Of a stretch of 64,000 nucleotides of DNA, positions 1 through 64,000 are shown piece after piece. The stretch spans positions 124,001-188,000 of the forward strand of contig NZ_PVBT01000004.1 in NCBI RefSeq assembly GCF_002980555.1. Reading direction: 5' to 3'. Position 1 is the stretch's first letter; the number at the start of each line of letters is the position of its first letter. Source of the DNA: Phyllobacterium myrsinacearum. Lineage in GTDB: Bacteria > Pseudomonadota > Alphaproteobacteria > Rhizobiales > Rhizobiaceae. Position numbers and translations under genes: made by a program. The notes under the pieces were generated by a model. The model searched no databases, had not been told where the DNA came from, and saw nothing but the letters and a program-made list of their open reading frames with translations.

Positions 1-254
1 TTAACGCTGGGAAGGCCGATCCCGGGATTGTTGAAAAAGCCGGGACTGATCTTGATCGCAAAGGCGTCGATACCAGGCACATAGGCGGTTTTAACGTCCA
101 CCTCGCCGCGATGTTCCGGGATGTCGAGCCGCAGGATCGGCGGCATGGCAACGGCCTTTGTTGCAAGGGCTTCAAAGGCAGCTTCGACGCATGCAACCGC
201 ATCCAGATCAAGGGAAACGATGCGGCGCAGATCGGCTTCGGTGAGAATGGTCAT
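1..254 (-). CDS. eutC: EutC, ornithine cyclodeaminase/mu-crystallin family, partial
   Basis: The first 84 codons of a gene that runs off the left edge. The N-terminus has the ornithine cyclodeaminase/mu-crystallin pattern: a short helix with DLRRIVSLDL, then MPPILRLD, VDVKTAYVPG and AIKISPGF, the last resembling the family's lysine-containing substrate and NAD region. In ectoine clusters this family is EutC, which acts with EutB on ectoine-derived intermediates. The start at 254 gives an ATGA overlap with the eutB stop; an in-frame ATG at 263 is the alternative. The family call rests on sequence pattern, and the EutC name rests on its position after eutA and eutB. Confidence 0.8.
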   Translation of the reverse strand, partial: MTILTEADLRRIVSLDLDAVACVEAAFEALATKAVAMPPILRLDIPEHRGEVDVKTAYVPGIDAFAIKISPGFFNNPGIGLPSV

Positions 255-1252
255 GCGCGGCATGGCACGGTCTCTCCTGGGTGATATCCGGCAACGATGC
301 GGCGGTGCTGCTCCATGTCGATGTTGCGACCGGACAGCAGGGCAACCACGGGTCCCTGCAACCTGATCTTGCCCGCCAGAAGGGCACCGATGCCAACTGC
401 GGCAGCGCCTTCGATGATTTCCCGCTCGTGTGCATAGGCGTGTGCGATGCCCGCAGCGATTTCTTCTTCGGAGAGCAGCACAATCTCATCGACGAGCTCG
501 CGCACCATGCCGAAGGTCACACGATTGTTGAGGCCGATGCCGCCGCCGAGTGAATCCGCCAGGCTTTGCTGCTCCACAACGCTCACGGGATGACCGGCCG
601 TCAGGCTGGCGGCCATTGCCGCGCCGTTCTGCATGGAAATGCCGATGATCCTGGTCCTTGGCTTCAAGCCTTTGATTGCTGCGGCAATTCCGGCTATCAG
701 TCCGCCGCCGGAAAGCGGGACGAGAACGGTTTCAACGTCCGGTACGTCCTCGATGATCTCAAGTCCGATCGTTCCCTGGCCGGCGACGATGGCCGCGCTG
801 TCAAATGGCGGAATCATGGCAAGACCATCCTGTGCAACGATCTTGTCGACTTCCTCCTGGGCATCATCCTGCGATGCGCCGACAATGCGGATTTCTGCAC
901 CGAGCTTGCGGATCTCATCGACCTTGTTACCAGGCACGAGATTTGACATGCAGATGATGGAACGCATTGCTTGCAGACCGGCGGCATAGGCGAGAGCGCG
1001 GCCGTGATTGCCGGTCGACGCGGTGACGACGCCGCGCCGCCTTTCGTCTGGGGACAATCGGTTCAACGCGTTGAGGACACCGCGCAGCTTGAATGCCCCG
1101 GTGATCTGCCTATGTTCCAATTTGAGATGGACCACCAGCCCCATCCGTTCGCTCAGGCTTACCGATGGAACCGTCGGTGTGCGCAGGATGTGAGGGGCAA
1201 TCACCGGTCGTGCTGCCTCGATCTCGGTCAGGGTGACGAACGTTCCAGCCAT
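251..1252 (-). CDS. eutB: EutB, threonine dehydratase-like PLP enzyme of ectoine use
   Basis: A fold-type II PLP enzyme of 333 residues. The PLP lysine is K55 in TGAFKLRG, the substrate loop is STGNHG near 79-84, and the phosphate-binding glycine loop is SGGGL at 181-185. The family includes threonine/serine dehydratases; in ectoine clusters this member is EutB, thought to act with EutC downstream of ectoine ring opening. It sits 6 bases after eutA and overlaps eutC by 4 bases, so translation is probably coupled. ATG start at 1252. By sequence alone it could be called a threonine dehydratase; the neighbourhood makes EutB much more likely. Confidence 0.92.
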   Translation of the reverse strand: MAGTFVTLTEIEAARPVIAPHILRTPTVPSVSLSERMGLVVHLKLEHRQITGAFKLRGVLNALNRLSPDERRRGVVTASTGNHGRALAYAAGLQAMRSIICMSNLVPGNKVDEIRKLGAEIRIVGASQDDAQEEVDKIVAQDGLAMIPPFDSAAIVAGQGTIGLEIIEDVPDVETVLVPLSGGGLIAGIAAAIKGLKPRTRIIGISMQNGAAMAASLTAGHPVSVVEQQSLADSLGGGIGLNNRVTFGMVRELVDEIVLLSEEEIAAGIAHAYAHEREIIEGAAAVGIGALLAGKIRLQGPVVALLSGRNIDMEQHRRIVAGYHPGETVPCRA

Positions 1253-1258
1253 GCTGAT

Positions 1259-2038
1259 TTACCAGGCAGCCATGGGACGGGTCATTAACTGCCCCATTTC
1301 CGGTCGCGGCTGGTTTTCACCGCACAGGCGCAATGTTGCCCATGCGGTGGCGAGATTGCTCGTAACGACAGGCTTGCCGGTTGCCGCTTCAATCTGCGGT
1401 ACGGCAATGGCGGCGCGCAATGCAGTGCAGGATATGAACAGAGCGTCGCAATCGGGCGCCATTGCTTCGGTTGCTGCAGCCACAAGCGATGCTTGTGTCA
1501 CCCGTGCCATTTCCCGGTCGTCTTCAAGGCCGAAACAGGTGAAGCGTGCGATATCAAAACCTTTGGTCTGGAAGTAAGCCAGCATCGGCATACTGGTCTC
1601 GACGGTATAGGGCGTCAGCACACTGATACGCCGGGCGCCGAAGGCATTGAGGCCCCGAACGGCGGCGAGCGGCGGTGTGATGACCGGTACGCCCGGTTTG
1701 GCGGTTTTGATCGCGGCCTCAACCGCATCGTCGCCGATAACCACTGATGCGGAAGTGCAGGAATAGCAGATCGCATCGAGATTTTCGTCGGGCAGGATCA
1801 AGCCGGCACCAACCGTTAGTCCGGGCTGCATGCGGCGCAGGTTTTCCGGCGTTGTCGGATTGGCATAGGGAATGCGCGCCGTGTAGAGCCCGATTTTCGG
1901 GCTGGCGACCATGCGTTGAAAGTCCGGTTCGGTCGTATGGTCCGTTGCGAGGATCACCAAGCCAACGCGCTTGGCGATGGGCCGGTCATCGAAGCCAAGC
2001 GGCGTCATCGTCTGGGTGACTTTGATCGGAATGCCCAT
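1259..2038 (-). CDS. eutA: EutA, Asp/Glu racemase-fold protein of ectoine use
   Basis: A 259-residue protein of the Asp/Glu racemase superfamily (maleate isomerase/arylmalonate decarboxylase branch). The paired active-site cysteine regions are visible: CYSCTSAS near 91-98 and FISCTALR with C204. The start at 2038 (MGIPIKV) was preferred over a longer open frame because AGGAGAG lies about 8 bases upstream and the longer frame runs into ehuD. It follows the ehuD stop by one base. In ectoine clusters this family is named EutA; its exact reaction is not well settled, so the name is positional plus family. Confidence 0.88.
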   Translation of the reverse strand: MGIPIKVTQTMTPLGFDDRPIAKRVGLVILATDHTTEPDFQRMVASPKIGLYTARIPYANPTTPENLRRMQPGLTVGAGLILPDENLDAICYSCTSASVVIGDDAVEAAIKTAKPGVPVITPPLAAVRGLNAFGARRISVLTPYTVETSMPMLAYFQTKGFDIARFTCFGLEDDREMARVTQASLVAAATEAMAPDCDALFISCTALRAAIAVPQIEAATGKPVVTSNLATAWATLRLCGENQPRPEMGQLMTRPMAAW

Positions 2039-2039
2039 T

Positions 2040-2702
2040 TTATCTCTCCTCGATCCGCCCGTAGCGGCGCTCGAGCCAGCGAAGGGCAATGACCGACACA
2101 AGGCTGATCACCAGGAAGAATGCCCCCACCAGCGTGATCGGCTCAATGTAACGGTAGTTGTAGTTGGCTATGCTGCGCGCCTGGTTCATCAGCTCGAGCA
2201 CGGTGATGGCGGAGAGCAGCGGTGTTTCCTTGAACATGGCGATGAAATAGTTGGCCAGCGCCGGGATCATTGGCGGCAAGGCTTGCGGAAGAATAATCCG
2301 GGTCCAGGTCTGGAATGCGGACAAATTACAGGCACGGGCGGCTTCCCATTGGCCACGCGCCACATTGTCGATGCCGCCGCGATAGACCTCTGCCGTATAG
2401 GTGCCGTAGTGCAGGCCAAGGCCGATTACACCGGCCACCAGTGGCGAGAGGGTAATCCCCGCATCGGGCAGGACATAGAAGATGAAATAGAGCTGCACGA
2501 GCAATGGCGTGCCGCGAATGAAGTCGGCAAGAAAACCAACGGGTTTCGAGACAAAGACATTTTTCGAGCGGCGCAGGATGGCCAGACCGAGGCCGATGAG
2601 AGCCGCAAGGACCGATCCCAGAAGGGTCGCCAGAATGGTAATCTTCACGCCCTCGACGAGGGTCGGAAGAATTTCAACGACAAAGGCCCAATCCCATTCC
2701 AT
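2040..2702 (-). CDS. ehuD: EhuD, ectoine ABC transporter permease
   Basis: A 220-residue polar amino acid (HisM type) inner-membrane permease. It has several hydrophobic segments and the cytoplasmic EAA loop, visible as EAARACNLSAFQTW followed by RIILPQALPP, which contacts the ATPase EhuA. It pairs with EhuC as the heterodimeric membrane pore for ectoine and 5-hydroxyectoine. It lies one base after ehuC and one base before eutA, so it is in the middle of the transport-catabolism operon. Assignment to Ehu rather than another amino acid importer rests on the surrounding eut genes. Confidence 0.9.
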   Translation of the reverse strand: MEWDWAFVVEILPTLVEGVKITILATLLGSVLAALIGLGLAILRRSKNVFVSKPVGFLADFIRGTPLLVQLYFIFYVLPDAGITLSPLVAGVIGLGLHYGTYTAEVYRGGIDNVARGQWEAARACNLSAFQTWTRIILPQALPPMIPALANYFIAMFKETPLLSAITVLELMNQARSIANYNYRYIEPITLVGAFFLVISLVSVIALRWLERRYGRIEER

Positions 2703-2703
2703 C

Positions 2704-3363
2704 CTACGACCTCACACCGTCAAGGCCGCGTGTCAGATAGCGCTCCAGGCCACGGATCGAGGCGGAGATGACCGACGACATAAGGAAATAGAGAACGAGA
2801 ATGGTCAGGAACGGGATCAATGTGCTGCCTGTCTGGGCGCGCACGACCTGTGCCTGGAATGTCATGTCCGAAAGCGAGATCAGCGACACCACGGCCGAGG
2901 CTTTCAACAGCTCGATCGCATTGTTGCCAAAGGTTGGCAGCATCAGCACGAAAGCCTGTGGCAGGATGATATGGCGCAAGCTTTGCCAGCGATTGAAGTT
3001 CAGTGCGATGCAGGCCTCATATTGTTCGCGGCCGATAGACTTGATCGCACCGCGCACGACCTCGGCGCCATAGGCGCCCACATTGAGGCCGAGCGCGAGA
3101 ACACCCGCCTGCAAGGGTGTCAGCGAAAAGCCAAGCAGCGGCAAGACGAAATACGCCCAGAAGAGCTGAACGAAAATGGATGTGCCGCGAAAGAATTCGA
3201 TGTACGCCGTGGCCAATGCGCGCGCCGGCCAGAAGCGCGATATCCGGCCGAGACCGGCGATAAAGGCCATGATCAGCGCAAGCAGTGACCCCATCAGGGT
3301 CAGCTTGATGGTGACCAGCGCCCCTTCCAGAATCAGCTGTAAGTATCCGGCCCACTGGCCCAT
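2704..3363 (-). CDS. ehuC: EhuC, ectoine ABC transporter permease
   Basis: A 219-residue HisQ/HisM-type permease, homologous in layout to its neighbour EhuD. The EAA loop reads EACIALNFNRWQSL then RHIILPQAF. The ATG at 3363 lies 81 bases after the ehuB stop, and that gap holds a perfect stem-loop. It forms the membrane pore with EhuD. The size, hydrophobic pattern and tandem placement fit the family fully; substrate specificity is inferred from the adjacent eut genes. Confidence 0.9.
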   Translation of the reverse strand: MGQWAGYLQLILEGALVTIKLTLMGSLLALIMAFIAGLGRISRFWPARALATAYIEFFRGTSIFVQLFWAYFVLPLLGFSLTPLQAGVLALGLNVGAYGAEVVRGAIKSIGREQYEACIALNFNRWQSLRHIILPQAFVLMLPTFGNNAIELLKASAVVSLISLSDMTFQAQVVRAQTGSTLIPFLTILVLYFLMSSVISASIRGLERYLTRGLDGVRS

Positions 3364-3399
3364 TGGTCATGCTCTCGTTCGTGACGGAAATTGCGGGTG

Positions 3400-3427
3400 G
3401 TTACTCCGGCACCAGTGCCGGAGTAAC
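3400..3427 (-). promoter_or_regulatory. Intercistronic stem-loop between ehuB and ehuC
   Basis: A perfect 13-base inverted repeat, GTTACTCCGGCAC and its complement, separated by CA, lies wholly inside the 80-base gap between ehuB and ehuC. No T-run follows on the minus strand, so it is not a classical terminator. In binding-protein-dependent operons such hairpins often stabilise the upstream binding-protein message or partly stop transcription, giving more binding protein than permease. That role is inferred. Confidence 0.65.
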
Positions 3428-3443
3428 GGAGACGGAATGGCCG

Positions 3444-4289
3444 TCAGCCGGCGCAGAGCTTGTCGCGCGTGGTTGACATGGCGGCCTTGGCGGAGAAGCC
3501 GTAGGGTTCGACAATTTTGGCAAATTCGCCCGATGTCTTCATCTCGGCGAGGACTTTGTCGAACTCGTCGCGCAGGGCAGTCTGGTCTTTGCGGAAGGCA
3601 GCGCCATCGCAATAGACCGGCGCGTTGACGACCGGGGCAAAGACTTCGACGTTCGGATCATTGGCCTTCTTGACCAGATCGTTGATCGAAAGAACCGGCA
3701 GGGAATAGACATCGATGCGCCCGTCCTGCAGCATCTTGATGCCACTCTGGCCATCTGGGACGACGATCACGCGGTCACGCGGCACACCGGCTTCCAGCGC
3801 TAGCCGCTCTTCCGTGCCGCCGCCGGGCGCACCTATGGTTGCTTTCGCATCAACGGCGATATCCTTGTAGCTCTTGAATCCCTTTGGGTTGCCCTTCTTG
3901 ACCAGAAAAGCCTCGGCATCGCACAGGATCGGTTCGGAATAGGCAACGGCCTTGCAGCGCTCCGGTTTCATGAACAGCCCCGCCGTCACCACGTCATGAC
4001 GTCCTGCTTGGAGGCCCGGGATCATGGCGCCGTATTCCGAAATGGAGGCGACCACATCGGCAACGCCGAGCTTCTTGAACACGGCCCTGGCGACATCAGG
4101 ACCCGCGCCGGACACGGTGCCGTCCGGCTTGACCGCAGTGAAGGGTGGTTCATTGGCGATGGCAATACGCGCAAAGCCCTGTGCTTTCAGCTTGTCGAGT
4201 GCTTCGTCAGCCTTTGCAGGCAGGGAGAGCGCCAGGGCGGAGAGTGCGATCGCTCCGATTGACGCAGTTATGGCATTAAAGTTCAACAT
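3444..4289 (-). CDS. ehuB: EhuB, ectoine/hydroxyectoine-binding protein
   Basis: A 281-residue periplasmic binding protein of the polar amino acid family (SBP_bac_3). Residues 1-27 are a Sec signal peptide with probable cleavage after PAKA. The mature part starts with the family pattern IAIANEPPFTAVKPDG and later has MKPERCKAVAYSEPI. In S. meliloti EhuB binds ectoine and 5-hydroxyectoine through an aromatic box. It is the second gene of the transport block, 53 bases after ehuA, and is followed by a strong hairpin. The substrate call relies on linkage to eutABC and enuR. Confidence 0.92.
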   Translation of the reverse strand: MLNFNAITASIGAIALSALALSLPAKADEALDKLKAQGFARIAIANEPPFTAVKPDGTVSGAGPDVARAVFKKLGVADVVASISEYGAMIPGLQAGRHDVVTAGLFMKPERCKAVAYSEPILCDAEAFLVKKGNPKGFKSYKDIAVDAKATIGAPGGGTEERLALEAGVPRDRVIVVPDGQSGIKMLQDGRIDVYSLPVLSINDLVKKANDPNVEVFAPVVNAPVYCDGAAFRKDQTALRDEFDKVLAEMKTSGEFAKIVEPYGFSAKAAMSTTRDKLCAG

Positions 4290-4342
4290 GTTCCCAACTC
4301 CTCAGTTTTCTTGTGTTTTTAGGTGTGCATGTACCGCGCCGG

Positions 4343-5164
4343 TCAAACCCTGTGACCGGCGGCGATGATCTTTTTCAGGAATGCCTGCGTGCGTTCCTGC
4401 TTGGGATGGCGGAATATCTCGTCAGGCTTGCCGTCCTCGACGATCCTGCCCCTGTCAAAGAACAGGACCCGATCGGCAAATTCGTGGGCAAAACCCATCT
4501 CGTGGGTGACGAGCAGCATGGTCATGTCCGTTTCCTCGGACAGGCGCCACAGGACGTTTAGCACTTCCTCGACCAGCTCAGGATCGAGTGCCGATGTCAC
4601 TTCATCAAACAGCATGATCTTGGGCTGCAGCGCCAAGGCGCGGGCGATGGCGACACGCTGTTTCTGCCCGCCGGACAGCTGCGAAGGCATGGATTTGGCC
4701 TTGCTGGCAAGCCCGACCATCTCAAGCAATTGCATGGCCTGCTCTTCGGCTTGTTTGCGCGGCGCATTTTTCGTCAGCATTGGTGCCAGCGTCACGTTAT
4801 CGAGAACACATTTGTGCGGAAACAGGTTGAACAGCTGGAACACCATGCCAATCTTTGCACGCATCTTGTGCAGATGGTTTTCGTCAGCCGGTTGCAGACT
4901 GCCATTCTTCTGCATCCGGTAGAGATTTTCACCCGCAACGCGAATATCGCCGCTATCAATGCCCTCCAGAGTCATGAGAATACGCAGGATCGTGGTCTTG
5001 CCGGAGCCGGACGGGCCTATGAGTGCGAGCTTCTCACCGGGCGCGACGTTGAACGACAGCTGATCCAGAACCTTGAACGCGCCAAAACTCTTGCTGATAC
5101 CGTCAATCTCGATGATCGGCGGTTGGCCCGTCATTCCTGCTTCTGCTTCGTTGATTGGCGGCAT
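4343..5164 (-). CDS. ehuA: EhuA, ectoine ABC transporter ATPase
   Basis: A 273-residue ABC ATPase. Walker A is GPSGSGKTT at 50-58, the signature LSGGQ is at 163-167, and Walker B IMLFDE ends near 188. It powers the EhuBCD importer. The ATG at 5164 is preceded by GAGGGAGAG about 5 bases upstream, which favours it over the internal ATG at 5134. It is the first gene of the structural operon. The 123 bases upstream, between ehuA and enuR, carry direct repeats that may be EnuR sites. Confidence 0.92.
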   Translation of the reverse strand: MPPINEAEAGMTGQPPIIEIDGISKSFGAFKVLDQLSFNVAPGEKLALIGPSGSGKTTILRILMTLEGIDSGDIRVAGENLYRMQKNGSLQPADENHLHKMRAKIGMVFQLFNLFPHKCVLDNVTLAPMLTKNAPRKQAEEQAMQLLEMVGLASKAKSMPSQLSGGQKQRVAIARALALQPKIMLFDEVTSALDPELVEEVLNVLWRLSEETDMTMLLVTHEMGFAHEFADRVLFFDRGRIVEDGKPDEIFRHPKQERTQAFLKKIIAAGHRV

Positions 5165-5217
5165 GCGTCTCTCCCTCTGGTTGAGACCGGCTATGCCTAA
5201 ACGATGAGAGACTTATC

Positions 5218-5256
5218 AAATCATGTCAATTATAAAAATTAAATCATGACAATATA
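5218..5256. promoter_or_regulatory. Two direct repeats, candidate EnuR operators upstream of ehuA
   Basis: AAATCATGTCAATT (5218-5231) and AAATCATGACAATA (5241-5254) form a direct repeat with a 23-base period in the AT-rich gap between enuR and ehuA. A third close copy, AAATCAGGTCAATT, sits upstream of enuR at 6690-6703. MocR/GntR regulators commonly bind direct repeats. The repeat is seen directly; the assignment to EnuR is inference from its limitation to the two control regions of this cluster, as far as I could see. Confidence 0.6.
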
Positions 5257-5287
5257 AGTTTCATTGCCATGAAATTGGGCGCTTCGG

Positions 5288-6673
5288 CTAAATGGCGAGC
5301 AGCAGATGTTCGGGATCACCCTGCAGTAGATTCCCGACGACAGCGAGACCGCGCAGCAATTCCACCTCGGTCGTTGAGCCTAGGGATATGCGCACGGCAG
5401 GGGTCCAGTCCTCCTGGGAAATGCGGAATGATGCGCCAGGCGCAATGGCGACATTCTGCAGGCGTGCCTGAGCCACGAATGTCTCTTCCGTCCGCCCGTC
5501 GGTCAGCGGCAGCCAGATGTGCAGGCTTTGCGGATGCGAGCGGAAGGGGATGCCCGATAGCACCTGCGATGCGATCTCGTGCCTGCGCCGCAAAGCATCG
5601 CGCTGCCATTCCACCAGTTGCATGGCCGTGCCGTCCTCGACCCAATGCGTGGCAATCTCAGCGACCATCGGCGTTGCCATCCAGTTGGAAACGAGGTGCC
5701 GGTTGGCAACGGCAGCGACGTAACGATCAGGCGCTGCGAGATAGCCGATACGCAAACCCGGTACGACCGTCTTGGTGAAACTGGTGAAATAGAGCGTCCG
5801 CTCGGGAGCCAGCGCGGCAATCGGCGGCGGGCGGTCCTGAACCAGGGGCCCAAGTATGTCGCTTTCAACGATGGCAATATCGCGCTTGCGGGCTACTTCC
5901 ACAATCTGTGCGCGGCGGACGGATCCCATCACCGTCGCGCATGGATTGATTGCTGCCGGCTGCACAAACAAGGCGCGAATGCTGGATTCCCTGCACGCCG
6001 CATCCAATGCTTCGGGGATAATGCCCTGATCATCGATGGCGATCCCCTTCAGCGTCAATCCGAGATAGGAAGCGAGCGGCACCAGGGTATGGTGGCCGGT
6101 GGCCTCGGTCGCAATCGTCGAACCGACAGGCGCAACACTCATGATTGCAACCGTCATCGCAGCGGTCGCGCCGTTGGTGATGCTGACATTCGATGCAGGA
6201 ACATCAAGTCCGCACTCCCGCAGCCATTTGACAGCGGTGGTGCGGTGGCGCGGAAAAACCACGTTCGGACGGAACGACAGAGCCGAACTTGCGGGCAGGG
6301 TTTCGGACAGCCAGCCAAGCGCCTTCTTCAAACGCTCATGATGCATTTTCTCGCAGACGGGCTTGAGAATCGACAGGTCGATCACTTCACCGAGCCGTTC
6401 GGGCAGATAGGGTTGATCGATTTCGCGCCGCTGCGCCTTGACGAAACTACCGCGCCCGGTTTCGCCCGAAAGCATCCCGCGGCGAATGAGTTCCTCATAG
6501 GCGCGGCTGACCGTCTGCACGGACAGGTGCAGATCCTCCGCCATCTTTCGATGGGTCGGCAGGCGGGCGCCTGCTTCCAGCGTGCCGTCACCGATGGCGC
6601 GCGCAATCTGGTCAGCCAAGGAGAGATAGGCAGGGCGGGTGAGTGAACTGATATCGGGTCGCCATAATGTCAT
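5288..6673 (-). CDS. enuR: EnuR, MocR-type (GntR/aminotransferase) regulator of ectoine use
   Basis: A 461-residue MocR regulator. A GntR winged helix-turn-helix occupies about residues 15-78 (RKMAEDLHLSVQTVSRAYEE and GRGSFV), and an aminotransferase-like domain follows. The PLP lysine is K301 in FTSFTKTVVPGLRIGYL; the equivalent lysine in the Ruegeria pomeroyi EnuR binds PLP. EnuR represses ehu/eut genes and senses catabolic intermediates such as N-alpha-acetyl-diaminobutyrate. It is encoded upstream of ehuA on the same strand. No Shine-Dalgarno sequence is visible before the ATG at 6673, although the N-terminus matches the family start. Confidence 0.93.
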   Translation of the reverse strand: MTLWRPDISSLTRPAYLSLADQIARAIGDGTLEAGARLPTHRKMAEDLHLSVQTVSRAYEELIRRGMLSGETGRGSFVKAQRREIDQPYLPERLGEVIDLSILKPVCEKMHHERLKKALGWLSETLPASSALSFRPNVVFPRHRTTAVKWLRECGLDVPASNVSITNGATAAMTVAIMSVAPVGSTIATEATGHHTLVPLASYLGLTLKGIAIDDQGIIPEALDAACRESSIRALFVQPAAINPCATVMGSVRRAQIVEVARKRDIAIVESDILGPLVQDRPPPIAALAPERTLYFTSFTKTVVPGLRIGYLAAPDRYVAAVANRHLVSNWMATPMVAEIATHWVEDGTAMQLVEWQRDALRRRHEIASQVLSGIPFRSHPQSLHIWLPLTDGRTEETFVAQARLQNVAIAPGASFRISQEDWTPAVRISLGSTTEVELLRGLAVVGNLLQGDPEHLLLAI

Positions 6674-6703
6674 GATTTCAGATTGATTGAAATCAGGTCA
6701 ATT
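6671..6703. promoter_or_regulatory. Candidate EnuR operator between enuR and asnC
   Basis: Immediately upstream of enuR lie a perfect 7-base inverted repeat GATTTCA/TGAAATC (6674-6680 and 6688-6694) and a copy of the ehuA-type motif, AAATCAGGTCAATT (6690-6703). CATGATTT at 6671-6678 is the reverse complement of the motif's first eight bases and overlaps the enuR start codon. The placement would let one protein control enuR and the divergent asnC-ssd-aminotransferase arm. Functional assignment is inferred. Confidence 0.55.
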
Positions 6704-6758
6704 GACAATCAGAAAAACACAAGGCCATGATCAATCCACTCTTTGATCGGAAACAGTA

Positions 6759-7250
6759 ATGGGTGCCCCAAGGCTTGACGCAATCGATATCCGTATTCTT
6801 GACGCCATCCAGAGGGATGGCCGGATCACCAAACTTGCCCTTGCCGAGCGGGCGGGCATCTCGCCGACGCCATGCTGGACCAGGCTTCGCCGGCTGGAAA
6901 AGGCAGGTATCATCACAGGTTATCACGCGCGCCTTGCCCTCAAACTGGTTGCGCCGGTTGCCAGTATTCTGGTGGAAGTCACCCTTGCATCGCACAGGCA
7001 GACGGATTTCGAACGGTTTGAGCGGGCGATCAAGCTTTTGCCTGAGGTCACCTCGTGCTGGTCGGTTGGCGGCGGTGTCGATTACATTCTGAAAATTGTC
7101 GCCCGGGACATCGATGCCTATCAGCGGCTGATCGATGATCTGTTGCAGCGCGAACTCGGTATCGACCGGTATTTTTCCTACATCATCACCAAGACGGTCA
7201 AAGAGGAAACGGCTTTGCCTGTGCATGACCTGATCCAGCCGGAAGGCTGA
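6759..7250 (+). CDS. asnC: Lrp/AsnC-family regulator of the ectoine cluster (AsnC/DoeX type)
   Basis: A 163-residue Lrp/AsnC regulator. The N-terminal helix-turn-helix spans about 8-55 (LDAIQRDGRITKLALAER, then GISPTPCWTRLRRLEKAGII). The RAM ligand-binding domain follows from about 65, with the VGGGVDYILKI segment. In ectoine clusters an AsnC/DoeX-type protein acts beside EnuR, as a feed-forward activator in some species. It is divergent from enuR with 85 bases between, and heads the ssd-aminotransferase arm. The ligand is inferred to be an ectoine breakdown product. Confidence 0.88.
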   Translation: MGAPRLDAIDIRILDAIQRDGRITKLALAERAGISPTPCWTRLRRLEKAGIITGYHARLALKLVAPVASILVEVTLASHRQTDFERFERAIKLLPEVTSCWSVGGGVDYILKIVARDIDAYQRLIDDLLQRELGIDRYFSYIITKTVKEETALPVHDLIQPEG

Positions 7251-7376
7251 CACTGCGGTCCATCTCTCCAAATCAGAGGGGTAAATCAGACAATCTCTCT
7301 CTGCTGGCGGCGCATTACAGTCACTCTCTCCTGACGGGATCGGCGAGCATCGCTGGATATTCTCAGGGAGAGCCCG

Positions 7377-8870
7377 ATGTCTGCCCATTTCGCACGACCC
7401 GAACGCCACGATGGACTTGACCGCCTGCAGGACCGCAGGATGTTGCGCGATCTTGCCTATATTGATGGCCATTGGAGCTCAGCCAAAAGCGGGCAGACAT
7501 TCGAGGTGCGTGACCCGGCATCGGAAATGCCGGTAGCATGGGTCGCCGCTCTCGGTCTGGAGGAAACGTCTCTTGCCATCGATGCGGCATCGCGCGCATT
7601 CCGTTCATGGCGTGCGTTGCTGCCGCAACAGCGTGCTGCTGTTTTACGCAAATGGCACGACCTCATTCTGGCGGCAAAGGAAGATCTCGCGCTGATCATG
7701 ACGCTCGAGCAGGGCAAACCGCTGGATGAGTCGCGCGGCGAGATCGAATACGCCGCATCCTTCATCGAGTTCTATGCGGAGGAGGGGAAGCGGTTGAACG
7801 CCGAAGGCGTGACCAGCCACCTGCCCGGTGCGCAGATGATGGTCAGCCGCGAAGCGATTGGCGTCGTTGGTATCGTCACTCCGTGGAATTTTCCCTCTGC
7901 CATGCTCACCCGCAAGGCAGCTGCGGCTCTTGCGGCCGGTTGCCCCGTTGTCGCGCATCCCTCATCCGAAACGCCGCTGTCAGCCCTTGCCCTGGCGGAA
8001 TTGGCGGAGCGGGCCGGGGTGCCAGCGGGCGTTTTCAATATCATCACCGGCAAGGCAGCGCCTATCGTCGAGGCGCTTTGTGCCGATCCGCGCGTGCGGG
8101 CCTTGAGTTTCACGGGCTCGACCGAGGTTGGGCGCCTGATTGCAGCACAGTGCGCACCGACGATGAAGAATCTCGTCATGGAACTGGGCGGACATGCGCC
8201 CCTGATCATCTTTGCCGACAGCGACATAGATCGCGCCGTGGACATTGCGATCGGTGCAAAATTCGCCACGTCAGGTCAGGATTGTCTCGCAGCCAACCGC
8301 ATCTACGTCGAACGGCCGGTCCACGATGTTTTCGTCGCTGCCTTCGCCCGGAAAATTGCGGCGCTGAAAGTGGCATCCGGTCTGACAAGTGGGGCGGAAA
8401 TCGGCCCGTTGATGCACGAAAGGGCCGTGCAGAAGGTCGAAGAGCAGGTGCAGGATGCACTCGATCGCGGTGCCAAATGCGTCGCCGGCGGCAGGCGTCA
8501 TGAAGCAGGGCCGCTTTTCTTTCAACCGACCCTGCTGACCGATGTCCCCGACACCGCGCTGATCATGCGTGAGGAAACATTCGGGCCAGTGGCCGCCGTG
8601 ACCGTGTTTGACGACGAAGATGAGGTCATCCGCCGTGCCAATGATACGGAATACGGTCTTGTGGCCTATGTCGTTACCCGCGATGGCCAGCGCATGCTGC
8701 GTCTGGGCCGGGCACTCGAATATGGCATGGTTGCAATCAACCGGGTGAAAATCACCGGTGCGCCGATCCCCTTTGGCGGCGTGAAGCAATCCGGTCTCGG
8801 ACGGGAAGGATCGCGCCACGGCATCGAAGCCTTCACGGAACTCAAATATCTCTGCCTCGAAGCAAGTTGA
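7377..8870 (+). CDS. ssd: Aspartate/succinate-semialdehyde dehydrogenase of ectoine catabolism (DoeC/Ssd)
   Basis: A 497-residue NAD(P)-dependent aldehyde dehydrogenase. It shows TPWNFP near 169-174, the FTGSTEVG nucleotide motif near 245-252, general base E269 in MELGG and catalytic Cys303 in SGQDCLAANR. In ectoine clusters this enzyme (DoeC/Ssd) oxidises aspartate semialdehyde, made from diaminobutyrate, to aspartate. Succinate semialdehyde is the alternative substrate by family. GGGAGAG precedes the ATG at 7377. It lies 126 bases after asnC and 23 before the aminotransferase. The upstream gap holds AAATCAGACAAT at 7283-7294, a one-base-shorter relative of the putative EnuR motif. Confidence 0.9.
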   Translation: MSAHFARPERHDGLDRLQDRRMLRDLAYIDGHWSSAKSGQTFEVRDPASEMPVAWVAALGLEETSLAIDAASRAFRSWRALLPQQRAAVLRKWHDLILAAKEDLALIMTLEQGKPLDESRGEIEYAASFIEFYAEEGKRLNAEGVTSHLPGAQMMVSREAIGVVGIVTPWNFPSAMLTRKAAAALAAGCPVVAHPSSETPLSALALAELAERAGVPAGVFNIITGKAAPIVEALCADPRVRALSFTGSTEVGRLIAAQCAPTMKNLVMELGGHAPLIIFADSDIDRAVDIAIGAKFATSGQDCLAANRIYVERPVHDVFVAAFARKIAALKVASGLTSGAEIGPLMHERAVQKVEEQVQDALDRGAKCVAGGRRHEAGPLFFQPTLLTDVPDTALIMREETFGPVAAVTVFDDEDEVIRRANDTEYGLVAYVVTRDGQRMLRLGRALEYGMVAINRVKITGAPIPFGGVKQSGLGREGSRHGIEAFTELKYLCLEAS

Positions 8871-8893
8871 GGTAAAAAGCAGGAGCAATAGAC

Positions 8894-10273
8894 ATGTTGG
8901 ACCGTTCGAACGAGCTGAACGCCTGGGACCGCGACCACTTTTTTCATCCCTCCACCCATATGGGCACCCATGCGCGGGGCGAAAGCCCGACGCGCGTGAT
9001 AAAGGGCGGCGAAGGCGTGCACATTTTTGATGTGAACGGCAAGAAGAGCCTTGATGCCTTCGCCGGGCTCTACTGCGTCAATGTCGGCTATGGGCGGCAG
9101 GAAATAGCAGATGCGATTGCGCAGCAGGCCAAGGAGCTTGCCTATTATCACGCCTATGTCGGGCATGGCACCGAAGTCTCAATCAAGCTGGCCAAGATGA
9201 TCATCGACCGGGCGCCGGAAGGGATGAGCCGGGTTTATTTCGGTCTTTCAGGGTCCGATGCCAACGAGACCAACATCAAGCTGATCTGGTACTACAACAA
9301 TGTGCTTGGACGGCCGGACAAGAAGAAGATCATTTCCCGCTGGCGCGGCTATCATGGCTCAGGCGTGATGACGGGAAGCCTGACGGGTCTCGACCTCTTT
9401 CACAATGCCTTCGACCTGCCCCGAGCACCGATCCTGCATACGGAAGCACCTTATTATTTCCGCCGGGACGACCGTTCGATGAGCGAAGAGCAGTTCTCCC
9501 AGCATTGCGCCGACAAACTGGAGGAGATGATCCTTGCGGAAGGGCCGGAGACCGTAGCGGCATTCATCGGCGAACCGATCCTTGGCACCGGAGGCATCGT
9601 GCCGCCACCTGCCCGGTACTGGGAGAAAATACAGGCCGTTCTCAACAAATATGATGTGCTTCTGGTCGCCGATGAGGTTGTAACCGGCTTTGGCCGTCTG
9701 GGCACCATGTTCGGTTCCGATCATTATAGCATCAAGCCTGATCTGATCACGATCGCCAAGGGCCTGACTTCGGCCTACGCGCCGCTCTCCGGAGTTGTCG
9801 TTGGCGACAAGGTCTGGCAGGTTCTGGTGCAGGGCTCAGACAAACTCGGATCACTCGGTCATGGCTGGACCTATTCGGCGCATCCCATCTGCGCTGCCGC
9901 CGGTGTTGCCAATCTGGAGCTGATCGACAAGCTCGATCTCGTGACCAATGCGCGGGAGACCGGAGCCTATTTCCGCAACGCCCTTACCGAAGCACTGGGG
10001 CATCATCCCATCGTCGGCGAGGTGCGTGGTGACGGCATGCTGGCCGCCGTTGAATTCGTCAAAGACCGGGACGACAGGGTGTTCTTTGACGCGCCCCAGA
10101 AGGTCGGCCCGCAAATTGCGGCAGCACTGGCGGAACGCGGTGTGATCGGACGGGCCATGCCGCAGGGCGATATCCTCGGATTTGCCCCTCCATTGTGTCT
10201 CACGCGGGACGAGGCCGATACTGTCGTCAAGGCGGCGGTTGCGGCCGTCGATGCCGTTGCAAAAACGCTCTGA
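8894..10273 (+). CDS. doeD: Class III aminotransferase of ectoine catabolism (DoeD, diaminobutyrate transaminase)
   Basis: A 459-residue class III PLP aminotransferase. D260 in LLVADEVVTGFGRLG contacts the PLP nitrogen, and K289 in TIAKGLTSAYAPLSG is the Schiff-base lysine. In ectoine catabolism DoeD converts L-2,4-diaminobutyrate to aspartate semialdehyde, which the upstream dehydrogenase oxidises. AGGAG lies about 9 bases before the ATG. It shares the ssd transcription unit. Without the context it would be annotated only as an omega-aminotransferase. Confidence 0.9.
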   Translation: MLDRSNELNAWDRDHFFHPSTHMGTHARGESPTRVIKGGEGVHIFDVNGKKSLDAFAGLYCVNVGYGRQEIADAIAQQAKELAYYHAYVGHGTEVSIKLAKMIIDRAPEGMSRVYFGLSGSDANETNIKLIWYYNNVLGRPDKKKIISRWRGYHGSGVMTGSLTGLDLFHNAFDLPRAPILHTEAPYYFRRDDRSMSEEQFSQHCADKLEEMILAEGPETVAAFIGEPILGTGGIVPPPARYWEKIQAVLNKYDVLLVADEVVTGFGRLGTMFGSDHYSIKPDLITIAKGLTSAYAPLSGVVVGDKVWQVLVQGSDKLGSLGHGWTYSAHPICAAAGVANLELIDKLDLVTNARETGAYFRNALTEALGHHPIVGEVRGDGMLAAVEFVKDRDDRVFFDAPQKVGPQIAAALAERGVIGRAMPQGDILGFAPPLCLTRDEADTVVKAAVAAVDAVAKTL

Positions 10274-10281
10274 GGTCCAGG

Positions 10282-11373
10282 ATGACGGATATGGTTTCCC
10301 GAACAATGTCAGCCGTGTTACTGACCGGGCACGGTGATCTCGACAAGTTGGTGTACCGGACCGATGTTCCGGTGGCGCAACCGGCGGCAGGCGAGGTTCT
10401 GATCGAAATCTCCGCCTGCGGCATGAACAATACGGATGTATGGGTGCGCCAGGGCGCCTATGGCACCGAGAATGATGCGAATGCGGTTTCCACGTGGCGG
10501 CGGCAGGAGCCGACACTGACCTTCCCGCGCATTCAAGGCACGGATATTGTCGGCCATATCGTTGCGGTTGGAAGCGGTGTTACCTCCAGCCGAACCGGCG
10601 AACGGGTCATGGTGGATTTTTCGATCTACAACCGCGAAGACGACAGTCTTGCCGACATCGATTATATCGGTCATGGCCGTGACGGCGGATACGCGGAGTA
10701 TGTGGCTGTGCCTGCGGAAAACGCCCATGTGGTCAACACTGATATGACCGATGTCGAACTGGCGACCTTTTGCTGTGCCTATCTGACCGGTGAGCAGATG
10801 CTTGAACGAGCCGGATTGAAATCCGGCGAACGGGTGCTGGTTACGGGTGCTTCGGGCGGCGTTGGCTCTGGTATCGTTCAATTGGCACGGGCACGCGGGG
10901 CCATTCCCTATGCGGTGGTCGGTGCCGGCAAGGAGCAGGCGCTGCTCGATATCGGTGCCGAGGCTGTGATCACCCGCGGTGATGGGGATCTCGTCATGGC
11001 AGTGGAGCGCGCACTGAACGGCAGGCCTGTCGATGTGGTCGCCGATCTCGTTGGCGGACCTCTGTTCAACGATCTCCTGCGGATATTGCGGCCGGAAGGC
11101 CGCTATACGACAGCCGGAGCCATCGCTGGACCTGTGGTACAACTCGACCTTCGGACCATGTATCTGAAACAGCTGCAGCTGCACGGATCGTCGCAGGGCA
11201 CGCGCGCCGATTTCCGGCGTATTGTCCGTTATATCGAGGACGGCAAGATCAAACCGCTTGTCGGCGGCGTCTATCCGCTCTCGGAATTCCACCGGGCGCA
11301 GAGTGACTTCATGGCAAAGGCCTTTGTCGGTAAGCTCGTCGTCGTACCCGATGCGAAATATGAGCTGATCTGA
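10282..11373 (+). CDS. Medium-chain dehydrogenase/reductase, quinone oxidoreductase type
   Basis: A 363-residue medium-chain dehydrogenase. The N-terminal GroES-like part has ISACGMNNTDVWVR and FPRIQGTDIVGH. The Rossmann motif VTGASGGVGSG sits near residues 190-200. The GHE motif that helps bind catalytic zinc in alcohol dehydrogenases is replaced by QGTD, so a zinc-independent quinone-reductase-like enzyme is likelier. The ATG at 10282 is 8 bases after the doeD stop, so it is cotranscribed with the ectoine genes. No role in ectoine catabolism is established for this family; substrate unknown. Confidence 0.75.
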   Translation: MTDMVSRTMSAVLLTGHGDLDKLVYRTDVPVAQPAAGEVLIEISACGMNNTDVWVRQGAYGTENDANAVSTWRRQEPTLTFPRIQGTDIVGHIVAVGSGVTSSRTGERVMVDFSIYNREDDSLADIDYIGHGRDGGYAEYVAVPAENAHVVNTDMTDVELATFCCAYLTGEQMLERAGLKSGERVLVTGASGGVGSGIVQLARARGAIPYAVVGAGKEQALLDIGAEAVITRGDGDLVMAVERALNGRPVDVVADLVGGPLFNDLLRILRPEGRYTTAGAIAGPVVQLDLRTMYLKQLQLHGSSQGTRADFRRIVRYIEDGKIKPLVGGVYPLSEFHRAQSDFMAKAFVGKLVVVPDAKYELI

Positions 11374-11652
11374 GGATTGTTCGCAAACCTCCCTGAAGGC
11401 TACGAGGATAAGATGATGATAAGGTTATGAGGATTCTCAACGACCGAAATGGCACATCAGACCGGCGAGACTTCAGTCGTCACGGCATTGCAGCTGCGCG
11501 GTCACCGGGCCATCCACGGTGATCGTTGTCTGACTTGGCCGGTTTTCCCATCCGGGCGATCGCCCGGCAAAACAATTTCGTTCATCCTTGTCGGAATCTC
11601 CCTATCTTGGTCGTCCTTGCAGTATCAACCGCTTTAATCTCGGAGGTGCATC

Positions 11653-12075
11653 ATGGAAAACGTCCAATCGGCCTGGCAGACGACTGCCATTCTCATTGCC
11701 CGCATTATCTTTGCCGCCGTCTTTCTGATGGCTGTCTCGTTCAAATTCATGGGTATGGGCGCGACCGCAGGTTACATCGCTGCCGCTGGCTTCCCGTTCC
11801 CGCTGTTTCTGGCCTGGTGCGCAGCGATCCTCGAAGTGCTGCTGGTCATTGCCTTTCTGACCGGCGTCTTTTTCACACCGGCGGCAGTGGTCGCGGCCGT
11901 TTATGTCATCTTCCTCGGATTTTCGTTCCACGGTCCTTCGCACTGGGCCGGCAACCAGGACGAATTCGGTTTCTTCGTTGACCATTTTACCTTTGTAGCT
12001 GGTTTGTTGTTTGCGGCCGTCCATGGACCGGGAAGCGTGCTTGCCCTCAAGGCGGGCTGGACGGGAAGGGCCTGA
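11653..12075 (+). CDS. DoxX-family membrane protein
   Basis: A 140-residue protein with four predicted membrane segments (about 10-30, 50-70, 75-95 and 110-130). The DoxX pattern is clear: LIARIIFAAVFLMAVSFKF near the N-terminus and EVLLVIAFLTGVF in the middle. CGGAGGTGCATC precedes the ATG. DoxX proteins are often linked to redox or thiol stress, but no function is implied here. It stands alone: 279 bases upstream to the oxidoreductase and about 240 downstream to the next small gene, with nothing recognisable in either gap. Confidence 0.82.
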   Translation: MENVQSAWQTTAILIARIIFAAVFLMAVSFKFMGMGATAGYIAAAGFPFPLFLAWCAAILEVLLVIAFLTGVFFTPAAVVAAVYVIFLGFSFHGPSHWAGNQDEFGFFVDHFTFVAGLLFAAVHGPGSVLALKAGWTGRA

Positions 12076-12316
12076 ACTCAGCCTCCCATAGGAGGAAATA
12101 CGGTGGGGCGAGTGGCATAATCCGCACTTTCGCCCGAGGGGAATGCTTTGATGCTGGCTCAGTATCTTACGGGCAGAGGATAACGGCTTTTCATGATAAG
12201 GGTCCCACCAGGGCCCTACGGCGATTTTGAATGGTCCGCGATCACCGCGGGGTTTTCGCAATGGCAATCGTCAATCCCGATTTGTACTGAGTTGCCGCCG
12301 ACTGGAGTCTTACACA

Positions 12317-12481
12317 ATGCCCATTTTGTTTTTGCTGCCGATAGCTGCATTGATTTGCGTTTGGGCGGCAATAGTCTGTAGCAGAAGCCTAAGGTACCCC
12401 TTCCTTATTGTGGGCATGGTCACAATCGCTCTCTGGCTGTGGTATCTTTTCGCTTTGGTCCAACTGGACCTGCCGGCCTGA
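12317..12481 (+). CDS. Small membrane protein, 54 residues, unknown function
   Basis: A short open frame starting MPILFLLPIAALICVW, almost entirely two hydrophobic segments (about 2-19 and 28-46) joined by CSRSLRYP. A Shine-Dalgarno-like GGAG lies about 10 bases before the ATG at 12317, which decides this start over a longer frame with a poor N-terminus. It has no recognised family. It lies between the doxX-like gene and tetR on the same strand. It might be cotranscribed with neither. Confidence 0.5.
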   Translation: MPILFLLPIAALICVWAAIVCSRSLRYPFLIVGMVTIALWLWYLFALVQLDLPA

Positions 12482-12607
12482 AATTTCCTGAAATAGCAGG
12501 CTTGCCGAATTCAAGGGTAAGGCGGCTCTTCCTGCTTCTGAATCATCCCTATTGAACGCCCGTGACATCTTAGTATACAGTGTATATTCGTGACGGAAAG
12601 AGCGTCG

Positions 12608-13204
12608 ATGAGTGTAAAACAACGTATCCTTGACTGTGCACTGAATGAACTGGCCCGTGCCGGGGCGCAGGGGTTTAGTTTGCGAGCCGTCGCGGTTGCC
12701 GCCGGCATCACCCCGATGGCCATCTATCGCTATTTTGGCAACCGGGAAGAACTTCTGTTTGCAGCAGGCGAAGCGGCTTTCGCAACATGGCTGCGACGTG
12801 TCGAAGCCATCAGGGAGCAAGGCGCGCTGGATTGGCTGCGACGAGTGGGACAGGCCTATATCGAGTTTGCGCTTGATGAACCAGCTCACTTCGATGCCTG
12901 CTTTGTCATACGGACCCGCGTGGAAAGGCTCTACCCCAAGGACTTTGAAGCAGGACTATCGCCGGTTATCGCAATGGTGACAGAGCGCATCGCCATTGCG
13001 CAGGCGGGAAGCCGATTGAGGGCGGGTAACCCCCTGGAGTTCGCGCTCTTCTATTGGGCAGAATTGCATGGGCTCGCTTTGTTGCACCGCTCGGGGCGTT
13101 TTGCCATGGAACGCCCCGCCTTTTTGGCTCTCACAAACCGGTCTGTTGATCGCATGCTCAACGATGCGGCGGCGGGCGAGGAAACACCGGCACGCTCATC
13201 ATGA
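12608..13204 (+). CDS. TetR-family transcriptional regulator
   Basis: A 198-residue TetR protein. The helix-turn-helix covers about residues 23-45 (FSLRAVAVAAGITPMAIYRY, then FGNREELL), and a helical ligand domain of the WHG type follows. GGAAAGAG upstream supports the ATG at 12608 rather than 12590. Its stop overlaps the start of the Lnt-like gene by four bases (ATGA), so the two are translationally coupled and probably co-regulated. The ligand is unknown. Confidence 0.88.
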   Translation: MSVKQRILDCALNELARAGAQGFSLRAVAVAAGITPMAIYRYFGNREELLFAAGEAAFATWLRRVEAIREQGALDWLRRVGQAYIEFALDEPAHFDACFVIRTRVERLYPKDFEAGLSPVIAMVTERIAIAQAGSRLRAGNPLEFALFYWAELHGLALLHRSGRFAMERPAFLALTNRSVDRMLNDAAAGEETPARSS

Positions 13205-14607
13205 TCAGAAAAGACCATCCATATCTTGGCATTGTCGCAGCCGCGACAACAGGATTGCTGTTTTGGGCTTCGCGCGATACGGGACCGTCTGGCCCTCTCG
13301 TGCTGATAGCGCCCATTCCATGGCTGGCTTACGCTTTGACAGCAGAGCGTGTGGTGTGGATCGCTGTCTTGTCCTTTTTGGCGGGTACACTTGGCCGGCT
13401 TGGATTGATCCTGACTTATATCACCGTGATTCCGCCGGCTGTGCTCATTCTTTGGATAATCTTCCTGCCGCTTTGGTTTATGGGCACCGTGCTGCTGACA
13501 CGCTGGCTCTACCGCTCCGCTTCGCTCTGGATGGCTCTGCTGGCTTATCCGGTATTCTCCACGGCAAGCGAGTTCCTGTTCAATCTTGTCTCGCCTCACG
13601 GCAGCTTCGGATCGCTCGGTTATGCCTTGATTGATCTTCCCATCCTTGTACAGGCTGCGAGCGTCGGGGGTATTGCCGCCCTAACCTTCATGGGCTCGCT
13701 TGTGCCAATGGCCGGAACCTTATTCATCATCTCTCCGCATTCCCGCGGACATACGGCACTCCTTGCCGGGGCACCATTGATTGTCGTCTTGATATTTGGC
13801 GCAGTGCGGATGGAACATGGCTATGACCGGCAAGTGGCTGTCTCTTTGATCGCCGTTGACGCATTGCAGGATGACGACGTCAGAGACGAACCAACGGCCC
13901 TGCGGAATGCGAAGGCCTATGCGGACATGATCGATACCTCCGCCGGTACGCGCCCCGATATTATCGTCCTTCCCGAGAAAAGCCTGATCCGCAAACCCGG
14001 CTGGAGTGACACAGGCACCCTGATACGGAGCGCGGCAGAACAGTATGGCATCTCCGTCGTCGCAGGTTTCAATGAGACCCTGGCGGATGGACATCATACC
14101 AATACCGCTGAGTTCTATCAGCCAATGCAGCAAAACGGGCGCTACCTCAAGCGCAGGCTGATACCGGGTCTTGAGAGCGAGTTCGTATCTGGAACGGAGA
14201 ACCTCATCATCGGGAGCACCGGCATCGCAATCTGCAAGGACATGGATTTTGCCGCTGCTATTCGGGATTATGGCCGGCGCGGCGTTCAATTGATGCTGGT
14301 TCCGGCATGGGATTTTAGGGCCGATGCGCGATTGCACGCCCGCATGGCAGTCGTGCGCGGTGTAGAAAATGGCTTTGCGGTTGTACGCGCAGCGGCCAAT
14401 GGCTTGCTCACCGTCAGCGATGCATATGGCGAGATAATAGCAGAGAAAGCCACTGCTAAAGACGAGGCGGTGGTCTTGTCCGCCAAGGTTGGATTGCGGG
14501 ACGGTACAACGCTCTATGCGCTGTTCGGTGATGTCTTTGGCTGGCTTACGGTTGTCGGCAGTGTGCTTTTGATCATCCGTGGATTTAGATCGATGCGAAC
14601 AGCCTGA
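13201..14607 (+). CDS. Apolipoprotein N-acyltransferase (Lnt)-like membrane nitrilase
   Basis: A 468-residue protein with an N-terminal membrane region (about six segments within 5-205), a periplasmic nitrilase-fold domain (about 210-440) and a final membrane segment near 445-460. The nitrilase triad is visible: E259 in IVLPEKS, K317 in GRYLKRRLIPG and C345 in AICKDMDF. This is the Lnt plan, but the protein is somewhat short, the membrane region is diverged, and the gene is coupled to tetR. It may be an Lnt paralogue or a related N-acyltransferase/amidase rather than the housekeeping enzyme. Confidence 0.78.
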   Translation: MIRKDHPYLGIVAAATTGLLFWASRDTGPSGPLVLIAPIPWLAYALTAERVVWIAVLSFLAGTLGRLGLILTYITVIPPAVLILWIIFLPLWFMGTVLLTRWLYRSASLWMALLAYPVFSTASEFLFNLVSPHGSFGSLGYALIDLPILVQAASVGGIAALTFMGSLVPMAGTLFIISPHSRGHTALLAGAPLIVVLIFGAVRMEHGYDRQVAVSLIAVDALQDDDVRDEPTALRNAKAYADMIDTSAGTRPDIIVLPEKSLIRKPGWSDTGTLIRSAAEQYGISVVAGFNETLADGHHTNTAEFYQPMQQNGRYLKRRLIPGLESEFVSGTENLIIGSTGIAICKDMDFAAAIRDYGRRGVQLMLVPAWDFRADARLHARMAVVRGVENGFAVVRAAANGLLTVSDAYGEIIAEKATAKDEAVVLSAKVGLRDGTTLYALFGDVFGWLTVVGSVLLIIRGFRSMRTA

Positions 14608-14890
14608 CGCACACCTGAAAATATTGCGGAACCGAACCTCATGTCTTCATCCAGCTTCGCCAAGCATGCCGATGCGCGAATGCGGGGACGCAAAGAGTGG
14701 TATTCTCATTTTGAAGTTCGGGTCGCGAAAGTCGAGCGGGCGTACAACCTGACAACCTCGCAAGAGCCGCAACGGGACCCCAAGGGATAGTCACTATGCT
14801 ATGCGCCGCAGAGAGGTACCGGTTGCGGTGCGACGGTGGATTGAGGCAACTGCCTCAATCCACACAGGCCAAACCGTGCATGGACAATGC
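14608..14890. other. Intergenic stretch between the Lnt-like gene and a small ORF
   Basis: 283 bases between convergent transcription units. It contains an unsupported 49-codon frame (14641-14790, plus strand) with no convincing ribosome site. ACTGCCTCAATCCAC around 14850 repeats part of GTGGATTGAGGCA just upstream, so TGGATTGAGGCA and TGCCTCAATCCA (14838-14861) form a short hairpin that could end one of the two converging transcripts. Nothing else is recognised. Confidence 0.4.
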
Positions 14891-15070
14891 CTACGGACGG
14901 GCTCGTTCGCTGCTCGCCTGTTTGGTGCCGATAGCCTCTTCACACAGAGCCACATGTTTGGCCAGCGCATCGATTGGCAGGAACGCACTGACCGTGCAAA
15001 TATCGCGCTTTTGAAATTTTGGCATGCGCTGAAGTTCCTTCAGCCGTTCAAGAAGTGCAACCCGGTTCAT
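14891..15070 (-). CDS. Small soluble protein downstream of minE, 59 residues, unknown
   Basis: An open frame starting MNRVALLERLKELQRMPKFQ. Its start is set by a strong AAGGAGA six bases upstream of the ATG at 15070. It lies 57 bases after the minE stop on the same strand, so it may be the last gene of the min operon. The N-terminal half is a probable amphipathic helix; later parts (DICTVSAFLPIDALAKHVAL) look like a folded small domain. No family recognised. The strong ribosome site is the main evidence that it is real. Confidence 0.5.
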   Translation of the reverse strand: MNRVALLERLKELQRMPKFQKRDICTVSAFLPIDALAKHVALCEEAIGTKQASSERARP

Positions 15071-15127
15071 ATTCGTCTCCTTCATCCACTGGTTTGACGT
15101 TTGCCCTGACCCCTTGGCATGTATTCA

Positions 15128-15391
15128 CTAAGCAGCCCGAACTCCGGCTTTCAATGGAATCTCGATGTCAACCTCCAGCATCGAAACCTGATCATCACTG
15201 TTCATTGTCACGCGAACTTTTTCGCGATCGATTTGTATGTGCCGCGTGACAACAGCCAGAATTTCTTCCCTTAACACAAGGACCAGATCGGAATGCCCCT
15301 GCGATGCGCGCTCATGGGCGAGCAAGATTTGCAGACGCTCACGCGCCTTGGGCGCTGAGGCTTGCTTGTTGAAGAAACGGAAAATACTCAT
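15128..15391 (-). CDS. minE: MinE, cell division topological specificity factor
   Basis: An 87-residue MinE. The N-terminal MSIFRFFNK membrane-targeting and MinD-binding segment is followed by the anti-MinCD region [13 protein letters not shown] and the dimerisation domain with [14 protein letters not shown]. It stimulates the MinD ATPase and drives pole-to-pole oscillation, so the division ring forms at mid-cell. Its ATG overlaps the minD stop by four bases. Length and order minC-minD-minE are typical. Confidence 0.97.
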
Positions 15392-16203
15392 GCTGCCCTC
15401 CGCCGGAATATTTTGCCCAACAAACCGCGCTTTTCACTGGGAATGGTAACAGGGATCGTTTCGCCGGCAAGGCGCCGCGCGGCATCCATATAGGCCAAAG
15501 CCGGTGCGCTATCCTTGTCAGCCAGGGTTACCGGCGAACCGATGTTGGATGCGCGCAAGACATCCTGGCTTTCAGGAATGATACCAAGCAGCGGAATGGA
15601 TAGAATTTCGAGAACGTCTTCCACCTTCAACATATCGCCTCGTTCCGCCCGGTTTGCATCGTAGCGGGTTAAGAGGAGATGTTTCTCCATTCTCTCGCCG
15701 CGTTCGGCTTTGAGCGTCTTTGAGTCGAGAAGGCCAATGATCCGGTCAGAATCCCGAACCGAGGAGACTTCCGGGTTCGTGACCACGACTGCAATGTCGG
15801 CGTGGCGCATCGCGAGTGTCGCACCGCGTTCAATGCCGGCCGGACTGTCGCAAATGATCCAATCAAACGATTTCTTTAAATCTTCGATGACCTTCTCGAC
15901 ACCCTCTGCCGTGAGGTTGTCCTTGTCGCGGGTTTGGGATGCGGGCAGCAGGAAGAGCGTATCGAGCCGCTTGTCGCGAATGAGGGCCTGCGGCAGTTTG
16001 GCATCGCCCTGGATAACATTCACCAGATCAAAGACCACGCGACGCTCCGCGCCCATGACCAGATCAAGGTTCCGCAAGCCCACATCGAAATCGATGACGA
16101 CCGTCCTCTCGTTGCGCTGCGCGAGTGCCGCGCCAAGCGCGGCGGTTGACGTTGTTTTACCAACACCTCCCTTGCCCGAGGTCACTACGATCACTTTTCC
16201 CAT
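15388..16203 (-). CDS. minD: MinD, septum site-determining ATPase
   Basis: A 271-residue ParA/MinD ATPase. The deviant Walker A is GKGGVGKTT near 10-18, Walker A-prime [13 protein letters not shown] follows, and the C-terminus ends in an amphipathic membrane-binding helix ([14 protein letters not shown]). It recruits MinC to the membrane and is cycled off by MinE. The start at 16203 ([13 protein letters not shown]) was chosen over a 12-residue-longer frame because it matches MinD N-termini and follows a GGAAGG-rich stretch. It is 28 bases after minC. Confidence 0.97.
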
Positions 16204-16231
16204 GTTTTTCCTACCTTCCGCGAGCCCTGAT

Positions 16232-16984
16232 TCAACCAAATGCCTCTGCCAGTATGGTGTCTCCCTCGAGCCACAACTGCACAGCTTTCCCTTTCAGCCG
16301 CGGTTCCAAGTCCTCGGCTGTCTTGTAGAGGCCGTCTATGGCCAACAGTTCCGCTTCAAGCTTGCGGCAAAAAATGCGCGCCGTGGCGTTACCGGCCGAT
16401 CCGGCCATGGCCCGGCCCCGCAGCGTGCCATAGACATGGATAGAACCGCCGGCGACGACTTCAGCGCCCGATGCAACCGATCCGATGATTGTCACATCAC
16501 CCTCGGGGAAAATCACAGACTGTCCCGATCGCACAGGCTCTTTGATGATGATCGACGGCATCACGCGTAGCGGAGCAGCGCCGGAAGCATTTACAGAGGT
16601 TGCGGAAGGCTGGGCATTTCCGCTACGCGGTTCAATGGCTGTTTTTGCTGCCGGCGCTTGGAAATCGGTTGCTGATTTCCCACCCCTCATTGCGGGTGGC
16701 ATGCCGGGCGCAAGCAGCGACGGGCGTGCGCCTTCGATGCCCATGATCGATACCCCGCGCCTGGCAAGCTCTTCGATCAAAAGCGTCAGCTGCGCACGGT
16801 CGGTCTGCAGATTCTCAATGTCGAGAACGATCGGCTTGCCGAGGAAAAAGCCTGCAGAACGCGATGCGAGGTCGTCCAATTGGACCAGCCAACGATCGAT
16901 TGGTGCTTCGGGCGAAAGCACGAGGGCTAGAAACGAGCGGCCTTTAAGGCGAATTGGCTGAGAATCTGTTAGCACTTTGTTCAT
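16232..16984 (-). CDS. minC: MinC, septum formation inhibitor
   Basis: A 250-residue MinC. The N-terminal FtsZ-inhibiting domain spans about 10-105 (FLALVLSPEAPIDRWLVQLD). A variable linker rich in Ala/Pro/Ser follows. The C-terminal beta-helix from about 140 (VIFPEGDVTIIGSVASGAEV, GGSIHVYGTLRGRAMAG) binds MinD and dimerises. It heads the minCDE operon. The 120 bases upstream, before the Lrp gene end, are AT-rich and presumably hold the promoter, but no clear box is visible. Confidence 0.95.
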   Translation of the reverse strand: MNKVLTDSQPIRLKGRSFLALVLSPEAPIDRWLVQLDDLASRSAGFFLGKPIVLDIENLQTDRAQLTLLIEELARRGVSIMGIEGARPSLLAPGMPPAMRGGKSATDFQAPAAKTAIEPRSGNAQPSATSVNASGAAPLRVMPSIIIKEPVRSGQSVIFPEGDVTIIGSVASGAEVVAGGSIHVYGTLRGRAMAGSAGNATARIFCRKLEAELLAIDGLYKTAEDLEPRLKGKAVQLWLEGDTILAEAFG

Positions 16985-17104
16985 CTAGGTTAATTTTTCG
17001 TTCCGCGGGTATAGGCGGCTAATGGTTAACAGAAAGTTAATTTTGGCTGGTTTAACGGCACTGAAAATCGCGTGAGCAAAAAGCGTGGACACCCCGATGC
17101 GGGT

Positions 17105-17587
17105 TCACCGCAGTCGGCTGAGATCCACCGGACGATTGTTGATGATCGCTTCCATCGAAAAGAAGCCGGTGACCGTTGCAAGGTCGAAATTCGTGATCAA
17201 TTTCTGGTAGAACGCATCGTAGCCGGACATGCCTTTTGTCACGACCTTGATCAGATAGTCCCATTCTCCGCCGATCCGATAGAAATCAATCACCTCCGGC
17301 AACCGCTCAACATGGGCACGGAAACCCTCACTCCACTCTTTGGAATGGTGGCGGGTGCGGATCATCACGAAGACGGTCAGGTCGAGCCCCAGTGCCTCGA
17401 GATCGATAACACTGTGCGATCCACATATCAGGCCGAGAGAGTGGAGGCGCTGCAGCCGCCGCCAGCAGGCATTTTGAGACAGGCCGACCTTTTCCGCCAG
17501 ATCGCGCTGCGAGCGGTTCGCGTCAATCTGCATGGCGGTCAAAATTTTCATATCAAATACATCAATTTTTTTCAGATCATCGATCAT
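17105..17587 (-). CDS. Lrp/AsnC-family regulator, divergent from a sulfur-related pair
   Basis: A 160-residue Lrp/AsnC regulator starting MIDDLKKIDVFDMKIL. The helix-turn-helix is around 10-55 (RDLAEKVGLSQNACWRRLQR), followed by the RAM domain with RIGGEWDYLIKV. It is transcribed away from a class V aminotransferase with about 98 bases between. That gap carries a CAGATT/AATCTG inverted repeat and TTGACAC/GTGTCAA arms. Related regulators (DecR/YbaO) sense cysteine, and the partner genes suggest the same here, but the ligand is inferred. Confidence 0.85.
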   Translation of the reverse strand: MIDDLKKIDVFDMKILTAMQIDANRSQRDLAEKVGLSQNACWRRLQRLHSLGLICGSHSVIDLEALGLDLTVFVMIRTRHHSKEWSEGFRAHVERLPEVIDFYRIGGEWDYLIKVVTKGMSGYDAFYQKLITNFDLATVTGFFSMEAIINNRPVDLSRLR

Positions 17588-17662
17588 TTGACACGTCTTT
17601 TGGAAAAAATGGCAGAAAATAAGTGAGTTTTTGAACGTGTAGCAGATTACAATCTGTGTCAA
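17588..17662. promoter_or_regulatory. Inverted repeats in the divergent Lrp control region
   Basis: CAGATT-AC-AATCTG (17643-17656) is a tight inverted repeat about 29 bases before the aminotransferase ATG. TTGACAC (17588-17594) and GTGTCAA (17656-17662) are complementary arms at the two ends of the gap. The minus-strand reading of 17657-17662 is a perfect -35 hexamer TTGACA for the Lrp gene. Binding by the adjacent Lrp regulator is inferred. Confidence 0.45.
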
Positions 17663-17685
17663 TATCCAAGTCGAGGAGAATGATC

Positions 17686-19185
17686 ATGGATGCCATTCGC
17701 CCAGCGATAGGACGGAGCGAAACGCCTCTTTCCAAGTTCCGCCAGAGTCTGAAAAACGTCGGCGTGACGGGTGCTCTGCGCGACGGGCTCGTCGGGGCGA
17801 ACGCGAAAATCATCGGGCCTTATGGGGAAAGAGACCTGGTTTACGCCGACTATGTCGCATCCGGCCGCGCACTCCACCAGATCGAGCGCTTCATCCTGGA
17901 GGAGGTGCTCCCCTATTACGCCAACAGCCACACGGAAGCCTCCTATTGCGGTGGCTTCATGACCCGGATGCGGCGGGAAGCGCGCGCACTGATTGGTGAG
18001 TTCTGCGGAGCCAACGAAGGGCACGCCGTGATCTTCACCGGATCCGGCGCAACGGCGGGGATCAACCGTCTCGTCAAGCTGTTCGGCGTTGCTGAAGCCG
18101 CTGCGGCGGGCAAGCGCGCCCGGATCATTATCGGTCCCTACGAGCATCACTCCAACATTCTGCCCTGGCGGGAAAGCGGGGCTGAGATCGTTGAAATCGC
18201 CGAGCATCCATCCGGTGGGCCTGACCTGTCGCTTCTCCAGGCGGCGCTCCTCGACGGATCGCCGGATCTGACGATATGCACACTGTCTGCGGCATCGAAC
18301 ATCACGGGCATTACCAGCGATGTTGCGACGATCACCGCGATGGTGAAGGCGGCCGGTGCAAAGATGGTCTGGGATTATGCGGGCGCGGGTCCCTATGTGC
18401 CGATTGCCATGTCGCCCGCGCCGCATGCAGAGATCGACGCCATTGTTGTATCGCCGCACAAGTTCATCGGCGGTCCTGGTGCCAGCGGAATATTGATCCT
18501 TCGCCGCGACGCACTTTCGACGGAAAAGCCGTCTTGGCCGGGGGGCGGGACGGTGAAATTTGTGTCGCCGCGCACGCATGATTACAGCGATAGTCTTGAG
18601 GCCCGCGAGGAAGCAGGCACGCCGAATGTGATTGGCGACATACGGGCCGCGCTGGCATTCATCGTCAAGGATGCGATCGGGCTTGATGCGATGGTCACGC
18701 GCAACCGCGAGCTTGTACAGCGTGCATTGCGCGCCTGGGAAGGCATACCGCAACTGGAGCTCCTCGGCCTGTGCGAGCCAGATCGCCTGCCGATTTTTTC
18801 GTTCCGGGTGAAAAACGGAAAGGGCAGCTATGTCCACCAGCAGTTGATCACGCGCATGCTGAGCGACCGGTTTGGCATCCAGGCTCGCGGCGGTTGCGCC
18901 TGTGCCGGACCTTACGTGCACCGGCTGCTGTCGATCGATGATCAGGAGTCCGAGGAGATAAGACAAGCCATTCTTTCCGGTGAGGAAATCAGGAAACCCG
19001 GGTTCATCCGGCTGAATTTCAGCGTTCTGCTGCCGGATGACAAGGTACAGTTCATTCTCGACGCGGTGGCGCAGATTGCAGCCGATGCACCGGCCTTCGA
19101 GGCCGACTATGACGTCGATCCGAGCCGGGCAATATTCTTTCCACGAGTCGCAGCCAAGGAAGGTATCGCCTATGCAGAGGCCTGA
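17686..19185 (+). CDS. Class V PLP aminotransferase, cysteine desulfurase-like
   Basis: A 499-residue PLP enzyme of aminotransferase class V. Histidines in GPYEHHSN near 150-157, WDYAGAGPY near 229-237 and PLP lysine K259 in VSPHKFIGGPGASG are typical of the NifS/SufS fold. The catalytic-cysteine loop has RGGCACAGPY with C403 and C405, so sulfur transfer from cysteine is plausible. GAGGAG seven bases upstream supports the ATG at 17686. It overlaps the metallo-hydrolase by 14 bases. It is longer than SufS (about 400) by N-terminal and C-terminal additions. A cysteine desulfurase or lyase is the best call. Confidence 0.78.
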   Translation: MDAIRPAIGRSETPLSKFRQSLKNVGVTGALRDGLVGANAKIIGPYGERDLVYADYVASGRALHQIERFILEEVLPYYANSHTEASYCGGFMTRMRREARALIGEFCGANEGHAVIFTGSGATAGINRLVKLFGVAEAAAAGKRARIIIGPYEHHSNILPWRESGAEIVEIAEHPSGGPDLSLLQAALLDGSPDLTICTLSAASNITGITSDVATITAMVKAAGAKMVWDYAGAGPYVPIAMSPAPHAEIDAIVVSPHKFIGGPGASGILILRRDALSTEKPSWPGGGTVKFVSPRTHDYSDSLEAREEAGTPNVIGDIRAALAFIVKDAIGLDAMVTRNRELVQRALRAWEGIPQLELLGLCEPDRLPIFSFRVKNGKGSYVHQQLITRMLSDRFGIQARGGCACAGPYVHRLLSIDDQESEEIRQAILSGEEIRKPGFIRLNFSVLLPDDKVQFILDAVAQIAADAPAFEADYDVDPSRAIFFPRVAAKEGIAYAEA

Positions 19186-20050
19186 CGTCACTGGATTCCA
19201 CGATGTGCGCACAGGCAGCATCCAATATGTCGTTGCATGCCCGAATACGCGCAACTGCGCAATCATCGATCCGGTGCTCGATTTTGACGAGAAGTCTGGC
19301 TCGACGGCAACGACAAACGCCGACAATATTCTCGATTATATCCATAGCCGCGATCTGAAGCTCGCGTGGATTCTGGATACCCATCCGCATGCGGATCATT
19401 TTTCGGCTGCACACTATCTTAAGTCACGCACGGGTGCGCCGACAGCGATCGGCGAGCATGTGAAGCAGGTGCAGCAGATCTGGCAACAGATCTATAACTG
19501 CCCGGATCTTGCCTGCGACGGTTCGCAATGGGATCGCCTGTTTTCCGATGGCGAGGCGTTCCGCATTGGCGAGCTGGAGGCGCGCGTGATGCACGCGCCA
19601 GGCCACACATTGGCATCGATCAGCTATGTCATTGGCGATGCAGCCTTCATTCACGACACGCTTTTTATGCCCGACAGCGGCTCGGCCCGCGCAGATTTTC
19701 CAGGCGGCAGTGCAGCCAAGCTATGGCAATCGATCCAGGCCATTCTGAGCTTGCCCGGCCACACCCGCCTCTTCACCGGGCATGATTATATGCCAGGAGG
19801 GCGCCCGGCGCAGTGGGAGAGTTCGATAGCGGAGCAGAAGGAGAGAAATCCGCATGTTGCCGGTCTGTCAGAGAAGGATTTCGTCTTGCTTCGAGAGGCC
19901 CGCGACAGGACGTTGCCAATGCCGAAGCTCATTTTGCATGCGCTGCAGGTCAATATCCGCGCAGGGGAACTGCCCCGGATTGAGGAAAATGGGCGGCGTT
20001 ATCTGAAGATCCCGCTTGACGCGCTGCCAGGATCGACCTGGGGTTCGTGA
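19172..20050 (+). CDS. Metallo-beta-lactamase-fold hydrolase, persulfide dioxygenase (ETHE1/Blh)-like
   Basis: A 292-residue metallo-beta-lactamase-fold protein. The metal motif is DTHPHADH with H71, H73, D75 and H76; MHAPGHT near 140 and the TGHDYMP segment complete the set. The order NCAIIDPVLDFD at the N-terminus and the HPHADH motif match the ETHE1/Blh persulfide dioxygenase group, which oxidises glutathione persulfide to sulfite. The ATG lies inside the end of the aminotransferase gene, preceded by AAGGAAGG, so the two are coupled. A hydroxyacylglutathione hydrolase is the alternative. Confidence 0.82.
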   Translation: MQRPDVTGFHDVRTGSIQYVVACPNTRNCAIIDPVLDFDEKSGSTATTNADNILDYIHSRDLKLAWILDTHPHADHFSAAHYLKSRTGAPTAIGEHVKQVQQIWQQIYNCPDLACDGSQWDRLFSDGEAFRIGELEARVMHAPGHTLASISYVIGDAAFIHDTLFMPDSGSARADFPGGSAAKLWQSIQAILSLPGHTRLFTGHDYMPGGRPAQWESSIAEQKERNPHVAGLSEKDFVLLREARDRTLPMPKLILHALQVNIRAGELPRIEENGRRYLKIPLDALPGSTWGS

Positions 20051-20176
20051 CACATTGCATAGCTCTGTCCAGCGGTTGCGGCGAGCGTATCCCTGATGGC
20101 TTCAAAGGCCGCGTTTGCCGACGCGCTGTCGAAAGCGTCATAAATGTTGCACGCCGCCCATTACTCATATAAAACA

Positions 20177-20188
20177 CTGTAATTACAG
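20177..20188. promoter_or_regulatory. Perfect palindrome upstream of the orphan binding-protein gene
   Basis: CTGTAATTACAG is a perfect 12-base palindrome in the AT-rich 220-base gap before the binding-protein gene, about 84 bases before its ATG. It could be an operator for an unlinked repressor. No regulator gene is adjacent and no other copy in a control region was noticed, so the assignment is tentative. Confidence 0.35.
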
Positions 20189-20271
20189 AATTTTATGATT
20201 GATTTTTTATTTTTTTCACGGACCGCGCCGGTGCCATTTGATGCCGTCGCCCATTTTTTAAAGGTATTCAT

Positions 20272-21861
20272 ATGCAAGACAAATTCGATTTCCCGCGCGT
20301 ATTCACAGCAAAAAAAGATATGGATCGACGGCAGTTCATGGAGTGCGCCTTGGTTGCGGGCGCAGGCATGCTGCTTGGCCGATCAGCTTACGCAGGCGCA
20401 GCGAATATTGGTGCACCAATCAGGGGAGGGCTTCTGAAGGCAGGGATGCAAGGCGGCCAATCGACCGATAGCCTTGATCCAGCTCTAAACTCGTCGCAGG
20501 TGCCCTTTCTGTTCTGCAAGCAGTGGGGGGAGTTTCTTGTAAGGCTGACACCGGAGGGTGGTCTTGAAAATCGGATCGCCGAAGAAATCAATCCATCCAG
20601 TGACGGGAAGACCTGGACCATCAAAGTCCGCCGTGACATTGAATTTCATAATGGAAAAACCGTTTCCGCCGGCGATGTGGCCGCTACGCTTGAGCGCCAT
20701 GCCAGTGCAGGCTCTAAATCGGGAGCGTTTGGTATTCTCAAGAATATCACCGGAATCAAGGCGGCAGGCGATGATGTCATCATCTCGTTGGCGGTGTCCG
20801 ACGCCGATTTCCCTTATCTGATGGCTGACTATCATCTTGTCATTCAGCCCAATGGCGGAAAGGACAATCCCGCTGAGGGCATTTCTGCAGGCCCCTACAA
20901 GATCGCGGTCAATCAGCCGGGCGTGCGGCACGGCGGCGAACGTTTTGCCAATTACTGGCGCGCCGGCAAGGCTGCGCATGCCGACCAGATCGAAATCATA
21001 GTCATCAACGACGCAACGGCAAGGCTGGCAGCGTTGCAAAGCGGCCAGGTGCATATAGTCAATCGCGTCGAGCCAAAAGTGGTCGATCTGATCAAGCGGG
21101 TACCAACCATAAAGATTGAGAACGTGTCCGGCCGGGGTTTTTATCCATTCAACATGTTTTGCGATACCGCGCCATTCGGCAACAACGATTTGCGAATGGC
21201 GCTCAAGCTGGCGATGGACCGCGAAGATTTGCTTCACAAGGTTCTGAGAGGCTATGGTTCGGTGGGAAATGATTTTCCAATCAATGAAGCCTATCCGTTG
21301 TTTTCCGAGGATATCGAACAGCGCCGGTTTGATCCGGATATGGCGGCATCCCACTATAAAAAATCCGGCCACTCCGGCCCCATCGTTTTAAGGACGTCGG
21401 ACGTTGCATTTCCCGGTGCCGTTGATGCGGCGCAGTTGTATCAGCAAAGTTGCGCCAAGGCGGGTATCAAGATCGAAATCAAACGCGAGCCGGGCGATGG
21501 CTACTGGTCCGAGGTCTGGAACAAGCAGCCGTTTTCATTGTCATATTGGGGTGGCCGTCCGACACAGGACCAGATGTATTCTACTGGATATATATCGAGT
21601 GCGGATTGGAATGATACCCGGTTCAAGAACGAGGCTTTCGACAAGATGACACTCGCTGCCCGCGCCGAGCTTGACGAAGGCAAGCGCAAGCAAATTTACC
21701 GGGATATGGCGGTGTTGATCCGTAACGAAGGCGGGTTGATTGTGCCATTCTTCAATCAGATTATCGACGCCACGTCAGTCAAGGTGGGGGGATTTGTCAA
21801 AAGCAGGCAAGGAGAATTGATGGACGGATACGCGCTGAGTGAATGCTGGCTTGCGGCCTGA
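20272..21861 (+). CDS. Periplasmic solute-binding protein, peptide/nickel type (SBP_bac_5)
   Basis: A 529-residue family 5 solute-binding protein. A Tat-type signal is visible: MDRRQFMECALVAGAG near 17-32 with twin arginines, then cleavage after SAYA. The mature part shows RIAEEINPSSDGKTWTIKVR and the FHNGKTVSAGDV motif of DppA/OppA relatives. AAAGG precedes the ATG at 20272; the ATG at 20320 directly before the twin arginines is the alternative. No permease or ATPase genes are adjacent; only the phosphodiesterase follows, 10 bases on. Substrate unknown. Confidence 0.85.
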   Translation: MQDKFDFPRVFTAKKDMDRRQFMECALVAGAGMLLGRSAYAGAANIGAPIRGGLLKAGMQGGQSTDSLDPALNSSQVPFLFCKQWGEFLVRLTPEGGLENRIAEEINPSSDGKTWTIKVRRDIEFHNGKTVSAGDVAATLERHASAGSKSGAFGILKNITGIKAAGDDVIISLAVSDADFPYLMADYHLVIQPNGGKDNPAEGISAGPYKIAVNQPGVRHGGERFANYWRAGKAAHADQIEIIVINDATARLAALQSGQVHIVNRVEPKVVDLIKRVPTIKIENVSGRGFYPFNMFCDTAPFGNNDLRMALKLAMDREDLLHKVLRGYGSVGNDFPINEAYPLFSEDIEQRRFDPDMAASHYKKSGHSGPIVLRTSDVAFPGAVDAAQLYQQSCAKAGIKIEIKREPGDGYWSEVWNKQPFSLSYWGGRPTQDQMYSTGYISSADWNDTRFKNEAFDKMTLAARAELDEGKRKQIYRDMAVLIRNEGGLIVPFFNQIIDATSVKVGGFVKSRQGELMDGYALSECWLAA

Positions 21862-21871
21862 GGGAGACATA

Positions 21872-22723
21872 ATGACAGTCAGGTCGAAACTCCTGCTCAT
21901 CGTTCTCGATGGGGTACCCTACGAGAACTGGCGATCTCTTTTCGGCAATCTGGAGGGCTGGGTGCAGTCGGGCGAGGCGCGTGTATGGACCATGCGCTCC
22001 GTGCTGCCATCCACCTCAGCCAGTTGTTATGCCTCTATTCATACCGGCGTTCCGCCCCAGGTGCACGGCATACTCTCCAACGATATCAGGTTCAGGGTTT
22101 CCCAACCGGATATTTTCTCCGAAGTCTCGAAAGCGGGCGGGATAACCGCTGCCGTTACTCACTCCTTCTGGTCGGAATTTTTCCAGCGGCATCCGTTCGA
22201 TCCGGTCAGGGATATCGAGTGTGACAATGCGGAAGGGCCAATCCATCATGGGCGCTTTCATTCCATGTCAGGCTATAATTCAGCCAATCAGATGACGCCG
22301 AGCGACGATGACCTGTTTGCAACGCTGACAATGCTGATCGAGCGTTATTCGGTGGACTATGGAATCCTGCATACCTGTACGCTGGATTCGATGGGGCATC
22401 GTTTCGGGCATGAAACACCGGAAATGGATCATGCCGCCTATTTGCTGGACGCGCAACTGGCGGCCTATCTTCCGCGCTGGCGAGCAGCCGGATACGAAGT
22501 GATCGTAACGGCGGATCACGGGCAGACCTTGCGCGGCCATCACGGGGGGAGAGACCGTCGGATGCAGGAGTTTGCCCTGTACTATTTCGGCGATGCAGAA
22601 GGGTCTGGGACCGATACGGTCCTTGACCAACTGCAGCTTGCCCCCACGATATTGGACCGGTTGGGCGTTTCTATCCCTGCGACCATGCAAGCCACACCAT
22701 TCCTGTTCCCGATAGCTGAATAA
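21872..22723 (+). CDS. Alkaline-phosphatase-superfamily phosphodiesterase/nucleotide pyrophosphatase
   Basis: A 283-residue protein of the type I phosphodiesterase/nucleotide pyrophosphatase group. Metal and nucleophile motifs are D13 in IVLDGVPY, the LPSTSAS loop with T48 or S49, D172 and H176 in LDSMGHRFGH, D215-H216 in TADHGQ and H223. No signal peptide is visible, so the enzyme is probably cytoplasmic and may act on an imported phosphodiester or phosphonate-like compound. GGGAGACATA precedes the ATG. It is cotranscribed with the binding protein; the link between their substrates is inferred. Confidence 0.8.
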   Translation: MTVRSKLLLIVLDGVPYENWRSLFGNLEGWVQSGEARVWTMRSVLPSTSASCYASIHTGVPPQVHGILSNDIRFRVSQPDIFSEVSKAGGITAAVTHSFWSEFFQRHPFDPVRDIECDNAEGPIHHGRFHSMSGYNSANQMTPSDDDLFATLTMLIERYSVDYGILHTCTLDSMGHRFGHETPEMDHAAYLLDAQLAAYLPRWRAAGYEVIVTADHGQTLRGHHGGRDRRMQEFALYYFGDAEGSGTDTVLDQLQLAPTILDRLGVSIPATMQATPFLFPIAE

Positions 22724-23069
22724 TTCAGATTTCAATTGATCGACACGCCGATTCAGTGCGCCAGCCTGCCCGATTCCCACCTGCATGTTCTAGAAGACAT
22801 TTGAGAATGTATCTTGGCCGCCCAGTTCAACGCTCGAAAGCCAATCCTCGTTGTCTGGTAGCTGTTCGGCGGCAACAGGAAATGGAAATCGGAAAACCAG
22901 CATGACAACCACGGTATCCCTTGCTGAACCGTCGGGATCTTGAGTTTGAAGCCGGTTTATTTATCCCAACATATGATGAAAGGAGCGACGATCATATTCT
23001 GATAAAAAATTTCATACCGTTATTTGTACTCTTCTTGTTCTTTCATGGTTAAATGAAAAGGCGAAGTAA
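22724..23069. other. Gene-poor stretch after the phosphodiesterase gene
   Basis: 346 bases with no supported gene. On the minus strand a 37-codon frame at 22790-22903 (MLVFRFPFPVAAEQLP) looks protein-like, and its frame stays open for about 25 codons further upstream without an ATG, so it may be a remnant of a lost gene. The right part is AT-rich and probably holds the promoter of the broken secreted-protein gene. Confidence 0.35.
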
Positions 23070-23565
23070 ATGAATATTTTCAAGATATCAGTTTTTATTT
23101 TAACAGCCTCCACGATGTGTCTTAGCGGAACAGCGAGCGTCTGGTCCAAAGAAATGGGTTTGGCTGCATGCCGCAGACGCAACTGTCGCCCGCTATCAAA
23201 CTGCCCGATCTGACGTCTGCAGGCACCAGCATGCCCGCGCCCCTCAACGAACCTAGTCCCGGCACAGCAACAGAGGAACAACCCTATTCATTCCAGCATT
23301 TCATGCTGGACCAGGCGCAGTCTCTCGTTGATACCGGCTTGCAAGATGCGGGTTACACCTATCTGAACGTCGATGAGTGGAATGGGAGGGAAAAACCTAC
23401 TCAGAGGGTAAGATCGTTGCAGCTGCGTGTAACAGCGAAATAAAGGCTGAAATATCAAACAGAACGGATGCCAATAGCCCTTTCATTTACAGCAACGGTT
23501 ATGGAAGTAATGTCACCAACTTTATGTGGGCCATGCCCTTAAGTGGTGAGCCGTCACCACAATAA
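23070..23565 (+). pseudogene. Frameshifted gene for a small secreted protein
   Basis: Three successive reading frames appear to make one protein. Frame 1 (23070-23213) starts MNIFKISVFILTASTMCLSG, a good Sec signal peptide. Frame 2 (from about 23168 to 23443) continues LSPAIKLPDLTSAGTSMPAP to YLNVDEWNG. Frame 3 (from about 23377 to 23565) continues GKTYSEGKIVAAACNSEIKA to the stop. The second break falls in GGGAGGGAAAAACC, a run prone to indels, so sequencing error is possible. The family is not recognised. Confidence 0.55.
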
Positions 23566-23872
23566 ATCTGTGCTGGGCGATTGGAGGTTTGTACCATTCC
23601 GTTTCAATGTCACGCAAATGGGATGCGGTGCAAACCTTCTGCCAATCAATAATGGCGGCGGTGTTCTGCCGGCTTTCACATGAGCCAGGCATTTTCAAAG
23701 CTCAAAGCCGCCATTTTTGACGCGTCTACCATCCATTCATGTGTGCGATGGTATCTGATGTGCAATCTCAGCCTGCGCCATCGGAAGGAAATGTTGGCAG
23801 AGCGTCCGCATGAGTTCGGTTCGCGCCATCTGCCGCATGGCAAACTGGTTACTCGTTACGATAATCGACACC
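23566..23872. other. Non-coding stretch with an imperfect long inverted repeat
   Basis: 307 bases without a supported gene. GATTGGAGGTTTGTACC (23579-23595) and GGTGCAAACCTTCTGCCAATC (23627-23647) are imperfect complementary arms around a 31-base loop. The structure could be a terminator-like hairpin for the broken gene or the remnant of a small mobile repeat. The rest shows nothing recognisable. Confidence 0.35.
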
Positions 23873-25468
23873 TCATGCGGAAGCGCTTGAGGGTACGTGG
23901 AAGCGACGCGTGATGTTGATATTGGCGAGGAACGTTTCGTCATGGCTTATGACAAGCAGCGCTCCGTCATAAGCTCGTAGGCCCGCTTCGACGATTTCAA
24001 TGGACTCGATATCGAGATGGTTGGTCGGTTCGTCAAGGATGAGCAGGGAAGGTGTCTTTGGCCCGCCCAATGTGCAGGCGAGACCAGCACGGAGCACCCG
24101 CCCGCCGCTCAAACTGGCCACGGCCTGCAATGCCGCATCGGCTCGAAACATGAAGCGTGCAAGCGCTGCCCGGCAGGAATTCTCGTCTGTGCCAGGGTTG
24201 AGGCGGCGGAAATTGTCGCGGATCGACAACGCAGGATCCAGGACGCTGACTTTCTGGTCAAGCATGGCAAAGTCGGTCATGACCCTGACTGTGCCGGAGA
24301 TCGGTGGCAGTGTGCCGGAAACGAGCGCCAGAAACGTCGTCTTGCCGGAGCCATTCGGCCCGGTCACGGCGATGCGCTCCGGCCCGATGATCGCAAATGA
24401 TAGGTCGCTCAGGACCAGCGGGCCCGATTCATAACCAACCCTCACGGCGTCGATCTGCAATACTGGTTTATCCGGTGCGAGGCCTGTCGGTGCGAGCTGT
24501 ACAGAGAATGGCTGAAGGACTTCAATGCGTTTGCGCGCGGCCGCAGCGGCTTCCAATGCTTGCGTGCTTCGGCTTTCCACCAAACGGGCATTTCCGCCGC
24601 TCGTATTCTCGCTGCGGTTCTTCTTTTTCCCAAGAAGAATGCGCGGTGTGTCGCCTTTGGCCCGTTTCTTCCGGCCGGCACTATCCTTGCGGGCCTTCCG
24701 CTCGATCATGATCTGCGCGTCGCGGGCAATTTCGGCAATCCGCCTATCTGCCTGTGCAAGGTCACGCTGCGCCGTCTCAAGTTCACCAGCCTTGCATGCG
24801 CGATAGCAACTCCAATTGCCGCCATATCGTTTGGCGCCCAGTGAAGTCAACTCGACAATGGCGTCCATTGTTTCAAGCAACTCGCGGTCATGGCTGATTA
24901 CGATTGCTCCGGTTCGCCATTTGGCGAGAAGATCGAGAACGGCACGGCGTCCCTCCCGGTCGAGATTGTTGGTCGGCTCATCCAGCAGGAGGAAATCCGG
25001 CTGGGCAAAGATCAGTGCCGCAAGACCGGCCCGCGTGCGCTGTCCGCCTGACAGAGTTGCAAGACGGGTGTCGGGTGCAGAATCCAATCCAGCGAGGTCA
25101 AGGGCCAACGTCATACGGGCTTTGAGTGTCCAATCGGCCCGGACAAGGTCGGCGGCGGTTGCCTGCCCCATCTCCGCGCGCCGGAGAATATCGAGAGCCT
25201 CGGCCACTCCGAACACGCCCGCAATTGTTTCGGTTTGGTTCACCGCAACCGTTTGACGCAGGATACCCAAAGTGCCGGTGACTGTGACCTTGCCCGATTG
25301 AGGATGCAAAGTGCTGTCGATGAGGTGCAGCAGCGAAGTTTTACCGATGCCATTGCGGCCGACAAGCCCGGTCCGTTCTGGCCCGAAATTGAGATCAAGG
25401 TTTGAAAACAGGCGGCGGCCGTCAGGCGTGGACCAGGTTATATTGGACAGTGCGATTGAAGCAGGCAT
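23873..25468 (-). CDS. ABC-F family ATPase
   Basis: A 531-residue soluble protein with two ABC ATPase domains and no membrane segments. The first has GRNGIGKTS, then LSGGQRTRAGLAALI and FLLLDEPTNNLD. The second has GPNGSGKTT, then LSGGRVLRAGLACTL and LLILDEPTNHLD. Between them is a charged linker rich in Arg/Lys. ABC-F proteins act on the ribosome (translation factors or antibiotic resistance). The second signature reads LSGGR rather than LSGGQ. The ATG at 25468 is preferred over a TTG 24 bases upstream. A specific role is not evident; it resembles the Uup/YheS-like group. Confidence 0.85.
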   Translation of the reverse strand: MPASIALSNITWSTPDGRRLFSNLDLNFGPERTGLVGRNGIGKTSLLHLIDSTLHPQSGKVTVTGTLGILRQTVAVNQTETIAGVFGVAEALDILRRAEMGQATAADLVRADWTLKARMTLALDLAGLDSAPDTRLATLSGGQRTRAGLAALIFAQPDFLLLDEPTNNLDREGRRAVLDLLAKWRTGAIVISHDRELLETMDAIVELTSLGAKRYGGNWSCYRACKAGELETAQRDLAQADRRIAEIARDAQIMIERKARKDSAGRKKRAKGDTPRILLGKKKNRSENTSGGNARLVESRSTQALEAAAAARKRIEVLQPFSVQLAPTGLAPDKPVLQIDAVRVGYESGPLVLSDLSFAIIGPERIAVTGPNGSGKTTFLALVSGTLPPISGTVRVMTDFAMLDQKVSVLDPALSIRDNFRRLNPGTDENSCRAALARFMFRADAALQAVASLSGGRVLRAGLACTLGGPKTPSLLILDEPTNHLDIESIEIVEAGLRAYDGALLVISHDETFLANINITRRFHVPSSASA

Positions 25469-25648
25469 GGATACGGATTTTCCCGGTGGCAAGGCTGGTG
25501 AGCTTTGTCGTCGGGTGAAAATCCATGGCTGTGCACATCCTGTGAAATTTATATACCGGCAAACTTAAGGTCAAAGTGAAGGCCGTTCAAGACCTGAATC
25601 TCACGGAACGGCGGCAGTGAATGCCAAAAGAAAGCGGGCAGGCCTTGT

Positions 25649-26593
25649 TCAAGGGATCGGCCGGGACGATGATCTTCCGGCCTTGATCATGGCGATCAAG
25701 GCACGCAGGCCCACCGAGACGTGGCGATGGCCAGGGTAGTAAAGGCACAGGCCAGGAAAGGGCGGACACCAATCCTCCAGGACCCGTTCAAGGCGACCAT
25801 CGCGCAATGCATCCGTGACGAGGTGGTCAGGCACGAAGGCAATGCCGATACCATCAATCGCAGCATCGACCATCAGTGGCTGGTCAGTCAGGGTGAGGGG
25901 GCCCGCGACGTTAATCTTTTCGACGCTGCCGTGGCGCTCAAATTCCCAATTGTAGATCGCGCCGCTCTCAAAGCGGAAACGAATACAGTCATGGCTGTGA
26001 AGATCCTGTGGGGACGCCGGACGGCCACGGGCCGCGAGGTATGCCGGCGAGGCGACTGCCGCAAAGCGTACGCTATCAATGAGAGGAACGGCCACCATGT
26101 CCTGCGGTACGGCCTCCGCCAGCCGGATGCCGGCATCGAATCCCTCCGCGACGATGTTGCTAAGCCGTCCATCGCTGACGATTTCAAGGTGAATTTGGGG
26201 ATAGGTGCGCAGGAAGCGCGCGAGAATGGGCCGCAGGATCATACGGATCGCGCCTTCGCTGGCGTTGATTCGCACGGTTCCGCTGGGAACTTGGCGCAGA
26301 TCATCGACTTCTCGCATGGCTTCTTCAATGGCAGACACTGCCGGTCGCAGCTTTGCCGCGAGCCGTTCCCCCGCCTCGGTCAAGGAGACGCTGCGGGTCG
26401 TGCGATTGAACAGGCGTATGCCCAGACGCTGCTCAAGGGCCTTCACCGAATGACTGACCGCTGATGGCGTGATGTCGAGCTCGGTGGCGGCTCCACGAAA
26501 ACTGCGGCGGGTTGCAATCGCCAGGAACACGGTGAAGGCGAAGAGATCGCCTCCCTTTAATTGATGAGCATTCTTCATTTGGGTATCAAACAT
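25649..26593 (-). CDS. LysR-family transcriptional regulator
   Basis: A 314-residue LysR regulator. The winged helix is FTVFLAIATRRSFRGAATEL with ITPSAVSHSVKALEQRLG, and the effector domain from about residue 100 has the usual LEIVSDGRL and GFDAGIRL motifs. The start at 26593 (MFDTQ) or 26578 (MKNAH) fits the family; the longer open frame upstream is the antisense of the SDR gene. It is divergent from the SDR gene with about 66 bases between, so it probably controls it. Ligand unknown. Confidence 0.88.
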   Translation of the reverse strand: MFDTQMKNAHQLKGGDLFAFTVFLAIATRRSFRGAATELDITPSAVSHSVKALEQRLGIRLFNRTTRSVSLTEAGERLAAKLRPAVSAIEEAMREVDDLRQVPSGTVRINASEGAIRMILRPILARFLRTYPQIHLEIVSDGRLSNIVAEGFDAGIRLAEAVPQDMVAVPLIDSVRFAAVASPAYLAARGRPASPQDLHSHDCIRFRFESGAIYNWEFERHGSVEKINVAGPLTLTDQPLMVDAAIDGIGIAFVPDHLVTDALRDGRLERVLEDWCPPFPGLCLYYPGHRHVSVGLRALIAMIKAGRSSSRPIP

Positions 26594-26659
26594 TGATGGA
26601 ATTGTTTTGATAATGGGTGTTCCATAAATTGACCGGAATAACAATCCAAAGGAATGCAG

Positions 26660-27436
26660 ATGCCCCAAAAGATACTGATTACAGGCGCCAGCTCCGGTTT
26701 CGGTCGCGGTGCGGCAATTGAACTGGCGCGCCTTGGCCACGAGGTGGTTGCCACTGCCGAAACCTGGCCGCAGGTTCGCAGCCTGCGTGCTGACGCAGCC
26801 GAGGCGGGCGTCACCCTCGACGTGATCAAGCTGAACCTGCTCGACAGCATCGACATTGCCCACGCGGGCACGTTCGACCCCGACGTTCTCGTACTCAATG
26901 CCGGCGTCATGGAGGGTGGATCCATCGCCGACATCCCCATGCAGCGCGTGCGCGAGTCGTTCGACATCAATGTGTTCGGGCACCTGCAGCTGGTCCAGCT
27001 CATTGTGCCGAAGATGGTGGCCCGAAAGTCCGGGAAGATCGTCTGGACCTCGTCAATGGGCGGCATCCTGGTGGTCCCGTTCCTCGGCGCATACTGCGCA
27101 ACCAAGCACGCGATCGAGGCGATTGCCGGGTCGATGAAGGCCGAGCTCGCGCCGTATGGTGTCAAGGTTGCCACCGTCAACCCAGGCGTCTTCGGCACCG
27201 GCTTCAACGACACCGGCGCGGAAAGTTACGTCCAGTGGTACGACGCCGATACGGCGGTCGTGCCGATGCCTGATTTCAGCGGAAGCCTGGCCGGACAGGC
27301 CGACCCGCAGGAGATGATCGACGCAATGGTGGAGATCATCCCTGCCGACAAGCATCTGTACCGCACAATGCGCCCGCGCGCGACGATTGATGCGGCCAAG
27401 CAGTGGCAGGAGACGGAGTGGACACAAGATGCCTGA
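26660..27436 (+). CDS. Short-chain dehydrogenase/reductase
   Basis: A 258-residue SDR. TGASSGFG at 8-15 binds the nucleotide, NAG at 80-82 is the structural motif, and S131/S132, Y145 and K149 (YCATK) form the catalytic set. AAAGGA lies 6 bases before the ATG at 26660, which is preferred over the ATG at 26654. It is the probable target of the divergent LysR gene and overlaps the GlcG-like gene by 8 bases. Substrate unknown. Confidence 0.9.
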   Translation: MPQKILITGASSGFGRGAAIELARLGHEVVATAETWPQVRSLRADAAEAGVTLDVIKLNLLDSIDIAHAGTFDPDVLVLNAGVMEGGSIADIPMQRVRESFDINVFGHLQLVQLIVPKMVARKSGKIVWTSSMGGILVVPFLGAYCATKHAIEAIAGSMKAELAPYGVKVATVNPGVFGTGFNDTGAESYVQWYDADTAVVPMPDFSGSLAGQADPQEMIDAMVEIIPADKHLYRTMRPRATIDAAKQWQETEWTQDA

Positions 27437-27827
27437 TCTGGCACTCGACCACGCGCATCGGATTGTGGCGCGCGGGCGCGCTGCTGCGACGGAAGCCGGG
27501 CTGAACGCGGTCTTTGCAATCCTTGATTCTGGCGCACACCTTGTCGCTTTCTCGCGCATGGATGGTGCATGGTTGGCATCGAACGAGCTGGCGATCGCCA
27601 AGGCCCGCACCTCTGTGATGTTCCAGGCACCAAGCGAGGCGTTGAATGCCCCGCTGCAGGTGGGCGAGCCGGTCCCGCATTTCGATCACATCCATGCGGG
27701 TGGGCTGCTATTGATGGGCGGAGGCCTCCCGCTGTTCGGCGAGGATGGTGTGCTGATCGGCGCGATCGGGGTGTCCGGTGGAACCCCTGAACAGGATGCG
27801 GCACTCGCGCGGGCGGCCGCCGCTTGA
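27429..27827 (+). CDS. GlcG/HbpS-family (DUF336) protein
   Basis: A 132-residue protein with the DUF336 pattern: AHRIVARGRAAATEAGLNAV, AILDSGAHLVAFSRMDGA, then GGGLPLF and IGAIGVSGGTPEQD near the C-terminus. Family members include heme-binding HbpS and GlcG, often next to oxidoreductases; the molecular role is usually unknown. The start at 27429 overlaps the SDR end, so it is coupled to it. A strong hairpin follows 8 bases after the stop. Confidence 0.82.
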   Translation: MPDLALDHAHRIVARGRAAATEAGLNAVFAILDSGAHLVAFSRMDGAWLASNELAIAKARTSVMFQAPSEALNAPLQVGEPVPHFDHIHAGGLLLMGGGLPLFGEDGVLIGAIGVSGGTPEQDAALARAAAA

Positions 27828-27834
27828 CACTGCC

Positions 27835-27864
27835 GTTCAAGGGCGGAAGTGACCGCCCTTGAAC
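27835..27864 (+). terminator. Stem-loop after the SDR-GlcG operon
   Basis: A perfect 12-base stem, GTTCAAGGGCGG and its complement, closes a 6-base loop AAGTGA, 8 bases after the stop of the GlcG-like gene. There is no T-run, so termination may depend on other factors, but placement and stability fit a transcription end. Confidence 0.6.
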
Positions 27865-28063
27865 ATTGAGAACGCATCATGCTGGTCCTGATGCCGGAAC
27901 CGGCCTTGGCGCAAGTTCAGGACCTCAGCCCATTGCGATTGGCATCGCAAATCCGGCAAAGCGCACTCTACGGAGGCGGTGCTCCAAAAAAATCTTTTGT
28001 GTCGCGATCCGTTTTCACGCTTCGGGTCGTCCTTGGTGTGTACGAAACAGAAGGAGACATGCC

Positions 28064-28369
28064 ATGTCCGACCAATCCGTTATTTTGATCAATCTGCTGA
28101 AGGTCAAACCCGGCAAGCAGGATGCGTTGATCGCGCTTTTGAAGCAAAACACCGATGCAGTGATCCGCACGCTTCCTGGCTGGAAGACAACGCGCCTGAT
28201 CGCGGCAAAGGACGGAGCCAGCGTTGTTATCTACTCCGAGTGGGAAAACCCGGCAGCCGTCGAGGCAATGCGCAGCGATCCGCGCATGACAGCCTATTTT
28301 CCGGAGATTATCGAGCTGGCGAGCTTGGACTCGGTCATGGGCTCGGCGGTGCTGAGCGAAAGCCGGTGA
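28064..28369 (+). CDS. Antibiotic biosynthesis monooxygenase (ABM)-fold protein
   Basis: A 101-residue dimeric ferredoxin-like (ABM) protein: VILINLLKVKPGKQDALIAL at the start, then TLPGWKTTRLI and VVIYSEWENPAAVEAM, which are family hallmarks. AAGGAGACATGCC gives a strong ribosome site for the ATG at 28064. Members act as small monooxygenases or as heme/quinone-binding proteins. It stands between the SDR operon and the sigma factor gene; the 236 bases upstream hold only the terminator hairpin. Confidence 0.82.
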   Translation: MSDQSVILINLLKVKPGKQDALIALLKQNTDAVIRTLPGWKTTRLIAAKDGASVVIYSEWENPAAVEAMRSDPRMTAYFPEIIELASLDSVMGSAVLSESR

Positions 28370-28522
28370 GGTAGACACAAGTGAGTTCGCGCCACACAGG
28401 CTGCCAAAGGAAAGTGGAAGACAGATCCTTTCCCAACCGGCTAATCTGCCGAAAACGTCTCGCCGCTGCCGGTGTGCAATCTATGGTGGGGTAGAGCGTG
28501 TAAGCGCAGGAAGTCTCGGCAC

Positions 28523-29380
28523 ATGAATACCGGCGAATTCGAGGATCGACTGAATACACTGCGGCCACGGCTTCACCGCTACTGTGCACGCATGACCGGT
28601 TCGAGCGTGGACGGCGAAGATGTACTGCAAGATACCCTGATCAAGGCCCTGCGCGCACATGCGGAGGGTACGATCGTCGAAAACCTCGAGGCCTGGTTGC
28701 TCCGTATCGCCCATAATGCGAGTCTGGATTTTCTGCGCCGGCGTTCCCGCAGCAATGTGGTTCCGCTTACCGACGATCTGGAAGCCGCGGCGATGCCTGA
28801 AACGGACATCGTCGCCGTTGGCTTTCAGACGTTTCTGCAGCTGCCCGAACTTCAGCGCTGCGCCGTGATCCTCAAGGATGTCCTTGGCCACTCGGTTGAA
28901 GAGATCGCGGCGATTGCCGGCAGTACGCCGGCCGCGGCCAAATCGGCGCTTCAGCGGGGGCGCACCGCATTGCGGCAGCTCGCGCAGGCGCCCGAAGATA
29001 CCCGGCTGCCGCTGATGTCCGATGCGGACAGGCGGAAGATGACCGCTTATGTCCATCTGTTTCGCAGCGGCGATTTCGACGCAATCCGCGCTATGCTCGC
29101 CGATGACGTGAGGCTCGATCTGGTAAACCGCCTGCAATGGAAAGGGCGTGACAAGATCGGCCTTTATTTCACGCGCTATGCGGAAGAGACGAAATGGCGG
29201 TTCGTCTTTGGCGCGGTTGAAGGACAGCCCGCCATGCTTGTCTTCGACGGGACCGGCCCGATGGACAGACCTGCACATTTTGTGCTGATCGGTTGGTCGG
29301 ATAGCCGGATCATGGAGATCAGGGATTTCCTGTTCGCTCCCTATGTGCTCGAAGGTATAAACTGGGTGCGGTTGGGCTAA
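28523..29380 (+). CDS. ECF sigma factor, SigJ type with SnoaL-like C-terminal domain
   Basis: A 285-residue extracytoplasmic-function sigma factor. Region 2 is FEDRLNTLRPRLHRYCARMT with GEDVLQDTLIKALR; region 4 is around 105-155 with LPELQRCAVILKDVLGHSVE and PAAAKSALQRGRTALRQL. After residue 175 it carries an NTF2/SnoaL-like domain (LFRSGDFDAIRAMLADDVRL), as in SigJ-type factors, where this domain may replace a separate anti-sigma factor. AGGAAG precedes the ATG. No anti-sigma gene is adjacent. The neighbouring oxidoreductase genes could be targets, but no promoter match was established. Confidence 0.85.
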   Translation: MNTGEFEDRLNTLRPRLHRYCARMTGSSVDGEDVLQDTLIKALRAHAEGTIVENLEAWLLRIAHNASLDFLRRRSRSNVVPLTDDLEAAAMPETDIVAVGFQTFLQLPELQRCAVILKDVLGHSVEEIAAIAGSTPAAAKSALQRGRTALRQLAQAPEDTRLPLMSDADRRKMTAYVHLFRSGDFDAIRAMLADDVRLDLVNRLQWKGRDKIGLYFTRYAEETKWRFVFGAVEGQPAMLVFDGTGPMDRPAHFVLIGWSDSRIMEIRDFLFAPYVLEGINWVRLG

Positions 29381-29467
29381 AAGCTTATCGTCGAGTTCCA
29401 AACCCACACGGGCTGGCTACCAGCGATCCGGCCATTTGCTGCATGATCTCGTATCGGCGGGTTTACT

Positions 29468-30409
29468 TCAGGCTGCCCAGAAATAGCGAACGATGTGAAA
29501 GAATATGGGGGCCGCGAAAATCAGGCTGTCCGCCCGGTCAAGCATGCCGCCGTGCCCCTCGATCATTTGTCCCCAATCCTTGACGCCGCGGTCGCGCTTG
29601 ATCGCCGAAGCAACGAGCCCGCCGAAGAATCCCATAATGCAGGCAAGTCCCGCCATGAGCCCGGCTTGCAGGACGGTGAACGGGGTCAACCAGGCCAGCG
29701 ATGCGCCGAGCAATGATGCGCTGGCAATGCCGCCGATCAGACCCTCCCAGGTTTTGGAGGGGGAGATTTTCGGTGCAACCTTGTGTTTGCCGAAAAGCTT
29801 ACCGAACACATATTGCAGCACATCGCTGCCCTGAACGGTTACGATCAGGAATGCGATCAAAAGCAATCCCTTGCCCTGAAAGCCGGGGATGGAAAGCGTG
29901 AGCAGGGCTGGAACGTGACTGATGCAGTAAACCGACAGCATGATTCCCCATTGCTGTTCGCTCACGCGTTCGAGAAAGCGCTCCGTGTCGCCCGAGATTG
30001 CAGTCAAGGCAGGCATGGCGAGGAAACAGTAGACGGGCACAAAGATGGAATAGAGCCCGTACCACTCAATCCAGAGAAGATAATACTGGATGGGAATGAT
30101 GATGAGGAACATGCCGATGAGAATAAAGTGATCGCCACGCCGCGTATGGGTGAGTGTCACATATTCGCGCAGCGAGGCAAAAGAGACAAAGGCGAACAGT
30201 AAAATCACGCCAGTTTTGCCGAAGAGAAAAGCGATGGAAATGCTACCGATCATGATCCACCATGCCTTGATGCGCGCGTTGAGATTGACGAGCGTTGAAG
30301 GCAAGACCTCCGTCATGCGCCGGCTTTTCCAGCTAAGCATGGTTGCAATGGCGCTGGCGAGTGTCAGTACACCGAGCAGACCGAGAAAGAGCCAGACCGT
30401 TTCAGCCAT
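29468..30409 (-). CDS. ynbB: CdsA-like phosphatidate cytidylyltransferase (YnbB-like)
   Basis: A 313-residue membrane protein with about eight hydrophobic segments. The family signature is near the C-terminus: SPSKTWEGLIGG, then KRDRGVKDWG and GHGGMLDRADS. It makes CDP-diacylglycerol from phosphatidate and CTP. The start at 30409 (MAETVWLFLG) overlaps the acyltransferase end by 8 bases; a longer frame has no hydrophobic start. It is the last gene of the lipid operon. Its role as a second CdsA serving a dedicated pathway, as proposed for E. coli YnbB, is inferred. AGLUE: the symbol is by operon likeness. Confidence 0.82.
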   Translation of the reverse strand: MAETVWLFLGLLGVLTLASAIATMLSWKSRRMTEVLPSTLVNLNARIKAWWIMIGSISIAFLFGKTGVILLFAFVSFASLREYVTLTHTRRGDHFILIGMFLIIIPIQYYLLWIEWYGLYSIFVPVYCFLAMPALTAISGDTERFLERVSEQQWGIMLSVYCISHVPALLTLSIPGFQGKGLLLIAFLIVTVQGSDVLQYVFGKLFGKHKVAPKISPSKTWEGLIGGIASASLLGASLAWLTPFTVLQAGLMAGLACIMGFFGGLVASAIKRDRGVKDWGQMIEGHGGMLDRADSLIFAAPIFFHIVRYFWAA

Positions 30410-31058
30410 GATTGAGCGCCTTCCGATGTTCCGGCGAAAGTTCGAGCAGAGATTGGCGCGCCCTTTGAAGAAAATCTTTCCGGTCTTCATTCGGCTCAAG
30501 TGCGACCGGTGTGCCGAAAACAACGCGGCACAGGAGAGGGACAGGCAGGAAGGTGCCTTTCGGCAAGACGCGTGACATATTTTCGATCCAGCAGGGAATA
30601 AGTTCCACGTCCGGGCGCGCCAGGGCGAGATTATAGAGACCGGAGCGGAAGCGCAGCAGTGGTTCCTCGGTCATGTTGCGCGTGCCTTCGGGAAAGACAA
30701 TGAGTGAGCTTCCTTCCTGCAATGCATCGAGCATGACGACCATTGGATCCTCCGAACGCTCGACCCAATTGCGGTCAACCAGCACGGTGTTCAGCAAGTC
30801 CTTGGCGAGAATGTGCCGCAATTTATTCCGTTTCCAGTAATCGGCCCCGGCAACAGCACGTGTGCGCTGTCGCTCGCGTGGCGGCAGGCTGGAGGAAAGC
30901 AGAATGAAATCGCCATGACTGCAATGGTTCGCAAAGAAAATGCGTTGCCGGTCCGAAGGCGCGCACCCTTGCCAGATCGGGCGCACGCCGGTAATGCCGC
31001 GAGCCAATCCGGCAAGCACCATAGCGGAAATTCGCCTCAACGTGGTTCTTGTATTCAT
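30402..31058 (-). CDS. PlsC-type 1-acylglycerol-3-phosphate acyltransferase
   Basis: A 218-residue acyltransferase. The catalytic NHX4D motif is N44-H45 to D50 (NHCSHGD) and FPEGTR at 122-127 binds the glycerol phosphate. It would acylate lysophosphatidate or another lysolipid. The ATG at 31058 overlaps the stop of a 34-residue frame by four bases, which favours it over the alternative start 12 bases upstream. E. coli ynbABCD has no acyltransferase in this place, so this is an addition to that operon type. Confidence 0.83.
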   Translation of the reverse strand: MNTRTTLRRISAMVLAGLARGITGVRPIWQGCAPSDRQRIFFANHCSHGDFILLSSSLPPRERQRTRAVAGADYWKRNKLRHILAKDLLNTVLVDRNWVERSEDPMVVMLDALQEGSSLIVFPEGTRNMTEEPLLRFRSGLYNLALARPDVELIPCWIENMSRVLPKGTFLPVPLLCRVVFGTPVALEPNEDRKDFLQRARQSLLELSPEHRKALNHG

Positions 31059-31159
31059 CTGCGCCCCCACAACCCATAGGTTGTAATTACAGCGAATAGA
31101 ACAAGTAAAACTGCAAAAGCAAGATGCAGTTTCAACAAGAGGCGGCTTGTTGTAGCCAT
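31055..31159 (-). CDS. Possible 34-residue single-span membrane peptide
   Basis: A tiny frame, MATTSRLLLKLHLAFAVLLV and onward to TTYGLWGRR, with one hydrophobic helix (about 8-28) flanked by basic ends. Its TGA overlaps the acyltransferase ATG as ATGA, like other junctions in this operon. A weak AAGG lies about 15 bases before the ATG. It may be a small partner protein of the lipid enzymes or a leader that couples translation. Support is positional and by composition only. Confidence 0.45.
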   Translation of the reverse strand: MATTSRLLLKLHLAFAVLLVLFAVITTYGLWGRR

Positions 31160-31232
31160 GACGCCATGGCCGCTACCTTGGCATGCAAATGGCGGGCGAA
31201 TGCAGAGGCGCATTTACTCATGGTTGTTTCGT

Positions 31233-32561
31233 CTATTGAGCAAAAAGCACCATGTCTTCCGTCAAATGAATGCGCCTGCCGCCAGCTTCAATGACCCGGA
31301 TTGCGTCAGCTGCGGTTTTGACATCGCCAAACTGCAAAAGCCAAACGGCAATTGCCGCCGCACTGCGCTGGAAACCCAGTGCGCAACAGACGAGAACTGG
31401 GCCTTTGCTCCGGGCAAGTTCGATGGCGTCGGCCGCATTGTGCAATTCATCGTGTTGAGGCGAAACGAGATCAAGCGTCGGGAATGACCGCCATTCAATC
31501 GTCATACCGGAAGGCTTTGCCAGTTCGGCGGTCAGGTCAATGACGGTCTTGAACTTCGGCAATTCAGATATCCGCGGCAGCCGGCCCAGATACACGTTCT
31601 TGCCAATCGCAACAGAGGGCGGGAGGTGGCGTGTCCAGATCCGGCTGTTAAGAATGGCACCAAGGCGGTAAGGGGCCAGCAGCCATGTACTGGCGAGGGA
31701 AAGCGTGCCGTCCATGCATTTTTGAAAGATGGCGGGTCCTGCACCGAAATAACCGATGGATACGATCCCGAGGGCCAGCGCCGGCCACAGGAAAAACAGG
31801 AATGCCGCCGAGGCCGGCGTTCCGATGATCGTTGCAAGCAGGAAGATCGTACCGGCCACCGCATAACAGGCGCCAATGCGCCGGGCCCTGCGATCCCCGG
31901 TCAAGCGGAATGCGGCCACGGGTGAGGGATTGTGTGCCGGGAAGAGCCAGAGAGCAAAAAGACCCAAAAGCAGGCCGGTGGGGATATCGATAAAATGATG
32001 CTGGTAGGTCGTGAGAACGGAAATACCGATCAATGCGCACCAGAGATGCCAGATCCAAAGAACAATACCCGACAGGCGAACGCGCCAATGCGTCCAGATA
32101 ATCGCAAGGAGAGCGATATGAAGCGAGGGCGCCTGGTTGAAGGGCTTGTCAAAGCCACCCAACATATCGAACAGGAAGCCTGATGCGCCGCTGGTTGGCG
32201 GCTTGTGGAAGACGACGGTCAGGGGAAACGCGATGAAGCAGGTAACCGCGATGGTCTGTGCTGTCAGGTAACGCGTCGCCAGGCGATCGACCTCAGCAGT
32301 CGTATCGTTAAAGAACAAAGAAAGTCCGTAGAACAGGTTGATCGACCAATAGGGAAAAATGGTCCAGGCAATGAACGGAATGGCGTGTTCCCAGGCAAAG
32401 GTGATATTGGGAACGTTCTCCCGCTGCGAGGCAAGCCAGTTGGCTGTCCCATAGGTCGCGTAGAACAATGGTGCGAGGCAGACGAGCCAGATCAGCGCGC
32501 GCTTTGCAACGGCGCCATTCAAGCGCCATTGTCCAATCGGGGTGACGGTGTGTTCGGTCAT
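31233..32561 (-). CDS. ynbD: PAP2 phosphatase fused to a dual-specificity phosphatase (YnbD-like)
   Basis: A 442-residue protein. The N-terminal part (about 20-290) is a multi-span PAP2-type lipid phosphatase: PSLHIA in the middle and YQHHFIDIPTG as the His-Asp motif. The C-terminal domain from about 300 is a cysteine-based dual-specificity phosphatase with C393-ALGFQ-R399 (CX5R). E. coli YnbD has the same layout. The mitochondrial PTPMT1, also of the dual-specificity fold, dephosphorylates phosphatidylglycerophosphate, so a lipid-phosphate substrate is plausible. It overlaps the hydrolase-methyltransferase gene by four bases. Confidence 0.85.
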   Translation of the reverse strand: MTEHTVTPIGQWRLNGAVAKRALIWLVCLAPLFYATYGTANWLASQRENVPNITFAWEHAIPFIAWTIFPYWSINLFYGLSLFFNDTTAEVDRLATRYLTAQTIAVTCFIAFPLTVVFHKPPTSGASGFLFDMLGGFDKPFNQAPSLHIALLAIIWTHWRVRLSGIVLWIWHLWCALIGISVLTTYQHHFIDIPTGLLLGLFALWLFPAHNPSPVAAFRLTGDRRARRIGACYAVAGTIFLLATIIGTPASAAFLFFLWPALALGIVSIGYFGAGPAIFQKCMDGTLSLASTWLLAPYRLGAILNSRIWTRHLPPSVAIGKNVYLGRLPRISELPKFKTVIDLTAELAKPSGMTIEWRSFPTLDLVSPQHDELHNAADAIELARSKGPVLVCCALGFQRSAAAIAVWLLQFGDVKTAADAIRVIEAGGRRIHLTEDMVLFAQ

Positions 32562-34336
32562 GTCCGCTCAGCGATGGAAACCGTGAATATGCCCCACTCG
32601 TCGACAAGCTGGTCGATCTTCTTGAAACCTGCCGCTGCAACCAGCTGATCCATTTCAGCCTGTGTCCGGCGGCGCATAATCCACGCTTCGCCGCCACGAT
32701 GCGAGGTGAGCGCACGTGCAATCATTTCCAGTTGCGGATGCCACGGCTGGTTTGTGTAGATCAGCAAGCTGCCGGATTGCATCGACGTTGCAAGGCCGTC
32801 AAGCGAGCGCTTGATAAGCGCGTTGTCGGGAAAGAGCTCGTAAAGACCGGATACAATCGCCAGATCAGGCGCAGGCTGGATTGCAGTCAGTTGTTCGGCA
32901 TCGAAAGCATCCGCCTGATGAAAGCTCGCCATATCCTGGATGCCTCTCTCGGCGATGGATTTGCGTCCGGCATCGACATTGATCGGCGCATAGTCCTGCA
33001 GCCGGACGCTTGCCGGTTTGACGTCGGCTTTGGCAATCGCGTCGAGGATATAACGGCCATGGCCGGCAGCGATATCGAGAATATGCGTGGTGCGGCCGGC
33101 GTCCCGCAATCTTGCCAGAGCGAAGCCGATAAGCTCTTGCAGATGCAGCTTGCGCTGACGGATGCCGCGCCAGCCGATCGCATTGAGGAACTGCTTGTCG
33201 ATGAGCCTGCCTCCCGGTCCCATTCCTCTCGGTTCGTTCTCATAGACGTAGTCGAGGGTGGAGCCAGAATCGAAACCGGTCTCGACGCCCGTTTTCAGCC
33301 CCTTTGAGAACAATGCACTGAAGCGGATGGACGAGCGGTAGATTGCCCAATAGAGACCTTTCAAGGAAAGCAGGTCGTGCGGGGATGACAGCCTGTCCTG
33401 TTCATCGCGGGTAAAGCCGGTTTGATGGGCGTTCGTCACGTCCAGCGGCGCCGGTTCTGCGTCGAAGCATGCGAGAATGAACCGGCGTGCATGCGCCACG
33501 GCAATGGCGCGCTCCTTCTCGCCAAGAGTGTCGTGGTAAAATCCCTTGAGCACGTGACGTTCTTTGAGGGGGTGGGCCAGATTTTCATAGAAACGATGCT
33601 GAGGCTCGTGCCGGACAACCCAGTCGCTTCCGGAGATGAGCAGCTGTGTCGGCACGATGATCGCACGGGCGTCATCAACCACCCGTTCAGCGTTTGTATA
33701 AAGATCGAGCAGTATATTCGATGCAATGGCCCGCGTGACCAGCGGGTCATTGTCGAACGACGCGATGCGCGCGGGATCATGGGTCAGAAACTTGGCTTTG
33801 ACATAGGAATTGACAAAGAATTGTCCTTTCAATTTCTGCCAGAGCCAGATGCCTTCACGAGCGAACGGAACATAGAGTTTCACGCTGAATGCGGGAGAAG
33901 CAAGCACAAGTGCCCGGATACGGGGCGCGTAGTCATGGACCCAGGTCGCCGCGAGCACGGCACCAACCGACTGGGCGACAACAGCGATGTCCTCGATGGC
34001 AAAACCGCCGGTTTCACATATGTGCTTTACGAAACTGTCGAGATCGCGCACCGAGGTTGCAAAGGATGGAGAGTAGCCGCGTTCGCCCGGTGAACGGCCA
34101 TGGCCTCGGGCATCCCAGGCATAGAAGGTGAAATCACCAAGGCCAAGTTCCTCGACCAGATGTGCAACGCGGCCACCATGTTCATGACCGCGATGCAGAA
34201 GAACAATTGCACCCTTCGGCTTTCCCGATCTTGCCGGCCATTGCCGATAGAAAAGTTCGGTCCCGTCATTTGTCGCAAAGGTGTCTTCCCGTGCTGCACC
34301 GGATGCCGCAGGATTGGAGGATGGGTCTGTCGACAT
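32558..34336 (-). CDS. ynbC: Alpha/beta hydrolase fused to a class I methyltransferase (YnbC-like)
   Basis: A 592-residue fusion. Residues about 20-285 form a monoacylglycerol-lipase-like alpha/beta hydrolase: HRGHEHGGR oxyanion loop, WDARGHGRS, nucleophile S123 in AQSVGA, acid D238 and base H268. Residues about 310-592 form a SAM-dependent methyltransferase with motif I ILDIAAGHGRY at 419-429. The start at 34336 (MSTDPSS) follows the CDP-alcohol transferase by 28 bases; the longer frame runs antisense into that gene. E. coli YnbC has the same fusion. A lipase plus methylase acting on one head group or acyl ester is inferred. Confidence 0.85.
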   Translation of the reverse strand: MSTDPSSNPAASGAAREDTFATNDGTELFYRQWPARSGKPKGAIVLLHRGHEHGGRVAHLVEELGLGDFTFYAWDARGHGRSPGERGYSPSFATSVRDLDSFVKHICETGGFAIEDIAVVAQSVGAVLAATWVHDYAPRIRALVLASPAFSVKLYVPFAREGIWLWQKLKGQFFVNSYVKAKFLTHDPARIASFDNDPLVTRAIASNILLDLYTNAERVVDDARAIIVPTQLLISGSDWVVRHEPQHRFYENLAHPLKERHVLKGFYHDTLGEKERAIAVAHARRFILACFDAEPAPLDVTNAHQTGFTRDEQDRLSSPHDLLSLKGLYWAIYRSSIRFSALFSKGLKTGVETGFDSGSTLDYVYENEPRGMGPGGRLIDKQFLNAIGWRGIRQRKLHLQELIGFALARLRDAGRTTHILDIAAGHGRYILDAIAKADVKPASVRLQDYAPINVDAGRKSIAERGIQDMASFHQADAFDAEQLTAIQPAPDLAIVSGLYELFPDNALIKRSLDGLATSMQSGSLLIYTNQPWHPQLEMIARALTSHRGGEAWIMRRRTQAEMDQLVAAAGFKKIDQLVDEWGIFTVSIAERT

Positions 34337-34364
34337 AGGCTTGCTCCGGAAGCAGGATTGATTT

Positions 34365-34973
34365 TCAGGAATTGGCGCGGTGCAGGCCCGCACGAATACG
34401 GTTGAAGGCGGTGACAATGGATAGGACGGCCATGAGAGGGAAAACCCAGCTGAACCATGACGGCAAGATGATGCCGCTACCAATCAGCGCGGCAATGATG
34501 CCGAGGGCCAATGCGCGGTCGCTTTTTCCGAATGGCCCGTCATAACCGCGCCCGCCTCCGGTCATGACGCCAAGCACACCGGCATATTCGGCAATCATCG
34601 CTGTAATGGCAAAGGCAACCACTCCTGCAGCGGCAAACGGGGCAACAAGTACGAATGGAAGGATCAAGGCCACATCCGAAATGATATCGCCGACCTCATT
34701 CAGATATGCGCCGAGTTTCGATGCCTGCCCGAATTCACGAGCCATCATTCCATCAATGGCGTTGAGTGCCATGCGGACAAAAAGCACCAATGGCAACAGC
34801 CAGAAAAGCGGCGTGATTTCGGGGAAAAGCGCAATCAATGCACCCGTTGCAACCGAGATGAGCATTGCGGCTGTCGTAACCTGATTGGCGGTGGCGCCAG
34901 CGCTGACAAGACGAGAGGCCAAGGGGCGCAGCAGAGTCTGAAAAGCCGGTTTGATCGCGTAAAGTGTCGGCAT
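34365..34973 (-). CDS. ynbA: CDP-alcohol phosphatidyltransferase-family protein (YnbA-like), altered Asp motif
   Basis: A 202-residue membrane protein with about six hydrophobic segments. The CDP-alcohol phosphatidyltransferase motif D-x2-D-G-x2-A-R-x8-G-x3-D-x3-D is present at 71-96 but reads N71-x2-D74-G75-x2-A78-R79-x8-G88-x3-N92-x3-D96: two of the four metal-binding aspartates are asparagines, confirmed in the codons. D100 follows nearby. It would join CDP-diacylglycerol to an alcohol or alcohol phosphate, but metal binding must differ from the canonical site. It is the first gene of the operon. Confidence 0.85.
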   Translation of the reverse strand: MPTLYAIKPAFQTLLRPLASRLVSAGATANQVTTAAMLISVATGALIALFPEITPLFWLLPLVLFVRMALNAIDGMMAREFGQASKLGAYLNEVGDIISDVALILPFVLVAPFAAAGVVAFAITAMIAEYAGVLGVMTGGGRGYDGPFGKSDRALALGIIAALIGSGIILPSWFSWVFPLMAVLSIVTAFNRIRAGLHRANS

Positions 34974-35093
34974 GAAATCACCCCCTGGTTGTGTTCAATT
35001 TCACCGCTCAACACCTTGTAGCAGAAAATCCGCTTCAGGCTGGTTTTCCGCATGGGATAATTGTTTTTGAAGATGAAATCACTTCCTTTACCC

Positions 35094-35333
35094 TTAACGC
35101 GCAACGGCTTTAAATGCGTCGAGCGTTGGTGCAGGGATCATAGCAGCAACCTTCAAGCCCTAAGCTTCGTGGTCTGTGCGCGCCGCGGCAGCGTTCATGC
35201 TCATGTCGTCCTCGACGGCGATCTCGATGAAGCGAATGTTGTGGCCGGGAATATGTGCGGCTGTCCGGGCTTTCGTCAGCGCGTGATGCAAGCCGGCCTC
35301 GGGCGAAGACCATTGGGCCGGCGCGTTAACCAT
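35094..35333 (-). pseudogene. Small gene interrupted by an in-frame amber codon
   Basis: An open frame starting MVNAPAQWSSPEAGLHHALT at 35333 with GAGAG upstream runs 57 codons to a TAG at 35160-35162 and then stays open in the same frame for GLKVAAMIPAPTLDAFKAVA and a final TAA at 35094. The two halves read as one protein-like sequence, so a single base change probably created the stop. The family is not recognised. It could instead be a 57-residue gene with chance coding downstream. Confidence 0.4.
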
Positions 35334-35386
35334 CGTCTCTCAAAGGGTTCACGTTCGAACCGCATCGCAGCCTTGGTGTTGGCTGC

Positions 35387-35414
35387 GCAGATGCGGCGCA
35401 AGCGCCGCATCTGC
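35387..35414 (-). terminator. Perfect 13-base stem after the MFS gene
   Basis: GCAGATGCGGCGC and its exact complement are separated by only two bases, about 55 bases after the MFS stop on its strand. This is a very stable hairpin. No T-run follows, so it may act as a factor-dependent terminator or a message-stabilising end. It also separates the MFS gene from the interrupted small frame. Confidence 0.55.
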
Positions 35415-35467
35415 AATCATTGCAACCTCGCTATGGTTGCGCTCAACCCCCGCGCAGCGGCAAAGGA

Positions 35468-36676
35468 TCAACTGCGGGGCTGCAGCAGCGCCAGCACGAC
35501 TGTCGATGCGGCAAGGATGGCGGTCAGGGTCAGGGGGCCCGTGGCGCCATAGGTGTCCACGACATAGCCGCCGACCACCGCGCCAATCGTGATGGCAACC
35601 TGGAAAGAGGTGACCATCAGGCTGCCCGCTGCTTCCAGAGCGTCAGGTGCGGCACGGGACAGGTTCGTCGGCAGCACCACCGGCGCCATGCCGAAGGCGA
35701 GCCCCCACAGGGTGACGAAACCGAAGGCAACGCCAATATGCACGCCCCACAGCACCAAAGCGAGCGCTGCAAGCCCCATCAAGGCGGCGGTGGCCATGAG
35801 AGCCGTATGGATATTGGCGTCAGCCATGCGGCCGCCAACGACATTGCCGATCACGGCGGCGATACCGAACCCGAGCAGCGCCAGGGCAATCGGTCCGGTT
35901 CCAAGGTGCGTGACCTGTTCGAGGAAGGGGCGCACATAGACCGAGCCGGCAAAATGCCCCGTCATGAGCAAAAGGATGGCAAGCATGCCGAGTTGAATGC
36001 CCCGCCGCCGCATCAGCCGAAAGACATCGGCAAGACTGTTGCTTGTGGTGGCAGGCAAGGTCGGCAGACTGAGGAATTGCAGCAGCATGGCAATCGCGGC
36101 CAGCCCAGCAGTCATGGCCATGGCGCTGCGCCAGCCCACCCAGTCGCTGATCAATGCACCCATCGATGGTGCGGCAATGGTGGCGAGCGAGACGCCGAGG
36201 GTGACGATAGCCATGCCACGGCCTGTGGCGTTGGCGCCAACCAGTCTTGCTACGACGGCAACCGAAAGCGCCCAGAAAGCGCTGAGGGCGATGCCTAGTC
36301 CGGCCCGGCCCAACAATAGCAGCCAGAAATCGGTTGCGACCGCCGCAAGAATATTGGAACCGATCGCCAGGGCGCTGAGACCGACCAGCACCGTCTTGCG
36401 GTTCAACCGGCCAATGAGAACATTGCTCAGCATGGCCGTCACGGCGCCAACGGACGCGGTAGCCGTGACGACCTGTCCGGCTGTACCTTCGCTGATGCCG
36501 AGGTCGCGCGCCATTGGCGTCAACAGGCCTGCCGGCAGGAACTCGGCTGATACCAGCGCGAAGCTGGCAGCCGCCATTGAAAGGACCGCGAACCAGGTGC
36601 CCGTGCTCCACGCGGCTGGCGCATCGGCGTCGAGGTCTATCGCGGCGCCTTCAAGTTGTAATGTTGTATCTGTCAT
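35468..36676 (-). CDS. MFS transporter, DHA1 drug/sugar efflux type
   Basis: A 402-residue major facilitator protein with twelve predicted membrane segments. The motif after helix 2 reads SNVLIGRLNRKTVLVG, and SAEFLPAGLLTPMARDLGIS in helix 1 matches the AraJ/NepI-type DHA1 efflux group. The start at 36676 is preceded by GGAG about 9 bases upstream, and that GGAG lies inside a perfect hairpin. It is 60 bases after the AraC gene on the same strand and is the likely target of that regulator. Substrate unknown. Confidence 0.88.
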   Translation of the reverse strand: MTDTTLQLEGAAIDLDADAPAAWSTGTWFAVLSMAAASFALVSAEFLPAGLLTPMARDLGISEGTAGQVVTATASVGAVTAMLSNVLIGRLNRKTVLVGLSALAIGSNILAAVATDFWLLLLGRAGLGIALSAFWALSVAVVARLVGANATGRGMAIVTLGVSLATIAAPSMGALISDWVGWRSAMAMTAGLAAIAMLLQFLSLPTLPATTSNSLADVFRLMRRRGIQLGMLAILLLMTGHFAGSVYVRPFLEQVTHLGTGPIALALLGFGIAAVIGNVVGGRMADANIHTALMATAALMGLAALALVLWGVHIGVAFGFVTLWGLAFGMAPVVLPTNLSRAAPDALEAAGSLMVTSFQVAITIGAVVGGYVVDTYGATGPLTLTAILAASTVVLALLQPRS

Positions 36677-36681
36677 TGAAG

Positions 36682-36702
36682 TATCTCCAAGGTTTGGAGA
36701 TA
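36682..36702 (-). promoter_or_regulatory. Inverted repeat covering the MFS ribosome-binding site
   Basis: TATCTCCAA and TTGGAGATA are perfect 9-base arms with a 3-base spacer, just before the MFS start codon. On the message the 3-prime arm contains the GGAG ribosome site, so folding would hide it. The same palindrome could instead be a DNA operator for the AraC protein or another regulator. The structure is seen; its function is inferred. Confidence 0.5.
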
Positions 36703-36735
36703 TTCATAAATGAGTCCTTTCGGATGATATGTATC

Positions 36736-37725
36736 TTAAAATCCGAAATGCATGTCCGTTCGTCCGGAAATTGTGCGGCGCACAACGCCCGGTGAGACAC
36801 TGGTGATGCGCTTGAACGCGCGAGCGAAGGACGCCTCGGACTCATAGCCCAGACGGGTAGCGACCTCTGCAACCGACATGCCGTTTTGCCCCAACAATTC
36901 GCGGGCAAGCTGCATACGCAACCGGGCGAGATAGCGTGCCGCGCCTTCCCCCAAAACAGCGCTGAAGCGCTCGGCGAAAATCGAGCGCGATTGGCCCGCC
37001 AGGACGGCGAGGCTTTCGAGGGTCCAGTTATGGCCGGGGTCCCGGTGCATGGCTGCCAGGACGCGGCCGATATGGGGGTCGCGGATGGCGGCGAGCCAAC
37101 CGGTGGTGGGGGCTCCGGTGCAATTGACCCAGCAGCGGATGAGCCGCGCGGTCAGCAGGTCCGCCATCCGTGACAGAATAGTGGCGCTGCCCATCTGCGG
37201 CTGCGCGGCCTCCACCGTCATGGCCGCCAGCAAGGGACCAACGATCGGGTCATTTCCGGCCACGTCGCAGCCCTTGATGATCGGCGGCATCAACGTGATC
37301 AAGGGGTTGAGCGCGCAGGCGCCGAGGGCCATCGAGCCGCAGAAAAGCGTGCTGGTTGCACCCGTTCCTTCCCGCACCACTTCGCAGACATTGCTCCCCA
37401 ACTTGGTCACATGGCAGTCATTGAGCGAGTCGCCCACAACGTCTGGCGCGCTGGCCAGCCGATGGGCGATGCCTTGCGGCAGCAGCACCAGGTCGCCATC
37501 GTGCAACTCTTGCCAGCCTTGTGCTTCGGTATGGATCCAGCACGGTCCCTGGCTGACAAAGTGAAAGCGAAGCAGCTGTTGTTGCGGAATGGCGATGCTC
37601 CATGGATGCCGGAGCTCGCAGCGGCCATAGTTGACGCCACTCAAGCGAAAATCCTGCAGGACTTCGCTCAGCGCATCCATCGGGATGTGTGGCGGTGAAG
37701 AGTGGCGGGACGAATGGTCAGGCAT
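36736..37725 (-). CDS. AraC-family regulator with cupin-type sensor domain
   Basis: A 329-residue AraC regulator. The N-terminal half has a cupin-like ligand domain (RCELRHPWSIAIPQQQLLRF, then LHDGDLVLLPQGIAHRL). The C-terminal double helix-turn-helix is around 230-325, with WTLESLAVLAGQSRSIFAER and MSVAEVATRLGYESEASFAR. No ribosome site is evident before the ATG at 37725; an ATG at 37680 is the alternative. It precedes the MFS gene and probably regulates it. Effector unknown. Confidence 0.87.
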   Translation of the reverse strand: MPDHSSRHSSPPHIPMDALSEVLQDFRLSGVNYGRCELRHPWSIAIPQQQLLRFHFVSQGPCWIHTEAQGWQELHDGDLVLLPQGIAHRLASAPDVVGDSLNDCHVTKLGSNVCEVVREGTGATSTLFCGSMALGACALNPLITLMPPIIKGCDVAGNDPIVGPLLAAMTVEAAQPQMGSATILSRMADLLTARLIRCWVNCTGAPTTGWLAAIRDPHIGRVLAAMHRDPGHNWTLESLAVLAGQSRSIFAERFSAVLGEGAARYLARLRMQLARELLGQNGMSVAEVATRLGYESEASFARAFKRITSVSPGVVRRTISGRTDMHFGF

Positions 37726-37840
37726 TTAGTGAATATACATGTCAATCGTCCGGCAGGCAAGGGGATGCGGTGACCCCGACCATCGGTGATTCCAGGGCCA
37801 CAAGCCTTGCCATCTCGGTATCAGCAGCCGCAGGCGCTGA

Positions 37841-38050
37841 AGCGCAGCAGAACCCCCGCGTGGCTCCGCCGGCGGTATGGAGCCAGGCGACGTTGTCTGG
37901 ATTCCGCCGATGATAAAACATTGGCACGGTGCGGTGGCCGATCAACCGATGGTGCATTTCGCTGTATCTGAGGCGCTCGATGGCAATACCGTAACCTGGA
38001 TGGAGAAGGTTTCATCTGAAGACTACAACCGCGGCCGAGACACGGAGTGA
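37841..38050 (+). pseudogene. C-terminal remnant of a cupin gene
   Basis: The frame GGMEPGDVVWIPPMIKHWHG, continuing with VHFAVSEALDGNTVTWMEKV to a TGA at 38048-38050, is the C-terminal half of the cupin family often listed with carboxymuconolactone-decarboxylase-like proteins. A stop lies just upstream at 37838 and the metal-binding N-terminal half (HTHPLGQ-type) is absent. It therefore looks like a truncated gene beside the AraC-MFS pair, which such cupins often accompany. Confidence 0.65.
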
Positions 38051-38164
38051 ATGACGAGAAGCCCGCAACATTTATCCGTCTGGCAAGCAACAATCTTGGC
38101 GTAGTTCCTGTTGTCGTCCTTCGGGAATGTGTAAAAGTGCATCAACACATGACCGGAGATTCCC

Positions 38165-38845
38165 ATGCATAGCAGCACACCAAAAATCAGCACGTGGTAC
38201 ATCGATCCTGACGCCGAGGATGCCATGGCCGACGGGCATGCGCCGATCTGGCGGCATTTGATCGGTCTTTTGCCGGAACAGGATCTGTCCGGAAAGGCAG
38301 TGCTGGATTTTGGCTGCAATCAGGGCGGACTTCTGCGCCACCTCTATGCAATCCGGCCGTTTCGCAAGGCTCTCGGGGTCGATATCGCCGAGCAATCAAT
38401 CGCCAGGGCCAATGAACTCAAGGGCAATCTGCCCATTCAGTACCAGGCCGGTGCCCATGTCGAGGGCTGGGATGGCGAGTTCGATCTGGCGATCAGCCAT
38501 GAGGTAATCTATCTCATTGCCGATATCGAAGCGCATGCGCGCGATGTATGGCGGAGTCTGAAGCCTGGGGGCGTTTACTATGCGGTCACCGGTTGCCATA
38601 CGGATAATCCGTTATGGCCGAAATGGCGTGACCTTGTTGCGGCGAAGACCAACACGGTCGTGCAAGATCGCTCCATTACCGACTATGCCCGGGTATTTGA
38701 GGGTGCGGGGTTCGACGTATCGGCGCGCAAACTCGAGTTTGACGGCTTCATTCCCTTCGTCGCTGATGGCTGGATGCCGGATTTTGCCGATGCGCTTACC
38801 TATTACACGCAGACCAAGGTCATTTTCCGGCTGGTGAAACCGTAA
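38165..38845 (+). CDS. Class I SAM-dependent methyltransferase
   Basis: A 226-residue methyltransferase. Motif I VLDFGCNQGG is at 46-55, the acidic end of strand 2 is GVDIAEQS near 82-89, and DLAISHEVIYLI covers strand 4. The later part has WMPDFADALTYYTQTKVIF. GGAG lies 8 bases before the ATG. It converges on the siderophore ATPase gene with one base between the stops. It may modify a siderophore or be unrelated; the sequence does not tell. Confidence 0.83.
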   Translation: MHSSTPKISTWYIDPDAEDAMADGHAPIWRHLIGLLPEQDLSGKAVLDFGCNQGGLLRHLYAIRPFRKALGVDIAEQSIARANELKGNLPIQYQAGAHVEGWDGEFDLAISHEVIYLIADIEAHARDVWRSLKPGGVYYAVTGCHTDNPLWPKWRDLVAAKTNTVVQDRSITDYARVFEGAGFDVSARKLEFDGFIPFVADGWMPDFADALTYYTQTKVIFRLVKP

Positions 38846-38846
38846 A

Positions 38847-39629
38847 TTAGGATCGGATGAGCTCGATATCGAAATGAGGGCGGCTGCCGGGCGCGATGCG
38901 GACAAAATTGCCCTGCACGCGGAATACCTTCTCGATCAATCCGCTCTCTGCAAGCTCGTCCGGCTCGCCATCGAAGAGCAGTTGGCCCTTTTCCAACAGG
39001 GAAATGCGATCGCTGATCGAGATGGCCTGATTGATGTCGTGAATGGCCATGATGATTGTCACGCCTCTTTCGCGGCTGAGGCGGTGCACCAGATTGAGCA
39101 CTTCCACCTGAAAGCCGATATCGAGGAAGGATGTAGGCTCGTCCAGCAGCAGGATCTGGGCTTCCTGGGCAAGTGCCGCCGATATCCAGGCGCGCTGCCG
39201 CTCACCCCCGGACAGTTCATGCAGGCTCCGGTCCGCCAGATTGGCCAGCCCCGTGCTTTCCAATGCCCATTCTATCGCCTGTTCATCGCGGCTGCTGTAA
39301 TTGCGAAACAGACCGACATGGGGATAGCGGCCCTGCCGCACAAGTTGTTCGACGGTCATCTCATCCGGGGCTGACGGCTGCTGCGGCAAGAACGCCAGCT
39401 GTTTGGCCAAGGTCCGCCGCGGCATTTCCCTGGCGGGCTTGCCATTGATTTCGACCTGCCCCTCATGCGGCGTGATCAAACCAGCAATTGCTTGAAGTGC
39501 GGTGCTCTTGCCGGAACCGTTGGGGCCGATGAGGGCCCGTATCTCTCCGGGCTTCAAATCTAGGTTGAAGTTGTTCAACGCCTTGCGGCGGCCATAGAAA
39601 ACCGACAATTGCGAGCAGGAAAGGGGCAT
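38847..39629 (-). CDS. Iron-siderophore ABC transporter ATPase (FecE/FhuC type)
   Basis: A 260-residue ABC ATPase. Walker A GPNGSGKST is at 35-43, then LSGGERQRAWISAALAQ and LLLDEPTSFLDIGFQ. It energises the two BtuC-type permeases encoded upstream. GAGG precedes the ATG at 39629; a TTG at 39641 would overlap the permease end. It is the last gene of an iron-type importer operon under a probable RirA box. Siderophore class is inferred from the family. Confidence 0.9.
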   Translation of the reverse strand: MPLSCSQLSVFYGRRKALNNFNLDLKPGEIRALIGPNGSGKSTALQAIAGLITPHEGQVEINGKPAREMPRRTLAKQLAFLPQQPSAPDEMTVEQLVRQGRYPHVGLFRNYSSRDEQAIEWALESTGLANLADRSLHELSGGERQRAWISAALAQEAQILLLDEPTSFLDIGFQVEVLNLVHRLSRERGVTIIMAIHDINQAISISDRISLLEKGQLLFDGEPDELAESGLIEKVFRVQGNFVRIAPGSRPHFDIELIRS

Positions 39630-39637
39630 TATGGTCC

Positions 39638-40678
39638 TCAAGGTATTTTGCGCAGGAGTGCGATCAATACAGGCACTCCGAACAGGGCGGTGATCACCCC
39701 GATTGGAATCTCCTCGGCCTGCCCGAGCAGCCGGCCGAGAAGATCACCCAGCGTGACGATGAATGCGCCAAGGGCAATGGTCAGCGGCAGCACGAGGGCA
39801 AAATGACGGCCCGCCAGAAAACGGGCGAGATGGGGAACAACAAGACCGACAAAAATGATGGGGCCAACGGCACCGACCGCGCTTGCCGCAAGTCCGCACG
39901 ACAACAGCAGGACGATTGAGAACTGTGTGCGATAGGAGAGGCCGAAGGAGCGTGCGGCCGTGGAGTCGAACCGCAGCAGATCTATGGACCGCCGCAGAAC
40001 CGGGAGCGCTGCGAGCCCGGCGATTGTGAAAGGCACAAGGAACAGGGCGTGGGTCCAGCTGCGTGCGTAAAGGCTGCCGGACAACCATTCCAGCAGGATC
40101 TCAATGCGCGCAGAGCCCCAGCCTGCAATCAGTCCAATCGCCCCGGCATGCAGCACGGCACCGATTGCAATACCGCAAAGGGTAATCCGGAGCGGCCCCA
40201 GGTCAAGCCGGAAGGCGAGGGCATAGATAAGGCCGCCCGCTGCCATGCCGCCCAGTGTGCCGATTGCGGGAAGCCATGCAAGGGGCAGCTCGGCGAGCGT
40301 GTTGGAACCCGGGTCATGGATGTAAACGGCGAAGACAAGGAAAACGGTGACGGTCAAGGTTGCGCCCTGTGAAATCCCCATGATGGACGGATCGGCAAGC
40401 GGATTGCGGGTGATGGTCTGCAGCAGGAGGCCAGCCACTGCAAAATGGATCCCGGCCAGGATGCCGGTGACAATGCGCGGCAGCCGGATATCCAGGATGA
40501 TCGATCTGGCTTGATCGGAGCCATGTCCGGTCAGGACAGCTGCAACATCTCCAGGCGGAATGTCGGCAACGCCCAGAAACACTGCGGCGACAAGAACGAG
40601 CACCATCATGGCCAGGAGAGCCAATACTGGTCCAAACAGGAACGAGCGGTGAATGGGTGCGGAGGCGGTCATCGTCAC
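39638..40678 (-). CDS. Iron-siderophore ABC transporter permease 2 (FecD type)
   Basis: A 346-residue FecCD/BtuC-family permease with about ten membrane segments. Motifs include VTGILAGIHFAVAGLLLQTI, TRNPLADPSIMGISQGA and VGLVVPHLARFL, which are standard for iron-chelate permeases. The GTG at 40678 overlaps the stop of permease 1 as GTGA; an ATG two codons later is possible. It pairs with permease 1 as the heterodimeric channel. Confidence 0.92.
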   Translation of the reverse strand: MTMTASAPIHRSFLFGPVLALLAMMVLVLVAAVFLGVADIPPGDVAAVLTGHGSDQARSIILDIRLPRIVTGILAGIHFAVAGLLLQTITRNPLADPSIMGISQGATLTVTVFLVFAVYIHDPGSNTLAELPLAWLPAIGTLGGMAAGGLIYALAFRLDLGPLRITLCGIAIGAVLHAGAIGLIAGWGSARIEILLEWLSGSLYARSWTHALFLVPFTIAGLAALPVLRRSIDLLRFDSTAARSFGLSYRTQFSIVLLLSCGLAASAVGAVGPIIFVGLVVPHLARFLAGRHFALVLPLTIALGAFIVTLGDLLGRLLGQAEEIPIGVITALFGVPVLIALLRKIP

Positions 40679-41670
40679 TGCCCGCCATTCAGCGAAAAGC
40701 GTCGTGTCTGGACGAGATAGATAAAGAGCGGGCCACCGAGCAGCGCTGTGATAATACCCACCGGCAATTCGCGTGGTAAGGCGATGCTGCGTGCGACGAC
40801 GTCTGCAGTCACAACCATCAACGCACCGATGGCCGCGGTCAGCGCAATGGACCAGCCGACGTTATGCGGTTTAAGCAGCCGGGCGATGTGCGGTGAGACA
40901 AGGCCGACAAAGGCAACCGGCCCGGCGACCGGCGCGACACCTGCAACGGGAAGCACCGCGAACAGCAGCAGGACCGGTTTCCAGAAACGCAAGTTCAGTC
41001 CCATGCCAATGGATGCGTGTTCACTCAGAGCAAGCATGCCGATGATGCGCTGGCATGCAAAGGCGCCGGCCAGGCCGCCGAGCACCCACGGCGTCATGTA
41101 TAGAAGGTGCGGCCACGATCGGCCCTGAAAGCCACCGGATAGCCAGAAGAGCAGGGATGGCGCTTGTGGTCCGCTCAAGAGCAGCACATAGGTGGTTGTT
41201 GCGCCCAGGAAGAGGGAAATGCTGATCCCGCCGAGCGCAAGATGCAGCGGTCGTCCCTCGCCGCCGCGTGATACCCAAAGAGTGACGGAAGCGGCGGCCA
41301 AGCCGCCGGCCAGCCCGACAAAGGGATAATACACCGACGAAATCCATGGCAGGAATACGAAACAGAACACGATGGGTGCCACCGCGCCCGATGCAACGCC
41401 GGTAATATCGGGACCAGCTAGCGGATTGCGGGTCAGCGCCTGCAGGAGATATCCCGAGACAGCGAGACCGGCACCGGCGACCACGGCAGCAAGGCTGCGG
41501 GGCAGGCGCAGCGACCAGACAAGAATGGAATCGATCTTGCCATCCGGCGACAGGAGCACGGGCCACAATTTGGACAGTCCAAGCGGTTTGGCCCCGACGA
41601 GCAGGCCGGCAACAATCACCAGCAGGGTTGCCGCCACCATGAGTGAGGTCATGGCCAATGACCGTCCCAT
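40675..41670 (-). CDS. Iron-siderophore ABC transporter permease 1 (FecC type)
   Basis: A 331-residue FecCD/BtuC-family permease with about nine to ten membrane segments: VVAGAGLAVSGYLLQALTRN, PLAGPDITGVASGA and VGLVSPHIARLL. The ATG at 41670 was chosen; a TTG at 41694 extends it by eight residues but lacks a ribosome site. It lies 34 bases after the binding-protein gene. Confidence 0.9.
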   Translation of the reverse strand: MGRSLAMTSLMVAATLLVIVAGLLVGAKPLGLSKLWPVLLSPDGKIDSILVWSLRLPRSLAAVVAGAGLAVSGYLLQALTRNPLAGPDITGVASGAVAPIVFCFVFLPWISSVYYPFVGLAGGLAAASVTLWVSRGGEGRPLHLALGGISISLFLGATTTYVLLLSGPQAPSLLFWLSGGFQGRSWPHLLYMTPWVLGGLAGAFACQRIIGMLALSEHASIGMGLNLRFWKPVLLLFAVLPVAGVAPVAGPVAFVGLVSPHIARLLKPHNVGWSIALTAAIGALMVVTADVVARSIALPRELPVGIITALLGGPLFIYLVQTRRFSLNGGQ

Positions 41671-41704
41671 GCCTGCTGTTCGCTGCTGTGCCAAGGCGAT
41701 ATCG

Positions 41705-42670
41705 TTAACGGATATCGGCAGGGATCAATTTTGCCGCCTCGGCTTTGACGTCGACTTTCGGAAACGTCTCCGGATACAGATAATGTGCTGCTTCGCGCAA
41801 AACGATTTCGCGGGCGATCGGACCATTGGCTTCAACCCAATGATCGCCGACATAGAAAACGCGGCCACTCTTGACCGCCGAGAGCTGCTGCCAGATCGGA
41901 TTGTTCTCGTGCGGACGATCCGGCCCGGAATCGTAGACAAAAATGACCTCCGGGTCTTTTTCAAGCATGGTCTCAAGGCTCAGCTCCACGCCGAACGGCC
42001 CGCCTTGGCGCATCGGTCCCGCAATGTTGTCACCGCCAAGTGCGGCAACGATTGAGGCCGTCGTGTTCTCCGTGTGGAAGGACCATGGCGTATCTCCGGC
42101 CCACATGATCTGAAAGCGCGGATGTACGTCTTTCGGCGCTTTCGCACTGTATTCGGCGAGGTGCTGCCGGAAAGCAGCATTGAGCTCCGTGCCACGTTCC
42201 GGCTTGCCCAGCACCTGTGCAAGCTGGGAAATCTCACGATCGCTTTCGCTCAGAAGCTCCATATTATAGGCCACATAGGGTGCGATCTTCTGCAATTGCT
42301 CGGCATTGCCAATCGTGTAGCGGCGCATGGCAATGATGATGTCAGGTTTTGCTTCCGACAGCAGTTCCAGATTGGGTTTGGCGCGCTGGCCGATCTGTTT
42401 GATCTGCTTTGTCAGACCCAGAAGAAAATCGGGCTCGCGGCCAGCTGCCATATAGGTCGTTGCGACCGGTTTGATACCAAGCGCAAACGCTACGTCGGTA
42501 GCAAAGTAGGAAATGGAGGCGATACGCTTGGGATTGGCAGGAACATCGATGGTGGCTCCACGATCATCGACAATTGACAATGTTTTTGCATTGTTGGCTG
42601 ATGCCGATGCCGCGGTTAGAAGGCTGAACAAGCCGATTGCACAAAGAGACTTGAGGCCCTTACCAAACAT
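41705..42670 (-). CDS. Iron-siderophore-binding periplasmic protein (FepB/FecB type)
   Basis: A 321-residue class III binding protein. Residues 1-25 are a Sec signal (MFGKGLKSLCAIGLFSLLTA, cleavage after ASA). The mature part has the family entry SIVDDRGATIDVPANPKRIA and the later PDIIIAMRRY and VIFVYDSGPD segments. AGGAAAG precedes the ATG at 42670. It is the first gene of the importer operon; an IRO-box lies 54 bases upstream. No outer-membrane receptor gene is in the window. Confidence 0.9.
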   Translation of the reverse strand: MFGKGLKSLCAIGLFSLLTAASASANNAKTLSIVDDRGATIDVPANPKRIASISYFATDVAFALGIKPVATTYMAAGREPDFLLGLTKQIKQIGQRAKPNLELLSEAKPDIIIAMRRYTIGNAEQLQKIAPYVAYNMELLSESDREISQLAQVLGKPERGTELNAAFRQHLAEYSAKAPKDVHPRFQIMWAGDTPWSFHTENTTASIVAALGGDNIAGPMRQGGPFGVELSLETMLEKDPEVIFVYDSGPDRPHENNPIWQQLSAVKSGRVFYVGDHWVEANGPIAREIVLREAAHYLYPETFPKVDVKAEAAKLIPADIR

Positions 42671-42723
42671 GACGGCATCTTTCCTGACTGCGTGTGACTG
42701 CACATCGCTTTAGCCAAAAAACA

Positions 42724-42738
42724 TGATGAACTCAATCA
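42724..42738. promoter_or_regulatory. IRO-box (RirA-type iron operator)
   Basis: TGATGAACTCAATCA fits TGA-N9-TCA, the iron-responsive box bound by RirA in Rhizobium and relatives. It is 54 bases before the siderophore-binding-protein ATG, a position suited to repression under iron-replete conditions. The motif is short, so chance occurrence cannot be excluded, but the target genes make it convincing. Confidence 0.6.
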
Positions 42739-42819
42739 TATTATCTTGCTGCCTGCTCAGCAGCGCTCGACATCGTCGTCGATCTGCCTCAGGGCGTTTT
42801 CTTATAGTGGCGAAAAGGG

Positions 42820-42847
42820 TCAACTCTTCCTCGAAGTCAAGAGTTGA
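42820..42847 (-). terminator. Probable terminator of the Tc-like gene
   Basis: TCAACTCTT and AAGAGTTGA are perfect 9-base arms around a 10-base loop, 53 bases after the stop of the Tc-like gene on the minus strand. Downstream on that strand the sequence reads CCCTTTTC, a short T-run. It probably insulates the siderophore operon promoter from the long upstream message. Confidence 0.5.
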
Positions 42848-42899
42848 GCGCCTCCCGGAACCGCTGCATCGCGGCAAAGCATGTGCTGGCCGCTTATTG

Positions 42900-45800
42900 C
42901 TATGGCGCCTCGTATTCGAGCCACAGCAAAACGTCGCGCGCTTGAGCGAGCCGCGCGCCATCCACGCCCTTGTCGATGGTGAGCACTGCGGCACGGGCCG
43001 CCGACCCGCCAATCGCTTGATTGAGTGGCTGGACATTCGCGGGATTGCCATCGTCAAGCGGTCCCTTGTTTGACATTGCCAAACCATCGTCAATCGTGAA
43101 CGGCGTTTGCGCTACACTTCCGAATTTGAGCTTGGCACTGAAGTTTCCTCCTTGGACGCCGGGGAGCAGGACAGCAAGGTTCGTGATCATAGCGCCCGCC
43201 GGCAAAGCGAGCCTATCGAGGGAAAGCATGATTTTGGCGGCAGCGCCGCTCTTGCGCAGCGTTGCCAGTCCCGTCGCGTCGACGGCGAGCGCCGAAACGA
43301 ACACCGCACGGCTGGCAGCTGCGGGCGGGGCAGCGGGAACGGCGGTGTTTGCGGCATACCCCGCCTGTACATCGAATGTGACACGAACATCAGTGACGCG
43401 GTTCAGCCCGGTCGCATTGGCGGACTTTGGCAGTTCGAGCGTCCAGCTCGTCGCAAATCCCGAGCCCTCGAACGGCAACAGCCGGTCGCCCGGCAGCCCA
43501 TGCAATTCCAGGTCCCTGCGAACACGGAACTCGCTCACCGGGTATGCGTCGGCGAAGCGAACGAGCGGCACCGGAGTGCCGCCCGGCTCGCGACGGAAGC
43601 GGGAGAAGCCGCCGTTGGTGAGTATGCCGCGCAGTTGCACCGTCGTGCCCGGCGCGTCAACGAACACGTCGACCGCCCGGATGCGATGGGAGAAAGTACC
43701 CGGATGCGCAGCCGCCAGATCGTCATCATTCAACGTGAAAGTACAGCGTCCGGTAGCCTTGAGCTGGCCGAAGGCCAATGGCAGATCCTGCGCAAGAGAG
43801 TAGGTGCGAGTGAGTGGTACGGTAACCCGTGCCGCCGCGAGACGGACAGCTTCGAGCTCGGCGAGATCCAGTGACAATCGATCGACGCCGCCGACATCGC
43901 GCATCTTCGCGTCGAAGTATCCGAGCCTGATAATTCGCAGCGCCGTTCCGAGCATGTAGGCAAGCGCCCGTTCGGCAAACCATGCGGCTTGTGCGGCCAG
44001 GTCAAGATGCCGATGCAACGAGCGACGTGCCACACCGGCGAGCGCATCCCAGAAGTCGCGATTGAGGAAGCGCTCGTTTTGGTAGTTGATCAGATCGACC
44101 GCGTATGCCAGATCGGTCGCGGCAATCAGGGCCTGAAGGTTGGCGATCGTCACATTGCGTTCCTGAACCCGCACCGCCGCCGCGGCTGCGGGCCGCGCTT
44201 CATTCATAAGGGTCTTGAGTTCGCCATCACGCTTGGTGGCCGCGTCGGCCATGCCTTGCAACGTCGTGGTGCTAAGGACTGCAAAGACCGCAAATCCGCC
44301 AACCACGCCAAGCCCGCCCATTGCACTGCCGAGACCCACGGACTCCGAAGCCGCGGCCCCCGTCCCCGCGCCTGAACCTGATCCGAGCCCTAACGCGTCG
44401 CCAACGCCGCTCGTGCTCAGCGACGTCCATCCTTCCGAGGCGGATTTGCCGACATCGACCATCGATGTGACGCTGTCCTTCATGCCTTTGAAATAATCCT
44501 TGAACTGGCTGAAGATCGAGTTCGCATCGGCGATTTCCGCCTGCTTTGCGGTAATCAGTTTCTCCACATCGGCGGCAAGCTTCTTTGCGACGACGACGCC
44601 CGCTTTGGCGATCTCAATTTGCTCGGCCGCGATGCCGACCGTGGCGCGCGCCTTACGCTCTTGTGCCTTGGCGGCCAGGAGATCCAGATCGAGTTGCTCA
44701 ACGCGCGAGAGATATTGCAGATAGTCGTTCTGCGCAGATTTCGCAGCGGTCGCCCACCGTCCTGCAGCGGAAATCAACGTTTCATACCTGAGGGTCGGGA
44801 CGGCGGAGTCGTTGTAGCCATAGAAGTTCAGCCCGGCGGCGAGCTGCTGGAGCGCGAGGCGTGCCCGATCCTTCTGGTTGCGCACACGCGGATTCTCGAC
44901 CAGCCCGAACCACGGGCCGGGTAGGAAATTGAACGGCAGATAGGCGCTCGTGCCGGGATCCTCCCCATGCAGGAACAGCACGGCCTTGTAGAGTTCGCGC
45001 GCACGCTCGAGCATTGATGCATCGTCAGTGCGGTAGAGCGCTTCGGCCCATGCAAGGATTGCATCGGCCTGAACGATACGAGCGTAGCGCTCGTCGATCG
45101 CATGCAGGATCGGAGCATCCGGCTTTAACACGTCATAGCCGCCGCGGAACTGAGGTGTGAGTGAATAGGGACCATCGAGATTGCGATCATCGTCGTACTG
45201 CAACCGCGCCGTGTACGGACGATCCCCCAACTCGTCGTTCCAGCGCAATCGGCCGGCCACGACGCGCTTCACAGCGACGATGGCGTCGGGGTGCTTCACC
45301 ATTCCCGCTGGTGTTCCCAGCATGGCGGTGCCCACGTAGAAGCCGGTTACCCCTGCAAGCACATCCACGGTACCGGCGAGATCGCCGAGGCCGGCACGGA
45401 TCATCGCTCGCAGCATTGGCATGACAAAGAGCTGCTGATATTTCAGCAGTCGTGTTGCCTGATCGCGCGCAATGCGGAAGTGGACGACGTCAAGCCACAG
45501 GTCAATGGGGCGGGCGAGCTGCCAGAAGCGTTCGAGACCGTCCGGCAGGTAATTCGCCTGCGTGCCGGTAAGCTCCGTGATGTTGCTGACTTTCACCCGG
45601 CGCCGCCGGGTGAAGCTGAGCGGTCGCGGAAAATTGCCGGCACTCATCGACGGTTCCCAATTCTCGCCGCTCGCCGGCATCGGTGCTGCGGCCCGGAGCA
45701 GGAGCTCGGCCTCGTCTGCAAGTCTGACCGCGGCGCCGAAGTCGCTCTTGTCGATCGCTTGAACGAGATTCAGCAGCTTGGCGTCGGCGACGCCGTAGTT

Positions 45801-47210
45801 GAGCAGGAACACTGCCGATCGACGGACCTCACCCATTGAATCAAAGTAGCCGTTGTACGGCGTCATGCTTGAAGTCAGGGGCAGATCTCTATGATATTCG
45901 AGAAACCGCTTGCGAGCATCATCCAGCCAAAGGCCGTGGGCCACGCTTTCGACCTGGGTGCGCAACGCAAACAGATTCTCGCCGAAGAACGGTTGCTGAC
46001 GCGCGAGCCATTCATCGAAACGCAGGAAGAACGGTGCGGCACCGACCACGTCCTTCCAGAGGATGGGTTTGCCTTCCTCTCCCGGTAACTGCGGCTGGAT
46101 TACGTTCTCTTGCGGCTCGACTGGGCCCTGTGCCGTATCGCTCAGCGCGCGCGACAGCGTGTGGATGTTGAGCGTTACCGGCGAATACATGGTGCTATCG
46201 GGCTCGGTCAGCGGCAGGCGATACCTGTTGGCAAACTCCAGGGTAGTGACAGGGGCTGCTGCCAATAGCGCGTCGAGGTGTTCCCTGTCGGTGTGCGTGC
46301 CCTGCACCGGCAATGCAGCCGCTGCCACGGCGAAGCCGAAACCGGATCCAGTCGGCGCAGCCAGAATCTTTGTCACGATCGGTATGAGAAGTTTGTTGAG
46401 GGAAACTTCCGTGCGATCCGTGGTACGGAAGTCCTGGAAGAACCGTTGTTGCAGCTGACGCTCGACGATCGCCGGGAAGGTTGCAGGATCGGCACCGACT
46501 CCCAACTTTTGCTGATGCGCAAAGAGCACGAACACGCCGCGCAGATAGTCGCGATAGGACTGGTCATCGGGCAGTGCCCAAGGGAGTATCTGCCAATCGA
46601 ACCCGGGCTTGATGAACAGGTTCGGATCGAAGTAGGGCCGGTCCGTCATATCGAACCGATTTTTCAGATCGCGCACCGGCTGCACCTGAACATGGCCGTT
46701 GCGAAGCGCCTGGGGGTCAAGGATAAAGGCATCACCGTTGTTGGCGACCGCCCGGTCGATGTCCGCGAGCAGTCTGGCTCGGGTACCAGCAGGTAAAAGG
46801 CGCGCGATGCTGTCTTGTCCCGGACTGGCGAGGTCACTGGCCACGTCGTCGGCACGCACTCTTCGTGTAGCGACCAATTGCTCGGCCAACATCTCAAGCT
46901 GGCCGTTATCGACATGGTCCGCAGCGACAACATTGATTATCCCGTCTTCGGTGCCGTTCAGCATGCCGAGCGTCACTGCAATGCCTGGCGTTAGGTGCCC
47001 GACTGCGGCAAGGGTAAGCTCGTTGCGCCACAAGGCGGGGTCCAGCGTGAGCACCGCGATGCCGTCCGAGCCGGTTCGGGCCTCTGCGACCACCTTGAGA
47101 TCATCGCGGCCGGTGTTTTGCAGTTGGATGAGCACCTCTCCGAGCGGCACGCCTCCGGCAGCGTCATGAGCGTGTACTCGGATGTGCAACGGGTCAGCTT
47201 CTGTTTTCAT
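42900..47210 (-). CDS. Tc toxin A-subunit-like protein (C-terminal pore and TcB-binding type), solitary
   Basis: A 1436-residue protein. An N-terminal beta-sandwich of about 90 residues (LHIRVHAHDAAGGVPLGEVL) is followed by a large mostly helical region (100-830). A long coiled coil lies at about 840-925 (KARATVGIAAEQIEIAKAGV), then a Gly/Ser/Ala-rich segment and a hydrophobic stretch (940-985, MGGLGVVGGFAVFAV). The C-terminal part has a TcB-binding-like domain with FTLNDDDLAAAHPGTFSHRI near 1155-1175. These match the channel and TcB-binding parts of TcA, which is usually near 2500 residues. No signal peptide, TcB or TcC gene is nearby. GGAGG precedes the ATG. Confidence 0.65.
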   Translation of the reverse strand: MKTEADPLHIRVHAHDAAGGVPLGEVLIQLQNTGRDDLKVVAEARTGSDGIAVLTLDPALWRNELTLAAVGHLTPGIAVTLGMLNGTEDGIINVVAADHVDNGQLEMLAEQLVATRRVRADDVASDLASPGQDSIARLLPAGTRARLLADIDRAVANNGDAFILDPQALRNGHVQVQPVRDLKNRFDMTDRPYFDPNLFIKPGFDWQILPWALPDDQSYRDYLRGVFVLFAHQQKLGVGADPATFPAIVERQLQQRFFQDFRTTDRTEVSLNKLLIPIVTKILAAPTGSGFGFAVAAAALPVQGTHTDREHLDALLAAAPVTTLEFANRYRLPLTEPDSTMYSPVTLNIHTLSRALSDTAQGPVEPQENVIQPQLPGEEGKPILWKDVVGAAPFFLRFDEWLARQQPFFGENLFALRTQVESVAHGLWLDDARKRFLEYHRDLPLTSSMTPYNGYFDSMGEVRRSAVFLLNYGVADAKLLNLVQAIDKSDFGAAVRLADEAELLLRAAAPMPASGENWEPSMSAGNFPRPLSFTRRRRVKVSNITELTGTQANYLPDGLERFWQLARPIDLWLDVVHFRIARDQATRLLKYQQLFVMPMLRAMIRAGLGDLAGTVDVLAGVTGFYVGTAMLGTPAGMVKHPDAIVAVKRVVAGRLRWNDELGDRPYTARLQYDDDRNLDGPYSLTPQFRGGYDVLKPDAPILHAIDERYARIVQADAILAWAEALYRTDDASMLERARELYKAVLFLHGEDPGTSAYLPFNFLPGPWFGLVENPRVRNQKDRARLALQQLAAGLNFYGYNDSAVPTLRYETLISAAGRWATAAKSAQNDYLQYLSRVEQLDLDLLAAKAQERKARATVGIAAEQIEIAKAGVVVAKKLAADVEKLITAKQAEIADANSIFSQFKDYFKGMKDSVTSMVDVGKSASEGWTSLSTSGVGDALGLGSGSGAGTGAAASESVGLGSAMGGLGVVGGFAVFAVLSTTTLQGMADAATKRDGELKTLMNEARPAAAAAVRVQERNVTIANLQALIAATDLAYAVDLINYQNERFLNRDFWDALAGVARRSLHRHLDLAAQAAWFAERALAYMLGTALRIIRLGYFDAKMRDVGGVDRLSLDLAELEAVRLAAARVTVPLTRTYSLAQDLPLAFGQLKATGRCTFTLNDDDLAAAHPGTFSHRIRAVDVFVDAPGTTVQLRGILTNGGFSRFRREPGGTPVPLVRFADAYPVSEFRVRRDLELHGLPGDRLLPFEGSGFATSWTLELPKSANATGLNRVTDVRVTFDVQAGYAANTAVPAAPPAAASRAVFVSALAVDATGLATLRKSGAAAKIMLSLDRLALPAGAMITNLAVLLPGVQGGNFSAKLKFGSVAQTPFTIDDGLAMSNKGPLDDGNPANVQPLNQAIGGSAARAAVLTIDKGVDGARLAQARDVLLWLEYEAP

Positions 47211-47381
47211 GGGAGCCTCCACTGGGAACATTGAGGGGCAGACCGGATATCCCGATTTTCAAGACAGCGTCATACCGCTGTTGAAAGATGCACGCCCCCG
47301 ATCCGCGAGCCGGCGTTACGTTCCCATAATGCAAATCATAGCGCATCCTCCGTTTGGAGGAGACAGTCGCAATACTTCCTG

Positions 47382-47419
47382 TTGACTATAACTGATATGT
47401 TATATAACAATATTGTTAT
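47382..47419 (+). promoter_or_regulatory. ArsR promoter with overlapping perfect palindrome
   Basis: A -35-like TTGACT (47382-47387) and -10-like TATAAC (47403-47408) precede the ArsR gene. ATAACAATATTGTTAT (47404-47419) is a perfect 16-base palindrome overlapping the -10 region and the ATG. This is the usual place for ArsR autorepression. Transcription starting near 47415 would give an almost leaderless message, and no ribosome site is visible before the ATG. All functional parts are inferred. Confidence 0.55.
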
Positions 47420-47771
47420 GAATAGTTCGATTGAAGCCACAAGACTGGATGCGGCGTTTTTAGCGCTCGCCGACCCGACCCGCCGGGCAATCCTCGCGCG
47501 CCTGGCGCACGGCGAGGAAACAGTGATGCAACTGGCAGAGCCTTTTGCGATGACGCAGCCGGCAATTTCGCGGCACTTGAAGGTGCTCGAAAACGCCGGG
47601 CTGATTGTCCGGCGGATCGAGGGTACCAAGCGGCCCTGCCGGTTATCGAATGCCGGGATCGAAGCCGTCGACCGATGGCTTGCGATGCTGAGGGAAGCGC
47701 TGGTTCAGAACTACGACAGACTCGACAGCGTCCTGGCGGACATGGTTGAAAATGGAGAGGACTTGAAATGA
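47418..47771 (+). CDS. ArsR-family regulator paired with an SRPBCC protein
   Basis: A 117-residue ArsR winged-helix regulator: LDAAFLALADPTRRAILARL, then LAEPFAMTQPAISRHLKVLE and the wing GLIVRRIEGTKRP. The metal-binding cysteines of classic ArsR are absent, as is usual in the ArsR-SRPBCC group. The start at 47418 is taken; an ATG at 47397 is possible. It overlaps the SRPBCC gene by four bases, a common toxin-resistance-like or stress pair. Its own promoter carries a palindrome. Confidence 0.87.
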   Translation: MNSSIEATRLDAAFLALADPTRRAILARLAHGEETVMQLAEPFAMTQPAISRHLKVLENAGLIVRRIEGTKRPCRLSNAGIEAVDRWLAMLREALVQNYDRLDSVLADMVENGEDLK

Positions 47772-48238
47772 GCAAGCTAACGATCAAGACCGAAGGTGAC
47801 CTGTATGTTGTTGTGACGAGGCAGTTCAATGCACCGCCTCAAGCCGTTTATCGTGCGCACACGGAATCAGCGCTGATCCAGAAATGGATGCTTGGACCGG
47901 ATGGATGGACCATGCCTGTCTGCATCAACGAACTGCGGCCCGGTGGAAAAATCCGGTTTGAATGGAAGGGGCCCGACGGTAGCGGGTTTCATCTGACCGG
48001 CGAATATCTGGAGTTGCAGCCCTACAGCCGCATTGTTCATGTGGAACGGATGCATCTTCCGGATACGACGCCAGACAACCATGTGGAAACCCGGTTCGAT
48101 CCGGATGGATCCGGTACGCTGATGATCATGCGTATGACGTTGCCTGACGCTGAAACGCGGTCAATGATGCTGGCAAGCGGCATGGAACACGGCATGGAAG
48201 CAAGCTATGTCAGGCTGGACGCATTGGCGATTGAATAG
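47768..48238 (+). CDS. SRPBCC (AHSA1-like) protein
   Basis: A 156-residue START-like/AHSA1 protein: VVTRQFNAPPQAVYRAHTES, LIQKWMLGPDGWTMPV, GGKIRFEWKGPDG and VERMHLPD are the usual pattern of the hydrophobic-cavity fold. It is translationally coupled to ArsR. Ligand unknown; members may bind small lipophilic compounds. Confidence 0.87.
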   Translation: MSKLTIKTEGDLYVVVTRQFNAPPQAVYRAHTESALIQKWMLGPDGWTMPVCINELRPGGKIRFEWKGPDGSGFHLTGEYLELQPYSRIVHVERMHLPDTTPDNHVETRFDPDGSGTLMIMRMTLPDAETRSMMLASGMEHGMEASYVRLDALAIE

Positions 48239-48466
48239 GCGTTATCGATACAAGTGCTCATCAACAGCCGGATGTATTCTTCGAAAAAACGGTCTCAACA
48301 CGCATCGTCCGTGTGCCGTCTATCTGTTGATTGAATGGCCGGGGGCAAAGGGTGGCGGGCGCGGCTCAGGTCGCCGCGCTGCCTGCTCTGGAACTCTATC
48401 GGCTATTCCGCGATGGTGATAGGTTCACCCGACCATGGCGCCGACTCTCGTTACCGGAGATCACCG

Positions 48467-49384
48467 TTGAACAGCGAACAGGGCATTCTTCGCATATCCA
48501 TAGCCGTCACAATTTTTGTCGCGGGCTTTGGCGTGATATTCGGCTTGCTCGCAGGATCCTTTTCCATCGTATTCGACGGCGTTTACATGCTGGCCGATGC
48601 CGCCATGAGCGGGCTGGCGCTCGGTGTTGCGAAGCTCATCGCCTTATCCGCCGTTCCCACCGGAAAGCTCCGGGAGCGGTTCACGATGGGCTTTTGGCAT
48701 CTTGAGCCCATGGTTCTTGGCCTCAACGGCATCATGCTGTCGGGAGTTGCCATTTACGCATTGATCAATGCGATCGGCAGCCTGATGAGCGGCGGTCGCG
48801 ATCTCGAATTCAGCTTCGCTATTTTCTATGCTGCGGTTGCCTTGCTTGCCTGTACGGTCATGGCAGTCGTTGAAACGAAAATGAACAGGCATTTACAGTC
48901 CGATTTCGTGGCCTTGGATGCCAAGGCCTGGATCATGTCCGGGGGCATTACCGCTGCATTGCTGGTGGCGTTTTCCGTTGGATATGCAATCGAAGGAACG
49001 CAATTCAACTGGATCACGCCCTATATCGACCCAGCCGTGCTTGCCCTCGTCTGCGTTATCATCATTCCACTTCCCATCGGCACGATCAGGCAGGCCCTGG
49101 CTGATATCTTCCTGGTAACGCCCCCGGCGCTGAAGTCGCATGTCGATATGGTCGCGCAGCGTTTCGTCGAACACTATGGTTTCGTTTCCTACCGGGCTTA
49201 TGTGGCCAAGGTCGGACGCGGCAAGCAGATCGAGTTGTACTTCATCGTTCCCATGGGCTGGCCGCCAAGACGCCTTGAGGAATGGGACGCAATCCGGGAT
49301 GAAATCGGTGATGCCATTGGCGATGAAAGCACAGACCGCTGGCTGACCATTGCCTTCACCACGGACCTTGAATGGGCTGTTTGA
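48467..49384 (+). CDS. Cation diffusion facilitator-family transporter
   Basis: About 305 residues with six membrane segments: SFSIVFDGVYMLADAAMSGL carries D37 and D44, and SDFVALDAKAWIMSGG carries D146 and D151, the usual metal-site positions of the cation efflux fold. A C-terminal cytoplasmic domain of about 85 residues follows. The TTG at 48467 is chosen because GGAG lies 9 bases upstream; in-frame ATGs further up give a non-hydrophobic N-terminal extension. Metal substrate unknown. Confidence 0.8.
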   Translation: MNSEQGILRISIAVTIFVAGFGVIFGLLAGSFSIVFDGVYMLADAAMSGLALGVAKLIALSAVPTGKLRERFTMGFWHLEPMVLGLNGIMLSGVAIYALINAIGSLMSGGRDLEFSFAIFYAAVALLACTVMAVVETKMNRHLQSDFVALDAKAWIMSGGITAALLVAFSVGYAIEGTQFNWITPYIDPAVLALVCVIIIPLPIGTIRQALADIFLVTPPALKSHVDMVAQRFVEHYGFVSYRAYVAKVGRGKQIELYFIVPMGWPPRRLEEWDAIRDEIGDAIGDESTDRWLTIAFTTDLEWAV

Positions 49385-49478
49385 CAGGAGGTTGGGCATA
49401 CGGCCGGTCCGGCATCGGTTCCAGTCTTCCATCGCGGGGTTATGTACGCTCAAAAGCTCTCTTGCATTGCCCGTTACA

Positions 49479-49691
49479 TTACTGGGCCAGAAGCCAGCTT
49501 CGGACGATTGCGACTTCCGGTTTGCGAAGGCTGGGCTCCGGCGTCATCAGCACATAGGGCTGGCGAACTGGGAGTTGAATTCCAAACGGATCCACAAGTG
49601 TTCCGTTTAAAAGCTCTCGTTCGATGAGAAAATTGGGGATCAGCGCAAAGCCCTTCCGGCCTATGGCAATGAAATCATCATAACGATCAAG
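49479..49691 (-). pseudogene. C-terminal remnant of a LysR regulator gene
   Basis: Minus-strand frame with FIAIGRKGFALIPNFLIERE, LLNGTLVDPFGIQLPVRQPY and VAIVRSWLLAQ before a TAA. This is the end of a GcvA-like LysR effector domain; the DNA-binding half is missing. Upstream the frame loses likeness at about 49690, where it meets a remnant of a permease gene on the other strand. Confidence 0.65.
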
Positions 49692-49877
49692 TCGACCTCT
49701 CTGGCGTCAACGGTGACGGTGATGGAGCTTACGGGTGTTGCCAAGGATCTGATGAGCGAGACCTACGCCGTCATCGAGGTGTTCTGCATGGTTGAAGCGA
49801 TCTACCTCGCCCTCAATGTTCTGGTGATGCTGATATTCAAACAGCTGGACAACGCATTCTCCATTGCACGGCACTGA
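49650..49877 (+). pseudogene. C-terminal remnant of an amino acid ABC permease gene
   Basis: Plus-strand frame ALPAYGNEIIITIKSTSLAS, then TVTVMELTGVAKDLMSETYA and IEVFCMVEAIYLALNVLVML to a TGA at 49875-49877. This is the last third of a HisM/ArtM-type permease, including the EAA-loop-adjacent LPAYGNE and the final membrane helix. No start or earlier part is present. It overlaps the LysR remnant tail to tail, so a deletion probably joined two genes. Confidence 0.7.
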
Positions 49878-50024
49878 AGCATAAACACTCTGGGCTGGCT
49901 TTAGCCGCGCATCTGTGTTTGGCGTCGGATCGGGATGGCGTCGCCTATCTGATTTACAGGGCAAAGCTTGGGGTCTAGGATCAAAGCAGCAGAGAAAATG
50001 TGACCGAGTAGCGGAGTGCAATCC

Positions 50025-52886
50025 ATGACCGAGGTTTCATCTGTTAAAGAATCTTCCTCAGACCAGCCCTGTCTCGACACCACGCCTTATGGCGCAGGGC
50101 CTGACGATTCCATTGCAAGTGCGGCGGAGAATGCGGCCATTACCCGCCATGTGATAACGATTGGCGGCAAGCCGATTGCCTACATGGCGCGCGCCGGCCA
50201 TCTGGTTACAGTCAATCCATCCAGTGCGCAGCCGGCGGCGGCGTTCTTCTACGTCAGTTTCACGGCTGACGGTGCTGATCCGTCAACGCGCCCCGTGACG
50301 TTTTTCTACAATGGCGGACCGGGGTCCTCGTCGGTGTTTTTGCTGCTTGGGTCGTTTGCGCCACGGCGCATCAAGACCAATATGCCCGATTTTACGCCGC
50401 CCGCTCCCTATACCATCGAAGACAATCCGGACAGCCTGCTGGATCGCAGCGATCTGGTGTTCATCAATCCGGTGGGCACTGGTTACTCAAGCGCAATCGC
50501 GCCAAACCGGAATCGTGATTTCTGGGGCGTGGATCAGGATGCGCGCTCGATCGCCCAATTCATCAAGCGTTATTTGACTGCCTTTGATCGATGGAATTCG
50601 CCAAAATTCCTCTTTGGTGAATCCTATGGCACGCCTCGCACCTGTGTATTGGCATGGATGCTGCATGAAGACGGTGTCGATATCAATGGCCTGACGCTGC
50701 AGTCGTCAATCCTCGATTATACACAAACCGGCAATCCGGTTGGACTGTTGCCGACATTGGCTGCCGACGCCTGGTATCATAATAAGGTCAATGCAGGCGT
50801 GCGGCCACCGCTGCCCGCCTTCATGGATACGGTGAAGGCTTTCGCGCAAGGCCCCTATGCAAAGGCTTTGACGGATTTTCCCAAGTTTGACGCGGCAACG
50901 CTGCAGACATTGAGTGATTATCTCGGCATTTCGCCCATCGTCCTGACGTCGTGGAGCCTCAACGTGGAGGCGAACAATGGCGCCAATCTCCTCTTCCTGA
51001 CAACCCTCCTGCAGGATCAGGGGCTGGCGCTTGGGGCCTATGACGGAAGGGTGACGGCCATCGATACGGGAATTGCCGGTCAGATCGACCCGAATTCCGG
51101 CGGCAATGACCCGACGATGACCGCCGTGAGCGGCGTTTATACCGCCATGTGGAATACCTATCTGAACGATGAGTTGAAGTTCACTGCGTTGTCGCCCTTT
51201 TCTGATCTCAATGACCAGGCATTTCAAAATTGGGATTTCGGCCACATCGATCCAACGGGCGCGCAGAAAGGCGGCAAGGACGCCAATGGCAACCCGGTTC
51301 TCTATACGGCCGGTGATCTGGCCGCGGTGATGGCGCTCAATCCCAGCCTCAAGGTGTTTTCAGCCAACGGCTATTATGATTCCGTTACGCCATTCTTCCA
51401 GACGGCGCTGACATTGGCGGATATGCCGCTCACCAATCCGTCGGCGCGCGCCAATCTGACTATTCGCAACTATCCGTCGGGGCACATGATTTATCTTGAT
51501 GGCGAGTCCCGGACTGCTTTGAAAGCCGATCTCAGTGTTTTCTACGACAGCACAAGGGCCCGTTTCATTGCCCAGGCGCTGCGCAGCGAACAGTCTGCCA
51601 TTTGCAGGCCTTATTTCAAACTTCGAAAGCCCGGCGCGGCGCAGAAGGCCGGCCGAGGCCAGGCGGTACCGCCAAGCTGGGGTGTTCCTGATCTTTGCAA
51701 GGCCTATGACTGGCCGCAAAACCTTCTCGGCGGCGGTGTGATTGCCATTGTCGAGCTTGGCGGCGGCTGGGTTGCGAGCGATATGGACGCGTATTTTGCA
51801 GCGTTGGGACAGCCTGTGCCTCAGATCGTTGATGTGCCGGTTGCCGGTGCCGGGAACAATCCCAATAGGAACACTGGCCGGTCTGGTGATGCCGACGTGG
51901 AGGTTGCACTCGACATTCAAATCGCCGCCGCATCCTACTATGCAGCAACCGGCCGGCCCGCTTCGATCCGGGTCTACTGGGCGTCGCCTCAGCCCAGTGG
52001 AATCGCAGCGGCGGTGCGGGCGGCGGCAGCGGATGGCTGTGATGCCTGCTCGCTTTCGTGGGGTGCCGATGAGGCACTTTGGGTCAAGGCCGGACAGGGC
52101 ACCGGCCAGGATTTGGTTTCCCAGATGCAAAGCGCAGCTGAGGCGGCCACAACAGCGGGTATGGTGGTTTTCGCTGCGGCTGGCGATAATAATTCAAGTG
52201 ATGGCGGCAGTACTCCTGCCAATGTCGACATGCCTGCATCCTGCCCGAATGTGATTGGTTGCGGTGGAACCTCCAAATCAGCCGGAGGTGAAGTGGTCTG
52301 GAATGAAGATCCCGGCAATCCGGACGGCAATGGAACGGGTGGCGGCTTCTCGACATTGTTTGCGCCGCAACCATGGGAAGCGGGAGCGCCGCACGGGCCG
52401 GGCCGGATCGTGCCTGATGTTGCGGCGCATGCCGATCCGCGCAACGGCTATGAAGTTTATGTGCACGGGCAGACGATGGTCGTCGGCGGCACCAGCGCGG
52501 TGGCGCCGCTCTATGCGGGCCTGTTTGCCGCCTTTGGCCGCAAACTCGGTTTTGTCACGCCCAAACTCTGGCTGAACCACATGTGTTTCAATGACATCAC
52601 TGCGGGCGACAATGGCTATTACCGGGCACGCATCGGTCCTGATCCCTGCACAGGCATCGGCTCGCCCATCGGTTCGAAACTCGCCGCCTTGTTTGCCGCC
52701 CCCGCTGCGGGGATGCTCCATCTGGAACTGGCGGCACTGCCGAGGATCGTTCCTGACGGTTGGAGCGGTTCAGTCTATCTCACCTTTGCCGAGGGGAAAC
52801 TTACCGGCAAGCCGCGCATGGAACCGGCACCGGACAAACGCGGTCCGCGGGCCCGAATTGCCGGCAAACGCGCGCCGGCGAAATAG
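50025..52886 (+). CDS. S10 serine carboxypeptidase fused to S53 sedolisin-type peptidase
   Basis: A 953-residue fusion. The N-terminal part (about 30-540) is a peptidase S10: YNGGPGSSS oxyanion region, S200 in GESYGTPR, D452 in GYYDSVTPF and H487 in SGHMIYLD. The C-terminal part (about 560-920) is a sedolisin: E626 and D630 in EVALDIQ, oxyanion D721 in AAGDNNSSDG and S824 in GGTSAVAPLYAG. No signal peptide is visible and the usual sedolisin propeptide is absent. CGGAG precedes the ATG at 50025. Both triads look intact, so two acid-type protease activities are expected. The location in the cell is unclear. Confidence 0.85.
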   Translation: MTEVSSVKESSSDQPCLDTTPYGAGPDDSIASAAENAAITRHVITIGGKPIAYMARAGHLVTVNPSSAQPAAAFFYVSFTADGADPSTRPVTFFYNGGPGSSSVFLLLGSFAPRRIKTNMPDFTPPAPYTIEDNPDSLLDRSDLVFINPVGTGYSSAIAPNRNRDFWGVDQDARSIAQFIKRYLTAFDRWNSPKFLFGESYGTPRTCVLAWMLHEDGVDINGLTLQSSILDYTQTGNPVGLLPTLAADAWYHNKVNAGVRPPLPAFMDTVKAFAQGPYAKALTDFPKFDAATLQTLSDYLGISPIVLTSWSLNVEANNGANLLFLTTLLQDQGLALGAYDGRVTAIDTGIAGQIDPNSGGNDPTMTAVSGVYTAMWNTYLNDELKFTALSPFSDLNDQAFQNWDFGHIDPTGAQKGGKDANGNPVLYTAGDLAAVMALNPSLKVFSANGYYDSVTPFFQTALTLADMPLTNPSARANLTIRNYPSGHMIYLDGESRTALKADLSVFYDSTRARFIAQALRSEQSAICRPYFKLRKPGAAQKAGRGQAVPPSWGVPDLCKAYDWPQNLLGGGVIAIVELGGGWVASDMDAYFAALGQPVPQIVDVPVAGAGNNPNRNTGRSGDADVEVALDIQIAAASYYAATGRPASIRVYWASPQPSGIAAAVRAAAADGCDACSLSWGADEALWVKAGQGTGQDLVSQMQSAAEAATTAGMVVFAAAGDNNSSDGGSTPANVDMPASCPNVIGCGGTSKSAGGEVVWNEDPGNPDGNGTGGGFSTLFAPQPWEAGAPHGPGRIVPDVAAHADPRNGYEVYVHGQTMVVGGTSAVAPLYAGLFAAFGRKLGFVTPKLWLNHMCFNDITAGDNGYYRARIGPDPCTGIGSPIGSKLAALFAAPAAGMLHLELAALPRIVPDGWSGSVYLTFAEGKLTGKPRMEPAPDKRGPRARIAGKRAPAK

Positions 52887-52919
52887 GTGTTCCCGGCACT
52901 GCCATCTGCGGTGAATTCG

Positions 52920-54818
52920 CTATGTGCCGGAATCCTTGGTCTGGCCCCATTCGGGCTCGACGGCCGGAATATCATCGAAGGATGAATAGTTGAGATTGTA
53001 GAGTTGCGCATAGAGTTTGCCGTTCTCCATAAGGGCGTCATGGTCTCCCATCTCGATCATCTGCCCGTTTTGCAGAACGATGATGCGATCGGCTTCTCGA
53101 ATGGTGGCGAGGCGGTGGGCGATCACAAGCCCGGTGCGGTTTTCCAGCAATTTGACGAGGGCCTTCTGGATGAGCATCTCGGTGTAGCTGTCGATATTTG
53201 CCGTGGCTTCGTCAAGAACGAGGATTTTGGCATCGGCCACCAGTGCGCGGGCAAAGCTGATCAGCTGGCGCTGGCCAAGCGAAAGATTTCCGCCGCGCTC
53301 GCCAAGCTCCGTCTGATATCCTTCGGCGAGATTCATGATGAACTCGTGCGCGCCGACAGCTTTGGCGGCATCGATGACGTCGTCGAGTGATGCGCTGTCT
53401 TTGTGGTAGCGGATATTTTCGAAAACCGTTCCGGTGAACAGAAATGGCTCCTGCAGGACCATTGCGATCTGCTGACCGAGGGAATCCTGGGTCAGATTCC
53501 TTACGTCGTGGCCGCCGACGAGGACCTGCCCCTGCTGGACATCGTAGAAGCGGTGAATGAGCGCCATCGCGCTCGACTTGCCGGAACCGGTGGGGCCAAC
53601 AAGCGCCACCGTCTCGCCCGGGTTGACCTTGAAGCTGACATTTTTCAGAACCGGATGCTTGGGATTATAACCGAAAACGACGTTGCGGAACTCGACCGAT
53701 CCATCCGTGTCCGGCGTGAGAACGCGCGCATCCGGCGCATCGGTAATGCTGATCGGCACATCCAGCACTTCAGTCAGCCGCTGTCCCGACGCCATGGCCC
53801 GCTGCATCACCGAATATTGCAGGGTCAGGGAGCGGATTGGGTCAAAGAAGCGCTGGATGTAAAACAGGAATGCGACCATGATGCCGACGTCAAGCGCCTG
53901 ATTGAGCACGCGCGCGCCGCCGACGACAATGACGAGTGCCATGGCAACGCCGGTGAGCGAATCCACGATCGGCACCATGACCTGGGCATATTTCGCTGCT
54001 CGGAGATGTGCCATCAGGTTGGCGTGAGCCTTGTCATTATAGAGCATGAAATTCACCCTCTGACGTCCCATGCTTTGAACGGCACGCACGCCATGGATGG
54101 TTTCAGCCAGCGCACCGTTGGTGACGGAATTGGTTTCGTGTGCGGCCATGAAGGCGATCCGGGCCCGGGGCAGCCAGAAAATGCGCACGACGAACAAAAT
54201 GGGAAGTACGGCAAGGGTCAAAAGACCGAGACGAAAATCCAGATACAGCATGACGAAGACAATGCCGAAAAGCAGGGTGATATCGCCAACCGACAGCACG
54301 GAGGTTTCCAGGAACTCCTGCATCGAGTTCACATCGCCCTGCAGCCGCGACATCAGTCGTCCAACCTCCGTCTTGTCCATGAAGGAAAGCGAAACACGCT
54401 GGAGATGCGAGAACATCGCCCGGCGAATGTCGAACAGAACGTCTTCCGCAACACGTCCGACCACAGTTTCCTGGATATAGCTGGCCATGAAATTGACAAG
54501 TATCGCCAGAGCGAATGCAACGATCGCATAGGCAAGCGCGGCGTGATTGCGGCCCGGCGCAATGCCATGGTCGATCGCGTAGCGGATGATGAGCGGGATG
54601 ATCAATTGGGTGGCTGTGAATGTCAGTACGGCGCCAACGGCAACGAGCATCTGTGTCTTGTAGGGTGCCACGAACGCCCAGATCCGTTTGACGATGTTGC
54701 CATCAAAAACCTTGCCGAACATTTCTTCTTCGATCCGGTGCGAACCGACGACGGCGCGCGGCGGACGCCGTCCATCGTCGCGAACGTCATTCCGCTCTGT
54801 CTCATTCTCGTCGCTCAC
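52920..54818 (-). CDS. ABC exporter half-transporter A (heterodimer partner)
   Basis: A 632-residue half-transporter: six membrane helices within about 45-340, then the ATPase with Walker A GPTGSGKSS, signature LSLGQRQ (Gly to Leu in LSGGQ) and Walker B ILVLDEATANID with the catalytic Glu. It starts with GTG at 54818, overlapping the partner gene by four bases. The altered signature pairs with the partner's altered Walker B, as in heterodimeric exporters with one silent ATP site. Substrate unknown; it converges on the S10-S53 gene. Confidence 0.9.
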   Translation of the reverse strand: MSDENETERNDVRDDGRRPPRAVVGSHRIEEEMFGKVFDGNIVKRIWAFVAPYKTQMLVAVGAVLTFTATQLIIPLIIRYAIDHGIAPGRNHAALAYAIVAFALAILVNFMASYIQETVVGRVAEDVLFDIRRAMFSHLQRVSLSFMDKTEVGRLMSRLQGDVNSMQEFLETSVLSVGDITLLFGIVFVMLYLDFRLGLLTLAVLPILFVVRIFWLPRARIAFMAAHETNSVTNGALAETIHGVRAVQSMGRQRVNFMLYNDKAHANLMAHLRAAKYAQVMVPIVDSLTGVAMALVIVVGGARVLNQALDVGIMVAFLFYIQRFFDPIRSLTLQYSVMQRAMASGQRLTEVLDVPISITDAPDARVLTPDTDGSVEFRNVVFGYNPKHPVLKNVSFKVNPGETVALVGPTGSGKSSAMALIHRFYDVQQGQVLVGGHDVRNLTQDSLGQQIAMVLQEPFLFTGTVFENIRYHKDSASLDDVIDAAKAVGAHEFIMNLAEGYQTELGERGGNLSLGQRQLISFARALVADAKILVLDEATANIDSYTEMLIQKALVKLLENRTGLVIAHRLATIREADRIIVLQNGQMIEMGDHDALMENGKLYAQLYNLNYSSFDDIPAVEPEWGQTKDSGT

Positions 54819-56785
54819 GATCCCATCTCCGTTTTCTCCGTCGCGGCGAGGCCGTCGTCCGGGCGAACCTGCAGATCATAAAGAGCCTTGTAGCGGCCGC
54901 CCGCTGCAAGCAGGCTGTCATGGGTACCGCGTTCGACGATCTGGCCATCCTCAATGAACAGAATCTGATCGGCGTGCATCAATGAACTCAGGCGATGCGC
55001 GACAACGATTGTTACCCGGTCCTTGGCGTAGCGGCGCATGGCAATGCGGATGCGCTGCTCGGTGCCGGCGTCGATTGCAGCCGTTGAATCGTCAAACACC
55101 ATGACCGCCGGCTTGAGCATGAGGGTGCGCGCGATCGAAAGGCGCTGCCGTTGTCCACCTGACAATGAAACACCGCGTTCACCAACGATTGTGCCATAGC
55201 CCATGGGCAGGCCAAGAACGTAATTGTGCAGCTGCGCGGACTCGCTTGCCCGCTCGATTCGAGGCTCTTCCGCCCATGGATCACCATAGGCGATGTTGTT
55301 TTCGATTGTCGTTGTGAACAGGAATGCATCCTGCTGAATGACAGCGACGGCTTGGCGCAACGATTCCAGCGTCACGCTGCGAATATCCTGTCCGTCGATG
55401 GTGATCCTGCCGCTGGTCGCATCGTAAAATCGTGGAATGAGGTGTGCCAGCGTACTTTTTCCGCTGCCTGGCTTGCCGACAATGCCAATGGTTTCACCGC
55501 GCCGGGCTTCGAAACTCAGATGCTGCAAGACCGGCCGGTTGCCGAGTTGCGGATAGGAGAAGCCAACATCCTCAAAGCGCAACAGGCCATCCGATATGGT
55601 AAGTTCCCTGGCATTTGCGGGGTCCTTGATCGCGACGTCGAGGTCAAGCAGCGCAAAGATACGTGTTCCACATGTGGAGGCACGGGCATAGGAGTTGACC
55701 ATCAGGCCGAGCTGCCGCACGGGCATTTGCAGGATGGTCATGAATGTTAGGAACGATGTCAGGGTTCCCACTGTGATTTCGCCTGCAACGACCTTGTTGC
55801 CGCCAACCCACAGCACGAGCCCCATGGCCGCAAAAAAGGAAAGCGTCATCGCGCTGGTGTTTCTGACGCGGATACCGACGCGATCATGCGCAAGATCGAG
55901 TGCGGTTTGCGAAGCCTTGTCAAACTTTGCCAGCTCATGGTCCTTTGCTGCAAACGCGCGTACCACGCGAATGCCGCCGAGATTTTCCTCCATGACCCTG
56001 GTGAGCACCGACAGACGCTCTTGCAGATCGAGCCATGTCGCACGCAAGCGCAGCTGCGTGACTGACGAGCGCCATGCGACGAAGGGCACAAAGCTGAGCG
56101 CAACAAGCCCTAAAACGAAATCCGTCGACAAGAGCATATAAGCGCCGATGCCGATCAGAATAAAAAGGAGGACGGTGCGTATCAGCGCCGTCGAAAAATA
56201 CATGCGCACCCCCTCAAGATCGAGCATGCCGACCGTGATGAGATCGCCTGAATGAACGCTGTCATGGAAACTGAAACTGAGCCGCTGAATTTTCTCATAG
56301 CAGGCCAGGCGCAACTCATAACCCATATGGTGACCCACGGCCTCTCCATAATAGTTCTGAATCATGGTGAAGACGCCGCGCAGAATGCTGACCGCCAGAA
56401 GAACGAAAGCGGTCACCAGCAGCGCATTCTGCGCAATCGTGCCCGCGGTTCCTCCGGCCATGGCCGTCTGGGTCTCGTCGATGGCCCGGCCCAGAAGTTT
56501 GGGGATCATTAGCTGGAGGCTTGCCGCAATCACGGTGGCTCCGATCGCAAATGTCGTCTGCCAGGGATGGCGAAGCGTCATATGCGTAATTCGGACAAGG
56601 GTGGAGAAGCCTTGACCCCACCCTGCTGCATTTGCGTGCGCCAACGAATCCGAATGACTCGCCGTCCGCTTGAACGCGTTGCTGCTCACAGTGTTTTCCA
56701 AACCATTTGATTGTATGATTACAGGCCGCTGAAACGGGGCCGTCCGATACTGTACGAACATGATTCTTTGCTGATTCCCAGACAT
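54815..56785 (-). CDS. ABC exporter half-transporter B (heterodimer partner)
   Basis: A 656-residue half-transporter. An N-terminal extension of about 70 residues precedes six membrane helices (about 80-370). The ATPase has Walker A GKPGSGKST, signature LSGGQRQR and Walker B VMVFDDSTAAID, where the catalytic Glu is Asp. The composite site using this Walker B and the partner's LSLGQ is probably degenerate, and the other site canonical. ATG at 56785; an ATG at 56761 is an alternative. It is the first gene of the pair. Confidence 0.9.
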   Translation of the reverse strand: MSGNQQRIMFVQYRTAPFQRPVIIQSNGLENTVSSNAFKRTASHSDSLAHANAAGWGQGFSTLVRITHMTLRHPWQTTFAIGATVIAASLQLMIPKLLGRAIDETQTAMAGGTAGTIAQNALLVTAFVLLAVSILRGVFTMIQNYYGEAVGHHMGYELRLACYEKIQRLSFSFHDSVHSGDLITVGMLDLEGVRMYFSTALIRTVLLFILIGIGAYMLLSTDFVLGLVALSFVPFVAWRSSVTQLRLRATWLDLQERLSVLTRVMEENLGGIRVVRAFAAKDHELAKFDKASQTALDLAHDRVGIRVRNTSAMTLSFFAAMGLVLWVGGNKVVAGEITVGTLTSFLTFMTILQMPVRQLGLMVNSYARASTCGTRIFALLDLDVAIKDPANARELTISDGLLRFEDVGFSYPQLGNRPVLQHLSFEARRGETIGIVGKPGSGKSTLAHLIPRFYDATSGRITIDGQDIRSVTLESLRQAVAVIQQDAFLFTTTIENNIAYGDPWAEEPRIERASESAQLHNYVLGLPMGYGTIVGERGVSLSGGQRQRLSIARTLMLKPAVMVFDDSTAAIDAGTEQRIRIAMRRYAKDRVTIVVAHRLSSLMHADQILFIEDGQIVERGTHDSLLAAGGRYKALYDLQVRPDDGLAATEKTEMGS

Positions 56786-56847
56786 GGTTCAAGGGCCATG
56801 TTGTTTGTACAGGCAATGAATCGGCATTTAGCCGGTATCGCAAAACC

Positions 56848-58107
56848 TCAAGGGGCGAAACGCTGCAGGGCGTAAGGGGCGGGGTCCGTGAACGGGGTAT
56901 CGCCGGTCATCATCTCCGCCAGCAAACGGCCCGTCACCGGACCCAGCGTAAAGCCGTGATGATTGTGTCCGAAGGCAAACCAGAGGCCCTTGTGCCGCCA
57001 GCCGCGCCCAATAGCCGGACGCATGTCGGGAAGGCACGGGCGTGATCCCATCCAGGGAGCGGCCTCGATGCGGTGTGCAAGGGGAAGGATTTCCCGTGCA
57101 AGCGGTTCCGTGCGGTCAAGCTGAACGGGTGTCGGCCGGCTGTCACGCCGGGAAAATTCAATACCCGTCGTCAGACGAATACCCTGGTTCATCGGTGCAA
57201 TCAGAAAGCCATTCTCGGCGTCGATCACCGGGTGGTTGAGAATAGCGTTGGCCTGGGTACCGAAATGCACGTGGTAGCCGCGCTTCATCAGGAGCGGTAT
57301 CCTGTAGCCGAGCGGCCGGAACACGGTGTCAGACCATGGTCCCAGCGCCACCACGACTTCGGGTGCCTCAACGGTCCCGCTGGCGGTGGCGATGCTCCAC
57401 CGGGTTTGTTCCTGCTTGAGGTTGTGCGCGTCACCGCAAAGAAACAGGCCTCCGCGCTCCGTAAAGAGCTTGGCGTAAGCTTTCACAATGCCGCCCGGAT
57501 CGGGCACTGTCGCCGCATCGAGCCAATGGATGGCGCCGGTCAGCACGTTGCTGAGATGAGGTTCTCGCTGCTGCAGCGCCTTCGCATCCAGCACATCATA
57601 GTTCAGACCAAACCGATGGAGGGTTGCAGCGGTGCGGCACGCCTGTTCGAATGTCCGTTCACTCCGGTAAGCCTCAATCCAGCCGGTCTTGCGCAACAGC
57701 GGCAAGACGCCGGCCTGGGACATCAGCGTCTCGTGTTCGATCACCGAGCGTTCGATCAGCGGCCACATGTCGTTTGCCGCCCGTGCCAGCGGCTTTGGCG
57801 CGGATTCACGCCAGAAGCGCCACAGCCAGGGTGCGATACGGGGCAGATAACGCCAGTCGAAATGCACGTCCGCGGAGCGATTCAAACCATAGCGCAGCAT
57901 GACTGAAAGATCGCGGGGGACACCGTAGGGTATGACGCTCGATCGCTCGATCAAGCCGGCATTGCCATAGCTTGTTTCCTCGCCGGCCCCCCGCCGGTCG
58001 ACCAGCGTCACCGTCCTGCCGCGCTGCTGCAAGTGCAGCGCGATGGAGACGCCGACAATGCCGGCGCCCAGAACGATGACTTCACTTTTATTGCCTGTCT
58101 GAGACAT
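56848..58107 (-). CDS. FAD-dependent D-amino acid dehydrogenase-like oxidoreductase (DadA family)
   Basis: A 419-residue DAO/DadA-family flavoenzyme. The Rossmann motif GAGIVG is at 14-19 with VTLVDRRGAGEETSYGNAG just after, and the C-terminal WMGSRPCLPDMRPAIGR with GHNHHGFTLGP is typical of DadA. It would oxidise D-amino acids or related amines, feeding electrons to a quinone. AGGA precedes the start at 58107. It lies 16 bases after the MlrC-like gene and is the last gene of the peptide operon. Substrate inferred from the neighbours. Confidence 0.83.
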   Translation of the reverse strand: MSQTGNKSEVIVLGAGIVGVSIALHLQQRGRTVTLVDRRGAGEETSYGNAGLIERSSVIPYGVPRDLSVMLRYGLNRSADVHFDWRYLPRIAPWLWRFWRESAPKPLARAANDMWPLIERSVIEHETLMSQAGVLPLLRKTGWIEAYRSERTFEQACRTAATLHRFGLNYDVLDAKALQQREPHLSNVLTGAIHWLDAATVPDPGGIVKAYAKLFTERGGLFLCGDAHNLKQEQTRWSIATASGTVEAPEVVVALGPWSDTVFRPLGYRIPLLMKRGYHVHFGTQANAILNHPVIDAENGFLIAPMNQGIRLTTGIEFSRRDSRPTPVQLDRTEPLAREILPLAHRIEAAPWMGSRPCLPDMRPAIGRGWRHKGLWFAFGHNHHGFTLGPVTGRLLAEMMTGDTPFTDPAPYALQRFAP

Positions 58108-58123
58108 CATGTATCCTGGCTGT

Positions 58124-59614
58124 TCAAATCGCCATGTCGCGGTCGAGTGGAAAGATCGGACGCGGTACATTGCGATAGGGCATCTTGCCGTAGTCCATTG
58201 TGCACAGCGCGCCGCTGTCGCAGACAATAATCTTGCCTGCAATGGGTTCGAATGCGGCCCGGAAATGCTGCATCGATTTCAGTCCCACGACACGGTGTGC
58301 GCTCGGGTCGATGCCGAAGGCACGGAACTGCTGCAGGTCGCGCATCTGCGACGGTTCGCTGACGACGAGGACGCTGATGCCGTCGATCTGGACGACCGCC
58401 GTCAGGCCGAAAGTGAACGCGAGCCCGCCCAGCTGCGGTCCGTCACCGATCAGCTTCCCGTCGCTGAGGTGCAGCAGCTTCGCATGAACCTGCAACGGGT
58501 CGCCACCAAAGCGCGAGTCTGTCTTGCCGCCCAGTGATAGTTGAACGACATTGCCAACGGTTGCACGGTGGAGCAGAAGGGCTGTTTCGGGATCAACAAT
58601 CGGGCCAAAGCAGGCGTCGCCGATCCCCGCCCGGAGCAGGCCGCCAAGCAATGAGGTCGCATCGCCATAGCCGCCTGCGCCGGGATTATCGGCGTAATCG
58701 GCAATGATCAGCGGCCGGTCCCCCCGGTAGTTCAGGGCAATGTCAGCTGCCTCTTCCACGCTGTGGAACGTATTCAGCACGTCAAACCGCGATTCCCAGA
58801 TCTGGTCGGCAATGCCTTCGGCAAACAGTTCGTGCGGAGTGGGATTTCCGTCATAGGTGACAAGCACCGTCGGGCCGACTTCCGGGATGTCGGCATTGGG
58901 GAAGGCGCCGTTGATACTGACCGCCAAGGCGCCAGGTGTTCTTTCATGGTCCCGTGCCTTGCTGATCCAGCCGATCATGGGGCCGACATCGGTCCGTCCG
59001 GCATTGGCTTCCTCAAGCATCGGCCGGCGGACAAGCAGCGTTTTTGGCCGGATCTCACCCGCCATTGTCCGTTGAAGCAGTTCGCCTGCGTGCCGGGCAA
59101 TATCGCGCATATCAATGTGCGGATACGTTTTGAACGAGATCAGGATATCGGCATACTCGCACATTTTCGCCGTGACGTTGGCATGCGGATCGAGCGTAAC
59201 GGCGATCGGCACATCTGGCCCCACCACGGCGCGCAGTCGGGCCAGAAGTTCGCCTTCGCCGTCGGGGGTGAAGTCGGTCACCATGGCGCCGTGCAGGCCA
59301 AGCAGGATACCGTCGAGATTGTCCTTTCCGGCCATGGCGGCCCGCACGATGGCGCCGCCGATCCGGTCGAACGCGTCACGTGTCACCGGACCTGCAGGTT
59401 CGGCCGATGCACTGACGACATGTTCGATCTTCCAGTCGAACTTGCGGGCGATATCCAGAAAACCTGCGATCTCCGTATTGGCTTGGCCCCGGGCGCGGAT
59501 AGCCGCATCGCCGTAAAGAACACCTTCGACCTCAAAGGCGTCGTAATCGGTCTTCCGGATGTTGAAAGTGTTGGTCTCATGTGCAAATTCAGCAGTCAGG
59601 ACACGAAAATTCAT
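58124..59614 (-). CDS. MlrC-like M81 metallopeptidase
   Basis: A 496-residue protein of the M81 (MlrC) family. Metal ligands by comparison with microcystinase MlrC are D142 and H144 in VTLDPHAN and H166 in TYPHID; GLHGAM with H108 is also conserved. MlrC cleaves the linear tetrapeptide left from microcystin; relatives occur widely without microcystin use. GGAGGAG before the ATG at 59614 decides the start. It is between the serine hydrolase and the FAD enzyme. A peptidase or amidohydrolase acting on small peptides is the best call. Confidence 0.87.
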   Translation of the reverse strand: MNFRVLTAEFAHETNTFNIRKTDYDAFEVEGVLYGDAAIRARGQANTEIAGFLDIARKFDWKIEHVVSASAEPAGPVTRDAFDRIGGAIVRAAMAGKDNLDGILLGLHGAMVTDFTPDGEGELLARLRAVVGPDVPIAVTLDPHANVTAKMCEYADILISFKTYPHIDMRDIARHAGELLQRTMAGEIRPKTLLVRRPMLEEANAGRTDVGPMIGWISKARDHERTPGALAVSINGAFPNADIPEVGPTVLVTYDGNPTPHELFAEGIADQIWESRFDVLNTFHSVEEAADIALNYRGDRPLIIADYADNPGAGGYGDATSLLGGLLRAGIGDACFGPIVDPETALLLHRATVGNVVQLSLGGKTDSRFGGDPLQVHAKLLHLSDGKLIGDGPQLGGLAFTFGLTAVVQIDGISVLVVSEPSQMRDLQQFRAFGIDPSAHRVVGLKSMQHFRAAFEPIAGKIIVCDSGALCTMDYGKMPYRNVPRPIFPLDRDMAI

Positions 59615-59690
59615 GGCGATCTCCTCCAAAACATTGCTTGGCGTTAAACTGGGAAATTGTTGACCGGCGGGGCGTGCAGCCGCGATACGG

Positions 59691-61076
59691 TTACGTTCGG
59701 CTGAACCGCATTTCGCTTACCCGCCCATCGTCACCGCGGCGAACAAGCCAATGCATCTGATAGGCATATTCGGTTGGCAGGCTGTAATGACGGATGTTCC
59801 TGTCGGGGTTTTGGCCGTGTTCCAACAGTTGCAGCGTGCTGTTGGTGCAATTCACGCCGCCGCTCGCAATCAGCTGCTGGAACCATCCATTGCCCGACCA
59901 GGCTTCCCAGGCTTCCGCCGTGAAGGCTTCAGCCGCAGGGTGGCCGGTCAGGATGGAGCGCAGCAGAATGCGGTCGTTGATCGTCGAGGCCGGATCAGTG
60001 TCCTCGATCGGCGCATAGGGTGCCAATGCCGGGTCGACAAAGCCAGCGATTGTCTGGGCGACATGAGCGATGCAAGCTTCCTGAATGTTCGCCAGCACCG
60101 CGACGGAAACACCCTGTGCCGGAAAACGTGCGATTTCAGCCCTGAATCCATCCCATGTGCCGCCATGCCTGATCTTGTGATGGCCGCGAATTTCAGTGTT
60201 TTCCCAACCGAGGGCATAATTGTTGAAGGCGGGGTAACCATTGTTCAATAGGGTTGGTTCGAACATGACCGAGAGGAGTTCCGGCGGCAGGACCCGCGGC
60301 GACTCCAGCTCGATCAGCCAATGGGCAAGGTCGCGTGGCGAGAAATAGAGCCCGCCATCTGCCGTGCGTAGCAATGTTGGCGCGGTCCAATGCCTGCTGG
60401 TCAAGGCGCCGGTTTCAATGCTGTGTCCGGCCGCGCGGTTTGGGACAATATCGAACCAGCTTGCCTCGCGGGCTGTGGCCATGCCGATTGGCTTGAACAC
60501 GCGATCCTTCAACAAGGTGTAATAAGGTTCGCCGGTGATCCGCTCTATGATAATCCCAGCCAGGACGTAGCCGATATTGCTGTATTCGTAGCTTTCACCG
60601 GGCTGAAAGACGAGCGGTGACAGCGCCGCCAGTGCGACCAGCTGATCGCTGCTGTAGTCCTGCCATACATTGATCGGTACGACGCCGTCTTGAATAGGCG
60701 TTGGCGCGAAAACCTCCGCGAAGTTGCCAAGCCCGCTCGTCATCGAAAGCATCTGTCGAATGGTAATGGCGGACCAGATTGCAGGCCCCTCGGGGATATA
60801 GCGGGTGAGCGGGTGATCGAGATCGATGCGGCCATCTCTCGCCAAAAGCAGAATCGCCGTGGCGGTAAACATCTTGGCGGTCGATCCCGACTGGAAAATC
60901 GTATCCGGCGTAACCGCAACCTTGTGTTCGATATTTGCCAGGCCGTAGCCTGCAAGATGCACGATCTGACCGTGCTGGACAACGGCGACCCCAAGACCCG
61001 GAATCTGTTGTTGTTCTATTTCTGAGTTAAGATAGTCATTCAAGGCACTGGTGAAACTCACAGCACTTTCCTCCAT
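59691..61076 (-). CDS. Serine hydrolase, class C beta-lactamase fold (MlrB/peptidase S12-like)
   Basis: A 461-residue serine hydrolase of the beta-lactamase fold. The SXXK motif is S65-TA-K68 in SGSTAKMF and the YXN motif is Y165-S-N167. Later HKIRHGGTWDGF contains the third-motif region. No signal peptide is visible, so it is probably cytoplasmic and acts on imported substrates, unlike most beta-lactamases. MlrB of the microcystin pathway has this fold. It lies 43 bases after oppF and 76 before the MlrC-like gene. Confidence 0.85.
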   Translation of the reverse strand: MEESAVSFTSALNDYLNSEIEQQQIPGLGVAVVQHGQIVHLAGYGLANIEHKVAVTPDTIFQSGSTAKMFTATAILLLARDGRIDLDHPLTRYIPEGPAIWSAITIRQMLSMTSGLGNFAEVFAPTPIQDGVVPINVWQDYSSDQLVALAALSPLVFQPGESYEYSNIGYVLAGIIIERITGEPYYTLLKDRVFKPIGMATAREASWFDIVPNRAAGHSIETGALTSRHWTAPTLLRTADGGLYFSPRDLAHWLIELESPRVLPPELLSVMFEPTLLNNGYPAFNNYALGWENTEIRGHHKIRHGGTWDGFRAEIARFPAQGVSVAVLANIQEACIAHVAQTIAGFVDPALAPYAPIEDTDPASTINDRILLRSILTGHPAAEAFTAEAWEAWSGNGWFQQLIASGGVNCTNSTLQLLEHGQNPDRNIRHYSLPTEYAYQMHWLVRRGDDGRVSEMRFSRT

Positions 61077-61119
61077 GATATAAGCGGTAGGCGGGGTTCA
61101 TTGGTGTTGCTGCCGGCCC

Positions 61120-62127
61120 CTAGGGAACAGCGCTCAACCGTGTATCAATCTGCTGCACGGTCTCCGGCCTTGCCTCGCCGGCCAATGGGTGGTGGCATGC
61201 CGCCTGATGACGATCGGTGAGCGGCTGAAGCGGTGGCAGCGTTGTGCGGCAAAGCCCGGATACCCGTGGGCAACGCGCGGCGAAAGCACATCCGGGCGGC
61301 GGGTTGTAACCGCTTGGAATTTCGCCCGAAAGCCGCGCAATCGTGCGGCGCTGGCGTGGATCGGGTTCAAAGGTACTGTCAAGCAATGCCCGCGTGTAGG
61401 GATGGGCCGGCAGCGCGTCGCTGGGCATGATTTCAACAATGCGGCCAAGGTACATGACAAGGATTTTGTCGCAGAAGTAACGCACCAGGCCGAGATCATG
61501 CGAGATAAAAAGATAGGTCAGTCCCAGCGACTCCCGCAGCCGGTTGAGCAGTGCGATGATCTGCGCCTGCACGGAGACATCCAGAGACGCGGTCGGCTCA
61601 TCAAGCACGACCAGTGACGGGTTGAGCGCAAGGGCGCGGGCAATGCCAATGCGCTGTTTTTGCCCGCCCGACAATTGATGCGGATAGCTGTGCGTCAGCG
61701 CCGGGTTCAACCCGACCATCTCAAGAAGCGACGCCACGGTTGCGTCCGCTGATTTGAGTTTTACGCCCTGAACCTTGAATGGTTCGAGCAGTGCATCCCG
61801 CACGCGGTATCGGGGATCGATTGCGGAATAGGGGTCCTGAAAGACCAGTTGCATGCGTTGCCGCAAACGGCGCAAATCTGCGCGCGACAGGGACGCCATG
61901 TCTATGCCATCGAACCAGACCGATCCCTCGCTGGGTTGGATCAGCCGCAGGATCAGACGTGCCAATGTGGATTTACCGCAGCCGGATTCACCGACAACGC
62001 CAAGGATCTGGCCGCGGGCAAGGGTGAACGAGACATCGCTGACGGCATGAAATACCTGGCGTTTTTGAAACAGGCCCGCATTCGTGAAGCGGCGGCTGAG
62101 GTGGTCGACAGAAAGAAGATCGCTCAT
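61120..62127 (-). CDS. oppF: Oligopeptide ABC transporter ATPase OppF
   Basis: A 335-residue peptide-transporter ATPase: Walker A GESGCGKST, signature LSGGQKQRIGIARAL, Walker B LVVLDEPTASLD and the C-terminal oligopeptide extension with CAFAARCPRVSGLC cysteines. It overlaps oppD by four bases. It is the second ATPase of an Opp/Dpp importer whose binding protein is outside the window. Confidence 0.93.
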   Translation of the reverse strand: MSDLLSVDHLSRRFTNAGLFQKRQVFHAVSDVSFTLARGQILGVVGESGCGKSTLARLILRLIQPSEGSVWFDGIDMASLSRADLRRLRQRMQLVFQDPYSAIDPRYRVRDALLEPFKVQGVKLKSADATVASLLEMVGLNPALTHSYPHQLSGGQKQRIGIARALALNPSLVVLDEPTASLDVSVQAQIIALLNRLRESLGLTYLFISHDLGLVRYFCDKILVMYLGRIVEIMPSDALPAHPYTRALLDSTFEPDPRQRRTIARLSGEIPSGYNPPPGCAFAARCPRVSGLCRTTLPPLQPLTDRHQAACHHPLAGEARPETVQQIDTRLSAVP

Positions 62128-63077
62128 GCTGCGTCCGCCCTATGACAGGCGACGCCGTGATCGCTGATACCGGTCCGCAGGACCGGAGTTTCCTCACGGC
62201 ATTGATCAGACACGCGCGGGCAACGGGGATGGAAGCGGCAACCGGCGGGATGGGCGGCCGCCGTCGGCACCATGCCGGGAATAGGTTGCATGCTGCCGCG
62301 CAGCATATCGCGGCGGGGAATGCAGCGGATCAATGCCTGGGTGTAGGGATGACGCGCGTCCTCGAAGATTGCATTGACCTGCGCGCGTTCGACGACCCGG
62401 CCGCAATACATGACCGCGACCCGGTCGCACGTCTGGGCAACGACACCCATGTCATGCGTGATGAGGATCATGGCCAATCCCCGCCGTTTGACCAGCTCGA
62501 CGAGAATCTGAACTATTTGCGCCTGAACCGTGACATCGAGCGCAGTCGTCGGCTCATCGGCAACGAGAAGTTCGGGATCTCCTGCCAGGGCCATAGCGAT
62601 CACGATGCGCTGTTTCATGCCGCCGGAGAGCTGATGCGGGTAAAGGGCATAGACCCTGGCCGGGTCCGGAATCCGGAGGTCGGCCATCAGCTCCAGGCTG
62701 CGCGCACGGGCAGCGCTGCGATCAAGTCCGAGATGCAGTCGTGCCGCCTGGTCGATCTGCGGCCCGACTGGCATCATTGCATCGAGGGATGTCATCGGAT
62801 TTTGTGTGATGAGAGCGATGCGCCCGCCGCGCAAGCGGCGCAACTGCCGTTCAGCCAGGCCAACAAGGTCAGTGCCGTCAAAGCAGATCCGGCCCGCCAT
62901 GACCCGGCCGCCGACGCGCGGCAGAAGCCCCATGATGGCGGTCGCGGTCAGCGACTTGCCGGATCCGGATTCCCCGACAATGCCAAGGATTTCACCCCGG
63001 TCGATGCTGAAGGCGACATCGTCGACCGGAGAGAATGCTCCGAAACCGATCTGCAGCCCGTCTACAGTCAAAAGCAT
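62124..63077 (-). CDS. oppD: Oligopeptide ABC transporter ATPase OppD
   Basis: A 317-residue peptide-transporter ATPase: Walker A GESGSGKSL (Ser then Leu after the Lys), signature LSGGMKQRIVIAMALAG, Walker B LLVADEPTTALD and the extension with CRFHPRCPRVSDQC. It is 2 bases after oppC and coupled to oppF. Peptide specificity is inferred from the operon. Confidence 0.93.
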   Translation of the reverse strand: MLLTVDGLQIGFGAFSPVDDVAFSIDRGEILGIVGESGSGKSLTATAIMGLLPRVGGRVMAGRICFDGTDLVGLAERQLRRLRGGRIALITQNPMTSLDAMMPVGPQIDQAARLHLGLDRSAARARSLELMADLRIPDPARVYALYPHQLSGGMKQRIVIAMALAGDPELLVADEPTTALDVTVQAQIVQILVELVKRRGLAMILITHDMGVVAQTCDRVAVMYCGRVVERAQVNAIFEDARHPYTQALIRCIPRRDMLRGSMQPIPGMVPTAAAHPAGCRFHPRCPRVSDQCREETPVLRTGISDHGVACHRADAA

Positions 63078-63079
63078 GA

Positions 63080-63931
63080 CTAGGCCTCCCTGAGTTTTGT
63101 GCGGATATCCAGCGCAGCGATAATCGCGTCGCCGAACAGGTTGAGGAAGATCACCGTGAGTGCCACCGCCAGACCGGGGAGCAGTATCACCCAGGGCGCG
63201 ATGAAGAGCTGAGCGGTGCCGGAACTCATCATTGCGCCCCAGCTGGGTGTCGGCGGCTGTGCCCCCAAACCGAAGAATCCGAGTGTCGCCTCGAGGATAA
63301 TGGCATCGCCCGTTGCCAGCATTGCCGCCACGAGGACCGGCGCCAATACATTCGGCAACAGATGGGCAAACAGGATGTGGGTGTGGCCGGCCCCGAGATT
63401 GACGGTGGCCTCGACAAAGGTTTCGCCTTTCAAAACCATGACCTGGGTGCGCGTCAGCCGGGTGAACTGAGCGAGATAGGCGATGGCGATGGCAAGCACG
63501 ACCCCCTGTAATCCCGGCCCGATGATCGCGACAAGCATCAGCGCAATCAGGATTTCCGGGAATGACCAGGTCAAGTCGACCGCGATCATGACGACACGGT
63601 CAAAGGTACCGCCGAAGTAGCCGCACACTGCACCGAGAATGAGGCCCGAGAGTACGGAGACGCTGATCGCGGTGACACTGACGGAGAGCGAGGTGCGGGC
63701 ACCGGTGATCAGGCGCGACAACACATCACGTCCGAATTCATCGGTGCCCATGAGATGGGTCATTGATGGCGGCTGGTTCATGATCGTCAGATCCTGCTGG
63801 TCATATGGATAGGGCGACAACCAGGGAGCAAAGACTGCTCCGACGATCAGAAGGAGAAGGTAGGCGGCGGCTATGCTGCCTTTGACCGATGCAAGAGTCT
63901 TGATGACGGGCAGTGCATGCAGAGCTTTCAT
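63080..63931 (-). CDS. oppC: Oligopeptide ABC transporter permease OppC
   Basis: A 283-residue permease with about six membrane segments and the family entry GTDEFGRDVLSRLITGARTS. The EAA-type loop reads EATVNLGAGHTHILFAHLLP. Its ATG overlaps the end of oppB as ATGA. Confidence 0.93.
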   Translation of the reverse strand: MKALHALPVIKTLASVKGSIAAAYLLLLIVGAVFAPWLSPYPYDQQDLTIMNQPPSMTHLMGTDEFGRDVLSRLITGARTSLSVSVTAISVSVLSGLILGAVCGYFGGTFDRVVMIAVDLTWSFPEILIALMLVAIIGPGLQGVVLAIAIAYLAQFTRLTRTQVMVLKGETFVEATVNLGAGHTHILFAHLLPNVLAPVLVAAMLATGDAIILEATLGFFGLGAQPPTPSWGAMMSSGTAQLFIAPWVILLPGLAVALTVIFLNLFGDAIIAALDIRTKLREA

Positions 63932-64000
63932 GACCGCACCTCGCGCTGGCGTGGGTCCATTGCTGCCTGGATGATGTCACCGAGCAGTGTGCCAAGAATG
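63928..64000 (-). CDS. oppB: Oligopeptide ABC transporter permease OppB, C-terminal end only
   Basis: The last codons of a gene cut by the right edge: GTLLGDIIQAAMDPRQREVR and stop. The pattern G-x-L-L-x-D-x2-x2-A-x-D-P-R is the usual C-terminus of DppB/OppB permeases. It overlaps the oppC start by four bases. Confidence 0.85.
   Translation of the reverse strand, partial: ILGTLLGDIIQAAMDPRQREVRS

Follow-up and report, generated by a model that had tools for sequence, protein, structure and literature searches.

A trimmed Arc1/Ynb-family operon of Phyllobacterium myrsinacearum with a two-Asn motif in its CDP-alcohol phosphotransferase homologue

On its minus strand, the 64,000-nucleotide stretch of Phyllobacterium myrsinacearum DNA analysed here (the window; NZ_PVBT01000004.1, positions 124,001 to 188,000) carries homologues of the genes A, C, D, P and B, grouped in one cluster as in the Arc1/Ynb operon family. 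On balance, we think it probable that this is an accessory operon of that family, which makes or remodels a non-housekeeping envelope glycerophospholipid as a defence against membrane attack. The role of the family is partly known and already published for the arc1 genes of Pseudomonas aeruginosa, and the window holds this known family in a trimmed form. What appears to be new is the active-site change in gene A, which is previously undescribed as far as could be searched. Papers are cited by PMC number, and what is attributed to them refers to the parts of each paper that were available.

Results

Layout of the operon and its housekeeping counterparts

The first-pass annotation had reported five same-strand genes at 29468-34973. 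They are found there, on the minus strand, in the order A, C, D, P, B; the remnant of a sixth gene (gene X) had been overlooked (Table 1). C overlaps D by 4 bp, and P overlaps B by 8 bp. Genes C, P and B probably start at the ATG codons given in Table 1, which we preferred over longer ORFs with TTG or GTG starts. The two domains of D scored slightly below the curated cut-offs (PAP2_3, 25.8 for a cut-off of 27; DSPc, 30.2 for a cut-off of 33.5). Since the same genes recur widely side by side in related loci, the arrangement in the window is not due to chance. When the window was compared with locus L084, which also lacks gene X, dN/dS values of 0.16 (A), 0.09 (C), 0.22 (D), 0.08 (P) and 0.08 (B) were obtained, which is indicative of purifying selection on the five remaining genes. 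A consensus scan of 29300-35300 revealed no promoter-like site. In PADLOC, none of A, D, P and B matched an anti-phage system. Gene C matched mad2 weakly (18.5 bits, over the methyltransferase), which was taken as a shared fold, and C was not assigned to a known anti-phage system.

Table 1. Genes and features of the operon (positions in the window)
Feature	Position	Strand	Description
Gene A (YnbA/Arc1A-like)	34365..34973	-	202 aa; CDP-alcohol phosphotransferase superfamily; PF01066 27.1 bits (cut-off 22)
Altered signature motif of A	34686..34763	-	N71-x2-D74-G-x2-A-R-x8-G-x3-N92-x3-D96
Gene C (YnbC-like)	32558..34336	-	592 aa; ATG at 34336; Hydrolase_4 225 bits and Methyltransf_20 477 bits
Gene D (YnbD-like)	31233..32561	-	442 aa; fusion of a PAP2_3 membrane domain with a phosphatase of the dual-specificity type
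Gene X remnant	31055..31221	-	167 bp versus 411 bp in two congeners; between D and P
34-codon ORF in gene X remnant	31055..31159	-	corresponds to the end of X; a single membrane helix predicted
Gene P	30402..31058	-	218 aa; ATG at 31058; PlsC-type acyltransferase, PF01553 59 bits
Gene B (YnbB-like CdsA paralogue)	29468..30409	-	313 aa; ATG at 30409; PF01148 232 bits

The genome carries cdsA (at G000:C1:1249218, distinct from gene B), pgsA, a second pgsA-like gene, pssA and pcs separately and elsewhere. The operon genes are therefore extra copies, and the operon as a replacement of the housekeeping genes is ruled out. The earlier proposal of a dedicated set outside housekeeping synthesis thus stands, and the genes are not the only pgsA and cdsA of the genome, as that proposal had allowed they might be. 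In the available text on the E. coli homologues, YnbB was unable to replace CdsA (PMC6362211), and YnbD replaced neither the PGP nor the C55-PP phosphatases (PMC7413402), which argues that the products of the operon are not housekeeping ones.

Gene A carries Asn at two metal-binding positions

The superfamily motif is DxxDGxxAR...GxxxDxxxD, and its four Asp bind two metals (PMC6506517, PMC4634129). In gene A, Asn replaces Asp at motif positions 1 and 3 (N71 and N92). Both Asn residues were present in the 110/110 aligned A sequences and in those of six further loci (L176, L177, L178, L179, L181 and L210), i.e., in 116/116; positions 2 and 4 remain Asp among the 110 sequences, with one gap at position 4. 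E. coli YnbA has the same two-Asn motif. As a control, 32 paralogues were read; they came from 15 related genomes, with the four of the window's genome among them, and three did not fit the pattern. Asn at those positions was found in none of the 29 readable paralogues (25 read directly, and 4 read by eye as Asp after the pattern had caught a shifted register). A literature search, confined to open-access full text, returned no earlier report of the two-Asn motif.

By sequence, the closest solved structures to A were AF2299 and the mycobacterial PIP synthase (E 8e-7 to 3e-6), and the best NCBIfam models were archaetidylinositol-phosphate synthase (77.6 bits, cut-off 180) and PIP synthase (53.7 bits, cut-off 170). 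A thus resembles these enzymes in its fold family and in R192, which aligned with the phosphate-binding R195 of M. tuberculosis PgsA1. Such matches would be accounted for if A simply made phosphatidylinositol phosphate, which D would dephosphorylate to phosphatidylinositol. However, both scores are far under the cut-offs, the metal motif departs from DxxDGxxAR...GxxxDxxxD at positions 1 and 3, and the residue after D96 is Ile97, not the Arg (Arg94) that users of inositol phosphate are described as needing directly after motif position 4. In addition, D is dispensable, and we regard this explanation as hardly probable at all. Against the pgsA models A reached 20 bits (cut-offs 304 and 109 bits); motif and model scores together disfavour A as a plain PIP or PG synthase.

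In PgsA1 of M. tuberculosis, the Asp at positions 1 and 3 bind Mg-1, and the Asp at position 3 also binds Mg-2 (PMC6506517). The first-pass annotation had overlooked the altered motif, and an ordinary phosphatidyltransferase step is not to be assumed. A could instead be a non-catalytic or differently acting homologue (a scaffold, a CDP-DAG binder or a hydrolase) that presents lipid to C. The invariable Asn at positions whose Asp bind Mg in PgsA1 is consistent with this, as is a Moraxella locus that encodes A and the hydrolase in one ORF (the methyltransferase is encoded separately there, and a patatin-like phospholipase is also present). On the other hand, the conservation of R192 and of all other motif residues (D74, G75, G88 and D96) points to an active site, and we consider a non-catalytic or differently acting A to be quite unlikely.

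Genes C, D, P and B retain their conserved residues

Gene C codes for an alpha/beta hydrolase (monoacylglycerol-lipase-like) fused to a Methyltransf_20 methyltransferase. It shares 55% identity with E. coli YnbC, which bears out the kinship to ynbABCD that had been noticed earlier. The hydrolase residues Ser123, Asp238 and His268 were present in every sequence reaching them (109-110/112, the others being gaps), and D421, G425 and G427 of the SAM motif in 112/112. Among solved structures the hydrolase is closest to monoacylglycerol lipases. The matches of the methyltransferase, one of them a cyclopropane-fatty-acid synthase, were weak (best E 7e-4), too weak for a substrate to be deduced, and this approach was dropped. 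In D, S146 and H148 were found in 106/106 sequences, and Cys393 and Arg399 of the CX5R motif in 101/106 (5 gaps). The HX4D motif of P was present in 94/95 (1 gap), and the CdsA signature residues of B in 95-96/96.

A service of the operon to the synthesis of the glycolipid MPIase, as proposed for E. coli YnbB, was also considered. Overproduced YnbB raises MPIase (PMC6362211), and the title of a 2019 paper calls YnbB dedicated to MPIase synthesis. Nevertheless, in the available text deletion of ynbB caused no significant MPIase change (PMC6362211), and this role would leave C, D and the linkage with the methyltransferase unexplained. We judge it to be very unlikely for the operon.

Arrangement and distribution of the family

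The loci were found through gene C, so that C is present by construction. The set contained 118 loci (the window and E. coli K-12 included), 112 of them distinct, and 102 with enough flanking sequence after ten had been dropped for short flanks. Close relatives weigh heavily in it, since 80/118 loci were the top matches of a query headed by gene C of the window. The six-gene order A-C-D-X-P-B is the usual form and was observed in 64/102 distinct loci. A is divergent from C-D-X-P-B in 14 loci and from C-D-X in 11. The arrangement A-C-D-P-B is confined to the window and L084 (2/102), A-C-P-B was also found twice, and nine arrangements were single. Gene A was present in 101 of the 102 loci, D in 97, X in 93, B in 90 and P in 89. 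Hence D is missing from 5 loci and P is not nearby in 13; B and P are both absent nearby in 11 Rhizobium-type loci.

The frequency of P indicates that the PlsC, absent from E. coli K-12, is an ordinary part of the family and not, as had been thought, an addition. A Citrobacter plasmid (NZ_CP053574) with the order A-B-P-C-D points the same way. E. coli K-12 ynbABCD (b1408-b1411) shares with the window orthologues of A, B, C and D and the altered YnbA motif, but its order is A-B-C-D and it has neither PlsC nor gene X; it is a reduced form of the family. The Citrobacter copy lies beside transposase or insertion-sequence genes, and a 136-aa ORF that matched the X profile weakly (15.4 bits) takes the position of gene X there. 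An E. coli plasmid (NZ_CP027341) carries A-B-P-C with D cut short, also beside transposase or insertion-sequence genes. The gene order of both plasmid copies is other than that of the window.

Other loci differed further: Pseudanabaena has A-B-P-methyltransferase and Fusobacterium C-A-B, both without D; two loci (L092 and L093) have methyltransferase-A-B-P; and a Kosakonia homologue of C lies within a fatty-acid-synthesis-like cluster that has neither A nor B. The Caballeronia locus combines A, P and B with a neighbouring glycosyltransferase and has no C, D or X within 14.6 kb. This last locus rules out an invariant core of CdsA, A and methyltransferase. No single gene set is invariant, and D and X are lost most easily outside the main group. 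Caballeronia, for its lack of a methyltransferase, and the Rhizobium-type loci without nearby B and P were counted against the explanation that we prefer.

The first-pass annotation had proposed a phosphatase-finished, methylated or ester-trimmed phospholipid. The phosphatase is doubtful as a general step, given the loci without D (the 5 of 102, Pseudanabaena, Fusobacterium and Caballeronia) and the failure of YnbD, in the available text, to replace the PGP and C55-PP phosphatases (PMC7413402). The methylated product remains plausible: when plasmids were queried with A, a methyltransferase match accompanied it in 24 of the best 25 of 30 records. Since A and the methyltransferase are usually together, methylation of A's product is favoured over dephosphorylation as the step that the family would have in common.

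Methyltransf_20 was detected in 27/398 genomes sampled from the phylum (13/213 genera), the window's genome included, and in 9/21 Phyllobacterium genomes. Among eight other Phyllobacterium loci compared, the downstream flank of the window was common to L084 only, which argues that the operon occupies different places across the genus.

The sixth gene is lost in the window

Elsewhere, gene X codes for a membrane protein of ~136-151 aa directly after D, with two or three predicted helices (simple hydropathy script, two sequences). Neither of two X sequences matched a Pfam or NCBIfam family above its cut-off. Gene X is not intact in the window: its remnant retains both ends, the interior is gone (net -244 bp relative to L085 and L086) and the frame is shifted. 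The same loss is present in L084, the closest relative. The stop of the 34-codon ORF left in the remnant overlaps the start of P, and all 6 differences between the window and L084 in this ORF change the residue. The 3′ block of the remnant is 95% identical to that of L084 and the other end 74%; the 95% identity is no outlier compared with coding windows. Together with the consensus scan, this led us to rule out an internal promoter before P. The 34-codon ORF may be either decaying or still in use. Gene X, though common, need not be a required part, as it is absent from E. coli K-12 and from other loci too.

The six-gene form probably corresponds to P. aeruginosa arc1

PA2541-36 of P. aeruginosa, arc1A-F, comprises six genes, five of them phospholipid-related and four like phosphatidylglycerol-synthesis enzymes; it is induced through Gac/Rsm and needed against B. 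thailandensis T6SS attack, the effector being left open in the text available (PMC8926400). In a further study arc1A, auxiliary to arc3A, was important against lipase effectors (PMC12663445). PA2536 is annotated as a phosphatidate cytidylyltransferase (PMC8190622). Activation of E. coli ynbA by BglJ-RcsB is mentioned in PMC12871917. According to the deletion primers in PMC8926400, PA2541 begins with Met-Ile-Ser and PA2536 with Met-Asn-Glu. Of 11 probable Pseudomonas loci (presumed Pseudomonadaceae), 7 have an A that begins with MIS and 3 have a B that begins with MNQ, which agrees with these primers. Gene content, the annotation of PA2536 and these first residues suggest that the six-gene form is arc1A-F, in whose order gene X would take the position of PA2538. 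To the extent that the paper describes them, the six phospholipid-operon genes arc1A-F are of the same kinds as those of the family, and the start of the first gene and the annotation of the last agree; the window differs in keeping gene X only as a remnant, and the Gac/Rsm control is that of arc1. The primer pattern did not find the P. aeruginosa locus in two overlapping sets of 25 and 298 genomes, and the primer letters had no exact match in 173 loci and no close match in the 11 loci tested.

The E. coli operon had been described as having no known product. In the literature searched this holds for the product and not for the role, which has been published for arc1 (PMC8926400, PMC12663445). 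Carrying that role over to Phyllobacterium by analogy, we infer a defence function there. No link with the host's own T6SS was seen in this genus: among 21 Phyllobacterium genomes the operon was present in 9, a type VI sheath gene in 7, and both in 2, which is about chance.

The arc1 data also bear on another explanation, one of repair instead of a new lipid. The hydrolase would clear the lyso-lipids that an attacker's phospholipases leave behind, and P, B, A and D would use the pieces to restore ordinary phosphatidylglycerol. The protection that arc1A affords against lipase effectors (PMC12663445), the likeness of four arc1 genes to phosphatidylglycerol-synthesis enzymes (PMC8926400) and the relation of the C hydrolase to monoacylglycerol lipases are all compatible with such a repair. 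However, it would leave the methyltransferase without a task, it fits poorly with the altered motif of A and its 20 bits against the pgsA models, and P is not near 13/102 loci; furthermore, YnbD fails as a PGP phosphatase (PMC7413402) and YnbB as a CdsA (PMC6362211) in the available text. We consider repair of ordinary phosphatidylglycerol to be rather unlikely.

Discussion

Our best guess is that the operon provides an inducible, probably methylated, non-housekeeping phospholipid. If the accessory-operon explanation holds, P would acylate lysophosphatidate to phosphatidate, from which B would supply a dedicated CDP-diacylglycerol pool. A would then transfer the phosphatidyl group to an acceptor, with a metal site unlike that of every characterised relative compared. 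The methyltransferase half of C might methylate the product or its head group, and the hydrolase half might trim or clear lyso-lipids. In those versions of the operon that have D, this protein would take off a phosphate. Gene X may have been a small membrane partner, lost in the window. Both the order of these steps and the methylated product are what we infer from the gene set. It counts against this route that A, without two metal-binding Asp, may not be an ordinary transferase. That arc1A is only auxiliary to arc3A (PMC12663445) was likewise counted against the explanation.

More tentatively, A might represent a distinct, two-Asn catalytic class that makes an undescribed, usually methylated phospholipid, and the arc1/ynb defence might act through this lipid; ynbABCD, arc1 and the enterobacterial plasmid copies would then amount to a single mobile form of immunity, based on a lipid, to toxins that attack membranes. 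We regard this as possible, though doubtful in its entirety.

The two-Asn motif poses the question of how a CDP-alcohol phosphotransferase acts without two of the four metal ligands. The present analysis also joins E. coli ynbABCD and P. aeruginosa arc1: 'ynb' occurs 0 times in the main text of the arc1 paper (PMC8926400), and in the literature searched neither set of genes is cited for the other. The link makes both of them testable in E. coli K-12.

Locus of the window and its closest relative

The window and its closest relative, L084, share a flank only on the side of the ECF-type sigma factor gene. Both also carry a remnant of gene X, which codes for a small membrane protein; in the window it lies at 31055-31221, and its 5′ part is less well kept than its 3′ part. 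Elsewhere in the genome, a second pgsA-like gene, scoring below the pgsA cut-off, is located close to pgsA (C6:172394). Across the genus, no association was observed between type VI sheath genes and the operon.

Variant and plasmid-borne relatives

In two related loci genes were read as two ORFs, namely C (hydrolase-methyltransferase) in L106, and each of D (PAP2-phosphatase), P (PlsC-type) and B (CdsA-type) in L111; these are possibly frameshifts or assembly errors. The Kosakonia C homologue is adjoined by ACP, ketosynthase, MaoC and FabG genes, and the Caballeronia A (CDP-alcohol phosphotransferase superfamily), P and B genes by a family 2 glycosyltransferase gene. Tn3 or IS66-type genes adjoin the operon copies of both enterobacterial plasmids, and nif genes the Pseudanabaena set. 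On the Moraxella plasmid, the A/hydrolase ORF is followed by methyltransferase, patatin-like phospholipase, SDR and CdsA-like genes.

Features of the window, its genome (G000) and related loci
Feature	Location	Remark
ECF-type sigma factor with SnoaL-like domain	window 28472-29380	convergent with operon
Second pgsA-like gene	G000:C6:157826-158296	104.2 bits (pgsA cut-off, 109.1)
Type VI sheath (VipB) genes	G000:C9:91059-93559	
Kosakonia C homologue	L180 4170-5798	hydrolase half without usual Ser motif
Caballeronia A, P, B	L210 5230-8594	no C, D or X
Operon copy, enterobacterial (Citrobacter) plasmid	L176 6004-11590	
Operon copy, enterobacterial (E. coli) plasmid	L177 6004-9921	D cut short
Cyanobacterial (Pseudanabaena) plasmid	L178 6001-9156	solely A-B-P-methyltransferase
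Moraxella plasmid locus	L179 3315-8489	A and hydrolase within single ORF
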